Part shown: positions 1-64,000 of the stretch, piece by piece
Layout: every line of letters begins with the position of its first letter
How positions within the stretch are numbered: the stretch's first letter is position 1
Assembly: GCF_015482765.1 (NCBI RefSeq)
Contig: NZ_JADMLB010000073.1
Coordinates: 1 to 64,000 of the forward strand
Source of the DNA: Halodesulfovibrio sp.
GTDB lineage: Bacteria > Desulfobacterota > Desulfovibrionia > Desulfovibrionales > Desulfovibrionaceae
Direction: 5' to 3'
DNA length: 64,000 nucleotides
Notes under the pieces: model-generated
Database searches by the model: none
Seen by the model: only the letters and a program-made list of their open reading frames with translations
Told to the model about the DNA's origin: nothing
Made by a program: the position numbers and the translations under genes

Positions 1-171
1 TGGGCTGCTCCGTTGCAGCGAGAGACGTTCTATGCAAACCAGCCCTCTCCGTCAACAAGTTTTTAAAACTTTTTTGATTCTTTCTTCAAAAAAACTGACA
101 GAAGAAGCCTAACACACTGTTTTACAATGATATAATTTGCATTTATTTTTTACGTTTTTCTGCTCTCTTTA

Positions 172-213
172 TTCAAAAAGCGGTGCACCTTAGTCGGCAC
201 TCCGCTTTTTGAA
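172..213 (-). terminator. Hairpin terminator after trpB
   Basis: A perfect 12-bp inverted repeat, TTCAAAAAGCGG (172-183) and CCGCTTTTTGAA (202-213), lies 16 bases beyond the trpB stop. The A and T runs sit inside the stem, so it could work in both directions. Nothing else is seen in bases 1-171, which are AT-rich and hold no convincing gene. Confidence 0.7.
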
Positions 214-228
214 CAAAATATCTGCAAC

Positions 229-1452
229 TTACAGCTCAGGAATAACGATTTCACCCTTGGAAACCATATCTTCAATTTGAGCCACGTCTTTATCACCACG
301 ACCGGAGAGGCAGACGATGATGATCTGATCTTTTGTCATCTCTGGTGCAATCTTCATTGCATGAGCCAAAGCGTGGGAAGATTCGATTGCCGGAATGATG
401 CCTTCTGTTCTGGAAAGTGCGAAAAATGCATCCATGGCTTCTTTATCACTGATGTATGCATATTCAGCACGACCGGCATCTTTCAAAAATGCATGTTCCG
501 GCCCTACACTCGGGTAATCAAGACCTGCGGAAATGGAGTACACCTCTGCGGCTTCGCCGTTTTCATCTTTAAGCATGTAGGAATTAAAGCCATGCATGAT
601 GCCCGGCTCACCAAGACTCAATGATGCTGCGTGCTGACCATACGCCAATCCGCGACCTGCCGGCTCTACACCGATAAGACGCACGCCTTCTTCTTCAATA
701 AAGTCTGCAAACATGCCGATTGCGTTTGAACCACCGCCTACACATGCAAGACATGCATCTGGAAGACGACCTTCCTTCTCAAGAATCTGACGTTTTGCTT
801 CTTTACTGATTACATGCTGGAATTCGCGAACGATTGTCGGGTATGGATGAGGGCCTACTGCTGAGCCAAGAAGGTAGAATGTATCTTCTGAAGACTGAAC
901 AAGCTCTGCGAGTGCTTCGTCTACTGCTTCCTTAAGTGTGCGCTGGCCGCTTGTTGCTGCCACAACCTTAGCACCCATCATCTGCATGCGGAATACGTTG
1001 AGTTTCTGGCGCTCAATATCTACTTCGCCCATGTAGATAGTACATTCCATACCCATAAGGGCTGCTGTTGCGGCAGTTGCAACGCCGTGCTGACCTGCAC
1101 CGGTTTCAGCGATGATACGCTTTTTACCCATACGCTTTGCAAGCAGGATCTGGCCGATTGTATTGTTTACTTTATGCGCACCAAGGTGGTTCAAATCTTC
1201 ACGCTTGAGGTAAATCTTTGCGCCGCCGAGCTTTTCGGTAAGGTTGGAACAGAGATAGAGAGGGGTCTGACGACCGGAGAACTGTGTTAAGTAGTAGTTG
1301 TACTCTTTAACAAACTCAGGATCATTGCGGTACTGTTCGAAGGCTGCTTCGAGTTCTGCAAGAACAGGCTTTAATGGTTCAGGAACGTACTGTCCGCCGT
1401 ATTCGCCAAAAAAACCCGCCGCTGTAACTTCGCTGTTCACTGCTGTAGACAT
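229..1452 (-). CDS. trpB: Tryptophan synthase beta chain
   Basis: Makes L-tryptophan from indole and serine with pyridoxal phosphate, normally in complex with TrpA. The 407 aa length is that of the TrpB1 class. Visible motifs are HLGAHKVNN with the PLP lysine at K94, AETGAGQHG with the catalytic glutamate at E116, and the phosphate-binding loop GGGSNAIG. A good Shine-Dalgarno (AAGGAG) precedes the ATG. No other trp gene is next to it: the upstream neighbour is waaA. It sits behind its own leader peptide and attenuator hairpin, so it is probably expressed alone and controlled by tryptophan supply. Whether TrpA is encoded elsewhere, or this protein salvages free indole, cannot be told here. Confidence 0.97.
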
Positions 1453-1493
1453 AATGAGTCTCCTTAATATGTTACGGCAGTGCTTCGACCATT

Positions 1494-1528
1494 AAAAAAC
1501 CGCGGTCAGTTTGCACTACCGCGGTTTT
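1494..1528 (-). terminator. trp attenuator terminator hairpin
   Basis: On the minus strand an 11-bp perfect stem, AAAACCGCGGT (1528-1518) and ACCGCGGTTTT (1506-1496), is followed by a U run (1499-1494), forming an intrinsic terminator between the leader peptide and trpB. It lies about 50 bases after the leader stop codon, the usual place for a translation-coupled attenuator. Confidence 0.85.
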
Positions 1529-1567
1529 AGTAAGTTCTACGTATTTTTTTACGCAGGCAATAACAAT

Positions 1568-1590
1568 CCACGGCGCTTATTACCAGCGCC
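1568..1590 (-). promoter_or_regulatory. trp leader pause and antiterminator segments
   Basis: GGCGCT (1590-1585) and AGCGCC (1577-1572) can pair across the last Trp codon and the stop of the leader, like a 1:2 pause hairpin. The adjacent CCGUGG (1573-1568) can pair with CCGCGG in the terminator's 5' arm using one G-U pair, giving a plausible 2:3 antiterminator. The pairing was worked out by hand; no folding was run. Confidence 0.6.
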
Positions 1591-1639
1591 ACCACCAATT
1601 ACGAAGAGAAAGAATTGAGGAATTGTTTATTTTCTGCAT
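1580..1639 (-). CDS. trpL: trp operon leader peptide
   Basis: A 19-codon reading frame starts with ATG at 1639 and ends with TAA at 1580. Its product ends in RNWWWRW, so four of the last five residues are tryptophan. That is the hallmark of a TrpL attenuation peptide: ribosome stalling at the Trp codons when charged tRNA-Trp is scarce would favour the antiterminator. No strong ribosome site is visible. A TTGACA -35 box (1670-1675) with a 17-base spacer to TTAGAG (1647-1652) would start transcription very near the ATG, so the leader may be leaderless, or another promoter may be used. Confidence 0.85.
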   Translation of the reverse strand: MQKINNSSILSLRNWWWRW

Positions 1640-1702
1640 GAAGAAACTCTAAAGCTTTACACTCTGTTGTGTCAACAATTTTTGTTTCTAAAAGGTCTAG
1701 TG

Positions 1703-2983
1703 CTAGATAACACGCTTCAATAACAATAAAAGCGCATTCACAACCTGCTTTGTGCCGCCCTGTCTATCTTTCAGCCATGCTGCAAACCGTTTGTGCACAG
1801 CTTCAGGCTTGGCAGGACGTTTTAAAACCCGCATCATCTGCTCAAAAACATCATCCACAGATTCCATTGAATACACCAGCTTCTCGGCTATAAGACCTTC
1901 TGCCCATTGGAAGTTATGATAGCTGGTTCCTATCACAGGATTTTTACCGGCAGCCAGTGGCTCCAGAAAATTCTGACCACCCAGCGGCGCAAGGCTTCCG
2001 CCTACAAAAACAGCACGGGCAAGCTGGTAAGCATGACCGAGTTCACCGAAGGTATCCCACAGGATAACTGTTCCCGGTGCCGGCGGTTCTGTAATTTTCG
2101 AACGCAAAACAATCGGAAGATTTGCTCCGTTCAGCATCATCTCCCACAAGCCTACGCGTTCCATATGTCTAGGGAAAAGGGCAATGCTTGTTTTTGGACG
2201 TGCCTCTTTAAGACGCACAATCAAATCAAGAATGCTTTCCTCTTCTTCCTCTCTGACAGAGCCAAGTACAACCAGCGGAGTATTCTTTTTGAAGACTTTA
2301 CCGAGCAGCGGGTTCTTTCCTTTTGCTCCGGCAGCAGAAACACTGTCGAACTTAATGTTGTTCATTCTATAGATGCCCTGCTCTCCGAACAGTGCCGCGT
2401 ATCTGCGAGCATCCTGATCAGAAATAGCATGCACCATTGCAGGACGGATGCGACGCCAGAAGTTTACTGTTGCAAGATATCCTGCAAGCGAGCGTGGATT
2501 CATCCTTCCATTGAACACTGTGACCGGAACATTCTGAACAGCACAGGCAGTCATAAGCCCCGGCCAAAGCTCTGTCTCCAGAAGAACAACAGCTTTCGGC
2601 GCAACCATTTCCACAGCCCGAGCCATCAGGTGCGGCTGGTCATAAGGGAAATAGTTTACAATAACATCAAGGTAGCCTTTTTCTGCGGCAGCCCACTCTC
2701 TGGCTTTTTCCAAAACTTCAATGCCCTGCTTTGTGCAGGAGGTGAGCAGAATAGTCATCTGCTGATCATCCGGCATTTCGCGAAGCATCTGCCAAGCAAG
2801 ATACGCTTCACCGCCGGAAGCAGCCTGAATCCACACATGAGCCCGTTTCGACCATCCGGACGGCACAAGCCGCTGGGACAGCCCGTATTTCAAGCGTTTA
2901 TTGCGATCAAGAACAGGTCGGGCGATACGCCATGCAGTTCCATAGACTGCAAGCATCATGTTGTGAGAGAATCCAAGGCTCAT
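1703..2983 (-). CDS. waaA: 3-deoxy-D-manno-octulosonic acid transferase
   Basis: Transfers Kdo from CMP-Kdo to lipid A at the inner face of the cytoplasmic membrane, the first core step of lipopolysaccharide synthesis. The 426 aa product has the family layout: a short hydrophobic N-terminus (about residues 8-25), the glutamate-bearing AASGGEAYLA segment of the N-terminal Rossmann half, and the C-terminal VGGSLAPLGGQN-FLEPLAAG motif of the GT-B fold. Most homologues have GGHN where this has GGQN. It shows this is a Gram-negative with LPS. It ends 63 bases upstream of the trp leader. Its own 5' region (2984-3121) holds no clear element. Confidence 0.93.
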   Translation of the reverse strand: MSLGFSHNMMLAVYGTAWRIARPVLDRNKRLKYGLSQRLVPSGWSKRAHVWIQAASGGEAYLAWQMLREMPDDQQMTILLTSCTKQGIEVLEKAREWAAAEKGYLDVIVNYFPYDQPHLMARAVEMVAPKAVVLLETELWPGLMTACAVQNVPVTVFNGRMNPRSLAGYLATVNFWRRIRPAMVHAISDQDARRYAALFGEQGIYRMNNIKFDSVSAAGAKGKNPLLGKVFKKNTPLVVLGSVREEEEESILDLIVRLKEARPKTSIALFPRHMERVGLWEMMLNGANLPIVLRSKITEPPAPGTVILWDTFGELGHAYQLARAVFVGGSLAPLGGQNFLEPLAAGKNPVIGTSYHNFQWAEGLIAEKLVYSMESVDDVFEQMMRVLKRPAKPEAVHKRFAAWLKDRQGGTKQVVNALLLLLKRVI

Positions 2984-3121
2984 AACAGCATCCTAAGTTT
3001 TGAGAGTGAGTCTGCTAACTAATCCTTCAAGCAAATACAGTAATCAGATGCACAACATGCCCCGAGACCATGTCTCCATTCAGAAAACACGGTCATCGGA
3101 GCAATTTGTACATATTGTTTG

Positions 3122-4033
3122 CTAGTTATCTTCGGCTAAACCGAGTTCAATCAACCTTGCGATAAGGTCATCAAAAGAAAGCCCGATTGCAGCGGCTTCC
3201 TGAGGAAGCAGGCTGGTGGAAGTCATACCCGGAAGAGTATTTACTTCCAGCAGATGCAAACTGCCGTCTGGTGAGTAGATAAAGTCGGCACGGCTGTAGC
3301 CGCTGAGTCCAAGTACTTTGTGAGCCTTAAGGGCAAAGTGCTTAACCTGCGCTGTAATGGTCTCCGGCAATGGTGCCGGACAAATTTCGCGCGCTCCCCC
3401 CGGACGGTACTTTGCCTCGTAATCAAAGAAAATTGAACCATCTGCCGGTTCAATCAAAATAGGAGGCAAGGCTACATCGCCCAGGACACCACAGGTTACT
3501 TCTACACCTTCAATTAACGGCTCAACAATCACCTGACTTTCAGTTGAAAACAGTGATTCCAAAGATCCGGAAAGCTCTTCTTCGCTTACGACTCTGGAAA
3601 GCCCTAAACTGGAACCGCCTGTGTTTGACTTGATAAAGATAGGGTAGGAGAATTTAGGGCGCCAATCTTTTGAAGGACGCTTGGCCAAAAACTCCCATTC
3701 CGGAGTAGGAAGGCCGTTATCAAGAAAAACTTGTTTAGAGACTGATTTGTTCAGCGCAATAAATGAACCTGTTGCACGGCTGCCCTGAAACGGACACCCT
3801 ACAGATTCCAGCAATGCCTGCACCATGCCGTCCTCACCCGGAGAACCATGCAGGTTGATAAACGCAAAATCATGTCCCCTTGCTGCGGTCAGAAGACCAT
3901 CCAAAGAGAGATGCGGATCAAAAAAAGTTACGGTATGTCCTAGCCGGAGTAACGCCTGATGGATACCTTTTGCACCATTCAGTGAAACTTCCCGCTCGCT
4001 AGACCATCCGCCCGCGATTAAAAGAATGTTCAT
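3122..4033 (-). CDS. ddl: D-alanine--D-alanine ligase
   Basis: Joins two D-alanines with ATP for peptidoglycan precursors in the cytoplasm. At 303 aa it is of the short DdlB type. Seen are the N-terminal SSEREVSLNGA segment, the HGSPGEDGMVQ loop, the ATP-binding KSNTGGSSLG segment and the C-terminal LEVNTLPGMTSTSLLP magnesium and substrate motif. Its ATG lies inside the end of the upstream HD-domain gene (35-base overlap), with GGAA about ten bases ahead, so the two are likely translated together. Confidence 0.95.
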   Translation of the reverse strand: MNILLIAGGWSSEREVSLNGAKGIHQALLRLGHTVTFFDPHLSLDGLLTAARGHDFAFINLHGSPGEDGMVQALLESVGCPFQGSRATGSFIALNKSVSKQVFLDNGLPTPEWEFLAKRPSKDWRPKFSYPIFIKSNTGGSSLGLSRVVSEEELSGSLESLFSTESQVIVEPLIEGVEVTCGVLGDVALPPILIEPADGSIFFDYEAKYRPGGAREICPAPLPETITAQVKHFALKAHKVLGLSGYSRADFIYSPDGSLHLLEVNTLPGMTSTSLLPQEAAAIGLSFDDLIARLIELGLAEDN

Positions 4034-4637
4034 GTAGTGAAATTCCTAATTGTTCGGAAAAGGCCTGCTCTATTTCTTCTGCAAGCACCTTTGCCTTCAT
4101 TATATTAGCAATGATCCTGTCCGTTCTTCCATAGCGAACAACAAGATCATCAAAGCGTTCATCAAGTGATACTATGTTGTCGTGCATCACTCGCTTATCA
4201 GCGTAGATAATCGCCAAAGGCAAAAAACACAATTCACAATCAACAGGCCATTCCCAATGCACATGATGCAGAACCCCTTGAGCCACGTAAGGGTTTCCCG
4301 TTTCTGACAAAACAATTGAACCGCCGATCCATGCATGATCACCACCAAACTCAATGGTGTAAGCCTTGGCAATATCATGCAGCAGGGCGCTGGATGTGAT
4401 GCTTTCTATTGAAACATCCATACCGCGTTCAGCACCAAGCTTTGCGAGGGTTGTTGCAAGGTAGGCAACCTGCTCGCTATGCGCCCGTATATGATCGGGC
4501 ATTTTATATTTATCCCAAAGGGCTGTGCATTCTGCCCTGTTTGGAACATGCCACTTCGGATTCACAGGAAATCGATGAAAAGGAAGAGCTGCGCGGTATG
4601 CGCATTGCTTATGTTGAGAATCTGACTGTGACCGCAT
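3999..4637 (-). CDS. HD-domain phosphohydrolase family protein
   Basis: A 212 aa protein with an HD metal-binding fold: H53 in the RAHSEQVA helix, the HD pair at residues 87-88 (LLHDIAK), and further histidines near 101 and 124-127. HD proteins of this size include nucleotide and dinucleotide phosphohydrolases (YqeK-like); the substrate cannot be read from the sequence. AGAGG lies five bases ahead of the ATG at 4637, supporting the start. It overlaps ddl by 35 bases and probably forms an operon with it. Confidence 0.75.
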   Translation of the reverse strand: MRSQSDSQHKQCAYRAALPFHRFPVNPKWHVPNRAECTALWDKYKMPDHIRAHSEQVAYLATTLAKLGAERGMDVSIESITSSALLHDIAKAYTIEFGGDHAWIGGSIVLSETGNPYVAQGVLHHVHWEWPVDCELCFLPLAIIYADKRVMHDNIVSLDERFDDLVVRYGRTDRIIANIMKAKVLAEEIEQAFSEQLGISLHEHSFNRGRMV

Positions 4638-4847
4638 AAAAACCTCTATGTATCCGGCAAGATAATTTCAAATTTAGACCGGCTTTCAACTTTTTGTAGC
4701 AAGCGGGTGCAAAAAAAGCAAAGGCAGCGTGTACAGATCACTTTTTTCGCCACGTTGACACCACTACACTGAGAGCGTAGCAGTATTCAGTGTGCGGATA
4801 CCCTGCCGCGTCTATCCTATGCTCCAACCATGTTAAGGAAGTGCACA

Positions 4848-5939
4848 ATGAATGTATCTGATTCCTTTAAAGATCCAGAATTATGTAAAAAACTTCTGGA
4901 ACAACTGCATAACGAACTTGATGGTCCTCTTCGTTTTATGGAAGTCTGCGGCACACATACTGTGGCTATTTTCCAAAGCGGATTGCGTCCTCTTTTACCT
5001 AAAGAAATTGTCCACCTTTCCGGCCCCGGCTGCCCTGTCTGCGTAACGCACGAAAGTGAAGTTGCTGCTTTTCTCGACCTTGCAGGAAAAGACGGCGTCA
5101 TTTTAGCCACATTCGGCGACTTGATGCGTGTTCCCGGCCCTAAAGGACGCAACCTGAAGCTTGCAAAAGCAGAAGGTGCCCGCATTGAGATTGTTTACTC
5201 CCCGCTTGATGCATTAAAACTTGCTCAAGACAACCCGAACGACACCGTCGTGTTCCTCGGCGTAGGGTTTGAAACAACCGCACCGACCATTGCCGCTTCC
5301 ATCCAGATGGCAAAGCAGCAAAACCTTACAAATTTCAAAGTGCTTTCATTCCACAAACTGGTTCCGCCTGCACTTAAAGTGCTTCTTGAAGATCCCGAAT
5401 GTGCAGTGGATGCTTTCCTGCTCCCAGGCCACGTATCCACCATTCTCGGTATGGAGCCATACCATTTTGTAGCTGAAAATTACAATACTCCCGGCGTTAT
5501 CACAGGCTTTGATCCTGTTGATATCCTTGAGTCTCTGCTTATTATGGTTGAACAACGGAAAACAGGAAAAGCTTCTATTGTTAACCAGTACAAGCGCGCT
5601 GTTGCCGACTCCGGCAACGCCAGAGCCCGCGAAATCATGTTCTCAGTCTTTGATATTGCTGAAGCACAGTGGCGCGGCGTAGGCACCATTCCTGAAAGCG
5701 GCCTTGTTTTTAAAGATGAATACGAAGAATTTGACGCATTGAAAGCGCTGGATATTACACTGACCGAGGTTCCACAAACCCCGGGCTGTAAATGTGGCGA
5801 AGTGCTTAAAGGGAAAATGCAGCCAAGCGACTGTCCTTTATTCGCCAAGGCTTGCACCCCTGCAAAACCGGTAGGCCCGTGCATGGTTTCCACAGAAGGC
5901 AGCTGTGCAGCTTACTTCAAATATCAGGTGACAGCATAA
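4848..5939 (+). CDS. hypD: Hydrogenase maturation protein HypD
   Basis: Iron-sulfur scaffold that, with HypC, HypE and HypF, assembles the Fe(CN)2CO group of [NiFe] hydrogenases. The 363 aa product carries all family blocks: FMEVCGTHT, GPGCPVCVT, FGDLMRVPGP, GVGFETTAPT, and C-terminal cysteines (CKCGE...CPLF...C) for the 4Fe-4S cluster. The frame is open from ATG 4830, but AAGGAAG lies six bases ahead of ATG 4848, so that start is preferred. hypE follows after two bases. No hydrogenase genes are in the window. Confidence 0.95.
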   Translation: MNVSDSFKDPELCKKLLEQLHNELDGPLRFMEVCGTHTVAIFQSGLRPLLPKEIVHLSGPGCPVCVTHESEVAAFLDLAGKDGVILATFGDLMRVPGPKGRNLKLAKAEGARIEIVYSPLDALKLAQDNPNDTVVFLGVGFETTAPTIAASIQMAKQQNLTNFKVLSFHKLVPPALKVLLEDPECAVDAFLLPGHVSTILGMEPYHFVAENYNTPGVITGFDPVDILESLLIMVEQRKTGKASIVNQYKRAVADSGNARAREIMFSVFDIAEAQWRGVGTIPESGLVFKDEYEEFDALKALDITLTEVPQTPGCKCGEVLKGKMQPSDCPLFAKACTPAKPVGPCMVSTEGSCAAYFKYQVTA

Positions 5940-5941
5940 TC

Positions 5942-6964
5942 ATGAGCGATTCCACTCTTCTTCTTGACCACGGAAGCGGAGGCATGGCCTCCAACCGTCT
6001 TATCGGCGATCTTTTTTTCAAGCATTTCGGCAATCCGATTCTTAATGAAATGAACGATGCTGCATTGCTGGATATCAACGGCCCTGTCACTATGAGTACT
6101 GACAGCTATACTGTTGATCCTATTTTCTTCCCCGGCGGCAACATCGGTACCCTTGCAGTACACGGAACCGTTAACGATGTTGCTATGCTCGGCGCAAAAC
6201 CGCGCTACCTCTCCTGCGGCTTCATTATTGAAGAAGGATTGGAAATGAGCACGCTTGAGAAAATTGTTATTGAAATGGCGCAGGCTGCCAAAGAAGCTGA
6301 TGTTCTTATCGTTACCGGAGATACCAAAGTTGTTCCGCGCGGCTGTGTGGACAAGGTATTCATCAATACCACCGGCATCGGGGAACTCATTCTTCCAACT
6401 GCAACTTCCGGTGCACACGCCAAAGCCGGTGACGCTATCCTTGTTTCCGGCACCATGGGTGACCATGGTTTGACCGTGCTTTCCAATCGTGAAGGACTCA
6501 ACTTTGCGACAGACGTACAAAGTGATTCCGCCCCTCTCAACCACATTGTAGAGGCACTGATTAACGAAATCGGTGACATTCATGTGCTTCGCGACCCGAC
6601 CCGCGGCGGACTTGCCACCACACTGAACGAAATTGCAGGACAGTCCAACGTCACCATCAATCTTGTTGAAAATCAGGTGCCAGTTCGAGAGTCTGTCCGT
6701 AACGGCTGTTCCTTCCTCGGGCTTGATCCATTCTACCTTGCCAATGAAGGTAAACTTATCTGTATTCTTCCTCAGGAAAAGGCTGAAGCTGCACTCGAGC
6801 TTATGCGTTCACTGAAATACGGTGAAGAAGCTGCACAGGTAGGCACCGTACTTGATCCAAACGATTCTCCCGGCAAAGCCGGACAGGTTGTTCTTGAAAC
6901 TCCGCTTGGCGGACACCGTCTCTTGAACATGCTTGAAGGGGAGCAGTTACCGCGCATTTGTTAA
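5942..6964 (+). CDS. hypE: Hydrogenase maturation protein HypE
   Basis: Converts the carbamoyl group placed on its C-terminal cysteine by HypF into a thiocyanate, the source of the hydrogenase cyanide ligands. The 340 aa AIR-synthase-fold protein starts two bases after hypD. It has the DHGSGGMAS start, the GDTKVVPRG and DPTRGGLATTLNEIA nucleotide-binding blocks and the essential C-terminal PRIC tail. The frame extends upstream into hypD, but the start at 5942 fits the family N-terminus. Confidence 0.96.
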   Translation: MSDSTLLLDHGSGGMASNRLIGDLFFKHFGNPILNEMNDAALLDINGPVTMSTDSYTVDPIFFPGGNIGTLAVHGTVNDVAMLGAKPRYLSCGFIIEEGLEMSTLEKIVIEMAQAAKEADVLIVTGDTKVVPRGCVDKVFINTTGIGELILPTATSGAHAKAGDAILVSGTMGDHGLTVLSNREGLNFATDVQSDSAPLNHIVEALINEIGDIHVLRDPTRGGLATTLNEIAGQSNVTINLVENQVPVRESVRNGCSFLGLDPFYLANEGKLICILPQEKAEAALELMRSLKYGEEAAQVGTVLDPNDSPGKAGQVVLETPLGGHRLLNMLEGEQLPRIC

Positions 6965-7010
6965 ATCCAACTATCACGACTCGTTCTCTAACACAAAATA
7001 ACATAATTAT

Positions 7011-7043
7011 GGCTGTAAGAATTTTTTCTTGCAGCCCTTTTTT
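7011..7043 (+). terminator. Terminator of hypDE
   Basis: GGCTGTAAGAA (7011-7021) pairs with TTCTTGCAGCC (7026-7036) with one G-U pair, followed by CTTTTTTTA. It lies 46 bases after the hypE stop and is a standard intrinsic terminator. Confidence 0.85.
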
Positions 7044-7108
7044 ATATATAAATTGTGCACAGCGTTTTGAGTACCCATATTTATTCAATACTACTTGTAA
7101 ATAAAAAA

Positions 7109-7170
7109 TAGCAACAAAAAGTAAAACTCCTTGTTGCTAATTCTATAGAGTCGCTTCAAAGGCTCTATAG
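7109..7170. other. Two tandem hairpins of unknown role
   Basis: TAGCAACAA (7109-7117) pairs with TTGTTGCTA (7131-7139), and CTATAGAG (7143-7150) with CTCTATAG (7163-7170). With the terminators on both sides they make a row of stem-loops between two convergent transcripts. Neither has a clear U run. Confidence 0.5.
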
Positions 7171-7185
7171 CATACATCCAATATA

Positions 7186-7231
7186 CTTTTACTCCCTCCC
7201 TCTCTAAAAATAGAGGGAGAGGGAGTAAAAG
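7186..7231 (-). terminator. Terminator of the phosphoethanolamine transferase gene
   Basis: CTTTTACTCCCTC (7186-7198) pairs perfectly with GAGGGAGTAAAAG (7219-7231), with further pairing inside. It lies just after the stop of the minus-strand gene, and its long A/T-flanked stem could act in both directions. Confidence 0.75.
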
Positions 7232-7243
7232 AACAAGTGCTCA

Positions 7244-8815
7244 TCAATTAATACGAGTCAAATCTAAAGAAGAATTAAAGGCTGGAGAGTCTATTCCTCC
7301 TAACCCTAAAATTGTATGATACAGATTATCGTGTGAAATTGTATTTTTTGAAACAGAAAGTAATGCCTTTGTTATATCAGGATGATTAGCTCTATATTCC
7401 CCGCTCAACCAAATCATAAACGGCACCTTTTTCTGAATTGCATCAGTTCCGCCATGAAACATCTGTCCATTCTCTCCAAGGCTTTCACCATGATCTGAGG
7501 TATACACAAGAACAGCATTTTTGTTTCTAAGTATCTCGATGGCCTGGCTTAACATCCAGTCAGTTTTTACTATAGTGTTGTCATATGCATTGACAAAAGG
7601 TGTAATATTTTCTTTATACTCTTCATTTGTATATTGATCCGGCAGAAATACACGAAATTCGTTTGTATAGTTAGATCGATATGAAAAATGTGAACCTTTG
7701 GTATGCAAAAGAATGAGACTTCCGTTCATAGATTCATCTTGTCTTACAACCTGTTGAAGAACAGGAAGCAGTACAGGATCTTGTCCTTTCATATACTTCA
7801 CCGTCTTCGCCGAAGAGATTAAAGCATCTGTAAGATGGCCACTTCGACCTAGACGGTTTTGTAATGAAAAAAAGTAGGTATTGTAATTGTGTTTATTAAA
7901 AAAAGTTACAAATGATCCCAATGATGGCTTTCTATTTTCCCGCGTAGCGTTAGTTAACATACCAATAAGAGATCTTCTTGTTGACGTATCAAAAGATTCA
8001 GCCACGCCCAAGTTAATCAGATTTCCTTCTTTTTCTAACAATGGGTTAGTTCTACGAGAATAGCCGTTTAGGGAGAAATTACCAGCCCGTGCACTTTCAC
8101 CAATAACAAAAACAAGAATCGGCTTTTCATCAAACTGTAACGTCGATTGTATAGTTTGAGCCGTCGGTAACGCTAATAATTTTTCTGCCTTCTTCTCTTC
8201 TTTGTAATATAGCTGTAATGCCTTAACAATTGAGATAGGAGTAACTTTTGAAAGTGATGCAAGACGAGCCGTATCTGATTGCCCCGTTGATTTAAGTACC
8301 CTTGTAGAGACTTCATAACAGCCTATACTCAAAAGAGCAGTCAAAAGAACAACAAACAAACGTGTGAAAAAAGGGAGTTGGCGCAAGTGTCTTGAAAGAT
8401 ATGCTTGAAAAAATCCCAATAACGCACCGCCAACAATCACAATAAAAAGAGTCGGGCTCAGATAACTCGTTATTTCAAATTTATTTGCCTCTAATGCCCA
8501 ACTAATACTTTTATATCGCAATGGGACATTAAATATAACGTAGAAATATTGGGCAACTGCACAGCATATATTCACAAGCGGAAAGACAAGATACGAAAAA
8601 CAGGAAAATAACGTTAAAAGTGTAAATATCCCTAAATTCAAAAAAACAATAATCAAACTTGCAAAAAAGACTTCATGAGGCTGACCTTCAAAGAAGTATG
8701 TATTATAAATGAATGTCAGAAAAATTGAATAAATCCAAAAAATTACACTTTTTTGAAAATAATAATGAATCGTTTTTTTACTACAATTAATCAAGGAGGA
8801 ATATTGTAAACTCAT
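7244..8815 (-). CDS. Phosphoethanolamine transferase, EptA-like
   Basis: A 523 aa membrane-bound sulfatase-fold enzyme of the type that moves phosphoethanolamine from phosphatidylethanolamine to lipid A or another surface glycan. Four to five hydrophobic segments fill about residues 25-185, followed by a periplasmic catalytic domain: VIGESARAGNFSLNGYSRRTNP with the metal-binding glutamate, SFDTSTRRS where the nucleophilic threonine is expected, and TSDHGESLGENGQMFHGG with metal-binding Asp-His. The acceptor cannot be told from sequence. Gene and flanks are clearly richer in A+T than neighbouring genes, which may reflect recent acquisition. It stands alone and its own terminator follows. Confidence 0.85.
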   Translation of the reverse strand: MSLQYSSLINCSKKTIHYYFQKSVIFWIYSIFLTFIYNTYFFEGQPHEVFFASLIIVFLNLGIFTLLTLFSCFSYLVFPLVNICCAVAQYFYVIFNVPLRYKSISWALEANKFEITSYLSPTLFIVIVGGALLGFFQAYLSRHLRQLPFFTRLFVVLLTALLSIGCYEVSTRVLKSTGQSDTARLASLSKVTPISIVKALQLYYKEEKKAEKLLALPTAQTIQSTLQFDEKPILVFVIGESARAGNFSLNGYSRRTNPLLEKEGNLINLGVAESFDTSTRRSLIGMLTNATRENRKPSLGSFVTFFNKHNYNTYFFSLQNRLGRSGHLTDALISSAKTVKYMKGQDPVLLPVLQQVVRQDESMNGSLILLHTKGSHFSYRSNYTNEFRVFLPDQYTNEEYKENITPFVNAYDNTIVKTDWMLSQAIEILRNKNAVLVYTSDHGESLGENGQMFHGGTDAIQKKVPFMIWLSGEYRANHPDITKALLSVSKNTISHDNLYHTILGLGGIDSPAFNSSLDLTRIN

Positions 8816-9208
8816 CTTTTAACCTTCTAGAATTTTTTAAAAGAAGGTTTTCGTATATTTTATAGCCTAACCATTGTAAACAACAAAACTTTTTTGCACT
8901 TTACTCTTTGTTTGTCGTTAACTTCGGCGTTTGCGTCACACTGTCAGTTTTACAATTAGTACATCTGCCACAACTACATTCTTACGTTCTTTCACTATTT
9001 GTCATGACTACATGAGTGGACAAAATTACTAGAAAAAACAGTGCAATATGCGATTAATCGCCGCATAAATATTATCATAAAATTAGAATGCACAGCTTAC
9101 TGCAATCACAACAAAATGAATCTAAAAGCAATGCTATTTCGACCCCTTAACAACACACCTAACAAAAAATTTCATTAACTAATAAAAGATATACAAAATA
9201 TCACAAAT
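8816..9208. other. AT-rich gene-free stretch
   Basis: About 390 bases between two minus-strand genes with no reading frame that resembles a protein. It is strongly AT-rich and probably holds the promoter of the phosphoethanolamine transferase gene, but no element can be singled out with confidence. Confidence 0.5.
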
Positions 9209-9238
9209 AAGGCTGTCCTAACTCGTTAGGACAGCCTT
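9209..9238 (-). terminator. Terminator of ung
   Basis: AAGGCTGTCCTA (9209-9220) and TAGGACAGCCTT (9227-9238) form a perfect stem just beyond the ung stop codon. Confidence 0.85.
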
Positions 9239-9264
9239 TCTTATGACCAAAATTCAGAAGCACA

Positions 9265-9921
9265 TTACCAATCAATTTCAGATTGATTATGCTCTCGAAG
9301 CCATTTGTTTGTAAGAATAAAATGATTACAGCCAAAAAATCCTCGAGATGCAGAAAGTGGAGAAGGATGCACCGCTTCAAGAATATAATGATCATTCTCT
9401 GCAATCAGCGGACGTTTATCCTGTGCATGTTTTCCCCAAAGAAGAAATACAAGATTCTTTCGCTTACGGCTTATGGCTTTAATAATGTCATCTGTCACAG
9501 CTCCCCAACCTAATTTAGCGTGTGAAGCTGCCTTGCCTTCCTGAACGGTGAGTGTTGCATTCAACAACAGAACACCCTGCGTTGCCCAGCGGGTAAGATC
9601 TGTAGAAACATCACGTTTCTCACCGTTATGAAACTCTGCATCAATCTCTTTAAAAATATTGCGCAGTGAAGGCGGAAACTTGGCTCCCTCAGGAACAGAA
9701 AAAGAAAGGCCGTGAGCCTGCCCTGCTCCGTGATATGGGTCCTGCCCCAGAATGACAACGCGAACATCGTTGAATGGTACAGCTGCCAGTGCAGCAAAAA
9801 CCTGTTCTTCCGGCGGGAAGACTGTATTCTTTTCCCGTAAGGACGCTACCTTTTGCAAAATGCGTTCATGTCTTCCTTCTTTAAAATAAGGAACAGCTTC
9901 GCACCAATCCTGCGGAATCAT
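9265..9921 (-). CDS. ung: Uracil-DNA glycosylase, family 1
   Basis: Removes uracil from DNA to start base-excision repair. The 218 aa protein is full length for family 1 and shows the water-activating loop GQDPYHG, the uracil-binding segment VLLLNATLTV, LLWGKHAQ, and the minor-groove loop HPSPLSA. It stands alone between terminators, about 195 bases downstream of ftsY on the same strand. Confidence 0.97.
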   Translation of the reverse strand: MIPQDWCEAVPYFKEGRHERILQKVASLREKNTVFPPEEQVFAALAAVPFNDVRVVILGQDPYHGAGQAHGLSFSVPEGAKFPPSLRNIFKEIDAEFHNGEKRDVSTDLTRWATQGVLLLNATLTVQEGKAASHAKLGWGAVTDDIIKAISRKRKNLVFLLWGKHAQDKRPLIAENDHYILEAVHPSPLSASRGFFGCNHFILTNKWLREHNQSEIDW

Positions 9922-9944
9922 ACTTCTATCCTTTGTATAGAAAA

Positions 9945-9970
9945 AGACGGACAGGAAGTCCCGTCCGTCT
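9945..9970 (-). terminator. Terminator of ftsY
   Basis: AGACGGAC (9945-9952) pairs with GTCCGTCT (9963-9970); on the minus strand the stem is followed by a run of T. It separates ftsY from ung. Confidence 0.8.
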
Positions 9971-10116
9971 TCTATTATTTACTCTTTCACCATGCATACT
10001 AAGGGCATAGCATACGCGCCTTGTTCTGTATTCCCTGTTAGAAAAATCTTTTTCACACAAGAAATGGTTTCAGGCGTTTCTGCCTGCGAAGGCTCGTATC
10101 CTTGCTGCCAGAGTCG

Positions 10117-11859
10117 TTATGCTTCCGGTGCGTCTTCGAGTCCAAGCAAAGCGGTTGCGAAATCAGCGCCGTTAAACGGTCTGAGATCTTCCATTTTTTC
10201 ACCAAGGCCGATGTAGGTAATTGGAATATTGAACTCCATAGCAATAGCTACGACGATACCGCCTTTTGCGGTGCCATCCAGCTTAGTAAGGATAATCTCA
10301 TCAAGATGCGCAACTTCGTTAAACAGCTTGGTCTGGGATAACGCGTTCTGGCCGGTAGTCGCATCAATCGTCAGAATAGTACGGTGAGGAGCACCTTCGT
10401 GCTTTTTCCCAAGTACGTTTCGGATTTTCTGCAATTCATCCATCAAGCCGACTTTAGTCTGAAGGCGTCCCGCAGTATCCACAAACAATAAATCGTAGCC
10501 GCCTTCAACAGCTTTTTCCACGGCTTCATATGCAACAGCTGCCGGATCGGAGTTGGCAGATTTTGCATGAAAATCAACACCGATGCGATCTGCCCATACC
10601 TGAAGCTGCTCAATAGCTGCCGCGCGGAATGTATCACCAGCGGCAATAAGTACTTTTTTGCCCTGAAGCTGAGCACGGTAAGCAAGCTTAGCAATGGTGG
10701 TGGTTTTACCCACGCCGTTAACACCGACCATAAGAACAACTTCCGGCATGTTAACAGCGGTAATGCGAGGACCTGTTTTGAAAATTTCTTCCAGTTCTTC
10801 GCGCATAAATTCTTTAAACTTAGCAGGATCTGTAGTTCCAGCCTTACGAACACGCTCACGCAGACGCTCAACAAGCTTCATGGTCGGCTCAAAGCCAACG
10901 TCAGACATAATGAGAATCTCTTCAAACTCTTCCCAGAAAGATTCATCAATCTCAGAGTGTGTAGCCAGTAAGCCATCAATCTGCTTTGTAATCTGTTCTT
11001 TTGTCTTAGAAAGACCTTCAGAAAGCTTAAGGAACAGACGGGAACGCTCGTCTTCTTCATCTTCAAGGTCGAGAGCAAGAGCGAGACGGAACTGCAATTC
11101 AGAACGGAAATCACTGACATAGTCATATTCCATGTCATCAAGCCATTCTGCAAACTTTGCAATAAACTCTTCTGCTTCATCTTTTGGAGCATCAAGTGCA
11201 TCAAAGAAGAAACGGAGACGTTCCCAAAGAGGATCGCCGACTTCTTCGATACCGTTAAGTACATGCTCAAGCCATACTGAAAGTTTTGGCTCAGCACCGC
11301 GAAGCGCTACAGTAAGGTCTTTCTGCCACTGAGGCTGGTCATCAGTAATAAGTGTTGCTGTTTCCGGTGCTGCCGGTTCTACAACTACAGGTTGCGGAGC
11401 TGGTTCAACAACAGATTCAGGCTCAGCAGGTACGGCAGGTTCCGGCTCAGGGGTCGGCTCTTCAGCAGGTTCTACAGGAGCAACGGGTTCTTCTACTTCA
11501 ACGACCGGTTCAGCTTCAGCCACAGGCGCTTCTACCGGTGCAGCTTCTTCAACTGCTTCACGTGAAGGCTCATCTCCCTCTTCCTGAATGAACTCCGGCT
11601 GAAGAATAATTTCAGCTTCCGGCTGCTGCTCTACAGGCTCTTCTTCTGCTGAAACCACTTCATCCGCTGGTTGCTCAGCAGGCTCCTGCTGCGCTTCTTC
11701 TGCGGGTACATCCTGCGCCGCTACTTCAGCAGGTGCGTCAGCACTCCCGGCATCTTCTTCCGCAACGGCATCAACTACACCTTCTGGTGCTTCCTGCTCT
11801 GCCGGCTGCGTAGATTCTTCAGTTGTCCAAAGTCGTTTCAGTTTAGAAAAGAACCCCAT
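10117..11859 (-). CDS. ftsY: Signal recognition particle receptor FtsY
   Basis: Membrane-associated SRP-receptor GTPase that docks ribosome-nascent chains to the Sec translocon. The 580 aa protein has a short basic start (MGFFSKLKRLW), a long low-complexity acidic domain rich in Glu, Ala, Pro and Val (about residues 15-175), a helical N domain and the GTPase G domain: GVNGVGKTTTIAKLA, DTFRAAAIEQL, DTAGR and TKLDGTAKGG. The acidic A domain is longer than in many homologues. A helical segment (about 180-270) lies between the acidic part and the NG core. It stands alone, with a terminator after it. Confidence 0.96.
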   Translation of the reverse strand: MGFFSKLKRLWTTEESTQPAEQEAPEGVVDAVAEEDAGSADAPAEVAAQDVPAEEAQQEPAEQPADEVVSAEEEPVEQQPEAEIILQPEFIQEEGDEPSREAVEEAAPVEAPVAEAEPVVEVEEPVAPVEPAEEPTPEPEPAVPAEPESVVEPAPQPVVVEPAAPETATLITDDQPQWQKDLTVALRGAEPKLSVWLEHVLNGIEEVGDPLWERLRFFFDALDAPKDEAEEFIAKFAEWLDDMEYDYVSDFRSELQFRLALALDLEDEEDERSRLFLKLSEGLSKTKEQITKQIDGLLATHSEIDESFWEEFEEILIMSDVGFEPTMKLVERLRERVRKAGTTDPAKFKEFMREELEEIFKTGPRITAVNMPEVVLMVGVNGVGKTTTIAKLAYRAQLQGKKVLIAAGDTFRAAAIEQLQVWADRIGVDFHAKSANSDPAAVAYEAVEKAVEGGYDLLFVDTAGRLQTKVGLMDELQKIRNVLGKKHEGAPHRTILTIDATTGQNALSQTKLFNEVAHLDEIILTKLDGTAKGGIVVAIAMEFNIPITYIGLGEKMEDLRPFNGADFATALLGLEDAPEA

Positions 11860-12138
11860 AGTCCATCCTTTAAATACCAGAAAAAAATTTCTCTGCTGTT
11901 TTTATCATTATATACGAATCGGAATACTTTGCTCATTACTGCGTTGGAGTCAAGTCGCCAAGGGTTTCATTGACCTTTTAAAAAATTTTTCTCCATGCTC
12001 AAGCTCTTCTCTGGAAAAAATGCAGATCAGCCCCTCACTTATCCATTCACCTTTATTGACTATCTATATCATTTCTATATTATTGGTTTCGTTTTTAGCA
12101 GTATTGGTTCTTTTTAATCTGGGATCACAGGAGCATAC

Positions 12139-14430
12139 ATGCAAGGCCCTATTTCACGCACCATAGTAAAAATCTTCTGCGGTAATTCGCTTTCCCGCAG
12201 TTTGCTGCTTGGCATTATTGCTACTGTGTGCGCGACGATAACCTTCATTGGCATCTACCATTATTCCCAAAGCTATTGCAGTGCCCTTACTCAAGTTGAA
12301 AAAAGGGCTGTTGACCGCACTCAACGTCTTGCTGAAATACTCGCTATCCCTATCTGGAACATTGAATATGATACTGTAACAAGAATTATTGCGGTCTTTT
12401 CAGAATCCGATACGGTACTGCGTATCCAAGTAGAAGAGCCTGACGGTAAACTTATTGCAGACAAAATAAGTGATCCCACCCTGCATACCGACAAAGTCAT
12501 ATCCCGAGATATTTTTTACAATAATCAACACATCGGGCGACTTACAACGCATCTTACCTTTGACTCATTCAAAAAAAAACAACGCCAGGAACTGATCAAC
12601 TATTTATATGTTATCGGCTTCTTACTCATAGCTATTCTCTTTTTCACACATCAACTTCTCAAGCTGTATCTGAAAAAACCTCTTTTACAACTTAGCAAGA
12701 TGATTGATCAACTGCGCACCGGAACCTATCCGGAACATTACCCTACGCTTCAAACAAAAGAATTACAAAAAATTGCTCTTAACTTTAAAGAGATGGCCAA
12801 ACAAGTTGCGCTGCGTGAAACCCAGCTGACACACATCAATAACCAGCTGTACCAAAACATTGAAGAGCGTAAACATATTGAAACGCAACTGCGTACCAGT
12901 CAGGAACAATTCAGTCTCGTGGCTGCAAGCACTATGGATGGTATCATTGATCGTCATTTAGGGCAGGATTTTCTACTGTATACACCTAGATGGAAAGAAC
13001 TTCTGGGTTATTCTGATGCTGAGCTGACGAATTCTTTGTCAGTCTGGCTAGAACGCATTCATCCTGATGACCGAGCTAAAATCGAAAAAATTTCCCGCGC
13101 TGAACAATATGATGAGGATGGTCGTACAGAAAGCGAATACCGGATGAAGCACAAGGACGGAAAATACCGTTGGTTCCTCGGTCGTTCACAACTGCTATAT
13201 GATCAGGAAGGTGAAGCCTACCGCTTTATCAGCACACATTCGGAAATTACACCTAAAAAAATAGCCGAACAGCGACTGATATCGACCAAAGAGATGCTTC
13301 AAAATATCATCAACTGCATGCCTTCTCTTATTGTGGGCGTTACAGAAGATATGACTGTATCACTCTGGAACGATACTATTGAAGAAAGCACCGACATTGT
13401 ACCGGAAGCTGCCGAAGGTAAACGGTTCAGGGAGCTACTGCCTGAGCTGGCGTTCGTTGAACGACATATTCGAACATCTTTTGATGACAACACGCCTGTC
13501 ACAGTTCCTAAAGTAACCTCCATGCGCAAAGAGGCTCAGGTTACATATGACATTGTAATCTTCCCTGTTACCATCGGTACCAAGCGTGTTGCAGTACTCC
13601 GTATTGACGACATTTCTGATCGCCTACGGATGGAAGAACGCATCATTCAAACAGAGAAAATGGCTTCTATCAGCGGGCTTGCTGCAGGTATGGCGCATGA
13701 AATCAACAACCCGCTTGGAGGAATTCTCCAAGGTGTACAAAATATCCAACGCAGATTCAGCCCTGAACTTCCACCGAATGTTCGTGCGGCTGATCAATTG
13801 AATCTTTCGCTTGAAAAAATGAACACCTACATGGAGCAACGAGAAATCTTCAGCTTACTTGACGGTGTAACAGAATGCGGACGACGGGCTGCATCCATTA
13901 TTGCGAACATGCTTGAATTCAGCAGAAGCTCTAACATCAAGCGTATCCCGTGCGACATTCATTCTATCATTAATAAATCTATTGAACTTGCAGCGAATGA
14001 TTACGAGCTAAAAACTCAACATTATTTCAACCGCATCACGATCGTTCGGGAATTCGACTCAACAGTTTCTGAAATATCATGTGCTCCGCAGGAAATTGAA
14101 CAGGTCATATTGAACTTATTGAAAAATGCTGCACAGGCATTTTCCGCAGCAGAACCACCGGTGGCGAACCCTATCCTTATCATTACGACACAGCCTTCGG
14201 CTGCCGGAGTTATGATTACTATTGCAGACAACGGCCCCGGGATGAGTGAAGAAGTACGAAAACGAATTTTTGAACCGTTCTACACAACCAAACCGGTTGG
14301 AGATGGTACAGGTTTGGGGCTCTCTGTCTCGTACTTTATTATTACCAACAACCACAGTGGTACAATTTCTGTTACGGCAGCAGAGAATAAAGGTTCTGCG
14401 TTTAATGTTTACCTTCCAAAGGCGATGTAA
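12139..14430 (+). CDS. Membrane sensor histidine kinase with PAS domains
   Basis: A 763 aa sensor: a transmembrane helix (about 21-43), an extracytoplasmic domain of about 110 residues, a second helix (about 155-175), a HAMP-like linker with coiled coil, a PAS/PAC domain (about 255-375), a second PAS (about 380-490), then the kinase core. The phosphorylated histidine is in GMAHEINNPLGG. The ATPase domain shows NLLKNAAQAF, DNGPGM and GTGLGLSVSYF. No response regulator is adjacent, so the partner and the signal are unknown. The 279 bases upstream show no clear promoter. Confidence 0.92.
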   Translation: MQGPISRTIVKIFCGNSLSRSLLLGIIATVCATITFIGIYHYSQSYCSALTQVEKRAVDRTQRLAEILAIPIWNIEYDTVTRIIAVFSESDTVLRIQVEEPDGKLIADKISDPTLHTDKVISRDIFYNNQHIGRLTTHLTFDSFKKKQRQELINYLYVIGFLLIAILFFTHQLLKLYLKKPLLQLSKMIDQLRTGTYPEHYPTLQTKELQKIALNFKEMAKQVALRETQLTHINNQLYQNIEERKHIETQLRTSQEQFSLVAASTMDGIIDRHLGQDFLLYTPRWKELLGYSDAELTNSLSVWLERIHPDDRAKIEKISRAEQYDEDGRTESEYRMKHKDGKYRWFLGRSQLLYDQEGEAYRFISTHSEITPKKIAEQRLISTKEMLQNIINCMPSLIVGVTEDMTVSLWNDTIEESTDIVPEAAEGKRFRELLPELAFVERHIRTSFDDNTPVTVPKVTSMRKEAQVTYDIVIFPVTIGTKRVAVLRIDDISDRLRMEERIIQTEKMASISGLAAGMAHEINNPLGGILQGVQNIQRRFSPELPPNVRAADQLNLSLEKMNTYMEQREIFSLLDGVTECGRRAASIIANMLEFSRSSNIKRIPCDIHSIINKSIELAANDYELKTQHYFNRITIVREFDSTVSEISCAPQEIEQVILNLLKNAAQAFSAAEPPVANPILIITTQPSAAGVMITIADNGPGMSEEVRKRIFEPFYTTKPVGDGTGLGLSVSYFIITNNHSGTISVTAAENKGSAFNVYLPKAM

Positions 14431-14476
14431 AAACACTTCCCTTTATGCTCATTCTTCGTGCGACTAAATTTCAGAC

Positions 14477-14880
14477 AAAAAAAAGTGCACGTTTTCCGGT
14501 GACCGGCATGTTCATGAGTAGCTCAAGAACCTGATGTGTGCACGAACACGGGGTGACGAACCAACCCCACATTGTGGGCAACTCTATTTGCCATTATGGT
14601 ACCACCGATTTTCCGTAAGTCAGAACCTCCTGTCGAGGTTATTCAAACTATCCGCCTCTGCCACGTTTCTGCGCAGACTGCGAATCAGCCTTTACGCCTG
14701 TGTCTTAAAACCCACCACAGTGCGTTGCGCAGTCAGCGGGAATACAATTAACACTTCGCTTGAGATTGCCGCGATAACCCCTATCCGCTCTCACCTAGGG
14801 ACGATCCGCAGGTCTCTTCACTCACTTAAAGAGTAACACAGGATTCCGAACTGTCCAGTTATAGCAGAATCAAGCGTCGT
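14477..14880 (-). ncRNA. Candidate structured non-coding RNA
   Basis: A GC-rich island of about 400 bases inside an AT-rich gene-free stretch. Read on the minus strand it ends in GUGCAC (14490-14485) followed by eight U (14484-14477). A second GUGCAC at 14543-14538 could close a domain enclosing two local hairpins: GTTCATGAG/CTCAAGAAC (14510-14530, one mismatch) and CCGG-TCA-CCGG (14496-14506). Further stems are GGGG/CCCC (14550-14568), the competing CCCAC/GTGGG (14566-14578) and AACCTC/GAGGTT (14624-14640). It lacks the hallmark sequences of RNase P RNA, tmRNA and SRP RNA. The 5' end is uncertain and the strand rests on the U run. Confidence 0.5.
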
Positions 14881-15497
14881 ATATATAACCCTCGGCACAT
14901 TCATCTCATCATTTCCATTAAGTACAGTGGTTGCAGCCAGCTAACATGTCAGAAACGAATTACTGCACAAGAGACTAACATGCTGAATACACATAGCTTT
15001 TTCACATACAATATAACACATCGATGAAAGTAAAAAATTTTTGACCTCTCGGCTTTTATCTCAATAATGCGACTCAAACCGCTCATATCCCCCATAAACA
15101 CTGGGGAAAATCAAATTGTATAACTTTTTGCACCACAATTTTCCTCGTGAACCATAAGAACACGTTTTCAACTCCGACTTTCACGGTATTATATTGGTAT
15201 TAGAATCAACAAGCTGCAACTTTTAGTCATACTACGAGTTTCAACGTAGGAACGTAAAAGCGTCAAAAAACACATTTCTAATTATTTTATACTTACTTTT
15301 AGGGGTGTTATAACGCCATCTTTTCATCTCTAAATCTAAGACCACCCTGTTTGTGCAAAATTTTATACTGTTTTTTCTAGACCTACCCCACCCCAGTACA
15401 ATTTTTTCTACCGTTAGATTGAATGAAGTTTTTAGGGACTTTTCATAATATACTGATTTAATTGAATCTAGCATTATACTGGATATAAAACAGGTTT
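14881..15497. other. AT-rich gene-free stretch
   Basis: No reading frame here has a credible ribosome site or protein-like composition. The 110-codon minus-strand frame at 15241-15573 has the composition of random AT-rich DNA. Apart from possible promoter sequence for the flanking RNA candidates, nothing is seen. Confidence 0.4.
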
Positions 15498-15513
15498 TGG
15501 CACACATCGTGCT
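15498..15513 (+). promoter_or_regulatory. Sigma-54-like promoter
   Basis: TGGCAC (15498-15503) and GTGCT (15509-15513) put GG and GC exactly at the -24/-12 spacing of RpoN promoters. The -24 half is a full match; the -12 half is GTGC rather than TTGC. The predicted start is near 15524. Confidence 0.5.
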
Positions 15514-15523
15514 ATATAAAAAG

Positions 15524-15588
15524 TACTTCTTAAATTCACTAAAGACATATTTCGGCTTGAGGTGGCTCCTCAAGCCTTTGTCTTTTCT
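15524..15588 (+). ncRNA. Candidate sigma-54-dependent small RNA
   Basis: From the predicted start near 15524, transcription would meet an intrinsic terminator at once: GGCTTGAGG (15554-15562) and CCTCAAGCC (15568-15576), then a T-rich tail. The transcript would be about 60 bases with no reading frame. Promoter and terminator spaced like this suggest a small regulatory RNA; no target is known. Confidence 0.4.
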
Positions 15589-15659
15589 GAGGGCATAGAT
15601 TTTTGGTTACAAACCACATTATCATCTTTCAGAAAGCATCCTTTTCGGAAAAAAGAAAA

Positions 15660-15687
15660 CGCCCTTGCAGAAACATCTGCAAGGGCG
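15660..15687 (-). terminator. Terminator of hflX
   Basis: CGCCCTTGCAGA (15660-15671) pairs perfectly with TCTGCAAGGGCG (15676-15687) around a four-base loop, with T runs on either strand. It is very strong and probably bidirectional. Confidence 0.9.
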
Positions 15688-15708
15688 TTTTTGTGTTCGA
15701 TACTAACG

Positions 15709-17196
15709 CTAGTGTACCATACCCCGTTCCCAATCGATCCGGTTAATGATCATCTGGGAAAGATCATCCAGACCCATACGAGTTCTGGCTGCAATATGAA
15801 TTGCACGCGGATACATATGCGTTAATGCTTCCTGCTGTTCTGCATCAAGCGTATCCCATTTGTTTAAAATAAGAATTGTGGAAATTTCGTGTAAATCCAT
15901 ATCTTCAAGAATACGCTCTACAGCAGCAATCTGCTTTTCAAGTTCCGGATGCCCCGCATCTGCTACGTGCAGCAATAAGTCTGCGGCCTCAAGCTCTTCC
16001 AGTGTCGCGCGAAACGCTTCACGAAGTTCTTTCGGAAGGTTACGGATAAATCCTACGGTATCCGTCAAAATCAGCTCACGCTCTTCAGGAAAACGCAGTC
16101 TACGCGTTGTCGGATCAAGTGTTGCGAACAGCTTGTTTTCTGCAAGAACAGTTGAGTTTGTCAGCGCATTGAGGGTGGTGGATTTACCGGCATTTGTATA
16201 GCCGACAAGTGCTGCTACAGGAACACGGGCTTTGTTTCTTCGATCTCGTGCATAAGCGCGCTGCTTGCGTAATGATCCGAGCTCTTTTTTAAACCGCGCA
16301 ATGCGGTCACGAACCTTACGTCGATCAGTCTCAAGTTTGGTTTCACCCGGTCCACGACCACCGATACCCCCCATAAGTCTATCCATTGCACGGTTTTTGC
16401 CGACAAGGCGAGGAAGTGCATACTGCAACTGTGCCATCTCAACCTGCAGTTTCCCTGCACGGGTTGTGGCATGCTGCGCAAAGATATCCAAAATAAGCTG
16501 CGTCCGGTCGATAACTTTTCTTTCAGTTACCTCAGTCAGATTTCGCAGCTGTGCAGGAGAAAGCTCACCATCAAAAATAATCATGGAAGCATTTCCCTGA
16601 AGGCAAAGGATTTCCAGCTCCGCCAGTTTACCCTTACCCATAATAAATTTGTGATTAACCTGATGCACACGCTGCACGAGTCTTCCCGCAACAGAAACTC
16701 CGGCAGTGTCTGCTAGGTCTGCCAGTTCGTTCAGGTACGACTCCTGAACATCTTTTGGCTGCGTGCTCACGCTGACAAGAACTGCGTGTTCAGTACCGCC
16801 CTGTTTTCGGGCGCTGTCTGCTGTTCTAGCCAGCTCTTCTTCCAACGCTTCAGTCTGGGCTTCAAAATCGATATCGACCTTTTCCCATGAGGTTGGTGCG
16901 TGAACATTATATGATGTGCCGTCTGCTGATGGAACAGGTAAAATATGCGCAGACTGGAATGTTACTGGAGCCCCCATTCCGTCAACAGTCAGTACGGAAA
17001 TAGAGTCCAGACGCAAGAAAAGCATATCCATTAAGTCTTCCTGCGAAAGAAGCGCATCATTTAAGTGGGTGTGAACAAGACGCAGACCGCGAAGGCGGTC
17101 GCTGCTGGAACGGGCACGTGGAAGTTCCGGAATATAGATAGCACCGGTGTCGCCCACCAGAACCATTTGCGGTTTACCTTGGCGGTCAATAAGCAA
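15709..17196 (-). CDS. hflX: GTPase HflX
   Basis: Ribosome-associated GTPase that splits or rescues stalled 70S ribosomes. The 495 aa frame from the TTG at 17196 has the HflX N-terminal nucleotide-binding domain (about 135-320, with GKGKLAEL), the linker motif GGIGGRGPGETKLETDRR, and the G domain: GYTNAGKSTTLNAL (G1), DPTTRR (G2), DTVGF (G3) and NKWD (G4). The TTG is very unlikely to be the true start, because family-conserved sequence continues upstream (see the entry at 17197-17358). Confidence 0.93.
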   Translation of the reverse strand: MLIDRQGKPQMVLVGDTGAIYIPELPRARSSSDRLRGLRLVHTHLNDALLSQEDLMDMLFLRLDSISVLTVDGMGAPVTFQSAHILPVPSADGTSYNVHAPTSWEKVDIDFEAQTEALEEELARTADSARKQGGTEHAVLVSVSTQPKDVQESYLNELADLADTAGVSVAGRLVQRVHQVNHKFIMGKGKLAELEILCLQGNASMIIFDGELSPAQLRNLTEVTERKVIDRTQLILDIFAQHATTRAGKLQVEMAQLQYALPRLVGKNRAMDRLMGGIGGRGPGETKLETDRRKVRDRIARFKKELGSLRKQRAYARDRRNKARVPVAALVGYTNAGKSTTLNALTNSTVLAENKLFATLDPTTRRLRFPEERELILTDTVGFIRNLPKELREAFRATLEELEAADLLLHVADAGHPELEKQIAAVERILEDMDLHEISTILILNKWDTLDAEQQEALTHMYPRAIHIAARTRMGLDDLSQMIINRIDWERGMVH

Positions 17197-17358
17197 TGCT
17201 ACCTGTCTGCCGACGCTGCGGGAGAGAGCCGCAAGCTCGTGTGCCTGATCGGATGTGTATCCCTCTTTTACTGGATAACGGCGGGCAAAAAGCCGCTGGA
17301 GAGATTTTAACTGACTCGGTTTGAGTCCCTGTGTGTTGCCGAGAACCTTTGAGGCTAT
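17197..17358 (-). other. Probable N-terminal extension of HflX
   Basis: The hflX frame stays open upstream for 68 codons, to a TGA at 17401-17403. It encodes GNTQGLKPSQLKSLQRLFAR, the usual N-terminus of the long HflX form in this group of bacteria. No ATG, GTG or TTG occurs in this stretch. AGGAG (17370-17366) lies seven bases ahead of an ATA codon at 17358-17356, so initiation at a non-standard codon is the simplest reading, giving 549 aa. A sequencing error cannot be excluded. Confidence 0.6.
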
Positions 17359-17410
17359 GACGATACTCCTAGTTGTTTCTATTACCTCCGGCGACGGATA
17401 TCAGCAGAAA

Positions 17411-17623
17411 GCCTCCGGCGGCCAGAGAACCTTTTTAAAAAAGGCTTCTCCTGGCTCTCCAAAAACTTTTATTAGCAAAACGAACACGTAGGTTATCTGG
17501 CTCATCTGCTAAATCTGCTGTTCCGGCTCCCCGAATCCTGATTCACAGCTAACGTTTCAGGAAAGGGAGTCTGAGGAAAGTCTCATTGTTACGTCAAAAC
17601 GAGACTGCTCAGCCGCCGGAGGC
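17411..17623. repeat. Intergenic repeat with inverted GCCTCCGGCGG ends
   Basis: GCCTCCGGCGG (17411-17421) and its reverse complement CCGCCGGAGGC (17613-17623) bracket the gap between purH and hflX. Just inside the first copy is a long imperfect hairpin running from CCAG (17422) to CTGG (17454), rich in A and T near its tip. The same GCCTCCGGCGG followed by a similar hairpin recurs at 55068-55121, so this looks like a dispersed intergenic repeat of the genome. Confidence 0.6.
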
Positions 17624-17635
17624 ATTATCTATTAT

Positions 17636-18235
17636 TTAAATATCTTTGCTTGCAAGATACTCCGTGATCATTGCATCGTACTTTGATGTACGCGCGAATG
17701 TTTTTACCGCCATATCGCGACGAAGCGCAAGCCCTACACGCATATCGTTTTCAGCAAGCTCTTTCTGCACTGCATCGTATTCAGAAGGATCTGGCAGAAC
17801 GAGGATAGAATGGAAGTTCTTTGCAGAAGCACGGAGCATACAAGGGCCTCCGATATCAATCTCTTCTACTGCACCACGTAAATCAAGGCCGCGTGCAACA
17901 GCATCTTCAAAATTGTAGAGGTTTACTACAATAAGATCGAACGCTGCGATCTCATGCTCTTTAAGAGTTGCAAGGTGCTCAGGATTATCCTTATCGGCAA
18001 GGATACCGCCATGAATGTACGGGTTCAAAGTCTTTACCCTGCCACCAAGAATCTCAGGGAATCCGGTAACGTCGCTTACAGGTGTAACCTTCAGCCCGGC
18101 TTCTTTAAGCATGCGTGCAGTACCGCCGGTAGAAACCAACTCTACACCATTTTCGCTTAAGAACGTCGCAAATTCGACCAGTCCAGTCTTATCTGTGGCA
18201 CTCAACAGTGCTCGCTTAATAGGCAAAAGGTCCAT
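17636..18235 (-). CDS. purH: IMP cyclohydrolase, single domain
   Basis: Closes the ring of FAICAR to give IMP, the last step of purine synthesis. The 199 aa product equals only the N-terminal, methylglyoxal-synthase-like half of classical PurH: KRALLSATDKTGLVEFA, LVSTGGTARMLK, GGRVKTLNPYIHGGIL and VVNLYNFE. The AICAR formyltransferase half is absent and no remnant follows, so formylation must be done by another protein. The frame is open from 18307, but GGAG ahead of ATG 18235 and the family N-terminus favour the shorter form. Confidence 0.92.
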   Translation of the reverse strand: MDLLPIKRALLSATDKTGLVEFATFLSENGVELVSTGGTARMLKEAGLKVTPVSDVTGFPEILGGRVKTLNPYIHGGILADKDNPEHLATLKEHEIAAFDLIVVNLYNFEDAVARGLDLRGAVEEIDIGGPCMLRASAKNFHSILVLPDPSEYDAVQKELAENDMRVGLALRRDMAVKTFARTSKYDAMITEYLASKDI

Positions 18236-18658
18236 TACTTCTCCAAAGTTAATGATTCCAATATGGTAACAAAAACACTTTTCGCACAATAAGACAATTG
18301 TGTGCAATTACTATGTCATAGAATTTTATGAAAAACACACAACTGCTCAAAAACAACGCTGTACCTCATAGAGCATCCGGCATTCTGATCCGTAAAAAAC
18401 AAGAAGAGGAAATAGGCTCAATCTATTTCTCTATGACCAGCTCATACATAACAGTACTGAGCACCATGGAAGATGTTGCCCGTCCGGTCTGGATGCACCA
18501 CAAAATACAAAGTCATTCGCAATCTGCGTGAAGTGCCAGAATCATATTCACTTTGCAAGGACGTCATCTATCTGACAGGTTGAGACAAGTTGAGATGTCC
18601 CAACAGCAGAAAAGTCTTATTATTCAAGGACTGGCGCAACTCTTGCTACTCTTTATAT
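18236..18658. other. Divergent intergenic region before the flagellar genes
   Basis: About 420 bases between the divergent purH and fliR. GCACAAT and ATTGTGTGC (about 18285-18306) form an imperfect inverted repeat just upstream of purH. A 67-codon plus-strand frame at 18328-18531 has no ribosome site or recognisable product and is not called. The flagellar promoter must be here or upstream, but no clear -24/-12 or sigma-28 box was found. Confidence 0.4.
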
Positions 18659-19450
18659 ATGGATATCTTTAACTTCGACATGGCTGAATTTTTCAGCTTT
18701 CTGCTCACACTCATGCGACTCAGTCTCGTAGTCTTTCTACTGCCGTTTTTCGAAGGAAAAACTATTCCGCGCGTAGTAAAGGCTGCGGTCTGCCTGATGC
18801 TGACACTTGCAGTGTTCCCGTCTCTTTCCCTGAAGGCTTCTGCATTTCCGTCTCATCCATTCGAAATAGCGGTTTTGATGCTCAGCGAAATACTGCTCGG
18901 GGTGCTACTCGGTCTGGCTGTTAAATTTATTTTTGCAGGCATCCGTACAGGCGGGCAGGTTATCGGCTTCCAGATGGGTTTTTCCATGCTCACGCTTGCC
19001 AACCCGTCTTCCGGAGAACAGGAAGGCATTACATCTATTCTCCTGTATCAATTAAGCTTCACCGTTTTCATTGTTGCTAACGGTCACCTATATTTAATCA
19101 AGGCGCTGACAGACTCATTCGAACTCATCCCGCCGGGAGGGCTTGTTCTTTCTGCAACGCTTGGCCAACAAATTCTCACCCTTTCGCTCACCATGTTTGT
19201 TCTGGCGATCAAAGTTGCTGCTCCGGTAATGATTTCATTGCTTCTGGTAGAACTGACGCTGGGTCTCATGGGGCGTGCTGCACCGCAGATGAACCTGCTG
19301 ATGCTCGGTTTTCCGGTTAAAATTGCTGTAGGTCTCGTTTTCATCGGCATGCTGTTTACCCTTATGGGACAACGCATTGAGGAACTTATTCTGAGCCTTG
19401 GCCCTATGTTCTCTCACCTTATTAAAGCCGGCTCTCCGCTGCTGCAATAA
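18659..19450 (+). CDS. fliR: Flagellar export gate protein FliR
   Basis: Integral membrane part of the FliPQR export gate of the flagellar type III system. The 263 aa product starting at ATG 18659 (MDIFNFDMAEFF) has the family length and several long hydrophobic helices, with the characteristic GFQMGFSMLTLANPSSGEQ and FPVKIAVGL segments. A longer frame from a TTG at 18590 adds 23 residues that do not fit the family. No strong ribosome site precedes either. It leads a run of flagellar genes and flhB follows after 15 bases. Confidence 0.93.
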   Translation: MDIFNFDMAEFFSFLLTLMRLSLVVFLLPFFEGKTIPRVVKAAVCLMLTLAVFPSLSLKASAFPSHPFEIAVLMLSEILLGVLLGLAVKFIFAGIRTGGQVIGFQMGFSMLTLANPSSGEQEGITSILLYQLSFTVFIVANGHLYLIKALTDSFELIPPGGLVLSATLGQQILTLSLTMFVLAIKVAAPVMISLLLVELTLGLMGRAAPQMNLLMLGFPVKIAVGLVFIGMLFTLMGQRIEELILSLGPMFSHLIKAGSPLLQ

Positions 19451-19465
19451 ACAGGACACAGACAC

Positions 19466-20530
19466 ATGCCACAAAGTGATCCGAGTAAAACTGAAAAGGC
19501 GACGCCCAAGAAGCGGGAAAAGACCCGCGAAGACGGTGATGTCGCCAAATCGCAAGAGGTTCCTAAAGCCGCGACCACACTCGCAGGCATTATCATCGTA
19601 TATTGGTGGATCGGAACCATTAATGACATGACGCAGGAGATCATGCGCAGATGTTATACATTTGACGCTACTCTCGACATGACTGCAAAGTCTGCCCTCA
19701 AGTTTATTTATGAAATGGCATATGACCTTGCGATCATGCTGCTTCCGGTATTCCTCTTCCTGTTTTTCTTCGCAGGACTGTCCATGCGTGTGCAGGTCGG
19801 TCACTTGTGGACTATGAAAGTGTTCAAGCCTAAATGGAGCAAGTTCAACCCTATTAAAGGGATGAAGAACATGTTTCTGTCCATGCATACTCTTGTACGT
19901 CTTATCAAAAGTATTGCCTTCGCAGCTGTTATCGGCATTGCACCGTATCTTGTTATTACGGATGAAATGGACAACTTCATCCTATTATATAACGCAACGC
20001 CTGAAGGTATTGCAGAATACATGCTCAGCCTTGTCTTCAAGGTTTCTTTATACGCAACCATAGCCATGCTGCTCATCGGCCTTGCTGACTACTTCTACTC
20101 CCGCTGGGATTACGAAGAGAACATCAAGATGTCTAAAGACGAAATTAAAGATGAACATAAGCAGGCTGAAGGTGACCCGAAAGTCCGTTCACAGCAGCGT
20201 CAAAAAATGGCTGAAATGTCTCAAAAACGCATGATGCAGGACGTTCCGACCGCAGACGTTATTGTCACAAACCCGACTCACCTCTCCATTGCACTCCGAT
20301 ATAACGCCATGGAAGCTCCAGCGCCGATTGTTGTCGCTATGGGTGCTGACAATATAGCTATGAAAATCAGAGAGATAGCAAAAGAGCACGACATTCCTCT
20401 TCGAGAAAACGTTCCTCTGGCACGAGCTTTGTATAAATCAGTGAAGGTGGGTGATCAAATTCCGGAAGATCTCTACAAAGCAGTAGCTTCCCTTTTGGCA
20501 TCACTCAACAAGTTCAAACAAAAACAGTAA
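19466..20530 (+). CDS. flhB: Flagellar export switch protein FlhB
   Basis: Export-gate protein that switches substrate class from rod/hook to filament when it cleaves itself. The 354 aa product begins with the typical charged KTEKATPKKREKTREDGDVAKS segment, has four hydrophobic helices (about 36-52, 85-107, 148-165, 186-210), and a cytoplasmic domain with the autocleavage site NPTH (N269-P270). GEGDPKV-like helix sequence (QAEGDPKVRSQQR) lies just ahead of it. Confidence 0.97.
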   Translation: MPQSDPSKTEKATPKKREKTREDGDVAKSQEVPKAATTLAGIIIVYWWIGTINDMTQEIMRRCYTFDATLDMTAKSALKFIYEMAYDLAIMLLPVFLFLFFFAGLSMRVQVGHLWTMKVFKPKWSKFNPIKGMKNMFLSMHTLVRLIKSIAFAAVIGIAPYLVITDEMDNFILLYNATPEGIAEYMLSLVFKVSLYATIAMLLIGLADYFYSRWDYEENIKMSKDEIKDEHKQAEGDPKVRSQQRQKMAEMSQKRMMQDVPTADVIVTNPTHLSIALRYNAMEAPAPIVVAMGADNIAMKIREIAKEHDIPLRENVPLARALYKSVKVGDQIPEDLYKAVASLLASLNKFKQKQ

Positions 20531-20593
20531 GTTATACGCAAAGACTGGTTTTACTCAGGCGTTAATCAACTCTTTGAAAAAGGTGTCGGAAAT

Positions 20594-22708
20594 ATGGCTG
20601 CCAGCGCAAATGCTTCTTCAATAAATTACGAACGCTTCTCACAGCACGGAGATTTACTCCTTGCAGGCGGTGTGGTGCTCATTCTCTTTGTAATGCTCAT
20701 CCCTATTCCTACCCTGCTTATGGACGTCATGCTCAGCATGTCTATCTCATTGGCGTTGCTGGTGCTCGTAACTGCAATGTTCATTAAGTCACCGCTGGAA
20801 TTTTCTATTTTCCCGACTCTTCTTCTGGTTACAACCTTGTTCAGACTCGCTCTGAACGTTGCTACCACCCGTCTTATCCTGCTTCACGGCAGTGAAGGAC
20901 CGGATGCCGCCGGTGATGTAATTCAATCATTCGGTCAATTCGTTGTTGGGGGTAACTACGTCATCGGTATCGTTATCTTTGCCATCCTGTTTATCCTGAA
21001 CAAAATGGTAATCACCTCCGGTACAACACGTATCGCAGAAGTTGCCGCCCGATTCACCCTTGATGCTATGCCCGGTAAACAGATGGCCATTGAGGCTGAC
21101 CTGAACGCCGGTCTTCTTGATGAAAAGACTGCTACACAGCGTCGTGAAAATATCCGTCGTGAAGCTGACTTCTACGGCGCGATGGACGGTGCCGGCAAGT
21201 TTGTTCAGGGTGACGTAATGGCGGGTCTGCTCATTACTATTGTTAACATTACTGCGGGCATTATGATTGCTGTTTTCCAGAACGGCATGTCATGGGGCGA
21301 CGCACTTTCAACATACACACTGCTTACTGTTGGTGACGGTCTTGTATCTACCATTCCTTCTCTCATTATCTCCACTGCTGCCGGTATCATTGTTTCCCGT
21401 GCTGCTGCTGAAGCAAAAATGGGTGAGGAATTCATCGGTCAGCTTACTTTCAACTCCAAAGCACTTAACCTTGTCGGTTGTGTTCTTCTTGTATTCGCAC
21501 TCGTTCCGGGTATGCCGTTTGTCGCATTCTCCTTCTTTGCAATCTGCATGTTCGTCATTGCACGCTTAACATCTAAAGCAAGTGCAGACGTTGCAGAACG
21601 CACCGGTGCAACCGGTGCAGCAGGCGAACAGGGCGGCGGCGAGACTCCTCAGGAAGCCTTGGATACCCCAGAAGCTGTACAGTCTCTTCTTCCTCTGGAT
21701 GCATTGGAACTGGAAGTTGGTTACGGCCTTATCCCGCTTGTTGATGAAGCACAGGACGGCAACCTGCTCTCCCGTATCAGAACAATCCGCAGACAGTTTG
21801 CTCTGGACATGGGTGTCATTATTCCGTCCCTGCACCTGCGTGACAACTTACAGCTGAAACCGGGACAGTACACAGTACTTATCAAAGGCAACGAAATGGC
21901 TGGAGCCGAGATCCTCATCGATCACTTCCTTGCCATGGACCCGGGTGACGCCCGACACGCTATTAAAGGTATTGAAACCCGCGAACCGGCATTTAACCTG
22001 CCAGCGCTTTGGGTACCTGAAGCACAGAAGGAAGAAGCTGTTCTTGCCGGCTACACCGTTGTTGATCCTTCCACGGTTATTGCTACGCACCTCACAGAAG
22101 TCTTTAAACGCAGCCTTGCAGATTTCCTTGGTCGTCAGGAAGTACAGTCTCTGCTGGACAACCTTGCCAAGCATGCTCCTAAAGCTGTTGAAGAGCTGGT
22201 TCCAAACGTCCTTACACTTGGTGTTGTGCAGAAAGTGCTGCAAAACCTTGTTAGAGAAAATATTTCAATCCGCGACTTACTCACTATTGTTGAGACTCTC
22301 GCGGACTACGGAACAAGCGTTAAAAATCCAGACGTACTCACCGAATATGTCCGCGAACGCTTATCCCGAACAATTGTCAGACCGTACATGGATCAGGAAA
22401 ACACACTCCCGATCATCATGCTGGACCCTACCGTGGAAAAAACTGTTTCAGAGTCTATCCGTCAAACAGAAGGCGGAGCATATCTGGCTCTTGATCCAGC
22501 CACTGCGCAGCATGTGATTCAGGCCGTAAACTCCGCTGTAGAAAACGCAGTTGTTACGGACGGGCAGCCGGTTATCCTGACTTCCCCGATGGTTCGCCCG
22601 CATCTTTCACAGTTAATTATGCGGTTTATTCCAAACATTCCGGTTATATCTCAAGCAGAAATACCTGCAGACATTCGTTTGAACACTGTTGGTAATGTAG
22701 GAATTTAA
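20594..22708 (+). CDS. flhA: Flagellar export protein FlhA
   Basis: Major export-gate protein: an N-terminal membrane channel of about eight helices (to about residue 325) and a large cytoplasmic ring that docks substrates and chaperones. The 704 aa product has the FHIPEP-family block AARFTLDAMPGKQMAIEADLNAG and the C-terminal AEIPADIRLNTVG. A low-complexity Gly/Glu linker (about 335-355) joins the halves. flhF follows after two bases, so translation is probably coupled. Confidence 0.98.
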   Translation: MAASANASSINYERFSQHGDLLLAGGVVLILFVMLIPIPTLLMDVMLSMSISLALLVLVTAMFIKSPLEFSIFPTLLLVTTLFRLALNVATTRLILLHGSEGPDAAGDVIQSFGQFVVGGNYVIGIVIFAILFILNKMVITSGTTRIAEVAARFTLDAMPGKQMAIEADLNAGLLDEKTATQRRENIRREADFYGAMDGAGKFVQGDVMAGLLITIVNITAGIMIAVFQNGMSWGDALSTYTLLTVGDGLVSTIPSLIISTAAGIIVSRAAAEAKMGEEFIGQLTFNSKALNLVGCVLLVFALVPGMPFVAFSFFAICMFVIARLTSKASADVAERTGATGAAGEQGGGETPQEALDTPEAVQSLLPLDALELEVGYGLIPLVDEAQDGNLLSRIRTIRRQFALDMGVIIPSLHLRDNLQLKPGQYTVLIKGNEMAGAEILIDHFLAMDPGDARHAIKGIETREPAFNLPALWVPEAQKEEAVLAGYTVVDPSTVIATHLTEVFKRSLADFLGRQEVQSLLDNLAKHAPKAVEELVPNVLTLGVVQKVLQNLVRENISIRDLLTIVETLADYGTSVKNPDVLTEYVRERLSRTIVRPYMDQENTLPIIMLDPTVEKTVSESIRQTEGGAYLALDPATAQHVIQAVNSAVENAVVTDGQPVILTSPMVRPHLSQLIMRFIPNIPVISQAEIPADIRLNTVGNVGI

Positions 22709-22710
22709 TT

Positions 22711-23784
22711 ATGCAGGTAAAAACTTTTTCAGGACAAACTACACGTTCCGTTCTCGCACAGATCAAACAGGAAATGGGCGAAGAGGCTGTTATCCTTTCC
22801 AAACAGGAAGGCAAAGACGCCGACACCAGATGGTGCAAAATTACAGCCGGTGTTGAACGTGCGGTTGATGAAATTCAGGAAGCAGAAACTCAGGAATATG
22901 CAGCGCCTTCCGGCTGGAGCCGCTGGCACGAAGAATGGTCAGAGCTTAAAGGCTACATTACAGAGCTGGTTAAGCCCCGCCTTCAGCTGCATAAACTTTC
23001 TCCACGTCAGCGCCTTGCTCTTGAGCACCTTCAGCGCCACGATGTAGAAGATTCTGTCATCCTGCGCCTTCTGCGTCCGCTCAAAAGCGACGCCGGAATG
23101 TCTATTCTTAAACCCCTCGGTGATCAAATTACGTTCAAACCATGGGGCAACGAATGGAAAGGCCGTGTACACACCTTTATCGGTCCGTTCGGTGTAGGCA
23201 AAACCAGTGCAGCTGTCCGCATGGCGCTTCAGTTACGCAAGCAAAATCAAGCTATGCGTATCTGCTTCATTAATGCAGATTGCGCACGCGGCAACGGTAG
23301 ACTGTTACTGCGTCACTATGCGCAGCTTTGTGACATGGGGTACTACGAGATTCGTGACAGTATCACTTTCGCAAATACAATACGCGACGCTGCAAAAAGT
23401 TATGACCGCATCATTATTGATATGCCGGGTCTCGGTCTGCGTGACTCTTTTAAAGAGCAAGTAGAACACTTCGGCTTACATGCTATCCGTGAAAACACCT
23501 ACCACAGAGTACTTTCACCAACAGCAAGTAACAAACAATTGACTGCGACGCTTGAAAAATATCGTGCCGTAAAGGGTGGTAGCATTGTCTGGACTAAGAT
23601 CGATGAAGCTTGTACATTCGGTACGATAATCAATACAGCTGTTTCCACAGAACTCCCGATTTCAGCGTTCTCCTACGGTTCCGGACTTAAAGGCACCCTT
23701 GCTCCGGCTCAGGACGTTATGCTGTGGAGACTCATTTTCAAAAACCAGCTTCCCGGCGAATATACAATTCACCAGAATGCCTAA
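22711..23784 (+). CDS. flhF: Flagellar SRP-type GTPase FlhF
   Basis: Marks the pole and sets flagellar placement in many polar-flagellated bacteria. The 357 aa protein has the basic N-terminal domain beginning MQVKTFSGQTTRSVL, a helical N domain and a GTPase with G1 GPFGVGKTSAAV (159-170). Relative to SRP GTPases the G domain looks divergent: the DTAGR position reads IDMPGLGLRDS and the TKLD position reads TKIDEA. It sits between flhA and flhG as usual. Confidence 0.93.
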   Translation: MQVKTFSGQTTRSVLAQIKQEMGEEAVILSKQEGKDADTRWCKITAGVERAVDEIQEAETQEYAAPSGWSRWHEEWSELKGYITELVKPRLQLHKLSPRQRLALEHLQRHDVEDSVILRLLRPLKSDAGMSILKPLGDQITFKPWGNEWKGRVHTFIGPFGVGKTSAAVRMALQLRKQNQAMRICFINADCARGNGRLLLRHYAQLCDMGYYEIRDSITFANTIRDAAKSYDRIIIDMPGLGLRDSFKEQVEHFGLHAIRENTYHRVLSPTASNKQLTATLEKYRAVKGGSIVWTKIDEACTFGTIINTAVSTELPISAFSYGSGLKGTLAPAQDVMLWRLIFKNQLPGEYTIHQNA

Positions 23785-23808
23785 CGGCATATTGGAGATA
23801 ATAGAACC

Positions 23809-24624
23809 ATGAGTGGCAACCTTCCTCTTGTCCTGTCTGTAACCTCCGGTAAAGGAGGAGTAGGCAAAACAAACCTTTCCGTAAACCTTGCGTATTCTTT
23901 AGCGCAAAAGGGAAAACGGGTTGTTTTGCTGGATGCAGATCTGGGGCTTGCAAACGTAGACGTTCTGCTTGGTCTTACACCTGAGCAGAATCTCTTTCAC
24001 CTGTTCAGCGAAGGGGTTGCCCTTTCCGATATTCTGTACTCCACCCCGTACGGATTTGACATTCTTCCGGCGTCTTCCGGAATCGGTGAAATGCTCACCC
24101 TGTCCACAGGACAAAAACTTGACCTGCTCGAGTCTATGGACAGCCTTGAAGACAAGGTAGATTTTCTTATTGTAGATACCGGCGCGGGGATTAATGACAA
24201 CGTTCTGTACTTCAACCTTGCAGTACAGGAACGCATTGTTGTGCTGACAGCAGAACCGACCTCTCTCACCGATGCTTACTCTCTCATTAAAGTAATGAAA
24301 TTGAATCATGGTGTTGAGCACTTTAAAGTTGTTGTAAACATGGCTGCTTCTGAAAAAGCAGCAAAAGAAATGTTTGTACGACTCTATTCTGCATGTGATC
24401 ACTTCCTGTCCGGAGTCTCTTTGGATTACGCAGGCTGTTTGCCTCGCGATCCTGCTGTACGTAAAGCTATTGTGGCTCAACGTCCTGTCTGTCAACAGAA
24501 TCCTGTCGCCCCTGTTTGCCAGTCTATCGGCAAGCTTGCAGACAAGATTCAAAATTGGGAAATATCTGCGAATCTTGATGGAAATATCAAGTTTTTCTGG
24601 AAAAAACTCCTCTTCCAGCACTAA
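23809..24624 (+). CDS. flhG: MinD-like ATPase FlhG
   Basis: Limits flagellar number by acting against FlhF. The 271 aa ParA/MinD-type ATPase has the deviant Walker A SGKGGVGKTN (12-21), VVLLDADLGLANVDVLLG, and VDTGAGINDNV as Walker B. GGAG lies ahead of ATG 23809. Its last 47 bases overlap the preferred start of fliA. Confidence 0.95.
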   Translation: MSGNLPLVLSVTSGKGGVGKTNLSVNLAYSLAQKGKRVVLLDADLGLANVDVLLGLTPEQNLFHLFSEGVALSDILYSTPYGFDILPASSGIGEMLTLSTGQKLDLLESMDSLEDKVDFLIVDTGAGINDNVLYFNLAVQERIVVLTAEPTSLTDAYSLIKVMKLNHGVEHFKVVVNMAASEKAAKEMFVRLYSACDHFLSGVSLDYAGCLPRDPAVRKAIVAQRPVCQQNPVAPVCQSIGKLADKIQNWEISANLDGNIKFFWKKLLFQH

Positions 24625-25375
24625 TGCCTGGGAGTTATTGGAGTCCGGCGAGAAGGCCTGGGGCGTCATGTCCGACCACGAACAAGAAAACGTGGTCCGT
24701 CACTACGCGCCTAAGGTTCGGTACCTTGCATCACGACTGAAAGTGAAGCTTCCTAAAAATGTGGAGCTTGGAGAACTTATCAGTGCGGGAACGCTTGGGC
24801 TTATGGAATCGCTGGGCAAGTTTAAGCCGGAAATGGGCATCAAGTTCGATACCTACGCAGAGAACCGCATCCGCGGCGCAATGCTTGACGAATTACGACG
24901 CCTTGACTGGTTCCCTAGAAGCTTACGCCAACGCGTAAGACAAATCGAAGAAGCCATGCAGCAGGTGGAAAACGACAAAGGGCGTTCCGCTACTGAAGAA
25001 GAGCTGCAACATGCTACCGGCCTTGATAAAGCCGGAGTCCGTGAAGGGCTTGTTGCCCTCCAAAGTCAATTATGTCTGAATTTAGACCTAATACAAGATA
25101 CTGTTTCTGCCGATGAGTTAAGTGACGCTGACAGCCAGCCCTTTAAAAAGACTGCTTCTAAAGAGACATTATACCAGATTTCACAGCTAGTTGAGCAATT
25201 GACACCTAGAGAAAAGTTGGTATTGTCCCTCTACTATAGCGATGATTTGAATATGCGTGAAGCAGCAGAGGTTATGGGGGTTACTGAGGGTCGCATTTCA
25301 CAGTTGCACTCTCAAGCGTTACTGAAGCTGCGTAATAATTTTTATGCAGTGCATGGAAAAGACAGCGGACTATAA
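24578..25375 (+). CDS. fliA: RNA polymerase sigma-28 factor FliA
   Basis: Directs transcription of late flagellar and chemotaxis genes. The protein shows sigma regions 2 (LISAGTLGLMESLGKF, FDTYAENRIRGAMLDELRRLDW), 3 and 4 (LTPREKLVLSLYYSDDLNMREAAEVMGVTEGRISQLHSQALLKLR). Two starts are possible: ATG 24578, overlapping flhG and giving 265 aa with the NAWELLESGEKAW segment, or ATG 24668 giving 235 aa. Neither has a good ribosome site. The first is preferred because that segment resembles the start of related sigma factors. The frame is open far upstream only as a shadow of flhG. Confidence 0.94.
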   Translation: MEISSFSGKNSSSSTNAWELLESGEKAWGVMSDHEQENVVRHYAPKVRYLASRLKVKLPKNVELGELISAGTLGLMESLGKFKPEMGIKFDTYAENRIRGAMLDELRRLDWFPRSLRQRVRQIEEAMQQVENDKGRSATEEELQHATGLDKAGVREGLVALQSQLCLNLDLIQDTVSADELSDADSQPFKKTASKETLYQISQLVEQLTPREKLVLSLYYSDDLNMREAAEVMGVTEGRISQLHSQALLKLRNNFYAVHGKDSGL

Positions 25376-25390
25376 AGACTGAAGGAGTCT

Positions 25391-25774
25391 ATGATGGGCT
25401 TTGATCCTAATATGCGTGTTCTTGTTGTGGACGATTTTTCTACTATGAGACGAATTGTTAAAAACATTCTTCGTCAACTTGGCTTCACTAACATTGTTGA
25501 AGCAGATGATGGAACGACTGCATGGGAAGTTCTCAATAAAGACCGGATCGAATTTATCATTTCTGACTGGAATATGCCGCAAATGACCGGCATTGAACTG
25601 CTTAGAAAAGTTCGCGGCAGCGAAGAATTTGCTGATCTGCCGTTTTTGATGGTTACTGCTGAAGCACAGCAGGAAAACATCATTGAAGCTGTACAGGCTA
25701 AAGTATCCAACTACGTGGTAAAGCCGTTTACAGCAGAAATTATGAAGCAGAAAATCGATAAGATTTTCCCATAA
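25391..25774 (+). CDS. cheY: Chemotaxis response regulator CheY
   Basis: Single receiver domain (127 aa) that, when phosphorylated, binds the flagellar switch. Seen are the acidic pair VVDDF, the phospho-acceptor in SDWNMPQMTG, the conserved Thr in VTAEA and the lysine in VVKPFT. GAAGGAG precedes ATGATG, so initiation may be at 25391 or 25394. It follows fliA by 15 bases. Confidence 0.95.
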   Translation: MMGFDPNMRVLVVDDFSTMRRIVKNILRQLGFTNIVEADDGTTAWEVLNKDRIEFIISDWNMPQMTGIELLRKVRGSEEFADLPFLMVTAEAQQENIIEAVQAKVSNYVVKPFTAEIMKQKIDKIFP

Positions 25775-25910
25775 GTGCTTACTGTTCATAGAAATAATGC
25801 ATTCCGGTTCAGGAAACCACTACAAGCCCCATAGAGAGCCTGTTGTCTTCCTCTGCCGGATTGCCTTGTTTTTGGTGGTATGAAACCACAAAACGCAGGC
25901 TAGGTGAACG

Positions 25911-26633
25911 ATGGCGAATGATCCAACCGACAGACCCGGCACCACCGGTACTACAAAGGCTCAACTAGACGTGGATACTCTTTCTACCCCAGGCTCCATG
26001 ACACCGTCCAAGGATGACAAAGTAGAGCTCGATCTCGATGATGCGCCATTTTTAATGGATGATGAAGAAGAGGAAGAAGAAGCAGTCTTTGATGACGCTA
26101 CATCTTCTACCGCTGATTCATTTTCTGCTCCTGCTGAGCTTGAAGCTGACCCTGATGCTGCGCGTAAGCGTAAACGCAAACTCATGTTCGGCGGCCTCGG
26201 GTTACTCATCATCGCCCTTGTCGCTGTAGGGTGGAATGTTCTTGCGCCTAAAGACGTACCTAGACCTGTAAAGCGCGTTGTAAAAAAAGAAAAAGGCAAG
26301 TATGACACACCGCCTATCGTCCAAAAGGACAAATTTGATGTGACATGGGAGCCTTTCTGGGTTGAACAACGCGATGCCAAAAAGGAAATCCGATTCCTTG
26401 TCTGCAAGTTTGCTGTCTACACTGACAATGAGAAGCTGGCATGGGAAGCGAAAAACAAAAAAGTGACGCTTCGCGATGCTATTTTCTACTACCTGCGCAA
26501 CAAAGATTTAAAATTCCTTTCTGACAAAAATAACGTTCAACTGCTCAAGTCTGACTTACTGACAGTTGTTAACCAATACATGGGGCATGGACAGTTCAAA
26601 GATGTGTTTATTGAAAACTATCTGGTGAAATAA
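25911..26633 (+). CDS. FliL-like flagellar basal body protein
   Basis: A 240 aa single-pass inner-membrane protein: an acidic, Ser/Thr-rich cytoplasmic N-terminus (about 1-85), a basic stop (RKRKRK), a transmembrane helix (about 93-111) and a periplasmic domain whose end (LLTVVNQYMGHGQFKDVFIENYLVK) resembles the C-terminus of FliL, which modulates the stator. The cytoplasmic part is much longer than in classical FliL. The FliL match rests on C-terminal pattern and position only. Confidence 0.7.
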   Translation: MANDPTDRPGTTGTTKAQLDVDTLSTPGSMTPSKDDKVELDLDDAPFLMDDEEEEEEAVFDDATSSTADSFSAPAELEADPDAARKRKRKLMFGGLGLLIIALVAVGWNVLAPKDVPRPVKRVVKKEKGKYDTPPIVQKDKFDVTWEPFWVEQRDAKKEIRFLVCKFAVYTDNEKLAWEAKNKKVTLRDAIFYYLRNKDLKFLSDKNNVQLLKSDLLTVVNQYMGHGQFKDVFIENYLVK

Positions 26634-26635
26634 CC

Positions 26636-26965
26636 ATGTCCATTGAAACCGATATCCCCTTAGTGCTCCAGCAAATGGGGCGTGTGCAGAAAATCGCCGA
26701 ACAGGAGAAATCACGTCCGGAGCGACAGCAAGCCGCTGCCCGTGAAGCTGCACGCCAAGGCGGAGAACTTGCTCGAGACCATGTTGCAGAAACTCAGTCA
26801 GCAGAACAGACACATCTTGATGTTGATGAAGACGGTCACGGGCAGCAACAAAACCAGCACCTTTCCTCCGGTTCCAGACAGGAAACAACATCTGAAGACG
26901 ATGTTGAAACAAAGCCTACATCTGAAAGCGCTTGGCAAGGCAAAATTATAGATACAAAAGTATAG
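26636..26965 (+). CDS. Small hydrophilic protein of unknown function
   Basis: Not recognised. The 109 aa product is highly charged and rich in Gln, Glu and Arg, with a helical RQQAAAREAARQGGELAR stretch and no cysteine or membrane segment. It starts two bases after the fliL-like gene and ends two bases before the SwrB-like gene, so it is almost certainly co-transcribed with flagellar genes. The tight spacing supports it being real. Confidence 0.65.
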   Translation: MSIETDIPLVLQQMGRVQKIAEQEKSRPERQQAAAREAARQGGELARDHVAETQSAEQTHLDVDEDGHGQQQNQHLSSGSRQETTSEDDVETKPTSESAWQGKIIDTKV

Positions 26966-26967
26966 TA

Positions 26968-27384
26968 ATGACATTTTCTCAGCTTATTTTGCTTTTCATC
27001 AGTGGTTCTGAACTGCTTCTTCTTGTCCTCCTTATTGTGTTTTACATGCGATTACGTAAAAGCGAGGCACTCCTTACCTCTATGCAGGCAGGGCAGGAAG
27101 CTCTGGTTTCTAAAATGCATTTCAATGCTGAGTTGGAACAAGAAATTGTTGAATCCTTTGCCCGCCGTCAAAAAGAGCTTCAGGAACTTGAAATCCAGCT
27201 TGAAGCACGCGCAGACGAATTGCGCGGTCTGCTGGAACAGGCAGAAGCCGTAAGTAGGTCTCCGCAATTCCTTCGGGAACTTATTTTGACAGGACGCAAA
27301 AAAGGGCAGACCATTCCACAGCTGGCAAAAGCAACCAACCTCTCCATTGACGAGGTTGAGCTTATCCTTATGAAAGCAGAATAG
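26968..27384 (+). CDS. SwrB-like (DUF6115-type) membrane coiled-coil protein
   Basis: A 138 aa protein with an N-terminal membrane helix (about 5-27), a coiled coil (about 45-95) and a small C-terminal helix-turn-helix-like module, GQTIPQLAKATNLSIDEVELILMKAE. This layout and ending resemble Bacillus SwrB, encoded just after sigD in the fla/che operon and needed for flagellar export activation; here the gene likewise lies downstream of fliA. The family call is by pattern, not by a search. Start ATG 26968 is chosen because it begins at the membrane helix. Confidence 0.6.
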   Translation: MTFSQLILLFISGSELLLLVLLIVFYMRLRKSEALLTSMQAGQEALVSKMHFNAELEQEIVESFARRQKELQELEIQLEARADELRGLLEQAEAVSRSPQFLRELILTGRKKGQTIPQLAKATNLSIDEVELILMKAE

Positions 27385-27464
27385 TGCTGGAAACAGCATA
27401 GGTTTCATTCGACTGTTCGCAGTCTTCCCACTGCAACATCAGTCTTTTTCAGGTCAGGTACTTC

Positions 27465-28337
27465 ATGCGTATTTCCCGCAACAGCAACCCGTACGGTGGC
27501 GGACAGTCTTCAACACAGACCAGCCGCGGCGCCCAGTTCAAACGTAAAGTTAAAGTCGGACAGTTGCTTAAAGGCAGAATGCTTCGAGTTGAGCAGGAAG
27601 GCTTTGCATGGGTTCTCATTGGGGATATGGAGTTACTGGCACAGGTTGAAACCATGCCTGAACCGGGACAGTGGCTTGAATTTCTGGTTCTTTCTTTGGA
27701 GCCGTCTATTCTTCTGCGCCAACTTCAACACGGGGCTGATCCACGCGGTTCAATCTTTCTCAGAGACTATATCCGTTCCTATCTAACAGAAAGGGATAAA
27801 CTTGACGCTCTGCTTGCCTCTTCCCTATGGAAACAGCTTTCTCTTCCTGCAACAGAACCATACACAGTTTACCGTACAGAGCTCATCAAATTTCTGACAC
27901 AAGCTCCTCTCGTACTCGATCAATACACTCGCGTAATGCGCCTGCATTCCAGTGTACAGCATATGATTACAGCTTCCGGACATGGCTCATTCCACTACAT
28001 GCCTTGGCTGATGCCTGATGCGCGAGGCGTTGAGCTGCTTGTTTCCAAGCCGGAAAAGAATATTTGCACCGTGACTGCCGGTGTAATATTAGAAGGGGCA
28101 CAGCACGTGCTTACTATGGGGCAAATCAACCTTTCCAGCGATCCTGTTTCTTTCGCCTACCGACTCCTGCTTGATAAAAACTGTAAAGCAGGTAACAACA
28201 CCTCTCGAGCTACATCCGCTTCTACCAATTGTACTTGCCTCGGCACCGCTGAATTGCCGACAGGAGCGCATGACATTCTCTCCTTAATTTTTAAGGAAGC
28301 CCCTGCACAGCGCAGAGGCTTAGATCTACGCGCATGA
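27465..28337 (+). CDS. Conserved-looking protein of unknown function in the flagellar block
   Basis: Not recognised with certainty. The 290 aa product has a Gly/Ser/Thr-rich N-terminus (1-30), a beta-rich stretch (about 30-85: VGQLLKGRMLRVEQEGFAWVLIGDMELLAQV) and a mixed C-terminal half (about 170-250) with VELLVSKPEKNICTVTAGV. The alternation and place after flagellar genes recall hook-length control (FliK) proteins, but this is a weak guess. It is 80 bases after the SwrB-like gene. Confidence 0.7.
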   Translation: MRISRNSNPYGGGQSSTQTSRGAQFKRKVKVGQLLKGRMLRVEQEGFAWVLIGDMELLAQVETMPEPGQWLEFLVLSLEPSILLRQLQHGADPRGSIFLRDYIRSYLTERDKLDALLASSLWKQLSLPATEPYTVYRTELIKFLTQAPLVLDQYTRVMRLHSSVQHMITASGHGSFHYMPWLMPDARGVELLVSKPEKNICTVTAGVILEGAQHVLTMGQINLSSDPVSFAYRLLLDKNCKAGNNTSRATSASTNCTCLGTAELPTGAHDILSLIFKEAPAQRRGLDLRA

Positions 28338-28407
28338 TCTGAAGCAAAAAACCTCTGTGCCCTTGCACATTGCTCATAAAATTTACGTAAAAAACGGTAC
28401 TACATAT

Positions 28408-29439
28408 ATGCAGTATACTGATAACTCCGGCTTAAACATCAGCCCTGATCGTCCTTGGCTTGCCCCGCTCGCAGGCTACTCTGACCTGTGCTTTAGACTT
28501 CTCTGCAAAGAGTTCGGCGCAGCTGTCGTTTGTTCTGAAATGGTCAGCGCCAAGGGTCTGTATTACAAAAGTAACAACACCCATAAATTGCTTGAAACAA
28601 CTGAAAAAGAAGCGCCTGCTGTTTTCCAACTGTTTGGAAATGACGCGGAGATTATGTCTCAAGCAATGGAGCCGTTAGTCAAAGCAGGCTATACATGGTT
28701 TGACTTAAATATGGGCTGCTCTGTCCGCAAAGTGTTCAAACAGGGTTGCGGCTCTTCCATGATGCGTGACATTGATAATGCGGTAAAAGTAGCAAAAGCT
28801 ATGATCAGCATTGCAGATAAAGGAAAAGTCGGTTTTAAGTTCCGCCTTGGTGTCGATTCTGAACAGGAAGTTTACAAAGAACTCGCATTACGACTGGAAG
28901 ATGCCGGTGCGGGCTGGCTGACACTCCATCCACGAACCGCTGCACAAGGATTTTCCGGTACAGCACGGTGGGAAGCCATTAAAGAAGTGGTTGATGCTGT
29001 TTCTATTCCTGTTGTCGCCAGCGGAGATTTGCTGGAACCTGAAGACGGTGTGAGATGCGTCAAAGAAACAGGCGCTGCTTCTGTTATGTTTGCACGCGGT
29101 GCCATTGGCAATCCGGCAATTTTCGATGAGTACATCACCCTGTACAACGGTGAAACACTCAAACGCCCTGACCCGCTCAAAACCATGCACCTTATTCAGC
29201 GTCATAAAGAGCTTGCCCGTGAGTATACAAACGAACGCAGTGCACTCTTTAAAATGCGCACCTTTGTTCCGCGCTATGTACGATTATTTAAAGGAGCAAA
29301 GGCGCTACGCCAACAGCTTTCCACATGCACAGACTGGGAACAGCTCGACGCGGTGATTGAAGAATTTTTTGCCCGCTGCGAAGCGGTTGATCTGGACAGC
29401 ATTTCAGAAACCATCAGCATGCAGGATACATCGGAGTAA
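28408..29439 (+). CDS. dusB: tRNA-dihydrouridine synthase
   Basis: FMN enzyme that reduces uridine to dihydrouridine in tRNA. The product shows APLAGYSDLCFR, the catalytic cysteine in DLNMGCSVRKVFKQGCGSSMM, LHPRTAAQGFSG, PVVASGDL and MFARGAIGNP. Length is 343 aa from ATG 28408, preferred because the domain starts at once. A GTG at 28357 would add 17 residues. Subfamily (DusB versus others) is inferred from general pattern. ispH follows after two bases. Confidence 0.9.
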   Translation: MQYTDNSGLNISPDRPWLAPLAGYSDLCFRLLCKEFGAAVVCSEMVSAKGLYYKSNNTHKLLETTEKEAPAVFQLFGNDAEIMSQAMEPLVKAGYTWFDLNMGCSVRKVFKQGCGSSMMRDIDNAVKVAKAMISIADKGKVGFKFRLGVDSEQEVYKELALRLEDAGAGWLTLHPRTAAQGFSGTARWEAIKEVVDAVSIPVVASGDLLEPEDGVRCVKETGAASVMFARGAIGNPAIFDEYITLYNGETLKRPDPLKTMHLIQRHKELAREYTNERSALFKMRTFVPRYVRLFKGAKALRQQLSTCTDWEQLDAVIEEFFARCEAVDLDSISETISMQDTSE

Positions 29440-29441
29440 CC

Positions 29442-30287
29442 ATGGAAGTACGTAGAGCAAAAACATCCGGCTTTTGTTTCGGAGTATCACTTGCCCTTGA
29501 AAAATTGGATGCCGAAGTCAAAAAAAACGATGCCCGCATCGCAACCCTCGGCCCGATCATTCATAATCCGCAGGTGCTTGAACGATACGAAAAACAAAAC
29601 GTACGTTGTCTCGATAATGCTGAAGAAGCTCAGCCAACAGAGCGTGTAGTTATCCGCGCTCACGGTGTGCCGCGCGAAACTGAAGCAACCTTGTCGGAAG
29701 CATGTAAAGAAGTGGTTGATGCAACCTGCCCGAAAGTAAAACGCGCTCAGCTTGGTATTTTCAACATGATCAAAAAGGACTGCTTCCTTCTTCTCTATGG
29801 TGAAAAAGATCATCCTGAAGTACGTGGGCTAATGAGTTACGCCGGTAAAAAAGCATTTTTGTTTAATTCACTTGAAGAGCTCAAGAATTTTCCACTTTCT
29901 GCCGATATAGACTATTGCCTCGCTGCGCAGACAACACAGGACAGAGAGGAATTTGCCCGAATAGACGAATACCTGCAGGAACAGCTGTCTGAAAGGCTTC
30001 AGGTACTCAACACTATTTGTAACGCAACAAGAGAACGGCAACAGGAAGCCATTGCGCTTGCTAAAGAAGTAGATGCAATGGTTGTTGTGGGGGGCTACAG
30101 CAGCGGAAACACTCGCAGGCTTGCGGATGTATCCCGTGCACAAGGGTGCCTCACCTTTCATGTTGAACAGCCGGAAGAACTTTCTCCTTCTGATTTTAAA
30201 GGCATGAAAGTAGTAGGGCTCACCGCCGGTGCTTCAACCCCGCGTTCTATTATTGATGCTACGGAAGAATTCCTTATTAAGTTGTAG
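29442..30287 (+). CDS. ispH: 4-hydroxy-3-methylbut-2-enyl diphosphate reductase
   Basis: Last step of the MEP isoprenoid pathway, giving IPP and DMAPP using a 4Fe-4S cluster. The 281 aa protein has the cluster cysteines in SGFCFGVSLALE, VDATCPKV and NTICNATRERQQE, plus the LGPIIHNPQV and IRAHGVPRE substrate loops and GGYSSGNTRRL. It is translationally close to the dus gene upstream. Confidence 0.96.
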   Translation: MEVRRAKTSGFCFGVSLALEKLDAEVKKNDARIATLGPIIHNPQVLERYEKQNVRCLDNAEEAQPTERVVIRAHGVPRETEATLSEACKEVVDATCPKVKRAQLGIFNMIKKDCFLLLYGEKDHPEVRGLMSYAGKKAFLFNSLEELKNFPLSADIDYCLAAQTTQDREEFARIDEYLQEQLSERLQVLNTICNATRERQQEAIALAKEVDAMVVVGGYSSGNTRRLADVSRAQGCLTFHVEQPEELSPSDFKGMKVVGLTAGASTPRSIIDATEEFLIKL

Positions 30288-30342
30288 GAGTACAAACTTT
30301 TTATTAGTCTGCGCAAACTAGAACTACGCACCGGAGAACGCC

Positions 30343-31296
30343 ATGCAGACGAACATACTTTTAGAATCCGGCACTAACGAGCTGGAAATTGTTGAATTTT
30401 TTCTTGATGAAGTCGAAATCGACGGAACAAGCTACCGCGGATACTACGGAGTTAACGTAGCAAAAGTTCTGGAAATTATCAGAATGCCTACTGTTACGGA
30501 ACTCCCTGAAAGCGGTCATTCCTGCATTTTGGGCGCTTTTAACCTGCGCTCTCAGGTTATTCCACTTGTGGACTTATCCATGTGGCTTGGTAAACATCGC
30601 GAAGAAACAGAGCCGCCTAAGGTTATTGTCACAGAGTTCAACAACGTATGTACCGCCTTTCAGGTATCCGGCGTCAACCGCATTCACCGCATCAGCTGGG
30701 AAGAGGTTGAACCGCCAAGCGGCTACGTAGCGAATTTAAGCAATCAATCCATTACAGGTGTTGTTAAAATTAATGACCGCATCATTTTCCTGCTCGACCT
30801 CGAACGGATTGTTGCAAACTTAAACCCTGACCTTGCTCTCAAGCTTGATGATGCCATCGACTGGGAAAGCGGTGAAAGTCGCCGTGCTCTCATTACCGAC
30901 GACTCCGGCCTGATCCGCGAAATGCTCACCGACCTTTTGGAAAAAGCAAACTTCCAGGTTGAAGCGCATAACAACGGGAAAGAAGCATGGGATAGGCTAC
31001 GTCAGCTGAAATCTATTGCTGAAGACAGTGGCAGACCGCTGACAGACTATGTTCAGGTTGTTGTTTCCGATATTGAAATGCCTGCGATGGACGGCCACTC
31101 TTTATGCAAAGAAATTAAAGATGACCCTGTACTTGGCAAACTGCCAGTTATTCTTTTCTCTTCACTCATTACAGATAAACTCCGTCACAAGGGTGATTCT
31201 GTTGGAGCAGACATGCAGGTATCAAAACCTGAAGTTACCCTGCTTGCTCAGCGTGCGATTGAATTAATCGAAGAACGTCGCCAGCAGTCTGCATAA
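30343..31296 (+). CDS. cheV: Chemotaxis coupling protein CheV
   Basis: A CheW-like coupling domain (about 10-170) fused to a receiver domain (about 185-310). The receiver has the acidic pair ITDDSG, the phospho-acceptor in VVSDIEMPAMDG, a serine in place of the usual Thr (LFSSLI), and the conserved lysine in VSKPE. It links chemoreceptors to CheA and is thought to aid adaptation. A terminator follows directly. Confidence 0.94.
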   Translation: MQTNILLESGTNELEIVEFFLDEVEIDGTSYRGYYGVNVAKVLEIIRMPTVTELPESGHSCILGAFNLRSQVIPLVDLSMWLGKHREETEPPKVIVTEFNNVCTAFQVSGVNRIHRISWEEVEPPSGYVANLSNQSITGVVKINDRIIFLLDLERIVANLNPDLALKLDDAIDWESGESRRALITDDSGLIREMLTDLLEKANFQVEAHNNGKEAWDRLRQLKSIAEDSGRPLTDYVQVVVSDIEMPAMDGHSLCKEIKDDPVLGKLPVILFSSLITDKLRHKGDSVGADMQVSKPEVTLLAQRAIELIEERRQQSA

Positions 31297-31310
31297 GTAA
31301 TTTGATCAAA

Positions 31311-31345
31311 AAGCCTCTGATGATCCAGTGCATCATCAGAGGCTT
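31311..31345 (+). terminator. Terminator of cheV
   Basis: AAGCCTCTGATGAT (31311-31324) pairs perfectly with ATCATCAGAGGCTT (31332-31345), followed by TTG. It lies 15 bases after the cheV stop. Confidence 0.85.
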
Positions 31346-31561
31346 TGTAATGCCCTCAAGTCGTCAGGTAAGAAATACATTTCCCCTTTCAACACGTCGT
31401 AATAACTTAGGGACATCGTTCTTACTCCTGCTTCCGTATACAAAATCAAACTAGTCACTCTTTCTAAAATCCTTGGTGAAGCCTCGTTGTTTCACCTTTT
31501 TTATTTTTATGGACAGGCGGCGACAAGGCTATCATAATCAGCGGCTCGAAGAACATTAAGG

Positions 31562-31575
31562 CTGGCAATTGCCAG
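31562..31575. promoter_or_regulatory. Perfect palindrome upstream of tatD
   Basis: CTGGCAATTGCCAG is a perfect 14-base palindrome 22 bases ahead of the tatD start codon, overlapping the region where the ribosome site (CAGCAGGA) begins. It could be an operator for a dimeric repressor; the binding protein is unknown. The rest of 31346-31596 shows nothing clear. Confidence 0.4.
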
Positions 31576-31596
31576 TTTCCAGCAGGATATATTTCA

Positions 31597-32424
31597 ATGG
31601 CTAAAAAGAAAAATTCCAAACCGGCACCATTGCCGCAAAGTCTTTCACTTCCGCTCACTGGTGTAGAATCTCACGCCCACCTTGACCTTCCACCTTTCTC
31701 TTCCGATATTGAAGAAGTGTTAGAACGAGCCAAAGAGTCCGGTGTTCGTTACATCTGTAACGTATTTCTCGGACACGATGCATGGAAAAACAATCGTCAT
31801 CTTTTTGAAAATCATGATGAAGTATTCTTCATTATGGGTACCCACCCGAGCCATGTTGACCAATGCACCGAAACTGAGCTCGACGCTATGCGTGCTGCTT
31901 TTGCAGAAGATCCACGTTTACGAGGCGTTGGTGAAATCGGGCTTGATTATTACTGGGATCATTTTCCACGTGAACAACAAAAAGAAATTTTTATTAAGCA
32001 ACTGCATCTAGCAAAAGAGCTTAACACTCGTGTCATCATCCACTCTCGCGATGCAGCTGAAGATACTATTGAAGTTCTTGAAGCTGAAGGGTTTGTCGAC
32101 TATCCGGTTCTATGGCATTGCTTTGGTGGAAACACAGAGCTTGCCCAACGCATTGTAGATAACGGCTGGTACCTCTCCATTCCGGGTACTGTAACCTATC
32201 CTAAAAACGAAGAAGCTCGCGAAGCGTTAAAAGTCATCCCATTAAATCGCATGCTGATAGAAACAGACTGCCCGTATCTTACTCCCGTGCCGTACCGAGG
32301 TAAGCGAAACGAGCCTGCATACACAGTTTTTACTGCCGATTTTATCGCCAAAAAACTGAATATGGAGACTGAAGAATTATGGACAACATGTGGCAACAAT
32401 GCCATCCGCTTCTTTGGACTGTAA
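31597..32424 (+). CDS. tatD: TatD-family metal-dependent DNase
   Basis: A 275 aa TIM-barrel hydrolase of the TatD/YcfH family (3'-5' exonuclease or related). Metal ligands are visible: HAHLD near the N-terminus, GEIGLDYYWD, HSRDA, HCFGG and ETDCPYLTP followed by PYRGKRNEP. Residues 1-20 form a short basic, Pro-rich extension. It lies alone between terminators. Confidence 0.92.
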   Translation: MAKKKNSKPAPLPQSLSLPLTGVESHAHLDLPPFSSDIEEVLERAKESGVRYICNVFLGHDAWKNNRHLFENHDEVFFIMGTHPSHVDQCTETELDAMRAAFAEDPRLRGVGEIGLDYYWDHFPREQQKEIFIKQLHLAKELNTRVIIHSRDAAEDTIEVLEAEGFVDYPVLWHCFGGNTELAQRIVDNGWYLSIPGTVTYPKNEEAREALKVIPLNRMLIETDCPYLTPVPYRGKRNEPAYTVFTADFIAKKLNMETEELWTTCGNNAIRFFGL

Positions 32425-32443
32425 GACCTACTTCCAGCAATAT

Positions 32444-32477
32444 GCCTCGAATGCACTCAGCATTCGGGGCTTTTTTT
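32444..32477 (+). terminator. Terminator of tatD
   Basis: GCCTCGAATGC (32444-32454) pairs with GCATTCGGGGC (32460-32470) with one G-U pair, then seven T. It is a strong intrinsic terminator 20 bases past the stop. Confidence 0.92.
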
Positions 32478-32678
32478 GTATTGATTATCTACAGTATACT
32501 CTTCTCTCTATTCTCAAAAACATCGTATAGTTACTTTCTACAATAGAATAATAAGGCTTATCGCTGATCTTTCACACCACAATACGGCTACCCTATTCTC
32601 ATTCTTCAATACAACTCTTTCACCCCCTCACTCTAGATAAAAACAAGGTATCTGCTATAGCCTTTGAGGGATTCACCT

Positions 32679-33077
32679 ATGACAAAAAATGTTCTGGTCA
32701 TCGCAAATTCACTTGAAGAACAGGTTCACCTGCTTCTACTTTTAACCGCAGGCGAATTTACTCCCACCTGCTGCGCCTGCCTACCTTCTGCACTTTCTGC
32801 GTTAGAATCAGAAACATTTGATGCAATCCTTACTGAACCGATAATTCAAGACGCACCGCCGCAAAAAATTACCGCAGTAGAATTTATTTCACTTGTTCGA
32901 AAAGATGCACGAAATACTACAACACCTATTGTGGTGATGGGTGATGTTTTTTCATTTGAGTATATTATGAACACACTTCGCAGTGGAATTGCCCGTTTTA
33001 TTCCCAAACCATTCACTTCTACAGAATTACTTGAAACAATTTCGGCCGAAATTTCTCTCTCAAAAAACAACGATTAA
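32679..33077 (+). CDS. Degenerate receiver-domain protein
   Basis: A 132 aa stand-alone receiver-like protein. The fold is suggested by VLVIANSLEEQ, FDAILTEPIIQ, FISLVRKDARNTTTPIVVMGD and FIPKPFTSTELL. The acidic pair after the first strand is missing (IANS), and the phospho-acceptor position reads Thr-Glu-Pro instead of Asp, while the conserved lysine is kept. GAGGG lies eight bases ahead of ATG 32679. It is probably phosphorylation-independent or locked in one state; role unknown. Confidence 0.75.
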   Translation: MTKNVLVIANSLEEQVHLLLLLTAGEFTPTCCACLPSALSALESETFDAILTEPIIQDAPPQKITAVEFISLVRKDARNTTTPIVVMGDVFSFEYIMNTLRSGIARFIPKPFTSTELLETISAEISLSKNND

Positions 33078-33177
33078 ATTCGTATAGTTCTCCATGCGTT
33101 ATCATGCCAAAAATACCCCTAAAATCGTTAGCGGACATTATTTTGATTATAACTTTTACTAGAACTGTCTAAAATCG

Positions 33178-33306
33178 TGGTTTGTGCTTGGGTGAACTAT
33201 CTGAACATGGTATGTAGAACGCGGTCTCACAAACCAACACACAATTAAATCGCCTAACGGAACTTCATTGATCTTATCCACAACTTGGATCTATGAAGGG
33301 ACAACA
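33178..33306 (+). ncRNA. Possible small RNA before two terminators
   Basis: Low-confidence call. GGTTTGTG (33180-33187) and CACAAACC (about 33229-33236) are inverted copies around a 40-base loop, and a perfect intrinsic terminator follows at 33307-33340. The gene-free stretch is about 345 bases. No good promoter was found, and the terminator may simply belong to the receiver gene upstream. Confidence 0.25.
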
Positions 33307-33340
33307 CAAGCATGGTTAGCCCTCCAGTTAACCATGCTTG
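33307..33340 (+). terminator. Plus-strand terminator
   Basis: CAAGCATGGTTA (33307-33318) pairs perfectly with TAACCATGCTTG (33329-33340), followed by TTCCTTTTCT. Confidence 0.8.
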
Positions 33341-33358
33341 TTCCTTTTCTATCAAACA

Positions 33359-33393
33359 AAACCCCCTTTCCTTTTATTCAGGAAAGGGGGTTT
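33359..33393 (-). terminator. Terminator of the GNAT gene
   Basis: AAACCCCCTTTCC (33359-33371) pairs perfectly with GGAAAGGGGGTTT (33381-33393) just beyond the stop of the minus-strand acetyltransferase gene. It could stop both converging transcripts. Confidence 0.85.
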
Positions 33394-33422
33394 AATGATT
33401 TATTGTACACTATCCAGTCTAG

Positions 33423-33860
33423 TTATAACTCACGCTCCATATCCAGAGCAGGCAAATCCAACAGATCCAGCACCTTTTCTTCACCTACAACCACAAAACC
33501 AAATCGCTCAAAAAAGCCTGCTGCTTCAGGAATAACTTCAAGATAGATCTTCTTTGCCCCCAAATCCTTAGAGGTTTGAAGAAAGTGTTCCATCAACGAA
33601 GACCCGACACCTGTATGCCTATGCTCTTCTCCAACTACCATGTGTGATAACTCTACGGTGTCACCCTGCATGGTCAGTCTGCCACAGCCCAATAATTTTC
33701 TGTTTTTCAGGGCAACCAGCAATGTGCTTTGATCTTCCTGATCATCCAGAATATAGGATCGGGTGACCCGCCCTACTGGATACAACTCCACACGCCGCAT
33801 TGCCACGCTCGGCTCATACAATTCATGCTCTTTGTCTATCTTTTCAACAGAATAAAGCAT
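33423..33860 (-). CDS. GNAT-family N-acetyltransferase
   Basis: A 145 aa acetyl-CoA-dependent acetyltransferase. The coenzyme A binding motif is seen in ELSHMVVGEEHRHTGVGSSL (R/Q-x-x-G-x-G type), followed by AKKIYLEVIPEAAGFFERFGF. The length is right for a single GNAT domain. The substrate cannot be inferred. It is a single gene between terminators. Confidence 0.88.
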   Translation of the reverse strand: MLYSVEKIDKEHELYEPSVAMRRVELYPVGRVTRSYILDDQEDQSTLLVALKNRKLLGCGRLTMQGDTVELSHMVVGEEHRHTGVGSSLMEHFLQTSKDLGAKKIYLEVIPEAAGFFERFGFVVVGEEKVLDLLDLPALDMEREL

Positions 33861-34216
33861 TGTGCATCTTCCCCCAAATGTACTCTATGTATTAGATTCT
33901 AGCCATAAAAGTACCATAAAGACTTGTCTCAGGCACAATGCAATCTCGAAGTTATAACGATGATATCGTATCAATCCAGCATTACATGAAAAAGACGCAA
34001 CAACGTTTTCAGCACAGGAAAAGACGCATCTACAAGAGACTGTAGACGGCACAAGAAAGGATATGCAGCAACAAGCAAACCGTTCACGGCGTATTCTATT
34101 CCATTCACAGAAAAGGAGTACGCAACAATTGTAGACCCATGCAATGTGAAACACGGTTCAATGTGGTTACGGTTATGCCACTGGCTAAGGCATCTGTTGT
34201 CCCCGCAACAGATAAA
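33861..34216. other. Gene-free stretch
   Basis: About 355 bases between two minus-strand genes. The 89-codon frame at 33885-34154 is cysteine-rich by chance and has no ribosome site. Nothing supportable is seen apart from the likely promoter of the GNAT gene. Confidence 0.4.
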
Positions 34217-34250
34217 TAGCCGCGCATCAGAGGGGTCTGGTGCGCGGCTA
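34217..34250 (-). terminator. Terminator of the DksA-like gene
   Basis: TAGCCGCGCA (34217-34226) and TGCGCGGCTA (34241-34250) form a perfect GC-rich stem 17 bases past the stop codon. The downstream T run on the minus strand is short (TTTAT). Confidence 0.75.
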
Positions 34251-34267
34251 TAGTTAGTTATGATATA

Positions 34268-34600
34268 CTATTCTGCGCACTTAACGCACAATGTCGCTCC
34301 CGGCATTGCCATCAGGCGGGCATGGGGGATCGGAGCCCCGCACTCCATGCAGTAACCGAACTCCGGATCATCTATGTTCCTGAGCACATACTCCAGTCCA
34401 GCAAGGCGGGACTCTGCTTTAGACAATGCTGCTATGTTCACGCTGTTGTTTACAATGTTATCCATACGTGAAAGCCTGCCTATGGCATCATCCGGAGCAA
34501 CCGGTTTGGTAATTTCTTTCAACCGGTCAACTTCCAATTTTAAACGACCAACTTCCTCGTGCATTTTCTGCACGAGTACTTCTTTTTGAATTTCTTGCAT
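34268..34600 (-). CDS. TraR/DksA-family zinc-finger protein
   Basis: A 110 aa protein with an N-terminal coiled coil (about 1-75) and a C-terminal C4 zinc finger: CMEC (about 84-87) and CVKC (about 105-108). DksA-type proteins reach into the RNA polymerase secondary channel and modulate initiation. It is shorter than DksA (about 150 aa), so it is closer to small TraR/YbiI-like members. No operon partner. Confidence 0.85.
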   Translation of the reverse strand: MQEIQKEVLVQKMHEEVGRLKLEVDRLKEITKPVAPDDAIGRLSRMDNIVNNSVNIAALSKAESRLAGLEYVLRNIDDPEFGYCMECGAPIPHARLMAMPGATLCVKCAE

Positions 34601-34794
34601 ATCATTGCTCTACTATTGGAAATAAATTGCAGAAAGGATGGTATATATAATCCTACGGTCGCAGGGGGATCTTTCACTTTCAGTACACAATGTAACCAAC
34701 TACTTTTCCATGATAAATGTATTTTCCACGTATAGCTGTTTTTTCTGCTATACTTTCGCGCACCAATAAACGGCTACAATACTACATAATACAT

Positions 34795-35811
34795 ATGGAT
34801 AAAACGCAGATCATCTCGAACTATATATCAGCTTCAGGTTGGCTGGAACAGCTACGTTGCCCGCAAATATGTTCAATCTCATTTTTAGCTGCAGGCGAGT
34901 ACAACGAAAATTGGCTTATTACAGCAAAAGACATCGCATCTCCTCAAAAAACGAGAACATTTGTTTTCCGTATCAACCACGGAAGTCAGCTTGCGTTACA
35001 AAAGAAGCAAATATCGTACGAATTTTCCGTTCTTACAGCTCTTAAAAATTCAACGGTAACGCCAATCCCTTACTTTGTTGATCCTGAAGCCGGACAATTT
35101 TCTTCTGAGTTTGATAACGGCGTATTGCTCATGGAATTTATCAAAGGCTCACCTCTGGACTACACAAAAGACCTTGAGCAGGCAGCAGCCATTTTTGCTG
35201 CAATCCATTCACAGCCGGTTCCTCCTGAGCATAATTTCATTTGTCAAAAAAACCCGGTCACAGATATTGTGACAGAGTCTCATTCACTTCTCTCACGCTT
35301 TAGTTCGCATCCTAAGACAGATATTCGAAACCGCCTTGAACAGTATGCATGTACCATCAGTGCACTAAGTAAAGAGTATGCGTCTGCATTTAATGCCGAA
35401 AAACAGCTCATTGTAAATACGGAAGTAAACTCCGGAAATTTCATTATTAATCATTCGGAAAACAAAGCACATCTTGTTGACTGGGAAAAAGCCGTTATCT
35501 CCTGCCGATACCAAGATTTGGGGCACTTCATTGTTCCAACCACAACGCTCTGGAAAACAAATTATGTTGCCACAGATGAGCACAGAGAGTTTTTCCTTTC
35601 CCGCTATAAAGAGTACGCAAATTTATCCCAACCGCTTGAAGAGCTTGCAATTCTCACAGGAATACTGGAAAAGACCATTATCCTTAGAGGGCTCTCATGG
35701 TGCTATATGGCATGGTTTGAATACACCAAACAAGACAGATTACTTAAGAATAACGATACGTTTGAAACGATTCAACGCTATTTGGATAATATTGAATGGT
35801 TTTTACAATAA
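34795..35811 (+). CDS. Aminoglycoside/choline phosphotransferase-fold protein
   Basis: A 338 aa protein of the APH/choline-kinase fold: RINHGSQ and an N-lobe, LLMEFIKGSPLD hinge, the catalytic loop and LVDWEKAVI with the second metal-binding Asp. The catalytic loop is unusual: the family HGDLHPGN reads NTEVNSGN here, so the catalytic Asp is Glu. ATG 34795 is preferred; the frame from 34717 adds 26 unlikely residues. It overlaps the next gene, an ABC ATPase, by 16 bases, so the pair is almost certainly one transcript. Substrate unknown. Confidence 0.75.
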   Translation: MDKTQIISNYISASGWLEQLRCPQICSISFLAAGEYNENWLITAKDIASPQKTRTFVFRINHGSQLALQKKQISYEFSVLTALKNSTVTPIPYFVDPEAGQFSSEFDNGVLLMEFIKGSPLDYTKDLEQAAAIFAAIHSQPVPPEHNFICQKNPVTDIVTESHSLLSRFSSHPKTDIRNRLEQYACTISALSKEYASAFNAEKQLIVNTEVNSGNFIINHSENKAHLVDWEKAVISCRYQDLGHFIVPTTTLWKTNYVATDEHREFFLSRYKEYANLSQPLEELAILTGILEKTIILRGLSWCYMAWFEYTKQDRLLKNNDTFETIQRYLDNIEWFLQ

Positions 35812-36758
35812 ACTCACTCTGCAAGAAATACAGCGGTAAGCCAGTCCTTTCCGATGTCTCTTTCACCGTTGATACAGGTGACATAGTTTCCCTGATTGGC
35901 CCTTCAGGTGTCGGGAAAACCACTCTCCTGCGTATTCTTGCCGGATTGGAAGAGCAAGACAGCGGAACAATTACATTTGAACACCGCCCATCAAAAGATA
36001 ATCCGGTTATTATGGTTTTCCAGGATTATCTTTTATTCCCAAGTCTGACAGTTTTCGAAAATACTGCGTTTGCATTAAAGGCACGTAAGTTACCGACTGC
36101 TGAAATTTCCGAACGGGTGAACACCATTCTTGAGTTCTTCCACCTTTCTGACAAACGAAACCAATATCCGGTTGAGCTATCTGCCGGACAAAAGCAGCGT
36201 GTTGCCATTGCAAGAGCCATGGTTGTTAACCCCGCGGTACTCCTGCTTGATGAACCCTTTGCGAATCTCGACCGCAATCTCAAGCTGGAAACGGCTGAAT
36301 TTATCCGCAACACACAAAAACAATTCGGCATAACTACGGTCAGCGTAACCCACGACCTTGAAGAGGCGTTTGCCATGTCCGATAAAATCGGCATCATGCT
36401 GGATGGAAGGCTGGAGCAATTCGCTTCCCCTTCAGAACTGTATAACTCTCCTCAGTCTGTAGAGGTAGCGCGTTTCCTGGGCCCCGTTAATATTTTGACT
36501 CCTGAGCTCTGTACCTATTTAAAACTGCCTCTTTCAATCATTCCTGAAAACCGTGACTATGCCATTGTCCGACCAGAACAACTTACGTTAACGCAAGGCT
36601 CCACTGCAAAAATCATTAATGTTCAGTTCGGCGGTCATTACATAAAATATACGCTTGAAACACACGGAAATACGCTCACTGCATACGGCCTTACCGCTCA
36701 ATTTTCAAAGGGACAGTCCGTAGGGGTTTTGCTAAGCCAGCCTTCTAGCCCTGTTTAG
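35796..36758 (+). CDS. ABC transporter ATP-binding protein, PotA/FbpC type
   Basis: A 320 aa ATPase: Walker [13 protein letters not shown]-loop VFQDYLLFP, signature [15 protein letters not shown] (Ala where Gly is usual), Walker [13 protein letters not shown], switch histidine VTHDLEEA, and a C-terminal TOBE-like domain (about 225-315). This is the form used by importers of polyamines, iron or similar solutes, but no permease or binding protein lies nearby. It overlaps the phosphotransferase-fold gene upstream by 16 bases and convergent sfsA by 4. Confidence 0.88.
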
Positions 36759-37495
36759 AAGGCTTTGCCATTAACCGGAAGTAATTCTCCCAAGGCAATA
36801 CCTGCTTCTGTAACAGTAGCTCTGTATGGATACACTTCAACCCCCAACTCAAGAGCCTCATAAAACAAGTCTGCGTAAGCTGGATCAATCACATCAGCCG
36901 GAGCAAAACAATGGCCGTCCGGACGCTGTATAAGATAAAAAAATGCAGCACGATGCCCCTGTTTCACAAGCGAAATCATATTATTCAGATGCTTGCGACC
37001 ACGTTCTGTTACGGCATCCGGAAAACAGGCAACCTCATCTTCAACCATTGTTACGTTTTTACATTCAATCCATAACGGGGGACGTGACTCGTCTTTTGTA
37101 CGCAACACACCGTCCGCACGGCTGTCACCTACTTTTGCTTCACTCTTAAAGACATCATACCCTTCTGCCCAATGTAACCGCCCTGCCTCAAATGCTGCTT
37201 TCAGCATTTTATTGGGAGTCTGGGTATTAACACCCACCCACTTTACTGTGTTTTTCATAGGCAACCCTACTGCCTCCTGAGTCCATTTCAGCTTTCTATT
37301 TGGGTTGGCAGCCGGAGATGCAAGAATAGGTGAACCTTCACGAAGAAGCCCCATCATCGAACCTGTGTTATTCGAATGAATCCAGACTGATTCATCATTA
37401 ACAAGAATCTCTACACTAAAGCGCTTTACGCGACGGACAAAATAACCGGAAATACAGCCTTCCGGATAAGCGATAAGTGGCTCGTGAGTGGACAT
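36755..37495 (-). CDS. sfsA: DNA/RNA nuclease SfsA family protein
   Basis: A 246 aa protein of the SfsA family, with an OB-like N-terminus ([24 protein letters not shown]) and a PD-(D/E)XK-type nuclease part: [29 protein letters not shown]. The E. coli protein was first described as a maltose regulator and later as a nuclease. It stands alone and its 3' end overlaps that of the ABC ATPase gene by four bases. Confidence 0.93.
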
Positions 37496-37778
37496 AACAT
37501 TCCTATCTAATTATGTTTGATTACCAAAAAACTGGTGGAAGAAACCGGTTCTAAAAGTTTACATGTTTGTTGTTAACTGGTACTTCGCAGGAAGCTAGAA
37601 AGCATCATAATTATTGTTTAAAGACACTGCATTCTAATGCATTAAGTTAACAAGAATTATTGCGAAGAGGCTGCACAGCAGTAACTGTTACTGCGCGTTA
37701 ACCTGCTTCGGGTATACTTTTGGCTTATTGATACGCCGACCATATACGCATAAATTTTATTTTAGAGAGAGGCAACGC

Positions 37779-38951
37779 ATGAAGACTTCAAGCCGTATCG
37801 CACAACTGAAACCGTCTGCTACTTTGGCAGTAAACGCCAAAGCTCTTGAGCTTAAAGCGCAGGGTAAAGAAATTATCAGCCTTGCTGTCGGCGAGCCTGA
37901 TTTTCCAACGCCAGACTATGTTCGTGACGCTTGTAAACGAGCACTGGACGACGGTTTTACGAGATATGGAGCTGTTCCCGGTCTTCCAGAACTGCGAAGT
38001 GCTGTAGCAAACTACTTCAATGTTATGTACGGCACCTCTGCCCGCGCAGAACATACAATGGTAACCAACGGCGGCAAACAGGCTCTCTTCAATCTCTTCC
38101 AGAGCCTTCTCAACCCTGGTGACGAAGTTATTATCCCTGCACCATACTGGGTAAGCTACCCGCCAATGGTACAACTTGCTGAAGGTACACCAGTTGCCGT
38201 TGCAGCATCAGCCGAAGCCGGTTTTAAAGTCACCGTTGAGCAGCTTGAAGCTGCCCGGACAGACAAAACGGCTGTGCTTCTTCTGAACTCTCCATCCAAC
38301 CCTACCGGTGCTGCGTACTCCCGCACTGAAATCGATGCGATTGCAGAATGGGCTATCAGCCACGATATTTTTATTATTTCAGACGAAATTTACGACCAAC
38401 TCGTGTACTCTCCTGCTGAGCATGCTTCTCTTGCTCCGTGGTGGGAAAAACATCCTGAACAGGTCTGTATCGTAAACGGTCTTGCAAAAAGTTTTGCTAT
38501 GACCGGCTGGCGCATCGGCTATGTTCTTGCTCATGTAGATCTCATAAAAGCTATGAGCAAAATTCAAGGTCAATCCACATCAAACGTATGTTCTTTTGCT
38601 CAAAAAGGTGCAGTTGCTGCTCTTTCCGGCGGCTTTGAAGTGGTTGACTCCATGCGTGCTTCTTTCCGCAAACGTCGCGACCTTGCTATGAACATTATCG
38701 GTAAATGGCCTAATGTTGTTTGCCCTGTTCCACAAGGCGCTTTCTACCTTTTCCCTGATGTACACCGCCTGTACAATGAAACATACCCAGACTCTGCTGC
38801 TCTTTGCACCCATCTTTTAGAAGAAGCCGGAGTGGCATTAGTTCCCGGTGCTGCATTTGGAAACGACAACTGCATCCGTATTTCATACGCCGTTGACGAA
38901 AAGACCCTTGAAGAATCTTTAAACAAAATCGCTCGCATTCTTTTTGGGTAA
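37779..38951 (+). CDS. Pyridoxal phosphate aspartate aminotransferase
   Basis: Transfers the amino group between aspartate and 2-oxoglutarate. The 390 aa product is of the bacterial AspB-like class I subgroup: AVGEPDFPTPDYV, NSPSNPTGAAYS, SDEIYDQLVY and the PLP lysine in NGLAKSFAMTGWRIGY. AGAGAGG precedes ATG 37779; the longer frame from 37728 is not needed. Some family members also accept prephenate. pgi follows after 105 bases. Confidence 0.92.
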   Translation: MKTSSRIAQLKPSATLAVNAKALELKAQGKEIISLAVGEPDFPTPDYVRDACKRALDDGFTRYGAVPGLPELRSAVANYFNVMYGTSARAEHTMVTNGGKQALFNLFQSLLNPGDEVIIPAPYWVSYPPMVQLAEGTPVAVAASAEAGFKVTVEQLEAARTDKTAVLLLNSPSNPTGAAYSRTEIDAIAEWAISHDIFIISDEIYDQLVYSPAEHASLAPWWEKHPEQVCIVNGLAKSFAMTGWRIGYVLAHVDLIKAMSKIQGQSTSNVCSFAQKGAVAALSGGFEVVDSMRASFRKRRDLAMNIIGKWPNVVCPVPQGAFYLFPDVHRLYNETYPDSAALCTHLLEEAGVALVPGAAFGNDNCIRISYAVDEKTLEESLNKIARILFG

Positions 38952-39056
38952 GATAAATATCATATTGAGCTTTACACTTTTTTCCTACGCTTCATCATAA
39001 TAGAAGCTGCCCTTTTCGGTAGCCTTATTGCTAAGCATGAAGCGGGGTAATATTAT

Positions 39057-40409
39057 ATGACCACGAATACAATCGATTGGACAGGGGCATGGGCCGGACG
39101 CCTTTCAGAAAAAGATGAACAGCGCCATGCGGATAAATGCAAAGCTCTTGCCGAGCACCTTTATAAAGAAATTGACGAAAACCGGCTTCCTTTTATCAAC
39201 CTCCCATACCGTGAAGAGCTTGAAAAAGAACTTCTAGGACATTCTCCTTGGCTGCAGTCTTTTGATCATATGCTTCTTTTGGGAATTGGCGGTAGTTCAT
39301 TAGGCGGACGTGCACTGCAACGTGCATTTTACCCTGAACAGGATATGCCGAACCATACGGGAAAACACCTGTGGATTTCTGATAACGTTGATGCCGGAAT
39401 TTCTGAAGAATGGCTCAAACGCTTACCAGCTGAAAAAACAGTTGTGGTTGTTATTTCAAAATCCGGCGGCACAATTGAAACAATTGCTCAATACTTCATT
39501 GTACGTGAATGGCTCAAAGAGCATCTTGGAGAAGCTTGGACAGACCACGTTATGCTTATCACAGATGCTCATAACGGATATTTACGTGATGAGGTCAATA
39601 AGCTAGGCGTTCGTTCTATGCCGGTTCCTGACAACCTTGGCGGTCGCTACTCTGTACTCAGTGCCGTTGGCCTTGTACCGGCTGCGTTCCTTGGTATTGA
39701 CTGGAAAGCTTTGCTTGATGGTGCTATGTCAGTTGGCGAAAGCCTTTGTAAACGCGGATGCGGTGAACGCACCATGCTTGAACATCCTGCATGGAAAATC
39801 GCTTCGTGGGCAAAAACCCTTATGGAAGAAAACTACAATATTCTGTTGTTTTTTACCTATGTTCCAACATGGGCTTCCTTCGGAGACTGGTTTGCTCAGC
39901 TTTGGGCTGAAAGTCTTGGTAAAGACGGAAAAGGCTCTACGCCGCTTCCTGCCAAAGGTGTTACAGACCAGCACTCAACACAGCAGCTCTACCTTGGCGG
40001 ACCACGCGACAAAGGCTGTCTGTACCTGACCTGTCCTAATCAACCGCAAGGGATGACCTTTGCAGATGACCTTCCTGAAAAATGGAGCTATCTGCGCGGT
40101 GAAAAATTCGGAACCTTATTGCAGGCAGAAGCACTGGGTTCAAGAATGGCTCTGGGACAAACCGATACACCATTAGTTGAAATACGAGTTGGTGAAACTA
40201 CAGAAACTGAAGCCGGACGTCTGATTGCACTGTTGGAAATTGCCACAGTTCTTACAGGCTGGCTGCTTGAAATAAATCCGCTTAACCAGCCGCATGTTGA
40301 ACTTGGCAAGCGACTGGCTAATGCACGGCTCGGTGCCTCCGGTTACGATGAAGAAAGCAAACAGCTTGAACACTTCTTAGGCAGGGAGCCCGACATTCAG
40401 GAGTTTTAG
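39057..40409 (+). CDS. pgi: Glucose-6-phosphate isomerase
   Basis: Interconverts glucose 6-phosphate and fructose 6-phosphate. The 450 aa product is of the shorter bacterial form: LLGIGGSSLGGRAL, VVVISKSGGTIETI (phosphate-binding SIS fold), GGRYSVLSAVGL, the DQHSTQQLYLGG segment with a catalytic histidine, and EINPLNQPHVELGKRLANA with the catalytic lysine. It is four bases ahead of a histidine kinase gene. Confidence 0.95.
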   Translation: MTTNTIDWTGAWAGRLSEKDEQRHADKCKALAEHLYKEIDENRLPFINLPYREELEKELLGHSPWLQSFDHMLLLGIGGSSLGGRALQRAFYPEQDMPNHTGKHLWISDNVDAGISEEWLKRLPAEKTVVVVISKSGGTIETIAQYFIVREWLKEHLGEAWTDHVMLITDAHNGYLRDEVNKLGVRSMPVPDNLGGRYSVLSAVGLVPAAFLGIDWKALLDGAMSVGESLCKRGCGERTMLEHPAWKIASWAKTLMEENYNILLFFTYVPTWASFGDWFAQLWAESLGKDGKGSTPLPAKGVTDQHSTQQLYLGGPRDKGCLYLTCPNQPQGMTFADDLPEKWSYLRGEKFGTLLQAEALGSRMALGQTDTPLVEIRVGETTETEAGRLIALLEIATVLTGWLLEINPLNQPHVELGKRLANARLGASGYDEESKQLEHFLGREPDIQEF

Positions 40410-40413
40410 TTTA

Positions 40414-41844
40414 ATGTTAAGGTTCTTCAAGGACGAAAAGCCGTTTGGTTTTGTACGAGTCCTCTCATGGGCAATGCTCATCGTTATCATTATGTCAAGC
40501 TTGCTCATGTCCACATTTATTGCGAATCAAGCACGAAAAACCTTAATTGAAAAACAAAAAAACTTTGCTCTATTACTGGCGGAAAATCTGAACCACCAGA
40601 TTTTCCGCCGTTTTACACTTCCCACCATTATCGGCTACGGACGAATTGCGCTCCGTAACCCGACCCAATATGAGCGCCTTGAACAGGTCGTTCAAAATAC
40701 TATTCATGGGCTGCATGTTAAAGGCCTTCGAATCTACGATAACAAGCAAATTACCTCATACTCTACAAACAGAGAAGATGTAGGTAAAACCAGCATTGCC
40801 GGTATCGCTGCCCAAAAAGCAGTTGAACAAAATACATACAGTTTTGAAATTGAGTCAAAAGTCTCTCCGATTAAAGCACTCTTTATGCTTAAAATCCCTG
40901 ATGACTCATTTACCCTGCGTACAACATTCCCGCTGCGCCTTGAAGGCAAGCTAGGTGAAGAACCAGAAGAGTTACCGATTATGGGTGTTCTGGAGATTAC
41001 GCAGGATATTACTCAAGACTACATGAGTGTTATCAGCTTCCAGCGGCTTATTTTTATTTCTATCTTCTTCTCTTCCATGTTCATGTTTATGATCCTTGTA
41101 TCAATCATTAAACGTGCAGAAAGAGTATTGACCAAACGTCTTGAAGAAAAAGAAAAACTGGAACATGACCTGCACCAGAATGAAAAGCTGGCCGGCATGG
41201 GACGAATGGTCTCATCCATCGCCCATGAAATACGAAATCCACTCGGGATCATTTCATCCAGTGCCGAAATGATGATTAAGCGGGACAGCACCGACGATTT
41301 CACAAAAAAAATGCTTACCGTTATTTTTGATGAATCAAAGCGTCTTGCCCAAACAGTTACTGACTTCCTTGACTATGCCAAGCCTAAGCCGACTCGTCAT
41401 GACAAAGTAGATCTTGCCATGGTTATCAATCAGGCTCTTGGTTTCCTTGAAAACGAACTTGAATCCAAAGGCATAACTGTCTCAAGGGATTATAATTTAA
41501 AATTCTTTATAGAGGGCGATAGCGACTTGCTCTATCGTGCTGTATACAATGTTCTTTCTAACAGCATTCAAGCGTTGGATGGTGAAGGTGAAATTCGAAT
41601 CTGCGGTGCACGTGGTAAAACTGCCGTACTTCAGTTCCATGACTCCGGTAGCGGATTCGATCAAGCGCATTTAAATCAAATGCTTGATCCATTTTTCACC
41701 ACTCGCGATAACGGAACCGGTCTCGGATTACCTATCGTCAACAGCATTGTAAAAAGTCATAACGGCACGCTGACGTTAGGAAAATCCACCCTCGGCGGCG
41801 CACTCGTAACTATGGAATTTCCACTGAAAACACCGGGCAGGTAA
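40414..41844 (+). CDS. Membrane sensor histidine kinase of an NtrC-type pair
   Basis: A 476 aa sensor: transmembrane helix 1 (about 16-38), a periplasmic domain of about 170 residues, helix 2 (about 210-232), a coiled-coil linker, and the kinase core with SIAHEIRNPLGI, NSIQALDG, DSGSGF and GTGLGLPIVNSI. The periplasmic part is not recognised, so the signal is unknown. The partner regulator starts six bases after it; pgi lies four bases before. Confidence 0.94.
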   Translation: MLRFFKDEKPFGFVRVLSWAMLIVIIMSSLLMSTFIANQARKTLIEKQKNFALLLAENLNHQIFRRFTLPTIIGYGRIALRNPTQYERLEQVVQNTIHGLHVKGLRIYDNKQITSYSTNREDVGKTSIAGIAAQKAVEQNTYSFEIESKVSPIKALFMLKIPDDSFTLRTTFPLRLEGKLGEEPEELPIMGVLEITQDITQDYMSVISFQRLIFISIFFSSMFMFMILVSIIKRAERVLTKRLEEKEKLEHDLHQNEKLAGMGRMVSSIAHEIRNPLGIISSSAEMMIKRDSTDDFTKKMLTVIFDESKRLAQTVTDFLDYAKPKPTRHDKVDLAMVINQALGFLENELESKGITVSRDYNLKFFIEGDSDLLYRAVYNVLSNSIQALDGEGEIRICGARGKTAVLQFHDSGSGFDQAHLNQMLDPFFTTRDNGTGLGLPIVNSIVKSHNGTLTLGKSTLGGALVTMEFPLKTPGR

Positions 41845-41850
41845 TCAGAT

Positions 41851-43230
41851 ATGAAAAAGAAAAAGCACTTACTCGTTCTGGATGATGAAAAAAACTATCT
41901 GCTTGTTCTCGAGGCACTTCTCACTGATGCAGGCTACAAAGTTACTGCGTTGAATGATCCGGAGACAGCACTGACATTTTTAGAAGAATCTGATGTTGAT
42001 GTTGTCATTACTGACATGAAAATGCCGAAAATTACCGGTGCAGAAGTTCTGGATCATGTTCGCAAAAACTATCCGGGCCTTCCGGTTCTTATTATGACAG
42101 CTTTCGGCACAATTCAGAGTGCAGTTGAAGTTATGCGTACAGGTGCATTCGACTACATTGCAAAGCCGTTCTCCAACGATGAGCTCCTGTTATCTGTCCA
42201 AAACGCTGTGGAGCTTTCACAAGCTCGTCAGAATTACCAGCTTCTTACTGAAAACTTTCAGACCCAGTACGGTCGAAACAATATTATCGGTAAAAGTGGC
42301 GCTATCCGTTCTGTCCTTTCACTCATCGACCGAGCTGCACCAAGTAAATCAACTGTTTTGATCACGGGTGAATCCGGTACAGGTAAGGAACTTATTGCCC
42401 GCGCAATTCACTTTTCATCCCCACGTAAGGGTGCTCCGTTTGTCAGCGTAAACTGCATGGCACTCAACGCAAACTTACTTGAAAGCGAACTGTTCGGGCA
42501 CGAAAAAGGCTCCTTTACCGGCGCTGTTGCCATGAAACGCGGCCGATTTGAACTTGCGGACTCTGGAACACTCTTCCTTGATGAAATTGGCGAACTTTCT
42601 CATGACATGCAGGTAAAGCTGCTTCGTGTTCTTCAGGAACGACGTATTGAGCGCGTAGGCGGTACGGAAGAAATTGAAGTGGATATCCGTATTGTTGCTG
42701 CGACAAACAAAGACCTTCTGGAAGAAGTCAAAAAAGGCAACTTCCGCGAAGACCTCTATTACCGCCTTAATGTTGTTCACATGCAAATTCCACCGCTTCG
42801 TGAACGTCGTGAAGATATCCCGCTTCTTGTGACACACTTTATTGAAAAAATTTCCGATCAACAGGATGTTACAGAACGTACCTTTACTGTTGAAGCTCTG
42901 GACTACCTTTCAGGTTACGAGTGGCCGGGGAACATCAGGCAGCTTGAGAACGTCATTGAACGCTGTCTGGTTCTCGGAACAGGTTCGGATATTACAGTAG
43001 ACGACCTTCCACCGGAAGTACGAGACGAAGAAAGCCAGTTGAAAAGTGCGGTGGATCTTCTCCCTGTTCAACTTGATTTAAGTGATACACTCGAAAAAAT
43101 TGAAGCCGCTCTTATCAGAAGAGCTTTAGCCAGAGGCAATTTCGTTCAGGTAAAGGCTGCTGAATCACTGGGCATTTCGAAAAGCCTCCTGCAATACAAG
43201 CTGAAAAAATACAATATCACAGGTCATTAA
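41851..43230 (+). CDS. Sigma-54-dependent response regulator, NtrC family
   Basis: A 459 aa activator: receiver (about 5-120; phospho-acceptor in ITDMKMPKITG, lysine in IAKPFS), AAA+ domain (about 150-385; GESGTGKELIA, sigma-54 contact loop GSFTGA, DEIGELS, YEWPGNIRQLENVIER) and a C-terminal Fis-type helix-turn-helix. It drives RpoN-dependent promoters upon phosphorylation by the adjacent kinase. Its targets are not evident; the sigma-54-like site at 15.5 kb is one in-window possibility. Confidence 0.96.
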   Translation: MKKKKHLLVLDDEKNYLLVLEALLTDAGYKVTALNDPETALTFLEESDVDVVITDMKMPKITGAEVLDHVRKNYPGLPVLIMTAFGTIQSAVEVMRTGAFDYIAKPFSNDELLLSVQNAVELSQARQNYQLLTENFQTQYGRNNIIGKSGAIRSVLSLIDRAAPSKSTVLITGESGTGKELIARAIHFSSPRKGAPFVSVNCMALNANLLESELFGHEKGSFTGAVAMKRGRFELADSGTLFLDEIGELSHDMQVKLLRVLQERRIERVGGTEEIEVDIRIVAATNKDLLEEVKKGNFREDLYYRLNVVHMQIPPLRERREDIPLLVTHFIEKISDQQDVTERTFTVEALDYLSGYEWPGNIRQLENVIERCLVLGTGSDITVDDLPPEVRDEESQLKSAVDLLPVQLDLSDTLEKIEAALIRRALARGNFVQVKAAESLGISKSLLQYKLKKYNITGH

Positions 43231-43380
43231 TCCGTTCTATCGTACACTGCGAATAACAAGACACCAAATACCTCACAGTGTTTAGTATACTGCTAAATTA
43301 ACTGATATCGATGCAAATACAACATTCACAACGTCGAATGCTCTATTTGTCTGCCCTCAAAAAAACTACGTGGAGTCCAC

Positions 43381-43851
43381 ATGCTGAAAGTTGCTATTCC
43401 GGGTTTTGAGCCAATGGAGTTTGACCACCTCGTTCTCGACTTCAACGGCACCATCGCTTTTGACGGAAAAATTATTGATGGTGTTGAACCCGCTATCTCA
43501 ATGCTTGCTCAGCTTCTTACAGTACATATTGTATCAGCGGACACAAACCATAACGTGGTTCAAGAGGTTGCACATCTTCCAGTTACAACCCGTGTTGTAA
43601 ACAGTGCCTATCAGCAGCAAGAAAAGCTCGAATACATTGAAGCTCTCGGGGCAGAAAAAGTATGTGCTGTTGGAAACGGCAACGTCGATGCAGATATGAT
43701 GAAACGAGCCGAATTAGGGATTGCTATTTTGGGCCCTGAAGGACTCAGCCCTAAGGCTTTAGCCGCTGCAGATGTCCTCATGCCCAATATCATCAATGCA
43801 CTTGAATCACTTGTAAATTCAGCAAGACTCAAGGCAACGCTGCGCACATAA
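43381..43851 (+). CDS. HAD-like protein, soluble P-type ATPase type
   Basis: A 156 aa cap-less HAD-fold protein resembling the phosphorylation domain of P-type ATPases. Motif I reads LDFNGTIAFDG, with Asn where phosphatases usually have a second Asp; motif II is VSADTN; motif IV is VGNGNVDADMMKRAELGIA. P-type ATPases have DKTGT, so loss of the second Asp fits that branch. The substrate is unknown. A terminator follows. Confidence 0.8.
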   Translation: MLKVAIPGFEPMEFDHLVLDFNGTIAFDGKIIDGVEPAISMLAQLLTVHIVSADTNHNVVQEVAHLPVTTRVVNSAYQQQEKLEYIEALGAEKVCAVGNGNVDADMMKRAELGIAILGPEGLSPKALAAADVLMPNIINALESLVNSARLKATLRT

Positions 43852-43874
43852 CACCCAAAACATAAAAAAATCAC

Positions 43875-43914
43875 AAACTCCCGTGTTCCAGAAATGGAAC
43901 ACGGGAGTTTTTTT
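43875..43914 (+). terminator. Terminator of the HAD gene
   Basis: AAACTCCCGTGTTCCA (43875-43890) pairs perfectly with TGGAACACGGGAGTTT (43895-43910) around GAAA, followed by T. It is a very strong intrinsic terminator. Confidence 0.93.
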
Positions 43915-44044
43915 GTATTTACCCGCTGCCAAAGAATCATAGCAGTAAAGAAAAGTTCCCGTTATCTCAATTTACTATAGAAAAATGATTGCTCTTTTCT
44001 AGTGCATTTTTGGCACAATATGCAACCTTCAGTTACTTATGCGC

Positions 44045-44069
44045 TGCTAACTGTTAACAACAGTTAGCA
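44045..44069. promoter_or_regulatory. Inverted repeat upstream of split-Soret cytochrome
   Basis: TGCTAACTGTT (44045-44055) and AACAGTTAGCA (44059-44069) form a perfect 11-bp inverted repeat around AAC, about 137 bases ahead of the cytochrome start. No U run follows, so an operator is more likely than a terminator. The rest of 43915-44205 is AT-rich with no gene. Confidence 0.45.
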
Positions 44070-44205
44070 CCCTTATGGAAACACAACCGCACAGAATCAT
44101 AAGAATTCAACACCTTGTGAAAAGTGTCTCAATCGGCATGCATTTTGTATTATTGAAAGTGCGCTAAAAAATAGGTTCTGAGTTATCTTGAGGAGGATAC
44201 AAAGT

Positions 44206-45003
44206 ATGTCTACAATTTCACGTCGCCAAATGATAGCAGGCGTTGGGGGAGTAATCGTGGGTGGCGCAGTTGCCACCGCTCTTCCTGCTATGGCAGCACC
44301 ATCAAACTTTGCTAAAACAGCAGAGTGGATTCCACATAAAGTTGATCCGACCGCCGGCGAACGTTTCGGATACGATGGATACTACCACAAGGGGTACGGC
44401 TGTTGTTACGGTGCGTTTTACGCTATCGTAGGACAAATGGCTGAACAGCACGGTGCTCCATACAAAGATTTCCCGTTCCACATGATGGAAGTTGGTAAAT
44501 CAGGTATTTCGAACTGGGCAACCATCTGTGGCGCACTGCTCGGCGCTGCTTCTGCATTCTCACTGTTCTACGGTCGTAAAGAACGCAAAGCAATGGTTGA
44601 TGAATTATTCCGCTGGTACGAACAGACCGCGTTCCCTATCTATAAACCTACCACTGATATCGTTATAGATAAGGAAATCCCTACAAGCGTAAGTAACTCT
44701 GTTCTGTGTCACGTTTCCGTTTCCCGCTGGTCTTACTCTTCCGGCATTCCGGCAAAATCCAAAGTTCGCTCTGAACGTTGCGGACGTTTGACTGCTGACG
44801 TTGCCAAAAAAGCAATTGAAATTCTCAATGCAAAAATCGACGGTAAGTTCGAAGGTCTTTACGGAAAACAAGAATCCGTGAAGTACTGTGATACCTGTCA
44901 CGGCAACGGCAAAGAGTCACCTATTGCTAAAGGCAAACAAGACTGTACTCCTTGTCACTCAGGTTCCGAAGCGACTGAGAACAAGTTTAAAGATCACCCA
45001 TAG
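44206..45003 (+). CDS. Split-Soret cytochrome c
   Basis: A periplasmic diheme cytochrome of the kind found in Desulfovibrio, where the dimer stacks its hemes. The 265 aa product has a twin-arginine signal (SRRQMIAGVGG, residues 5-15, with an AMA cleavage region near 30), the cysteine-rich C_GCAxxG_C_C-type body (GCCYGA at 65-70, ICGALLGAA near 107-115, C168, C192), and two C-terminal heme sites, CDTCH (228-232) and CTPCH (247-251). AGGAGG precedes ATG 44206. In the characterised protein the body is thought to bind an iron-sulfur cluster as well. Its electron partners are not in the window. Confidence 0.9.
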   Translation: MSTISRRQMIAGVGGVIVGGAVATALPAMAAPSNFAKTAEWIPHKVDPTAGERFGYDGYYHKGYGCCYGAFYAIVGQMAEQHGAPYKDFPFHMMEVGKSGISNWATICGALLGAASAFSLFYGRKERKAMVDELFRWYEQTAFPIYKPTTDIVIDKEIPTSVSNSVLCHVSVSRWSYSSGIPAKSKVRSERCGRLTADVAKKAIEILNAKIDGKFEGLYGKQESVKYCDTCHGNGKESPIAKGKQDCTPCHSGSEATENKFKDHP

Positions 45004-45053
45004 CGCTCTCTTCCAGTGGCAGCTGGAACTCGCATATACGCACCTCATTTGTA

Positions 45054-45093
45054 AGGGCAGCAACGTAGACCACCTCTGCACTGCTGCCCTTTT
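45054..45093 (+). terminator. Terminator of the split-Soret cytochrome gene
   Basis: AGGGCAGCA (45054-45062) pairs with TGCTGCCCT (45082-45090), followed by TTT, about 50 bases after the stop codon. Confidence 0.75.
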
Positions 45094-45199
45094 CCTATGG
45101 CATATTTTTTTTGCAGATACTCAGTTAATACTGTGGGATCTCACAATATGTACTGTATTGTAACAAATGCATTGAACTATTGCCGGAAAGGAAAAACAT

Positions 45200-47173
45200 A
45201 TGAGACGTACTGCATTATTCATTACCATAGTTACCGTCCTTGTTTGCCTCCAATACACAAGGGTTGTTTTTGCTGAACCATCAGCAAAACAAACTGTTGC
45301 CGCAAAAACAGCAGGCCCACTTGCACCTCCGGATACAACCAGTCCTCAAGCCACACTGCGCAGCTTTATGATTAATACAACCCGCGCGTATCAGCTCATG
45401 AAACAGGCGCATGCGTTGGATATGGAATCCGACAATATATTTACGCACACTCCACAAGTTCAGGCTCTTTCAGACAAGGCTATGCTTTATTTTGAAAAAG
45501 CTATCCGTTGTGTTGACTTCAGTGCAATTCCGGCAAGCTATCGTGTTGAATTTTCATATGAGGCCGTCATTCAACTCAAAGAAGTTATCGACAGAATCAA
45601 ATTGCCTCGAATGGGTGCGGTACCTGACAGCGACGATATGATGGAGCTGGATTACTGGCGTGTTCCTGGCACCTCTTTTGAAATTCAGTATGTCAAAGAC
45701 GGAGAACGTTCCGGCGAATACCTCTTTAATACCGAGAGCGTTAACAACATAAAAACGATTTATAATCGGGCACGATATCTGCCTTACAGAATCAAAACAA
45801 CTGAAGGATTCTATCGATTCTATAGTTCCACTCCCGGCAGGCTTGTTCCGCCAAAGTGGTTCTCATACATTCCGAAGTCTCTTTCCAGCACACTCTACTT
45901 TGAACAGACAGTTTTCCAATGGGTTGTTTTCTTCATGAGCATTCTGTTCTTCTTTTTGCTGAGCATTGTCACATTCAAACTTACCCGTACAAAAAACTTT
46001 AAAGATCACCCCATCAGATCAGAAGTATTACACCTTATTCTTCCGCTCCAACTTGTAGCATCCTGTCTGCTGCTTGCGTATATTTTTGAAGACATCATCA
46101 ATCTTACAGGAAGATTTCTCGTGCTTTCAGTAGGCACATTGCAAGTAATACAGTGGCTTTCCGCAGCTTGGAGCATACTTGTTCTAGGGCGTGTTTTTGT
46201 ACAATTAATTTTAGCAACACCGCGCATCGACCCCAAAGGAATCGATGCAAGCCTTGTGAACACGGTAACCAACCTTACATGTATTTTCCTTGCTATCTGT
46301 GTTCTGTTTTATGGCGGGACAAAGCTTGGCATACCACTTATTCCTGTAGTTACCGGCTTCGGGGTTATCGGGCTCGCTATTTCTCTTGCAGCACGCCCGA
46401 CTATCGAAAACGTAATTGGCGGCTTAACGTTATTTGCAGATAAACCGGTACGAATCGGGGATTTTTGCATGTTCGGGAAAACACGCGGCAAAGTACTCCA
46501 CATCGGGCTTCGCTCCACAAGAATACGTGCAAGCGACCGGACAATCATGTCCATTCCAAACGCAGAGTTTTCTCATCTCCAGCTCATCAACCTTTCTCAT
46601 CGTGACAAGTTTAAACTCGATCTGACTATTGGGCTGAGATATGAAACCACGGCAACACAACTCCGATGGATCATTACCAAGCTGTACGAAATGCTCTATG
46701 CACATCCTGAAATTAGCAGGAAACCACTGTTATGGGTGCGCTTTGTTAATTTCAATGCTTATTCAAAAGACATCAACATTCGGGCATACATCAACACGAC
46801 TAGATTAAGCCATTACTACCGAATTCAGGAAGACGTACTTTTCCGCCTTGGTGAAATAGTTGAAGAAGGCGGCTCTTCCTTTGCGTTCCCGACAAACTCA
46901 ACATACTTACGTAACGATGAAGAGGTATTTGCAGAACCATCTAACCTTGCCCCTGAACTTCAGAAGTTTACCGACGAAAACCAGTTCCCGTTCCCTGATT
47001 TTCCATCTGAGCGTATAGATCAGATAAACAATAAGCTGAAATACCCTCCGGAAAAAGAAAAGGACTATTCCGGACTTCCATTACGCACGGAAGACAAGGA
47101 TAGCCCTGAAGACAAAACTCCTGAGGAAGACAAGCGCGGCAAGCCGTATACGGATGCATTAAGCTCTGACTAA
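45200..47173 (+). CDS. Mechanosensitive ion channel, MscS family
   Basis: A 657 aa inner-membrane channel with a signal peptide (about 1-25), a periplasmic domain of about 210 residues, four to five transmembrane helices (about 237-400), the pore helix region VVTGFGVIGLAISLAARPTIENVIGG, and the MscS beta domain (ADKPVRIGDF, IRASDRTIMSIPNAEF). A charged tail of about 60 residues (Pro, Glu, Asp, Lys) ends the protein. It probably acts in osmotic protection. GGAAAGGA lies ahead of the ATG. Confidence 0.93.
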   Translation: MRRTALFITIVTVLVCLQYTRVVFAEPSAKQTVAAKTAGPLAPPDTTSPQATLRSFMINTTRAYQLMKQAHALDMESDNIFTHTPQVQALSDKAMLYFEKAIRCVDFSAIPASYRVEFSYEAVIQLKEVIDRIKLPRMGAVPDSDDMMELDYWRVPGTSFEIQYVKDGERSGEYLFNTESVNNIKTIYNRARYLPYRIKTTEGFYRFYSSTPGRLVPPKWFSYIPKSLSSTLYFEQTVFQWVVFFMSILFFFLLSIVTFKLTRTKNFKDHPIRSEVLHLILPLQLVASCLLLAYIFEDIINLTGRFLVLSVGTLQVIQWLSAAWSILVLGRVFVQLILATPRIDPKGIDASLVNTVTNLTCIFLAICVLFYGGTKLGIPLIPVVTGFGVIGLAISLAARPTIENVIGGLTLFADKPVRIGDFCMFGKTRGKVLHIGLRSTRIRASDRTIMSIPNAEFSHLQLINLSHRDKFKLDLTIGLRYETTATQLRWIITKLYEMLYAHPEISRKPLLWVRFVNFNAYSKDINIRAYINTTRLSHYYRIQEDVLFRLGEIVEEGGSSFAFPTNSTYLRNDEEVFAEPSNLAPELQKFTDENQFPFPDFPSERIDQINNKLKYPPEKEKDYSGLPLRTEDKDSPEDKTPEEDKRGKPYTDALSSD

Positions 47174-47185
47174 CATGGGAGAATG

Positions 47186-48046
47186 TTATTTTTGGCAAGT
47201 CTCACAATAGACAGTCGTACGCCCCGCAACTTTTTCAGTTTTCAGTGGTTCACCGCACACTCTACAATCCTGTCCAGTGCGCCCGTAAACAAGAAAGTTA
47301 TTTTGGAAGGCACCGGCATCGCCATGTGCATCACGATAATCTCGAATTGAAGAGCCACATTCACGTATTGCCTGTTTGAGTACTTCTTTTAATTTAATAT
47401 GAAGCAAGCCGAGGCTCTTTTTTGAAATTTCATTTGAAGGTTTATCCGGACGAATCCCTGCACGGAATAATGATTCATCCGCGTAGATATTTCCTATTCC
47501 CGCAATCACTTTTTGATCGAGCAATGCCGCTTTAATACGGGTTCTGCGTGACTGAAACAACGCCACAAAATCTTCTGTCTTGATGGTAAGAGGCTCCGGC
47601 CCCAGTTGCTGCCAAAACTGCCAGTTCAAATAGTCACACGGCGCTAGCGCGCGGCAAAATCCAAACTTTCGCATGTCATCAAAAAACAAACGATTACCAT
47701 TGCTCAAATCGAAAATAATCCGAGTATGTCTTGCCGGTGGCGTGTCCGCAGAATAAACAAAAAGCCTGCCGGACATTTTCAAATGAAACGCCAGCTGTAA
47801 CGGATATTCAGAGCGAGGAGCAGGAAGTTCATGTTCATATTCTGAAGGGATTGAAAGATCCATCAGCAACAGTTTTCCGCGCCTGTGAACATAAGTAATT
47901 TCACGTCCAGCTACATAGTTTTCCAAAGCCTCGCGTCTTCCTTCCACACTGCTGTCATTGAGGATTGTGACGCTTTCTATTGTTTGCTCTGCCAACATCG
48001 GCCATAGGCCGGAGGCTATCGTTTCCACTTCTGGTAATTCTGGCAT
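47186..48046 (-). CDS. mutM: Formamidopyrimidine-DNA glycosylase
   Basis: Removes 8-oxoguanine and formamidopyrimidines and nicks the abasic site. The 286 aa protein has the catalytic N-terminus MPELPEVETIA (Pro1 after Met removal, then Glu), KMSGRLFV, the helix-two-turn-helix segment IAGIGNIYADESLFRAGI, and a C-terminal zinc finger CRVCGEPL...CETC. Its ATG overlaps the TAA of the upstream ChaN-like gene by one base, so the two are translationally coupled. Confidence 0.96.
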   Translation of the reverse strand: MPELPEVETIASGLWPMLAEQTIESVTILNDSSVEGRREALENYVAGREITYVHRRGKLLLMDLSIPSEYEHELPAPRSEYPLQLAFHLKMSGRLFVYSADTPPARHTRIIFDLSNGNRLFFDDMRKFGFCRALAPCDYLNWQFWQQLGPEPLTIKTEDFVALFQSRRTRIKAALLDQKVIAGIGNIYADESLFRAGIRPDKPSNEISKKSLGLLHIKLKEVLKQAIRECGSSIRDYRDAHGDAGAFQNNFLVYGRTGQDCRVCGEPLKTEKVAGRTTVYCETCQK

Positions 48047-49290
48047 TATGATGTGTGTCTACCCTTCGGCACCGGCATAGAAACTGACTGTTCCTTGCCG
48101 TTCCGGATTATGGTGAAAATCATGTCTGTTCCTTCTTTGGCGGCCTTTACCCCTGCCCTGTGAAGAACCATCATAGAATCTACGTTCATTCCGCCGACTT
48201 TAATAATCTTATCTCCAGCGAGAAAGCCTGCTTTATACGCAGAGGAATTTGCTTTTACTTTAAGAATGGTGGCACCGTCACTTTCCATCCGCAACGTAAA
48301 GCCAAGCCTGCTTTGTTTTGTTAACGGACAGTAGAACTGAATATGCCCCTTCTCGGCAACCATCGCTTCATTACTTCGCCAAGGAACAATCAACAGCACT
48401 GTTGCGTCTGGATCAAGTTTGGACAAGCGGTATGCAATTCCCCACCCATGCTCTACGTGCCCTGTACCGGAAAGAATCACGATTGGGAGCTTGGATTGCT
48501 GACGAATCGCTATTGCCTGCTCAGCCATCCCAGTATCCCACAATGATTGGATGAGGAAAAAGCGCTTTCTGTAATGTGCCAACGATTTTTTTGCGACTTC
48601 AGCCGCTTTTTCATCCTTGGCATCTTTTGTCATCAGCTCTACGTGTTTGTTATGAATCTCTTCCAATTCCTCTTCCTGCTCTTTCATTGAAGGAATAGGA
48701 TTCTTAGGAAGATATTTACGTTCTTCAGGAGTCAGGCTCTCCAATCCTTCGTCACCAATTTTTCTCGCAACATCAAACGGAAAGTTCAGTGCATACAGTT
48801 TGATATCATGGGCGTAGAGAGCATCGATGACAGGCTCATACAATGGATACGGGAACCCCCACGCATCTTTCCACTCTACTTTTTCAGGAAATTCTTCAAG
48901 AGTAACGGTACGATCATTTACAGCATCAAGTTGTGGCTGTCTTTCCTGTGAAAACATTTCCATGCCCACAGTAAAACGCATGCCTGATTCTGCAAGTGCG
49001 GTAATAATTTTGGCTTGAACAATATGATCGCAAGTGACGTTGTGTGTTTCGCCGATGAGAATGTAGTCGCTTGATTTTGCGAGGGCGAGAACGTCTGAAA
49101 GGGAAGCCTTGGTGCCGTTTGCATTAAAAAACGTGCCTTCGGCGGGACGGGAAATTTTTGGAGCAGAAGACGCTCCATCCAACGTTTCAGCTGTTGGCGG
49201 TGGCGCGGCGCGGGAAAGGGGCGGTTGCGCCAAAACGCAACCACCCATTATCATCATTACAGAAAAAAGAATTCTGAGGGCTAATCCCAT
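48046..49290 (-). CDS. ChaN-like lipoprotein with C-terminal PDZ domain
   Basis: A 414 aa exported protein. Residues 1-20 are a signal with a possible lipobox ending in Cys18 (MIMGGC). The ChaN/haem-binding-uptake-like domain (about 60-310) has the IGETHNVTCDH motif, GMEMFSQERQPQLD and ILSGTGHVEHGWGIAYRL. A PDZ domain (about 325-410) ends it: SSAYKAGFLAGDKIIKVGG. ChaN of Campylobacter binds haem and is linked to iron uptake; whether this one does is unknown. It overlaps mutM by one base and the PaaK-like gene upstream by ten. Confidence 0.82.
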   Translation of the reverse strand: MGLALRILFSVMMIMGGCVLAQPPLSRAAPPPTAETLDGASSAPKISRPAEGTFFNANGTKASLSDVLALAKSSDYILIGETHNVTCDHIVQAKIITALAESGMRFTVGMEMFSQERQPQLDAVNDRTVTLEEFPEKVEWKDAWGFPYPLYEPVIDALYAHDIKLYALNFPFDVARKIGDEGLESLTPEERKYLPKNPIPSMKEQEEELEEIHNKHVELMTKDAKDEKAAEVAKKSLAHYRKRFFLIQSLWDTGMAEQAIAIRQQSKLPIVILSGTGHVEHGWGIAYRLSKLDPDATVLLIVPWRSNEAMVAEKGHIQFYCPLTKQSRLGFTLRMESDGATILKVKANSSAYKAGFLAGDKIIKVGGMNVDSMMVLHRAGVKAAKEGTDMIFTIIRNGKEQSVSMPVPKGRHTS

Positions 49291-50546
49291 ATCCTTTTGT
49301 CCTCGATAGGACGAATCTGCGGAGGCAGTGAGCCAGGAGTAAGCACCTTAAGCTCCGGACGAAGTTTAATTTTTTCACGGAACTGGTGCAGCAGTTCATC
49401 CCCACGTTTGAAGTTACTTGCTTCAACGTACAAGGTCATTTCGTCAATGCCACCCGGGTTGGTAACTTCGATCTGCCAACGCTTGATTTCTTCAAAGCGT
49501 GCCATAACCTGTTCAACCTGATGTGGGTAAACGAACATACCTTTAATACGAGCAGTGGTATCTACGCGACCAACAATGGAGCCGAGACGCGGAGAGGTAC
49601 GACCACATGGGCAAGGAGATCTGTCAATGTAACCGAGGTCGCCTGTTGCAAGGCGGATAAGCGGGTAGGTTTTGTTGAATGCAGTAACAACAATCTCACC
49701 AACTTCACCGTCTTTAAGAGGAATACCGGTATCTGGATGACAGATTTCAACAAAAGTTCTGTTCGCAATGTGCAGACCGGTTTTGTGGTAACATTCGTAA
49801 CCGATACAACCAACGTCCGCAGTGCCGTAGCCCTGACGCATGATAAGGTCGAACTTCTTCTCGAGAGAAGAACGCATTTTTTCAGAAATACGCTCACCAG
49901 TTACAAAAGCAACTTCGAGGTAAAGATCTTTACGAAGGTTCAAACCTTTTTCTTCTGCTTTCTGAGCAAGGTGCATCAGGTAGCTTGGAGTTCCAACATA
50001 CCCGCTTACACGTAATTTTTGCATGATTTCCAGCTGAGTGGCAGCGTTGCCAGGACCAGCAGGAACAGTTGCACAGCCGAGGTTACGAAGCGGTTCTTCA
50101 AACATGAGACCGGCCGGTGCAAGGTGGTAGTTGAAGGTAATCTGCGCAACGTCACCTGGGCGGAAGCCTGCGGAGTAGAAACCTTCTGTGTAACCCCAGT
50201 AATCATCTGTACGATCTTCAGGGTCAAAAATAGGACCAGGAGAAAGGAAGACACGCTTCAATTCGCCAAGGTCTTTAGTAAGAAGACCACCAAGACGAGG
50301 ACCCATAGACTGCAAGAAGATGAGTTCTTTCTTCTTGAGAATAGGAATGTGTTTGAGGTCGGAAAGAGACTTAAATTTTTCTACCTGAAACTGTGCGCGG
50401 TCAAAGCGCTTTTTAACATCTTCAGAGTAGCGGTATGCATAGGTAAGAAGGTCTTTAAGCTGGATAAGGTAAAACTGACGACGTTCGCTTTCGTCAAGCA
50501 CTTCACGTCGGCTATATATGCCTTCTGTACGGTCTTTACGGGTCAT
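49281..50546 (-). CDS. Phenylacetate-CoA ligase-like adenylate-forming enzyme
   Basis: A 421 aa member of the PaaK family, which activates aryl acids as acyl-AMP and then acyl-CoA. Seen are the AMP-binding segment YGTADVGCIGYEC, RLATGDLGYIDRSPCPCGRTSPRLGSIVGRVD and IKGMFVYPHQVE. Sulfate reducers often carry several PaaK-like proteins without phenylacetate catabolism, so the true substrate is open. GGAG does not stand out ahead of the ATG (GAGTAC). It overlaps the ChaN-like gene. Confidence 0.9.
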   Translation of the reverse strand: MTRKDRTEGIYSRREVLDESERRQFYLIQLKDLLTYAYRYSEDVKKRFDRAQFQVEKFKSLSDLKHIPILKKKELIFLQSMGPRLGGLLTKDLGELKRVFLSPGPIFDPEDRTDDYWGYTEGFYSAGFRPGDVAQITFNYHLAPAGLMFEEPLRNLGCATVPAGPGNAATQLEIMQKLRVSGYVGTPSYLMHLAQKAEEKGLNLRKDLYLEVAFVTGERISEKMRSSLEKKFDLIMRQGYGTADVGCIGYECYHKTGLHIANRTFVEICHPDTGIPLKDGEVGEIVVTAFNKTYPLIRLATGDLGYIDRSPCPCGRTSPRLGSIVGRVDTTARIKGMFVYPHQVEQVMARFEEIKRWQIEVTNPGGIDEMTLYVEASNFKRGDELLHQFREKIKLRPELKVLTPGSLPPQIRPIEDKRIWD

Positions 50547-50707
50547 GTGGGTACTCCATACAAGAAATTTTTATGCGGAACTAAACCCCGACCTTACAGG
50601 ACATTTAATAGAAAATCAAGTTTTTTATATTTTTTACAAATAATTCAACTACATATCACATATTATAACAAGCGCAAGATCTTTTCATTCTTTACGGTAA
50701 TAAAAAA

Positions 50708-50732
50708 ATCCCGACTCATTACAAGTCGGGAT
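50708..50732 (-). terminator. Terminator of trmI
   Basis: ATCCCGACT (50708-50716) pairs with AGTCGGGAT (50724-50732); on the minus strand it is followed by a run of T. It lies about 115 bases beyond the trmI stop, ahead of the PaaK-like gene. Confidence 0.75.
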
Positions 50733-50846
50733 TTACTATCTATTTCTTAAAAAACTACGAGTTCTGAGTGCTATGTAACAAAACAATTTTTACATCCTTA
50801 GGGAAAATAAAAATGCCTTGCTCTCAAAACTCAGTTGTCTTTAAGC

Positions 50847-51713
50847 TTATTCAGCGGACTCTTCTTTGCTGGCAGCAAGACGCTCTTTACGTGCAGCTTC
50901 CTGCTTGCGCTCACGAGTGCCCACATATTTGTGGCCTTCAAGAGCTTCGAGACCTTCCTGATGACGAGCAAAAATAAGGAAGCCTGTATGTGCAACCATG
51001 CGGTCATTAGGACGAAGACGATCCGGTACTGGTTTCCAGTTACGAACGAGAAGCTCAGAAACTTCTACTTCGTCAAATGGACCTTTTTCCAATTCAGTAA
51101 GCAGGCTTGAAACCTGATCTACAGTAGGAACAAGGAAGCCGACCATTGCGCCAGCTTTAATGGCACCCGGAATAAATTTTACGTATTCCCAAGGATCACG
51201 AACATCGAGGAAAAGAGCATCCGCATCATCAACGAGGAAGCCGTTTTCGATGTTGTGGTTGTAGAGGGTTACGTTTTTGCCAACGCCTGCCCAGTCAAGG
51301 TTACGGCGAGCAAGTTTCATGAATTCTTCACGAGCTTCGTGAGTATGAATTTCACCTTTTTCGCCTGCGAACCAGCTCATTGCGAGAGTAAGACTACCGG
51401 AGCCGGAACCGGCTTCAATAACCTTGGAACCATTACCCACACCAAGCTTCATGCAGATGTAGCCAATATCTTTTGGATAGATAACCTGTGTCTGACGCTT
51501 GACGCCTTTCACAAGATCGTGCAACGAAGGGCGTTGCACGCGGTATGGCTTTTCTTTATGGGTTAAAACTACGCTGCCGTAACCGGCAGCCATGATGTCT
51601 TCCATTTTAAGAATGCCATCATTACCATGTATATCGTTACCCGGTTCTACTCGGCGCATAACGCGTTTTCCGCGCGGGCCAACAAGCAGAACCAATTCGC
51701 CTTGCTTAATCAT
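50847..51713 (-). CDS. trmI: tRNA (adenine-N1)-methyltransferase TrmI
   Basis: Methylates A58 in the T-loop of tRNA. The 288 aa product has an N-terminal beta domain (GELVLLVGPRGKRVMRRVEPG), then a Rossmann methyltransferase with VIEAGSGSGSLTLAMSW (SAM loop), IHTHEAREEF and ALFLDVRDPWEYV. A lysine- and glutamate-rich tail ends the protein. GGAGGAAAAAAAATT precedes the ATG. Confidence 0.93.
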   Translation of the reverse strand: MIKQGELVLLVGPRGKRVMRRVEPGNDIHGNDGILKMEDIMAAGYGSVVLTHKEKPYRVQRPSLHDLVKGVKRQTQVIYPKDIGYICMKLGVGNGSKVIEAGSGSGSLTLAMSWFAGEKGEIHTHEAREEFMKLARRNLDWAGVGKNVTLYNHNIENGFLVDDADALFLDVRDPWEYVKFIPGAIKAGAMVGFLVPTVDQVSSLLTELEKGPFDEVEVSELLVRNWKPVPDRLRPNDRMVAHTGFLIFARHQEGLEALEGHKYVGTRERKQEAARKERLAASKEESAE

Positions 51714-51914
51714 AATTTTTTTTCCTCCGTGGTTGGAGCAACGCCCTACTTATATATATGGTACCTGTCAAGGGACAGCCTCATCTTGAAAATTCAAGAT
51801 TTTTATACCATTCATGCCGACCTTCGGCTCTTTTTTGATTGAAATAATAGCTGTCTTTTTGTGCTGCCTGTACGTATAGTAACTAATCCTACCAGAGTGC
51901 GGAACATAATTGCC

Positions 51915-52946
51915 ATGAAGTTTACATATATTTTCGGTCCGGTGTATTCAGGAAGACTCGGTCATTCTCTCGGTCTCGATCTTTTAGGAGATCGTACCTG
52001 CTCTATGGACTGTCTCTACTGTGAAGTAGGCAGAACAGAAGAATTGACCATGAGCCGGAAGCCTTATGTTTCAGCAAAAGACCTGCTGGACGAATTGCGC
52101 CGCTGGCGCGACGAGCATAGCAATAATTTACCCGATTACGTTACTCTGGGAGGCTCTGGTGAGCCGTGTCTTAACAGTGAATTAGACACTATTATTAAAG
52201 GCTGCAAACAGATTCTTCCTTCTGTGCCTGTAGCTGTTCTCACAAATAGTACGCTCTTATGTGATCCCGAAGTGCAAGAGGCGCTTAAAGAAGTAGATGC
52301 CGTACTTCCTTCGTTGGATTCACTTGTAAATAAAGAATTTGCGAAATTGAATCGCCCCTGCGGGGGGGTTAACGCCGCACAAATTGCTGAATGCCTCGTT
52401 CAGTTCAGCAAAGTTTACAGCGGCAAAATTTTTCTTGAAATATTACTGTCGCAGGGCATCAACGATTCACAAGAGAATCTTACCCTGCTCAAGGAGTATG
52501 TAACCAGGTTACAGCCTCATCGTGTTGACGTAACAACATTATCCAGACCCGGCGCCTTTTCTTTAGCAAAAGCTGTTGATCCTGACGTACGTAAAGTATG
52601 GCAAAACGCACTCTCTGAATGCATTACTAGATTTGATGCCAATGGCTCAGCTAGCCAGCAACATGCTACTGAAGAAAACGCACCCCCAGCGGCTGCCTCG
52701 CAGCCTGCCACTGGAAACTTTGCGGACTTGCCGGAACAAGACCGGTCAGCCGCAAAACAACGTGTTCTGGAGACGCTTACACGCCGACCTCAGACACCTT
52801 CGCAGCTTGCGATTGCTCTCACCCTTCCTCTATCCATCGTCCAAGGAGCACTGGACATACTGGAGCATGAAGGTGCTATTTACAAGTCAGAGCCGGATCG
52901 CACTGCAACACTCAACACAGATGAGCCTTTCTACTCCTGCCAGTAG
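51915..52946 (+). CDS. Radical SAM protein with C-terminal winged helix
   Basis: A 343 aa protein of the COG0731-like radical SAM group. The 4Fe-4S cluster motif is CSMDCLYC (C-x3-C-x2-C), followed by LGGSGEPCLNSEL and a TIM-barrel. A low-complexity Ala/Pro/Gln linker (about 240-275) leads to a C-terminal winged-helix-like domain (QRVLETLTRRPQTPSQLAIAL, about 280-340). The reaction is unknown; relatives include tRNA-wybutosine enzymes of archaea. ATG 51915 is chosen because the domain begins there. Confidence 0.85.
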   Translation: MKFTYIFGPVYSGRLGHSLGLDLLGDRTCSMDCLYCEVGRTEELTMSRKPYVSAKDLLDELRRWRDEHSNNLPDYVTLGGSGEPCLNSELDTIIKGCKQILPSVPVAVLTNSTLLCDPEVQEALKEVDAVLPSLDSLVNKEFAKLNRPCGGVNAAQIAECLVQFSKVYSGKIFLEILLSQGINDSQENLTLLKEYVTRLQPHRVDVTTLSRPGAFSLAKAVDPDVRKVWQNALSECITRFDANGSASQQHATEENAPPAAASQPATGNFADLPEQDRSAAKQRVLETLTRRPQTPSQLAIALTLPLSIVQGALDILEHEGAIYKSEPDRTATLNTDEPFYSCQ

Positions 52947-52993
52947 TCCGGATGCCCCGACAGCATTCGGAAAGGATTTTTAAAGGACTCACA

Positions 52994-54463
52994 ATGGTCA
53001 GACCACGCAAAGGCAAGCGTAAGATGTTTATCAGCACCTTGCCGGGCGAACAGGTTGAAGTTTTGCTCGCCGAGGAAGGCGTAGTACAAGAGTACTATGT
53101 CGAGATGGTGCATCAGCAGAAAACAAAAGGTAACATCTACAAAGGTGTTATCAACAACATTGATACAAACCTTCAAGCAGCCTTCATCTCGTACGGTGCA
53201 GAAAAAAACGGTTTCCTTCAAATTGACGAAGTACATCCGGAATATTTTCTTGCGCCGCATGACCCGAACAAAGGGAAAAAATACCCGCCTATTCAAAAAG
53301 TTCTCAAAGCAGGACAAGAAATTCTGGTTCAGGTTGTTAAAGAGCCTACCGGAACAAAAGGCGCATTCCTTACCTCATACCTTTCCATTCCTGGGCGTTT
53401 CCTCGTTCTCACACCGGGACGCGAACAAATCGGCGTTTCCCGCAAGGTAGACGACGAAAAAGAACGTGCACGCCTTAAAGCAATTTTTGATGAACAGAAA
53501 CCGGGTGATGATCTCGGCGTAATCGTTCGCACCGTCAGCATGGCACAACCGAAAACTTCATTGCTGCGGGACTTACGATTCCTCAAACGTATGTGGAAAG
53601 ACGTACGTAAAAAAGCCACAACAGAAGAATCTCCTTCCCTTCTCTACCGTGAACGCGACCTTGCGACCCGTGCGGTACGCGATTACCTCACAGACGAAGT
53701 AGGCGAAGTATGGATTGATGATGAGGGCACCGCAGAAGCAGTGGAAGAATTTGCAGGACTCGTATTCCCACGCCGCGGCCTTCAGGTAAAAATCCACAAT
53801 CAGCCGGAACTTTCCATGTGGGAACGATTCAATCTGCAAAAACAGCTTGAACAAATTTACTCCCGCGAAGTTGTATTGCCGTCCGGTGGACGTCTTGTCT
53901 TCGACCAGACTGAAGCACTTATGGCTATCGACATCAACTCCGGTAAGATTGCAGGAAAAACAAATTTCGAATCCATGGCGCTTAAAACCAACATGGAAGC
54001 AGCACAGACCATCGCACAGCAGCTAAAACTTCGCGACATCGGCGGTCAGGTTGTTATCGACTTTATTGAAATGCGCGACAGAAACCATTGGCGTGAAGTT
54101 GAAAAAACACTTCGCAACGCTATGAAACTTGATCGTGCACGCCATGATGTAGGTAAAATGAGCCGCTTCGGTCTGCTCCAGATTGTACGTCAGCGTCTCG
54201 GTTCCTCTGCGCTGTCTATCAGCACAGAAGTCTGTCCATGCTGTAACGGCTCCGGTTCCCGCAGGAACATGGAATGGCAGTCGTTACAGACTCTCAAAGA
54301 CCTGCTGCGCCGCCTGCGTCACAACAAAGATGCATCTGCTAAATTTGAGCTTGAAGCTGAGCGCGAACTTGCGATGTACATGCTTAACCAAAAACGCGAA
54401 CGTCTTCTCGAACTGGAAAAAACCTACAAGGTATCCATCGAGATTAAAATCGCCAAGGCATAG
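52994..54463 (+). CDS. rng: Ribonuclease E/G
   Basis: Endoribonuclease for rRNA and mRNA processing. The 489 aa product has an S1 RNA-binding domain (KGNIYKGVINNIDTNLQAAFISYG), the DNase I-like catalytic part with metal-binding aspartates in LMAIDINSGK and VVIDFIEMRD, and the zinc-link cysteines CPCCNGSG. It lacks the long RNase E scaffold tail, so it is RNase G-like. AAGGA precedes ATG 52994. queH follows after two bases. Confidence 0.94.
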   Translation: MVRPRKGKRKMFISTLPGEQVEVLLAEEGVVQEYYVEMVHQQKTKGNIYKGVINNIDTNLQAAFISYGAEKNGFLQIDEVHPEYFLAPHDPNKGKKYPPIQKVLKAGQEILVQVVKEPTGTKGAFLTSYLSIPGRFLVLTPGREQIGVSRKVDDEKERARLKAIFDEQKPGDDLGVIVRTVSMAQPKTSLLRDLRFLKRMWKDVRKKATTEESPSLLYRERDLATRAVRDYLTDEVGEVWIDDEGTAEAVEEFAGLVFPRRGLQVKIHNQPELSMWERFNLQKQLEQIYSREVVLPSGGRLVFDQTEALMAIDINSGKIAGKTNFESMALKTNMEAAQTIAQQLKLRDIGGQVVIDFIEMRDRNHWREVEKTLRNAMKLDRARHDVGKMSRFGLLQIVRQRLGSSALSISTEVCPCCNGSGSRRNMEWQSLQTLKDLLRRLRHNKDASAKFELEAERELAMYMLNQKRERLLELEKTYKVSIEIKIAKA

Positions 54464-54465
54464 CA

Positions 54466-55029
54466 ATGGCACGTGTTCTTTTGCATATGTGCTGCGGCCC
54501 CTGCTCCATTACAACGATCAAGGAGCTGCAAAGCGAAGGGCTGGAAGTTACCGGATTCTTCCACAACCCCAACGTTCACCCGACGAAAGAATATTTACGT
54601 CGACGTGAAGGGGCGATCGAAGTAGCCAGGCGGTTCAACATCAAAGTCATTATGCGGGATCAGGAATATGATCCGCAAAAATGGTTCAGAACCATGTGCT
54701 ACAGAGAAGATAACCGCTGTTTCCACTGCTACGCTATGCGCATGGAACGCGCGTTCTCCATAGGACGCAAAGGCAATTTCGACTATGTGACCACTACCCT
54801 GCTGTATTCCAAGATGCAAAAGCACGAGGATATCAAAAAACTCGGGGAAGATATGGCACAAGGCGGTAGCGCCAAGTTCCTCTATCGCGATTTCCGCATC
54901 GGTTGGAAAGAAGGCATCGAAACCTCAAAAGACTGGGGCGTATATCGTCAGCAGTACTGCGGCTGCCTCTACTCCGAAGGTGAGCGTTACGCGAAAGAAT
55001 TTAAAGAAACTTGTGGGCTGAAGAAGTAA
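54466..55029 (+). CDS. queH: Epoxyqueuosine reductase QueH
   Basis: Reduces epoxyqueuosine to queuosine in tRNA with an iron-sulfur cluster; a non-homologous substitute for QueG. The 187 aa product has the hallmark HMCCGPCS near the N-terminus, FFHNPNVHPTKEYLRR, CYREDNRCFHCYAMRMER, and YCGCLYS near the C-terminus. It is two bases behind rng, so the two are coupled. Confidence 0.92.
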   Translation: MARVLLHMCCGPCSITTIKELQSEGLEVTGFFHNPNVHPTKEYLRRREGAIEVARRFNIKVIMRDQEYDPQKWFRTMCYREDNRCFHCYAMRMERAFSIGRKGNFDYVTTTLLYSKMQKHEDIKKLGEDMAQGGSAKFLYRDFRIGWKEGIETSKDWGVYRQQYCGCLYSEGERYAKEFKETCGLKK

Positions 55030-55067
55030 GGCTGGGATGCCTTCGGCGAACCTACGGTGCTTTTGAG

Positions 55068-55140
55068 CCTCCGGCGGGTCTCCGACGGCTGGGCTGAAAA
55101 CTTTGGAAAGTTTTCTCCCAGACCCCCTTTCAAACTTTTT
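55068..55140. repeat. Dispersed intergenic repeat, second copy
   Basis: GCCTCCGGCGG (55068-55078) is followed by a hairpin, CTGGG-ctg-AAAACTTT (55089-55104) against AAAGTTTT-ct-CCCAG (55107-55121), then CCCCC and a T-rich tail. The core word, the CCAG/CTGG-closed hairpin with an A/T tip and the following AAACTTTT match the copy at 17411-17470. Confidence 0.6.
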
Positions 55141-55208
55141 ACTTGCGAGGACGTTCGTCAGTTAAGTTCGCCTCGCGGCTTTTGCGCCACGACTTTAGTT
55201 ATAAAATG

Positions 55209-55240
55209 GGGGCTGTTCTTACTAGAACAGCCCCTATTGT
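55209..55240 (+). terminator. Terminator of rng-queH
   Basis: GGGGCTGTTCT (55209-55219) pairs perfectly with AGAACAGCCCC (55224-55234) around TACT, followed by TATTGTTTTT. It separates the convergent queH and cstA genes. Confidence 0.85.
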
Positions 55241-55327
55241 TTTTAAGGAAGGGAGAGTCCAGAGAGGGAAAACTCGTTTTTTCAAAAAACGTGGTTTCCC
55301 TCTTTGGTCGCCGAAGGCTCTACAACC

Positions 55328-56788
55328 CTACTCAATATGCCCCGGACCATCAAAGACGTCTGGAGAATTGGCAAGAGAACCTTTTTTCACCATGAACCAT
55401 ACGAAACAACCAATACTTGCTGCAATGCCTGCCCAGCATGAAACATCATACGGAAGGTTGAAACCAATTTTAGCATTAGCAAGATAGGTGCTGACTACGC
55501 CTGTCATAAAGACAGCAGGTACAACAGCGATCCAGTAGTTTTTGCCATGACGAACAAGGTAAACACCTGCTGTCCAAAGAACGACGGTTGCCAGTGTTGA
55601 GTTCGCGAAGCCGAAGTAACGCCAGATCACGGAGAACTCTGTTCTGGTGATGAGGAAGCCGATCACAAACAACGGCACAGCAATAAGAAGACGTTTAATG
55701 CCTTCTTTTTGCGGCATATTAAAGAAGTCAGCAATGATGAGACGAGCTGAACGGAACGCGGTATCACCAGAAGTAATCGGGAGTGCGATTACACCGATAA
55801 TTGCGAGGAAACCGCCGATAGGTCCCATCAAGGTTACGGAAATCTGGTCAACAACTGCTGCCGGCCCGCCGTTTGAGATTACTGCCTGAAGTGCTTCTGG
55901 AGTTTTGTAGAATGTCATACCAAGGGTTGCCCAAACAAGAGCAATAAGGCCTTCACCGATCATTGCACCATAAAATACAGGACGTCCGCATTTTTCATCA
56001 GGAATACAACGGGACATCAATGGAGACTGTGTGGCGTGGAAGCCGGAAATAGCACCACATGCAATGGTAATGAAGATAAGTGGCCAGAGAGGCAGACCTT
56101 GCGGGTTAGTGTTCGCAAGAGAAAGACCGTTCGGATAAAACTCGTAGCCATCCCAAATCAGCATAAAGCTGAGGCCAACTGCCATGATGATAAGAGTCAC
56201 AGCAAAAAGCGGATAGAGCCGACCGATAATTTTATCTACCGGAAGAATAGTTGCAACGAAGTAGTATCCGAAAATCAGAGCAGTCCATGCATATTTTGCA
56301 TTAACTACGTCGTCGAAACCAAAACTGATTTTTTTGGCGAGCAGTTCAGCCGGCCCAAGAACGAATACAACACCTACGAGCAGGAGCAAAATGATGGAAA
56401 ATACATTCATGAACTGCTTGGCAAATGAACCAAGGTTGTATCCGACGGCATCCGGAATAGATTTACCGTCGTAACGAACTGACATCATACCGGAAAAATA
56501 GTCATGCACGCCACCGGCAAAAATACTGCCGATTACAATCCATACAAGAGCAGTTGGACCGTAAAGCGCGCCGAGAATTGGACCAAAAATCGGTCCCAAC
56601 CCTGCGATGTTCAGAAGCTGGATCAAGTATGCCTGCTTCTTGTTCATCTTAACAAAGTCTACGCCATCTTCCAGCCGACAAGCCGGAGTAGCCTTACACG
56701 TATCCGCACCAAAGTTAGCTTCTACCACTTTACTGTAGACTAGGTACCCTACAATAAGCGCAGCCACCGCTAAAAAGAAATAGACCAT
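55328..56788 (-). CDS. cstA: Carbon starvation protein CstA family transporter
   Basis: A 486 aa inner-membrane transporter with about 12-14 hydrophobic helices. CstA of enteric bacteria imports peptides and pyruvate; this is the shorter form found in many anaerobes. Seen are the signature NIAGLGPIFGPILGALYGP, GGVHDYFSGMMSVRYDGKSIPD, and GFHATQSPLMSRCI. A LysR-type gene lies upstream on the same strand. GGAGAAGG lies ahead of the ATG. Confidence 0.92.
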   Translation of the reverse strand: MVYFFLAVAALIVGYLVYSKVVEANFGADTCKATPACRLEDGVDFVKMNKKQAYLIQLLNIAGLGPIFGPILGALYGPTALVWIVIGSIFAGGVHDYFSGMMSVRYDGKSIPDAVGYNLGSFAKQFMNVFSIILLLLVGVVFVLGPAELLAKKISFGFDDVVNAKYAWTALIFGYYFVATILPVDKIIGRLYPLFAVTLIIMAVGLSFMLIWDGYEFYPNGLSLANTNPQGLPLWPLIFITIACGAISGFHATQSPLMSRCIPDEKCGRPVFYGAMIGEGLIALVWATLGMTFYKTPEALQAVISNGGPAAVVDQISVTLMGPIGGFLAIIGVIALPITSGDTAFRSARLIIADFFNMPQKEGIKRLLIAVPLFVIGFLITRTEFSVIWRYFGFANSTLATVVLWTAGVYLVRHGKNYWIAVVPAVFMTGVVSTYLANAKIGFNLPYDVSCWAGIAASIGCFVWFMVKKGSLANSPDVFDGPGHIE

Positions 56789-56930
56789 ATCCTTCTCCTA
56801 TAATTACTTTTTCACCAAAAGTGGGTACTGACGTACGGTGAATAAAAATAACCTATAGATCCAGTATAAGATAACAGAGAAGGAAAAGTCACACGTTTTT
56901 CTAGAACCATTGACGTAGAAAATAAAAAAC

Positions 56931-56964
56931 AAAGGGAAAGCCCGATTAATCAGGCTTTCCCTTT
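56931..56964 (-). terminator. Terminator of the LysR gene
   Basis: AAAGGGAAAGCC (56931-56942) pairs perfectly with GGCTTTCCCTTT (56953-56964). It lies between the LysR stop and cstA, so the two genes are probably separate transcripts despite sharing a strand. Confidence 0.8.
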
Positions 56965-57019
56965 ATTTACTAACAGTGTTCACACACTCCGTCTTGTCGA
57001 AGCTTGTGAATGTATAACT

Positions 57020-57931
57020 TTACTCTTCAGAAGTTATCTGCGGGAGCATCTTCATAAGGTGCTCTCTCACATCAAATACAAACTGATTGAGAAGGTTTGA
57101 GCGATATTTTTGTCTGTTCATTACTGCGAACAGGCTTCGTTTAAAACGGATTCCTTCAAGCTGCACAGGGAACAACTCCCCTTTTGCGAGCTCTCTCTGG
57201 AAAGAGAACGGCGACATACAACTCAGCGTACCCGGATTTTTCAATACAGATTTAATGGCTTCCATATGCTCCAGCTCCATAAAGATATTTAAATCTTTTT
57301 TGGCCTGTCCCAAATGTTTCCACATTGTCTGACGAGTGCCGGACCCTTTTTCACGCAGAATCCAATCCAGATCAAGTAACTCAGAAAGTTGGTATTCCTG
57401 CAACCCCGCCATGTAGCGGTCTGCGGTTACAACAACCAGCTCTTCTTTATAAATTTCTTCAAATTCTGCGGAACGAGATTCATAATCACCCTCGATAAAA
57501 CCAAGGTTGATCTCGCCACTTTCGACCTGCTCAACAACTTGTTCAGAGTTAAAGTTTATAACTTCAACCTGACTCTGAGGATATTTGGTTTTAAACGCAT
57601 ACAGCACCTGAGGCAGAATGTAGTCCGCAAAGGTAGAGCTGGCACCAACTCGAAGCACACCCGCCATTCTATCACGTTTAAATAACGTTTCTACATCGCG
57701 TATTTGCTCAAATGCAGGCTCAAGGCACTCCATAAGAATTTTACCATTCTCGTTGGGTACGAGCCTGTTGCTGATTCGGTCGAACAATCGTTCACCCACA
57801 GTCTGCTCTAATGCTTTAATCGCCATTGATACCGCTGAGTGTGTCAGAAAGTGTTCCTGAGCCACTGCACCAATGTGCGGATTACGCATAAGCGAAAGGA
57901 ATAATTCGATTTGCCTGATGGTAATATTCAT
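57020..57931 (-). CDS. LysR-family transcriptional regulator
   Basis: A 303 aa regulator with an N-terminal winged helix-turn-helix (MNITIRQIELFLSLMRN, THSAVSMAIKALEQTVGERLFDR) and a C-terminal effector-binding domain (about 90-295; LRVGASSTFADYILPQVL, INLGFIEGDY). GAGGAT lies ahead of ATG 57931; five more codons upstream are possible. The effector is unknown. It may control cstA downstream, or the divergent region upstream. Confidence 0.92.
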   Translation of the reverse strand: MNITIRQIELFLSLMRNPHIGAVAQEHFLTHSAVSMAIKALEQTVGERLFDRISNRLVPNENGKILMECLEPAFEQIRDVETLFKRDRMAGVLRVGASSTFADYILPQVLYAFKTKYPQSQVEVINFNSEQVVEQVESGEINLGFIEGDYESRSAEFEEIYKEELVVVTADRYMAGLQEYQLSELLDLDWILREKGSGTRQTMWKHLGQAKKDLNIFMELEHMEAIKSVLKNPGTLSCMSPFSFQRELAKGELFPVQLEGIRFKRSLFAVMNRQKYRSNLLNQFVFDVREHLMKMLPQITSEE

Positions 57932-58066
57932 AGGATCCTCTTTCAAAAAAAATGAATGAATCTTTCAATATTATAAACTTGAAATTAAATCTACTCCGGT
58001 TATTGTCTCTTTACAGCGCGAATTCAACTATCTTGCGAGTACTGCCATATTTTGTAAGATATGTAG

Positions 58067-58136
58067 AATATATATGACCTTCTTCCTCCTTTTTGTTGAA
58101 AAATCTCCTGTACCACGAGCGGGAGATTTTTTCTTT
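58067..58136 (+). ncRNA. Candidate small RNA with anti-Shine-Dalgarno run
   Basis: TTGCGA (58033-58038), a 16-base spacer and TAAGAT (58055-58060) make a plausible sigma-70 promoter starting near 58067. The RNA would contain UUCUUCCUCCUUUUU (58080-58094), complementary to ribosome-binding sites, and end at an intrinsic terminator, AAAAATCTCC (58099-58108) with GGAGATTTTT (58122-58131) and more T. No reading frame fits. This is the architecture of a small antisense regulator; it was not checked by comparison. Confidence 0.45.
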
Positions 58137-59030
58137 TGCAGGCGTATCTCTCGCTGTAGAACACTCTGAAATTACTAGCATATTTCAGACTACAACGTGA
58201 GAGATATTCAAAGGAGTGCGCTTTTCCGGTGCACACACTGGAAAAGCGTTGCTCCTTGGAGTTTCGCTTTTTGGTTGAGACAAGTATGTGCGGTGCCCGA
58301 TCCCCTTTATCTTACAACAGGTACATTAACGTGTATATGTTTAATGAGATATTGCAGAGTCGAAGCAGACAGCACGCGTAATCAACCATTTACACCATGA
58401 GCTGCCCCTCATGGTGTTTATTGGAATTTCCCGGGTCTTTTGAGTTTTTTATTGAGCAGGTTCTTTTTACCCTATGCGCAACAGCTTTGAGTCTGGAGAC
58501 AATGCACGTTCTGTGCCCGGACTTATTAGCAAGAAAATGCTCATGTACAGAAAGTATACCGTACATCGCACATTGATAACTTAAGCCTTGATAACGCCTG
58601 CATAGGAACGTTTGTTCCACGCAGTGGGCATTTTAGTTATCTTTTGTAGGTTCGCTTTTGCACTTCAAAAGACTCGGGAATCCCAAAAACTCTTCTTTGC
58701 CTTCGGGCCTTCTTTTTTCCTTTTCCATACATTCAATACAGGTTTGCCTTGTCACACCTGTTCTTTTCGGCTGCATCACTTTCTATCCATTGTGTGTCAC
58801 ACCATACTTTGATATAGCCGCCCTGTTTATTTGACCAATCTACTCTCAAAAAAGACAATACACTGACATTACAGGAAGTTTTTCCTTTTCACATGTGCAC
58901 TCAACCATGCACTTTTTGTTTATCCATATAATTTACCAATATAATTGGGATACTATGTGGATTTGTTTGTTTTTTTTGCCTATTATCGCACAACTAAAAA
59001 CTTTTTTGGAACTTGTATGGAGGATGAATA
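58137..59030. other. Long gene-free stretch upstream of frdC
   Basis: About 890 bases with no reading frame that looks like a protein. Two hairpins are visible: CGCTTTTCC with GGAAAAGCG (about 58218-58246), and ACCATGAG with CTCATGGT (58395-58416) followed by GTTTATTGG. The frd promoter should be near the end, where GGAGGA leads the frdC ATG, but no operator can be named. Confidence 0.4.
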
Positions 59031-59696
59031 ATGACTTCTAGCACCATTACTCTGCACGCCCCCGCAAAAACCAAGTCTCAAGGACGACTGGATGTACTCC
59101 AGATGCTTTCAGGCGTTCTGCTGATTCTCTTTTTATGGGCGCACATGCTGCTTGTTTCCAGTGTTCTAATTAGCCCGAGCCTTATGAATGCCATCGCATG
59201 GTTCTTTGAAGCTACTTATATGGCGCAGGTCGGAGGCCCTCTCATCGGTCTTCTCATCTTCACACACTTCCTGCTTGCAGCACGTAAGATGCCGTGGAAG
59301 GCTTCAGAATCAGAAGCTTTCTTTAAACACAGTGTCATGATGAAGCACCGTGATACATGGATGTGGCTCGTACAGGTAGGAACCGCACTGCTCATCTTGG
59401 TTATGGCAGGCATCCATATGTGGGTTGTCCTTACAGATCTGCCTATCTCTGCAGTAAAAAGTGCTGCGCGTATTCAGCACGGCGGTTGGCTTCCATTTTA
59501 TCTCATCCTTCTTCCTATTGCAGAAGTTCATGTCGGCATTGGCTTCTACCGCATCGGAGTCAAATACGGCGTAATCACTGCCGATAACCGTGCATGGTAC
59601 AAGCGAAGAGAAAACGCACTTATGGGCGGCTTTATCTTTATCGGTCTCATCACCCTTATTCGATTCATGTACCTGCCTCTGCACAGCGGCATGTAA
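59031..59696 (+). CDS. frdC: Fumarate reductase cytochrome b subunit
   Basis: Membrane anchor of the quinol:fumarate reductase, carrying two haem b groups. The 221 aa protein has five transmembrane helices and four candidate axial histidines, H38 (LWAHML), H79 (IFTHFLLAARK), H129 (AGIHMW) and H167 (AEVHVGIGFYR), whose spacing matches the Wolinella-type subunit. It leads the frdCAB-fumarase cluster, with frdA 18 bases after it. The complex may run towards fumarate reduction or succinate oxidation. Confidence 0.94.
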   Translation: MTSSTITLHAPAKTKSQGRLDVLQMLSGVLLILFLWAHMLLVSSVLISPSLMNAIAWFFEATYMAQVGGPLIGLLIFTHFLLAARKMPWKASESEAFFKHSVMMKHRDTWMWLVQVGTALLILVMAGIHMWVVLTDLPISAVKSAARIQHGGWLPFYLILLPIAEVHVGIGFYRIGVKYGVITADNRAWYKRRENALMGGFIFIGLITLIRFMYLPLHSGM

Positions 59697-59714
59697 GCTA
59701 AAAGGAATATTTGT

Positions 59715-61604
59715 ATGCAAATTTTCTACACCGACTTATTATGCATCGGCGCAGGTCTGGCCGGAGAACGTGTGGCTGTTGAGGCTGCTAAAGCTGGTTT
59801 CGATGCCACTTGTCTTTCCATTGTTCCTCCTCGCCGCTCTCATTCTTCTGCTGCCCAAGGCGGTATGCAGGCTGCCCTTGGAAACTGCGTTATGGGCGAA
59901 GGCGACTCACCGGACGTCCACTTTGCAGATACAGTAAAAGGTTCTGACTGGGGATGTGATCAGGAAGTTGCACGTATTTTTGCCGACACTGCACCAATTG
60001 TTATGCGTGAAGTTGCTCACTGGGGGGTTCCATGGAACCGCGTAGAACAAGGACCGGCAACCTACTATAAGGGCGGCAAACCTTTTGAGGCTGTGGAAAG
60101 CAAAGAAAAACATGGCCTGATTCATGCCCGTGCATTTGGTGGTACTGCCAAATGGCGTACTTGTTACACAGCAGACGGCACAGGCCGCTCTGTACTGAAT
60201 ACACTCGACTCCATGTGCCTGCGCTACAATGTAAATATCCATGACCGCACACAGGCTGAAGCACTCATCCATGATGGTGAGAACTGCATCGGCGCTATTG
60301 TCCGCTGTCTGCGCACGGGCGAACTCATGGCCTATTTCGCAACAGCGACATTAATTGCTACCGGTGGATACGGTCGCATCTACAAGGCAACAACAAACGC
60401 TGTTATTTGCGATGGCGGCGGTCAGATTGCCGCACTGGAAACCGGTCTTGTTCCTCTCGGCAACATGGAAGCAATCCAATTCCACCCGACAGGCACAGTG
60501 CCAACAGATATTCTTGTAACAGAAGGTTGCCGCGGTGACGGCGGAACGCTTCTCGATGTTAATGAATACCGCTTTATGCCGGACTATGAACCGGAAAAAG
60601 CTGAACTGGCATCCCGCGACGTTGTTTCCAGACGTATGCAAGAGCATATGGCCAAAGGCTTCGGCGTTAAATCTCCATACGGCGACCACCTCTGGTTAGA
60701 CATCCGTCATCTGGGCGAAAAGCATATCACCACAAAGCTTCGTGAAGTCTATGACATCTGCACCAGCTTCCTTGGCGTAAACCCAATTACCGGACTGATT
60801 CCGGTTCGCCCTACACAACATTACTCCATGGGTGGCGTACGTACCGATAAAGACGGTGCAGCATACGGACTGACAGGACTTTTCTCTGCCGGTGAAGCAG
60901 CATGCTGGGACATGCACGGCTTCAACCGTCTCGGCGGTAACTCATTAGCAGAAACCGTTGTTGCAGGTCGCTACGTCGGGAAAAAAGTAGTGGAATTCCT
61001 GCAAGGTCATTCTGTAGATTTTAAACAAAGCGCTCTGCGTGACGCCCACAGTAAAGTCGAGAGCCACATCAAACGTCTTGCCAACGGCTCAGGAAAAGAA
61101 TCTGCCATCACTCTGCGAGATGAAATGCAAGATATAATGATGGACTACGTAGGAATCTTCCGTAATGGTAAGGACCTGCAGACAGCAGTCGACAAACTGG
61201 AAGAACTGCACGCACGTTCCATGAACATAGGTCTGCAAGGCAGCGCCATCGGGTTTAATCCGGAAATCTCTCTGGCATTGCGCATACCGGGTATGATTAA
61301 GCTCGCTCAGTGCACCGCTTTCGGCGCTCTTAAGCGAACTGAATCCCGTGGTGCTCACACACGTGAAGATTTTCCGGAACGTAACGATAAAGAGTGGCTC
61401 AACAGAACATTGGCATACTGGAAAGAAGGCGATTCCCTGCCGACTCTCAAATACGAAGATGCCTCACCTTACTTTGAAATTCCTCCGGGAGAACGCGGAT
61501 ACGGCGGCGGTAAAATCATTAAAGCCGACATACCAGCTGAAAAGCTGCGCGTTCCTGAAGCCGAAGAATCCAATAACTCCGCACCAGCGGACGATACAAA
61601 GTAA
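59715..61604 (+). CDS. frdA: Fumarate reductase flavoprotein subunit
   Basis: Catalytic subunit with covalently bound FAD, reducing fumarate to succinate at the inner face of the membrane. The 629 aa protein has the dinucleotide-binding IGAGLAGERVAVEAAKAG, the FAD-linking histidine H43 in RRSHSSAAQGG, and the active-site blocks QFHPTG, GDGGTLLDVNE, RPTQHYSMGGVRTD, and GEAACWDMHGFNRLGGNSL. It is of the Wolinella type. Confidence 0.97.
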   Translation: MQIFYTDLLCIGAGLAGERVAVEAAKAGFDATCLSIVPPRRSHSSAAQGGMQAALGNCVMGEGDSPDVHFADTVKGSDWGCDQEVARIFADTAPIVMREVAHWGVPWNRVEQGPATYYKGGKPFEAVESKEKHGLIHARAFGGTAKWRTCYTADGTGRSVLNTLDSMCLRYNVNIHDRTQAEALIHDGENCIGAIVRCLRTGELMAYFATATLIATGGYGRIYKATTNAVICDGGGQIAALETGLVPLGNMEAIQFHPTGTVPTDILVTEGCRGDGGTLLDVNEYRFMPDYEPEKAELASRDVVSRRMQEHMAKGFGVKSPYGDHLWLDIRHLGEKHITTKLREVYDICTSFLGVNPITGLIPVRPTQHYSMGGVRTDKDGAAYGLTGLFSAGEAACWDMHGFNRLGGNSLAETVVAGRYVGKKVVEFLQGHSVDFKQSALRDAHSKVESHIKRLANGSGKESAITLRDEMQDIMMDYVGIFRNGKDLQTAVDKLEELHARSMNIGLQGSAIGFNPEISLALRIPGMIKLAQCTAFGALKRTESRGAHTREDFPERNDKEWLNRTLAYWKEGDSLPTLKYEDASPYFEIPPGERGYGGGKIIKADIPAEKLRVPEAEESNNSAPADDTK

Positions 61605-61615
61605 GGGAGTTACTT

Positions 61616-62410
61616 ATGAGCCGTCGTCTCCATATCGAAGTTTTCCGTTATAACCCGCTCGACCCGAATTCTGAACCGCATATGGAATCATTTCATATCG
61701 ATGAATACGACTCCATGACCCTGTTTATTGCGCTGAATATTATCCGCGACCAGCACGACGCGACATTGCAGTTTGATTTCTGCTGCCGCGCAGGTATCTG
61801 CGGTTCATGCGGCATGGTTATTAACGGACGCCCCGGCCTTGCTTGTCATACACAGACAAAAGACCTGCCTGATCATATTGTCCTGCATCCATTACCGGTT
61901 TTCAAACTGATCGGTGATCTTTCCGTAGACACTGGAGTATGGTTCCGTGACGCCGGAAAACGTATTGAAGCGTGGGTGCACAATGATCATGATGAATTTG
62001 ATCCAATGCAGGAAGAAGCCCGCATGGAAAACTCACTTGCGAACGAAATATTCGAGCTTGACCGATGTGTAGAATGCGGTTGCTGCATTTCTGCCTGCGG
62101 CACAGCCCGTATGCGTCCGGACTTCCTTGGTGCAGCCGCCATTGCCCGCGTTGCCCGTTTCTATCTAGACCCTCGTGACGAAAGAAACGAAGAAAACTAC
62201 TACGAAGTTATCGGTAACGATCAGGGTGTATTCGGCTGCATGGGACTGCTTGGCTGCGAAGACGTTTGTCCTAAACATATTCCTTTACAGGATCAGCTTG
62301 GCATCATGCGCCGTATGCTTGCCCTGCACTCTGTAAAAGGAATTCTGCCTAAAGCGCTGATTAACAAACTCTCGCATAAGGGATGTTGCCATGAGAACCA
62401 TAAAGGCTGA
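61616..62410 (+). CDS. frdB: Fumarate reductase iron-sulfur subunit
   Basis: Passes electrons between the haems and FAD. The 264 aa protein has the 2Fe-2S cysteines in FCCRAGICGSCGMV...GLAC, the 4Fe-4S set CVECGCCISAC, and the 3Fe-4S set CMGLLGCEDVCPK. GGGAG lies ahead of the ATG, 11 bases after frdA. Its 3' end overlaps the fumarase alpha gene by 20 bases. Confidence 0.97.
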   Translation: MSRRLHIEVFRYNPLDPNSEPHMESFHIDEYDSMTLFIALNIIRDQHDATLQFDFCCRAGICGSCGMVINGRPGLACHTQTKDLPDHIVLHPLPVFKLIGDLSVDTGVWFRDAGKRIEAWVHNDHDEFDPMQEEARMENSLANEIFELDRCVECGCCISACGTARMRPDFLGAAAIARVARFYLDPRDERNEENYYEVIGNDQGVFGCMGLLGCEDVCPKHIPLQDQLGIMRRMLALHSVKGILPKALINKLSHKGCCHENHKG

Positions 62411-63227
62411 AACAATTCATGATGCAGTGGTAAACCTTGTTCTTACCGCTGCCCGCTACCTGCCTGAAGACGTGAAACAGGCAATTGCAGATGCACGGGA
62501 AAATGAAGATTCTGCATCTGCACGGGAAATTCTCGGGCAGTTGCTGGAAAACGCAGAACTTGCCGCGACATCCGGCCTGCCATTATGTCAGGATACCGGT
62601 GTGGGAATATTCTTTGTTGAACTTGGTGATCAAGTTCACGTTGAAGGGAATATTATCGATATAATCAACAACGCGATGGTTGAAGGGTACGAAAAAGGAC
62701 TGCTTCGTAAATCACTGTGTCATCCGCTTACACGCGCCAACACCGGTGATAACTCTCCGGCAGTTGTACATGTTGATATTGTTCCGGGCGACAAAATCCA
62801 CATTAAACATATGGCAAAAGGCGGCGGTTCTGAAAACATGTCCCGCTGCACAATGCTGACTCCGGCTCAAGGGTGGGAAGGGATCAAAGAATTTGTCGTG
62901 CGACGCATGGCAGAAGCAGGCCCAAACCCCTGTCCTCCAACCATAGTCGGTGTAGGCATCGGCGGTACGTTTGATCTTGCTCCGAGCCTTGCAAAAAAAG
63001 CTCTCTTCCGTCCACTCAGTGAACCGAATCCCGATCCGGAACTGGCCAAAATGGAAGAAGAACTGCTTGAAGAAATCAACAAACTCGGCATCGGCCCTAT
63101 GGGGCTTGGTGGTAAAACAACCAGCCTTGGTGTTAAAATTGAAATGCGCCCCTGCCACATTGCAAGTCTGCCGCTTGCGGTAAACGTGCAGTGTCACTCT
63201 TCACGCATCAAGGAGGTCGAAATCTAA
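62391..63227 (+). CDS. Fumarate hydratase class I, alpha subunit
   Basis: Iron-sulfur part of the oxygen-sensitive fumarase that interconverts fumarate and malate. The 278 aa protein shows LCQDTGVGIFFVELG with a cluster cysteine, NTGDNSPAVVHVDIVPG, the GGGSENMSRCTMLTPAQG segment, and VGIGGTFDLAPSLAKKALFR. It matches the N-terminal domain of FumA and TtdA; because fumarase and tartrate dehydratase look alike, the role here rests on linkage to frd. It overlaps frdB by 20 bases. Confidence 0.93.
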   Translation: MRTIKAETIHDAVVNLVLTAARYLPEDVKQAIADARENEDSASAREILGQLLENAELAATSGLPLCQDTGVGIFFVELGDQVHVEGNIIDIINNAMVEGYEKGLLRKSLCHPLTRANTGDNSPAVVHVDIVPGDKIHIKHMAKGGGSENMSRCTMLTPAQGWEGIKEFVVRRMAEAGPNPCPPTIVGVGIGGTFDLAPSLAKKALFRPLSEPNPDPELAKMEEELLEEINKLGIGPMGLGGKTTSLGVKIEMRPCHIASLPLAVNVQCHSSRIKEVEI

Positions 63228-63772
63228 TGGCTACCTATGAAATGACCGCCCCGCTTTGTGATGAGGATGTCAAAAAGCTTAAAGCCGGTGACGTGGTAAA
63301 GCTGACAGGTACAATCTACACCGCTCGAGATGCTGCACATAAACGGTTATGCGACATGCTTGATAACGGTGAAGAGCTTCCTTTTGAGTTGAAAGGTGCT
63401 GTTATCTATTATGTAGGCCCAAGTCCGGCACCGGAAGGCCGACCTATCGGCTCCGCCGGCCCGACCACCAGCTACAGAATGGATTCCTACGCCCCTCGAC
63501 TGCACAGTCTGGGTGTGAAGGCCACAATAGGCAAAGGAAAGCGCAGTGCGGAAGTTCGCAAAGCAATGGAAGAGTATGTCGGTGTATACTTTGGCGCCAC
63601 AGGTGGTGCCGGTGCATTACTTTCCCAGTGTATTGACGAAGCTGAAGTTATCGCTTTTGACGATCTGGGACCGGAAGCAATACGCAAATTGACCGTAACA
63701 AACTTTCCACTGCTAGTCGTAAACGACTGTCACGGAAATGAACAGTACGCAAAGCCGAACTTTGACTTCTAA
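63227..63772 (+). CDS. Fumarate hydratase class I, beta subunit
   Basis: Second subunit of the class I fumarase, matching the C-terminal domain of FumA. The 181 aa protein has GDVVKLTGTIYTARDAAHKRL, YYVGPSPAPEGRPIGSAGPTTSYRMD, and GATGGAGALLSQCI. AGGAGG (63210-63215) precedes ATG 63227, which overlaps the stop of the alpha gene (TAATG). The two subunits are therefore coupled. The longer frame from 63191 is not needed. Confidence 0.94.
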   Translation: MATYEMTAPLCDEDVKKLKAGDVVKLTGTIYTARDAAHKRLCDMLDNGEELPFELKGAVIYYVGPSPAPEGRPIGSAGPTTSYRMDSYAPRLHSLGVKATIGKGKRSAEVRKAMEEYVGVYFGATGGAGALLSQCIDEAEVIAFDDLGPEAIRKLTVTNFPLLVVNDCHGNEQYAKPNFDF

Positions 63773-63928
63773 CAATAGAAGCGATCACCATACCGGTACA
63801 TGTAGTCTGTGCTGAAGCGCGCACAAGAATTGTGCAATTGAGTACAGCAACAATATATGTTGTGCCAGTATGTATACATAACATCGAATGCCAACCACAT
63901 TCATTTGTTGTCTATGTAAACCACAACA

Positions 63929-63958
63929 GTGCTGCTTCGGAGTAATCTGAAGCAGCAC
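63929..63958 (+). terminator. Possible terminator after the frd-fumarase cluster
   Basis: GTGCTGCTTC (63929-63938) pairs perfectly with GAAGCAGCAC (63949-63958). No T run follows, so it may be a different structure. It is 157 bases past the fumarase beta stop, and no gene is seen in 63773-64000. Confidence 0.45.
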
Positions 63959-64000
63959 ATCACAAACCACAACTGGGAATTGAGTACGGTTCGTTGTAAC

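Follow-up and report, generated by a model that had tools for sequence, protein, structure and literature searches.

RNAs of the CsrB/RsmZ type titrate CsrA and carry many GGA loops. The RNA described here resembles them in being intergenic, in occurring in several copies, in having a promoter-like site and a U-run together with a purine motif that contains GGA, and in that CsrA is encoded in 122 of its 124 carrier genomes. It differs from them in presenting one invariant GGAGG per unit instead of many GGA loops, and in having a defined covarying fold without an Rfam match, in which GGA is not specially exposed. Other multi-copy small RNAs, for example the Rhizobiales alpha-r families and the RsmX arrays, are likewise lineage-restricted, with paralogous or tandem copies and a constant core; however, these are linked to Hfq or RsmA, and a search of 35 genomes here found no Hfq. 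6S RNA (RF00013) is also a structured intergenic RNA, and the genome studied here shows no Rfam 6S. Nevertheless, 6S RNA was discarded as an identity for the present RNA, since there is no RF00013 match at the locus and four relatives (G002, G003, G005 and G006) carry both an Rfam 6S and an RNA of this family.

In Desulfovibrio vulgaris Hildenborough, the accessible part of one report describes Dv_sRNA2 as a target of the response regulator DVU0679, located downstream of the DVU0679 gene, with expression detected by tiling array (PMC3333781). Compared by description only, it is similar to the present RNA as a small RNA of a Desulfovibrio without assigned function, and it is set apart by its description as a DVU0679 target lying downstream of that gene (PMC3333781). 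The Desulfotalea-1 motif is listed, in the accessible part of its source, without an Rfam accession (PMC2864571). Both leads are known by description only; by Rfam 15 and by the accessible open-licence literature the family is new, and the parts of the PMC articles that could be consulted (PMC11124144, PMC3333781, PMC11109978, PMC2864571, PMC8632094) hold no account of this RNA. In the open-licence literature searched, little work seems to have been done on how small RNAs regulate genes in sulfate-reducing bacteria.

The block at 14477-14880, known RNAs and reading frames

The window, that is, the whole stretch of 64,000 nucleotides of Halodesulfovibrio sp. DNA that was analysed, contains at 14477-14880 a block that an earlier note had proposed as an undescribed RNA family. 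The proposal is supported by the lack of an Rfam match, the lack of a conserved frame, and conservation with compensatory changes. Judging from these comparisons, the block is very probably an RNA gene of a structured family, and we are nearly certain that such a family exists. The alignments show it as a predicted structured RNA gene of the minus strand, belonging to a modular family that has no Rfam 15 model. Its parts are as follows:

14477-14880, minus strand: predicted RNA gene of about 400 nt, double-module form, with the presumed 5' end on the 14880 side (DNA matches in the same genus and both-side changes)
About 14646-14880, minus strand: 5' module
14477-14645, minus strand: 3' module
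14899-14916, minus strand: conserved 18-mer GGAAATGATGAGATGAAT just 5' of the presumed start, a possible promoter or regulator site
14883-14888, minus strand: possible weak -10 element TTATAT, read from the sequence, with no good -35 seen
14762-14816, minus strand: long hairpin of the 5' module (GAGA..CCUGCG..CCCUA/UAGGG..), helices 2-4, both-side changes in 6 of 19 pairs
14671-14730, minus strand: closing helix GCGC/GCGC of the 5' module around two hairpins (14695-14724 and 14675-14691), helices 5-7
14624-14640, minus strand: hairpin AACCUC-GACAG-GAGGUU with the invariant GGAGG (14626-14630), helix 9, no both-side change
14577-14592, minus strand: core hairpin GGCAA-AUAGAG-UUGCC with hexaloop ANNGAG, helix 11, invariant in six close copies
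14485-14543, minus strand: 3' closing helix GUGCAC (14538-14543)/GUGCAC (14485-14490), helices 12-14
14477-14484, minus strand: U8 run of the presumed terminator, from the sequence

The end of the minus strand in GUGCAC plus eight U, which the earlier note had mentioned, is present at 14490-14477. The same note had described a GC-rich block in AT-rich surroundings, which holds towards the intergenic side and fails towards the gene side. In 200-base steps, GC content is 0.49-0.515 over 14500-14899 and 0.33-0.37 in the intergenic DNA at 14900-15599; the contrast is one-sided because the neighbouring gene flank (13800-14499) already reaches 0.395-0.47. The gene that ends beside the block, at 12139-14430 on the plus strand, is presumably histidine-kinase-like, to judge from its translation; it lies beyond the U-run and is convergent with the RNA. 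On the other side, beyond a long AT-rich gap, stands a minus-strand gene at 15709-17196 that we take, also from its translation, to be an HflX-like GTPase. Between the RNA and this gene, about 600 bases (14940-15540) are AT-rich and contain no evident gene. DNA conservation extends slightly further 5' than the RNA, to about 14935.

The 18-mer at 14899-14916 keeps 14 of 18 positions identical among the six close copies and is not kept in G002. A regulon sharing this site was considered and set aside, because a search of the genome for the upstream 18-mer GGAAATGATGMGATGAAT returned the window copy as its sole occurrence at up to 2 mismatches. The TTATAT at 14883-14888 was not returned by a consensus promoter scan, so that the window copy has no more than a weak promoter candidate.

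No Rfam 15 family reached its gathering score anywhere in the window, and at E<=10 the region 14400-15100 gave a single match, of 11.9 bits, outside the block. In 33 related loci no match at E<=1 overlapped the RNA: those obtained (a tRNA in L031 and below-cut-off matches in L021 and L024) all lie outside it, and a scan of 20 loci gave none. The search with covariance models that had been suggested thus points to no known family, either at the block or over the RNA in related loci. Likewise, the observation that the hallmarks of RNase P RNA, tmRNA and SRP RNA are lacking agrees with the absence of such Rfam matches from the window. RNase P RNA was rejected since its match (RF00010, 322.7 bits) sits at G000:C73, and tmRNA since its match (RF00023, 186.6 bits) sits at G000:C31, while ARAGORN found neither tRNA nor tmRNA in the window; SRP RNA has no Rfam match within it.

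With respect to 6S RNA, Rfam detects it in 51 of 59 genomes. RF00013 was not detected in the genome of the window, nor in G001, G004, G007, G008 and G009, and these six are the carriers of the window-type double RNA; the only other misses are G027 (74% complete) and G030 (67% complete). In the core Halodesulfovibrio the 6S RNA has been either lost or strongly diverged.

That no coding frame fits is correct insofar as frames are not conserved, although a mechanical frame of 100 amino acids exists on the plus strand at 14534-14836. The longest plus-strand stretches free of stops measure 54, 59, 120, 85 and 87 codons in the five other Halodesulfovibrio copies, and over 8 copies the longest such stretches vary in strand and length, which led us to reject coding; nor does the block read as a decayed coding gene, its reading frames not being conserved. 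A peptide beginning MANRVA after GGAGG was rejected as well: the ATG of the window lies about 31 nt past GGAGG, and in other genera CATAAC or CATACC often replace CATAAT.

Conservation and covariation in Halodesulfovibrio

Of 58 other genomes searched at the DNA level, 6 hold a match (7 of 59 with its own), and all of these belong to the same genus; the match of G002 is only 30 bases long. Over 14 helices and 77 pairs, 95.2% of the 461 cells of six genomes are paired. Changes on both sides occur in 13 of the 77 pairs against 5.1 in shuffles, with none of 500 shuffles as high, and sliding the helix partners lowers pairing to 33-46% in these six close copies. Further pair types were not above shuffles (97 of 500 as high) in this small set of six genomes. 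Of the two hairpins inside the closing helix of the 5' module, one has both-side changes in 2 of its 8 pairs and the other in 3 of its 6; the closing helix itself, of 4 pairs, is invariant in the six copies. The 3' closing helix encloses two hairpins (14510-14530 and 14496-14506), with both-side changes in helix 13 only. The helices of GGAGG and ANNGAG show no both-side change among the six Halodesulfovibrio copies. A long-range pairing given by RNAalifold (columns 21-35 with 446-461 of alignment A3) was left out of this pair count as unconvincing. In the copy of G007 (L004, about 1690-1770), a simple-repeat insertion of the type GAGTTGAGA separates the two RNA modules.

The minus strand is favoured because helix cells read on it contain 41 G-U against 3 A-C, and because of the U-run; it should be noted that this count leans to the minus strand, on which the structure was derived. 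The folding energy of the minus strand was no better than that of shuffles (z -0.46, 26 of 100 as good), and the plus strand gave z -1.43, with 10 of 100 shuffles as good. Since the block folds no better than shuffles, stems picked out by eye carry little weight as evidence. The support for a structured RNA, as drawn from the alignments, is comparative and not one of free energy.

The wider family and its single unit

With R1, a covariance model built on the 3' domain, matches at E<=0.5 were obtained in 32 of the 199 genomes searched within the bacterial family, the weakest being doubtful. A constant core could be read from these matches (21 copies; alignment columns with <5 letters left out): GGAGG, followed 35-44 nt on, start to start, by a 5-bp hairpin with the loop ANNGAG. 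A second model of 65 positions (R2) was made of this core from 19 sequences, namely 19 of 28 matches (alignment A8), without L002, L005, L025, L027-L029 and L039, and without the first copies of L017 and L018, which are partial. In these 19 sequences the hairpin is paired in 95/95 cells and three of its five pairs are changed on both sides. When R2 was run over 348 genomes of the order, 169 gave a match at E<=0.05. With the cut-off at E<=1e-4 it matched 125, made up of 124 of the 288 genomes of the family and one of 60 others (G039); the E-values of R1 and R2 are rough, from a shortened calibration. This extent of matches at E<=1e-4 (125/348, rough E-values) points to a gap in Rfam. Furthermore, an RNA with a constant core in 124/288 family genomes, often in multiple copies, offers a testable handle on post-transcriptional regulation.

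Carriers at E<=1e-4 span 24 of 44 genera of the family; the counts of 124, 122 and 24 are hand tallies, and the order set of 348 genomes is taken to contain all 288 of the family. The large genus g52 and several small-genome groups have none at E<=1e-4 among the matches listed. Judging from named contigs, the family is concentrated in Desulfovibrionaceae, the named carriers being Halodesulfovibrio spirochaetisodalis JC271, Halodesulfovibrio sp. SZUA-473, Desulfovibrio sp. A2 and two Desulfovibrio MAGs. Among 297 genomes sampled from the phylum, G536 and G576 were the two from outside the order that reached E<=1e-4. A spread beyond the order was rejected, as six weak loci read by eye were without the 3' domain and some resembled coding DNA. 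The same was decided for viral contigs, where three scans gave two pattern matches that fit only the hairpin demanded by the pattern itself, and for L049 and L053, which match only that hairpin.

The unit shared across the family measures about 200 nt and consists of a 5' hairpin, the GGAGG segment, the ANNGAG hairpin, a closing helix that encloses either one hairpin or two, and a U-run. A core search of the window and 79 loci gave 99 matches; unit counts use 95, after dropping 4 partial ones. GGAGG is present in 95/95 complete matches and the loop GAG in 99/99, counts that lean on a search model containing those letters. The core hairpin is paired in 98.6% of 492 cells across the 99 matches, and both-side changes affect 89 cells, where shuffles give 15.3, in an alignment that was fitted to the search model. 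Doubly changed pairs (4 vs 3.3) and pair types (8 vs 8.1) were not above shuffles in the same matches.

Fifteen single-unit genes of the CGUUAA type, picked by eye (alignment A10; without L150, L156, L158 and L173, also CGUUAA), align along their whole length. They are paired in 96.3% of 480 cells, and double changes fall in 11 of 32 pairs, where shuffles give 5.6 and 0/500 are as high. Seven of the nine pairs of the 5' hairpin are doubly changed, the AACG/CGUU stem around GGAGG shows no both-side change, the ANNGAG hairpin comes next, and the closing helix before the U-run is GAUUCGCC/GGCGAAUC. Compensatory changes in homologous regions, which the earlier note had asked to look for, are thus found in the genus of the window, in single-unit relatives and in the core hairpin. 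In other groups the closing helix is swapped for GUGCAC, GUCGUGCGCG/CGCGCACGAC, GUGCGCGG, AAGACUUGCC or others. The best stem before the first U-run has at least 6 bp in 73/99 copies (counted without a shuffled control); the first U-run was taken in each case and is not the terminator in some copies (e.g. L026, L032, L155). No U-run is within reach in 20/99 copies, 13 of which are in the arrays L132, L137, L168, L170 and L176.

Sigma-70-like sites scoring at least 9 of 12 precede 25% of the units (24/95), compared with 7% in controls made by simple letter shuffles. The distance from the -10 to GGAGG is 53-61 nt in 14 of these 24, and therefore the predicted transcripts would be about 200 nt long. 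In this context, the RNA of about 400 bases that had been proposed stands as a conserved block; beyond what could be seen in the window, it is the double-size member of a family of genes of about 200 nt. The first unit of the double still shows the ANNGAG hairpin in G005 and G006 and has no such hairpin in the window copy, which looks like a fused double unit.

Candidate mechanism and rival explanations

Hfq (PF17209, E<=0.001) was found in 0/35 genomes of the order, own included, whereas 5/14 control genomes were positive; an Hfq-dependent small RNA is thus unlikely. Several features suggest that the RNA would act in trans: a promoter-like site and a U-run are present in many members, no gene lies downstream in the window, there is no widely common neighbour, and paralogous or tandem copies occur. 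We propose that it would work without Hfq, presenting the GGAGG segment and the ANNGAG hairpin to an RNA-binding protein, which would in turn be titrated or steered by the RNA, and that dosage may be raised through extra copies and arrays. With moderate confidence we read it as an RNA that would act in trans by binding a protein, CsrA being the first to consider, and give an even chance to an Hfq-independent RNA that would present both elements to a protein so as to titrate or steer it. CsrA in particular, although the first candidate, is a doubtful choice of partner.

A CsrB-like sponge was tried in this respect. GGA occurs 6.56 times per 235-nt unit (623 against 548.5 expected, sd 17.3, in 95 units), much of this mild excess being due to the invariant GGAGG, and AGG, CGG and GAG are enriched as much as GGA in the same units. 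Predicted folds give GGA no special tendency to be unpaired (mean 0.35 away from the invariant site and 0.38 within it, against 0.43 for all triplets). Because GGA is mildly enriched and not exposed, and because the hexaloop reads GGA in only 6/99 copies, a sponge of this kind is not established: the count is weak and the loop exposure negative. CsrA itself is encoded in the genome of the window at G000:C71 and in 233/288 genomes of the family, including 122/124 carriers against 111/164 non-carriers (carriers at E<=1e-4). This association fits a CsrA link and is confounded by ancestry and reduced genomes; the Fisher test applied to it ignores shared ancestry. The carriers without CsrA are G218 (73% complete) and G343 (82% complete).

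Among the other explanations, a trans-acting small RNA that pairs with mRNAs independently of Hfq, through GGAGGGU or the A-rich stretch that follows, is rather unlikely. It would account for the size, the promoter-like sites, the U-runs, the paralogous copies and the conserved stretch around GGAGG, yet the conserved segment is purine-rich, when pairing with ribosome-binding sites would in general call for the opposite, and hexaloop positions 2 and 3 vary among copies. The invariant GGAGG could also suggest a decoy for the ribosome or the 16S anti-Shine-Dalgarno sequence, especially as GGAGG is kept in 95/95 units and no consistent start codon follows it (21 copies by eye). This we consider very unlikely and rejected, because the flanks do not fit 16S pairing: C precedes GGAGG in 62/95 and G follows it in 70/95, where pairing with the 16S tail would call for an A in front and a U behind. 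A housekeeping or scaffold RNA of a ribonucleoprotein, without regulatory target and with a role like that of 6S, SRP or RNase P RNA, is in turn unlikely. A defined fold with a widely conserved constant core would suit it; however, 164/288 family genomes have no match at E<=1e-4, others have up to 6 copies, and RNase P RNA and tmRNA are located elsewhere in the genome.

The structured RNA with a terminator-like helix and a U-run at its end also recalls a cis-acting leader, riboswitch or attenuator. Such a cis-regulatory role is highly improbable, because the gene past the U-run (12139-14430, plus strand) is convergent; in addition, neighbours are not widely conserved and units occur in tandem. 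Neighbouring genes are common only within subclades, the widest clusters covering 4 genera (54 loci). Finally, a protein gene, whether decayed or overlooked, can practically be dismissed, and so can chance: the 100-aa plus-strand frame of the window and the 120 stop-free plus-strand codons of G009 would speak for a gene, but stop-free stretches are inconsistent over 8 copies and the compensatory changes exceed those of shuffles and slid controls.

Returning to the protein-binding RNA, we suggest tentatively that it may be a modular ribonucleoprotein RNA and a global post-transcriptional regulator of Desulfovibrionaceae, which are without recognisable Hfq, in which the units would be protein docking modules, dosage would be set via copies and arrays, and two units would be fused in the 400-nt RNA of Halodesulfovibrio. 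Matches per genome range from one to six (R2, E<=0.05), and adjacent copies are in some cases each provided with their own promoter-like site and U-run, as both copies in L019 are. Head-to-tail arrays, with 3-4 units spaced by about 200 nt, were found at L176:488-1156, L168:510-984 and L137:482-970. There is no U-run between the units in L176 and L168, and L137 shows TTTTT after its first unit, with a stem of only 5 bp.
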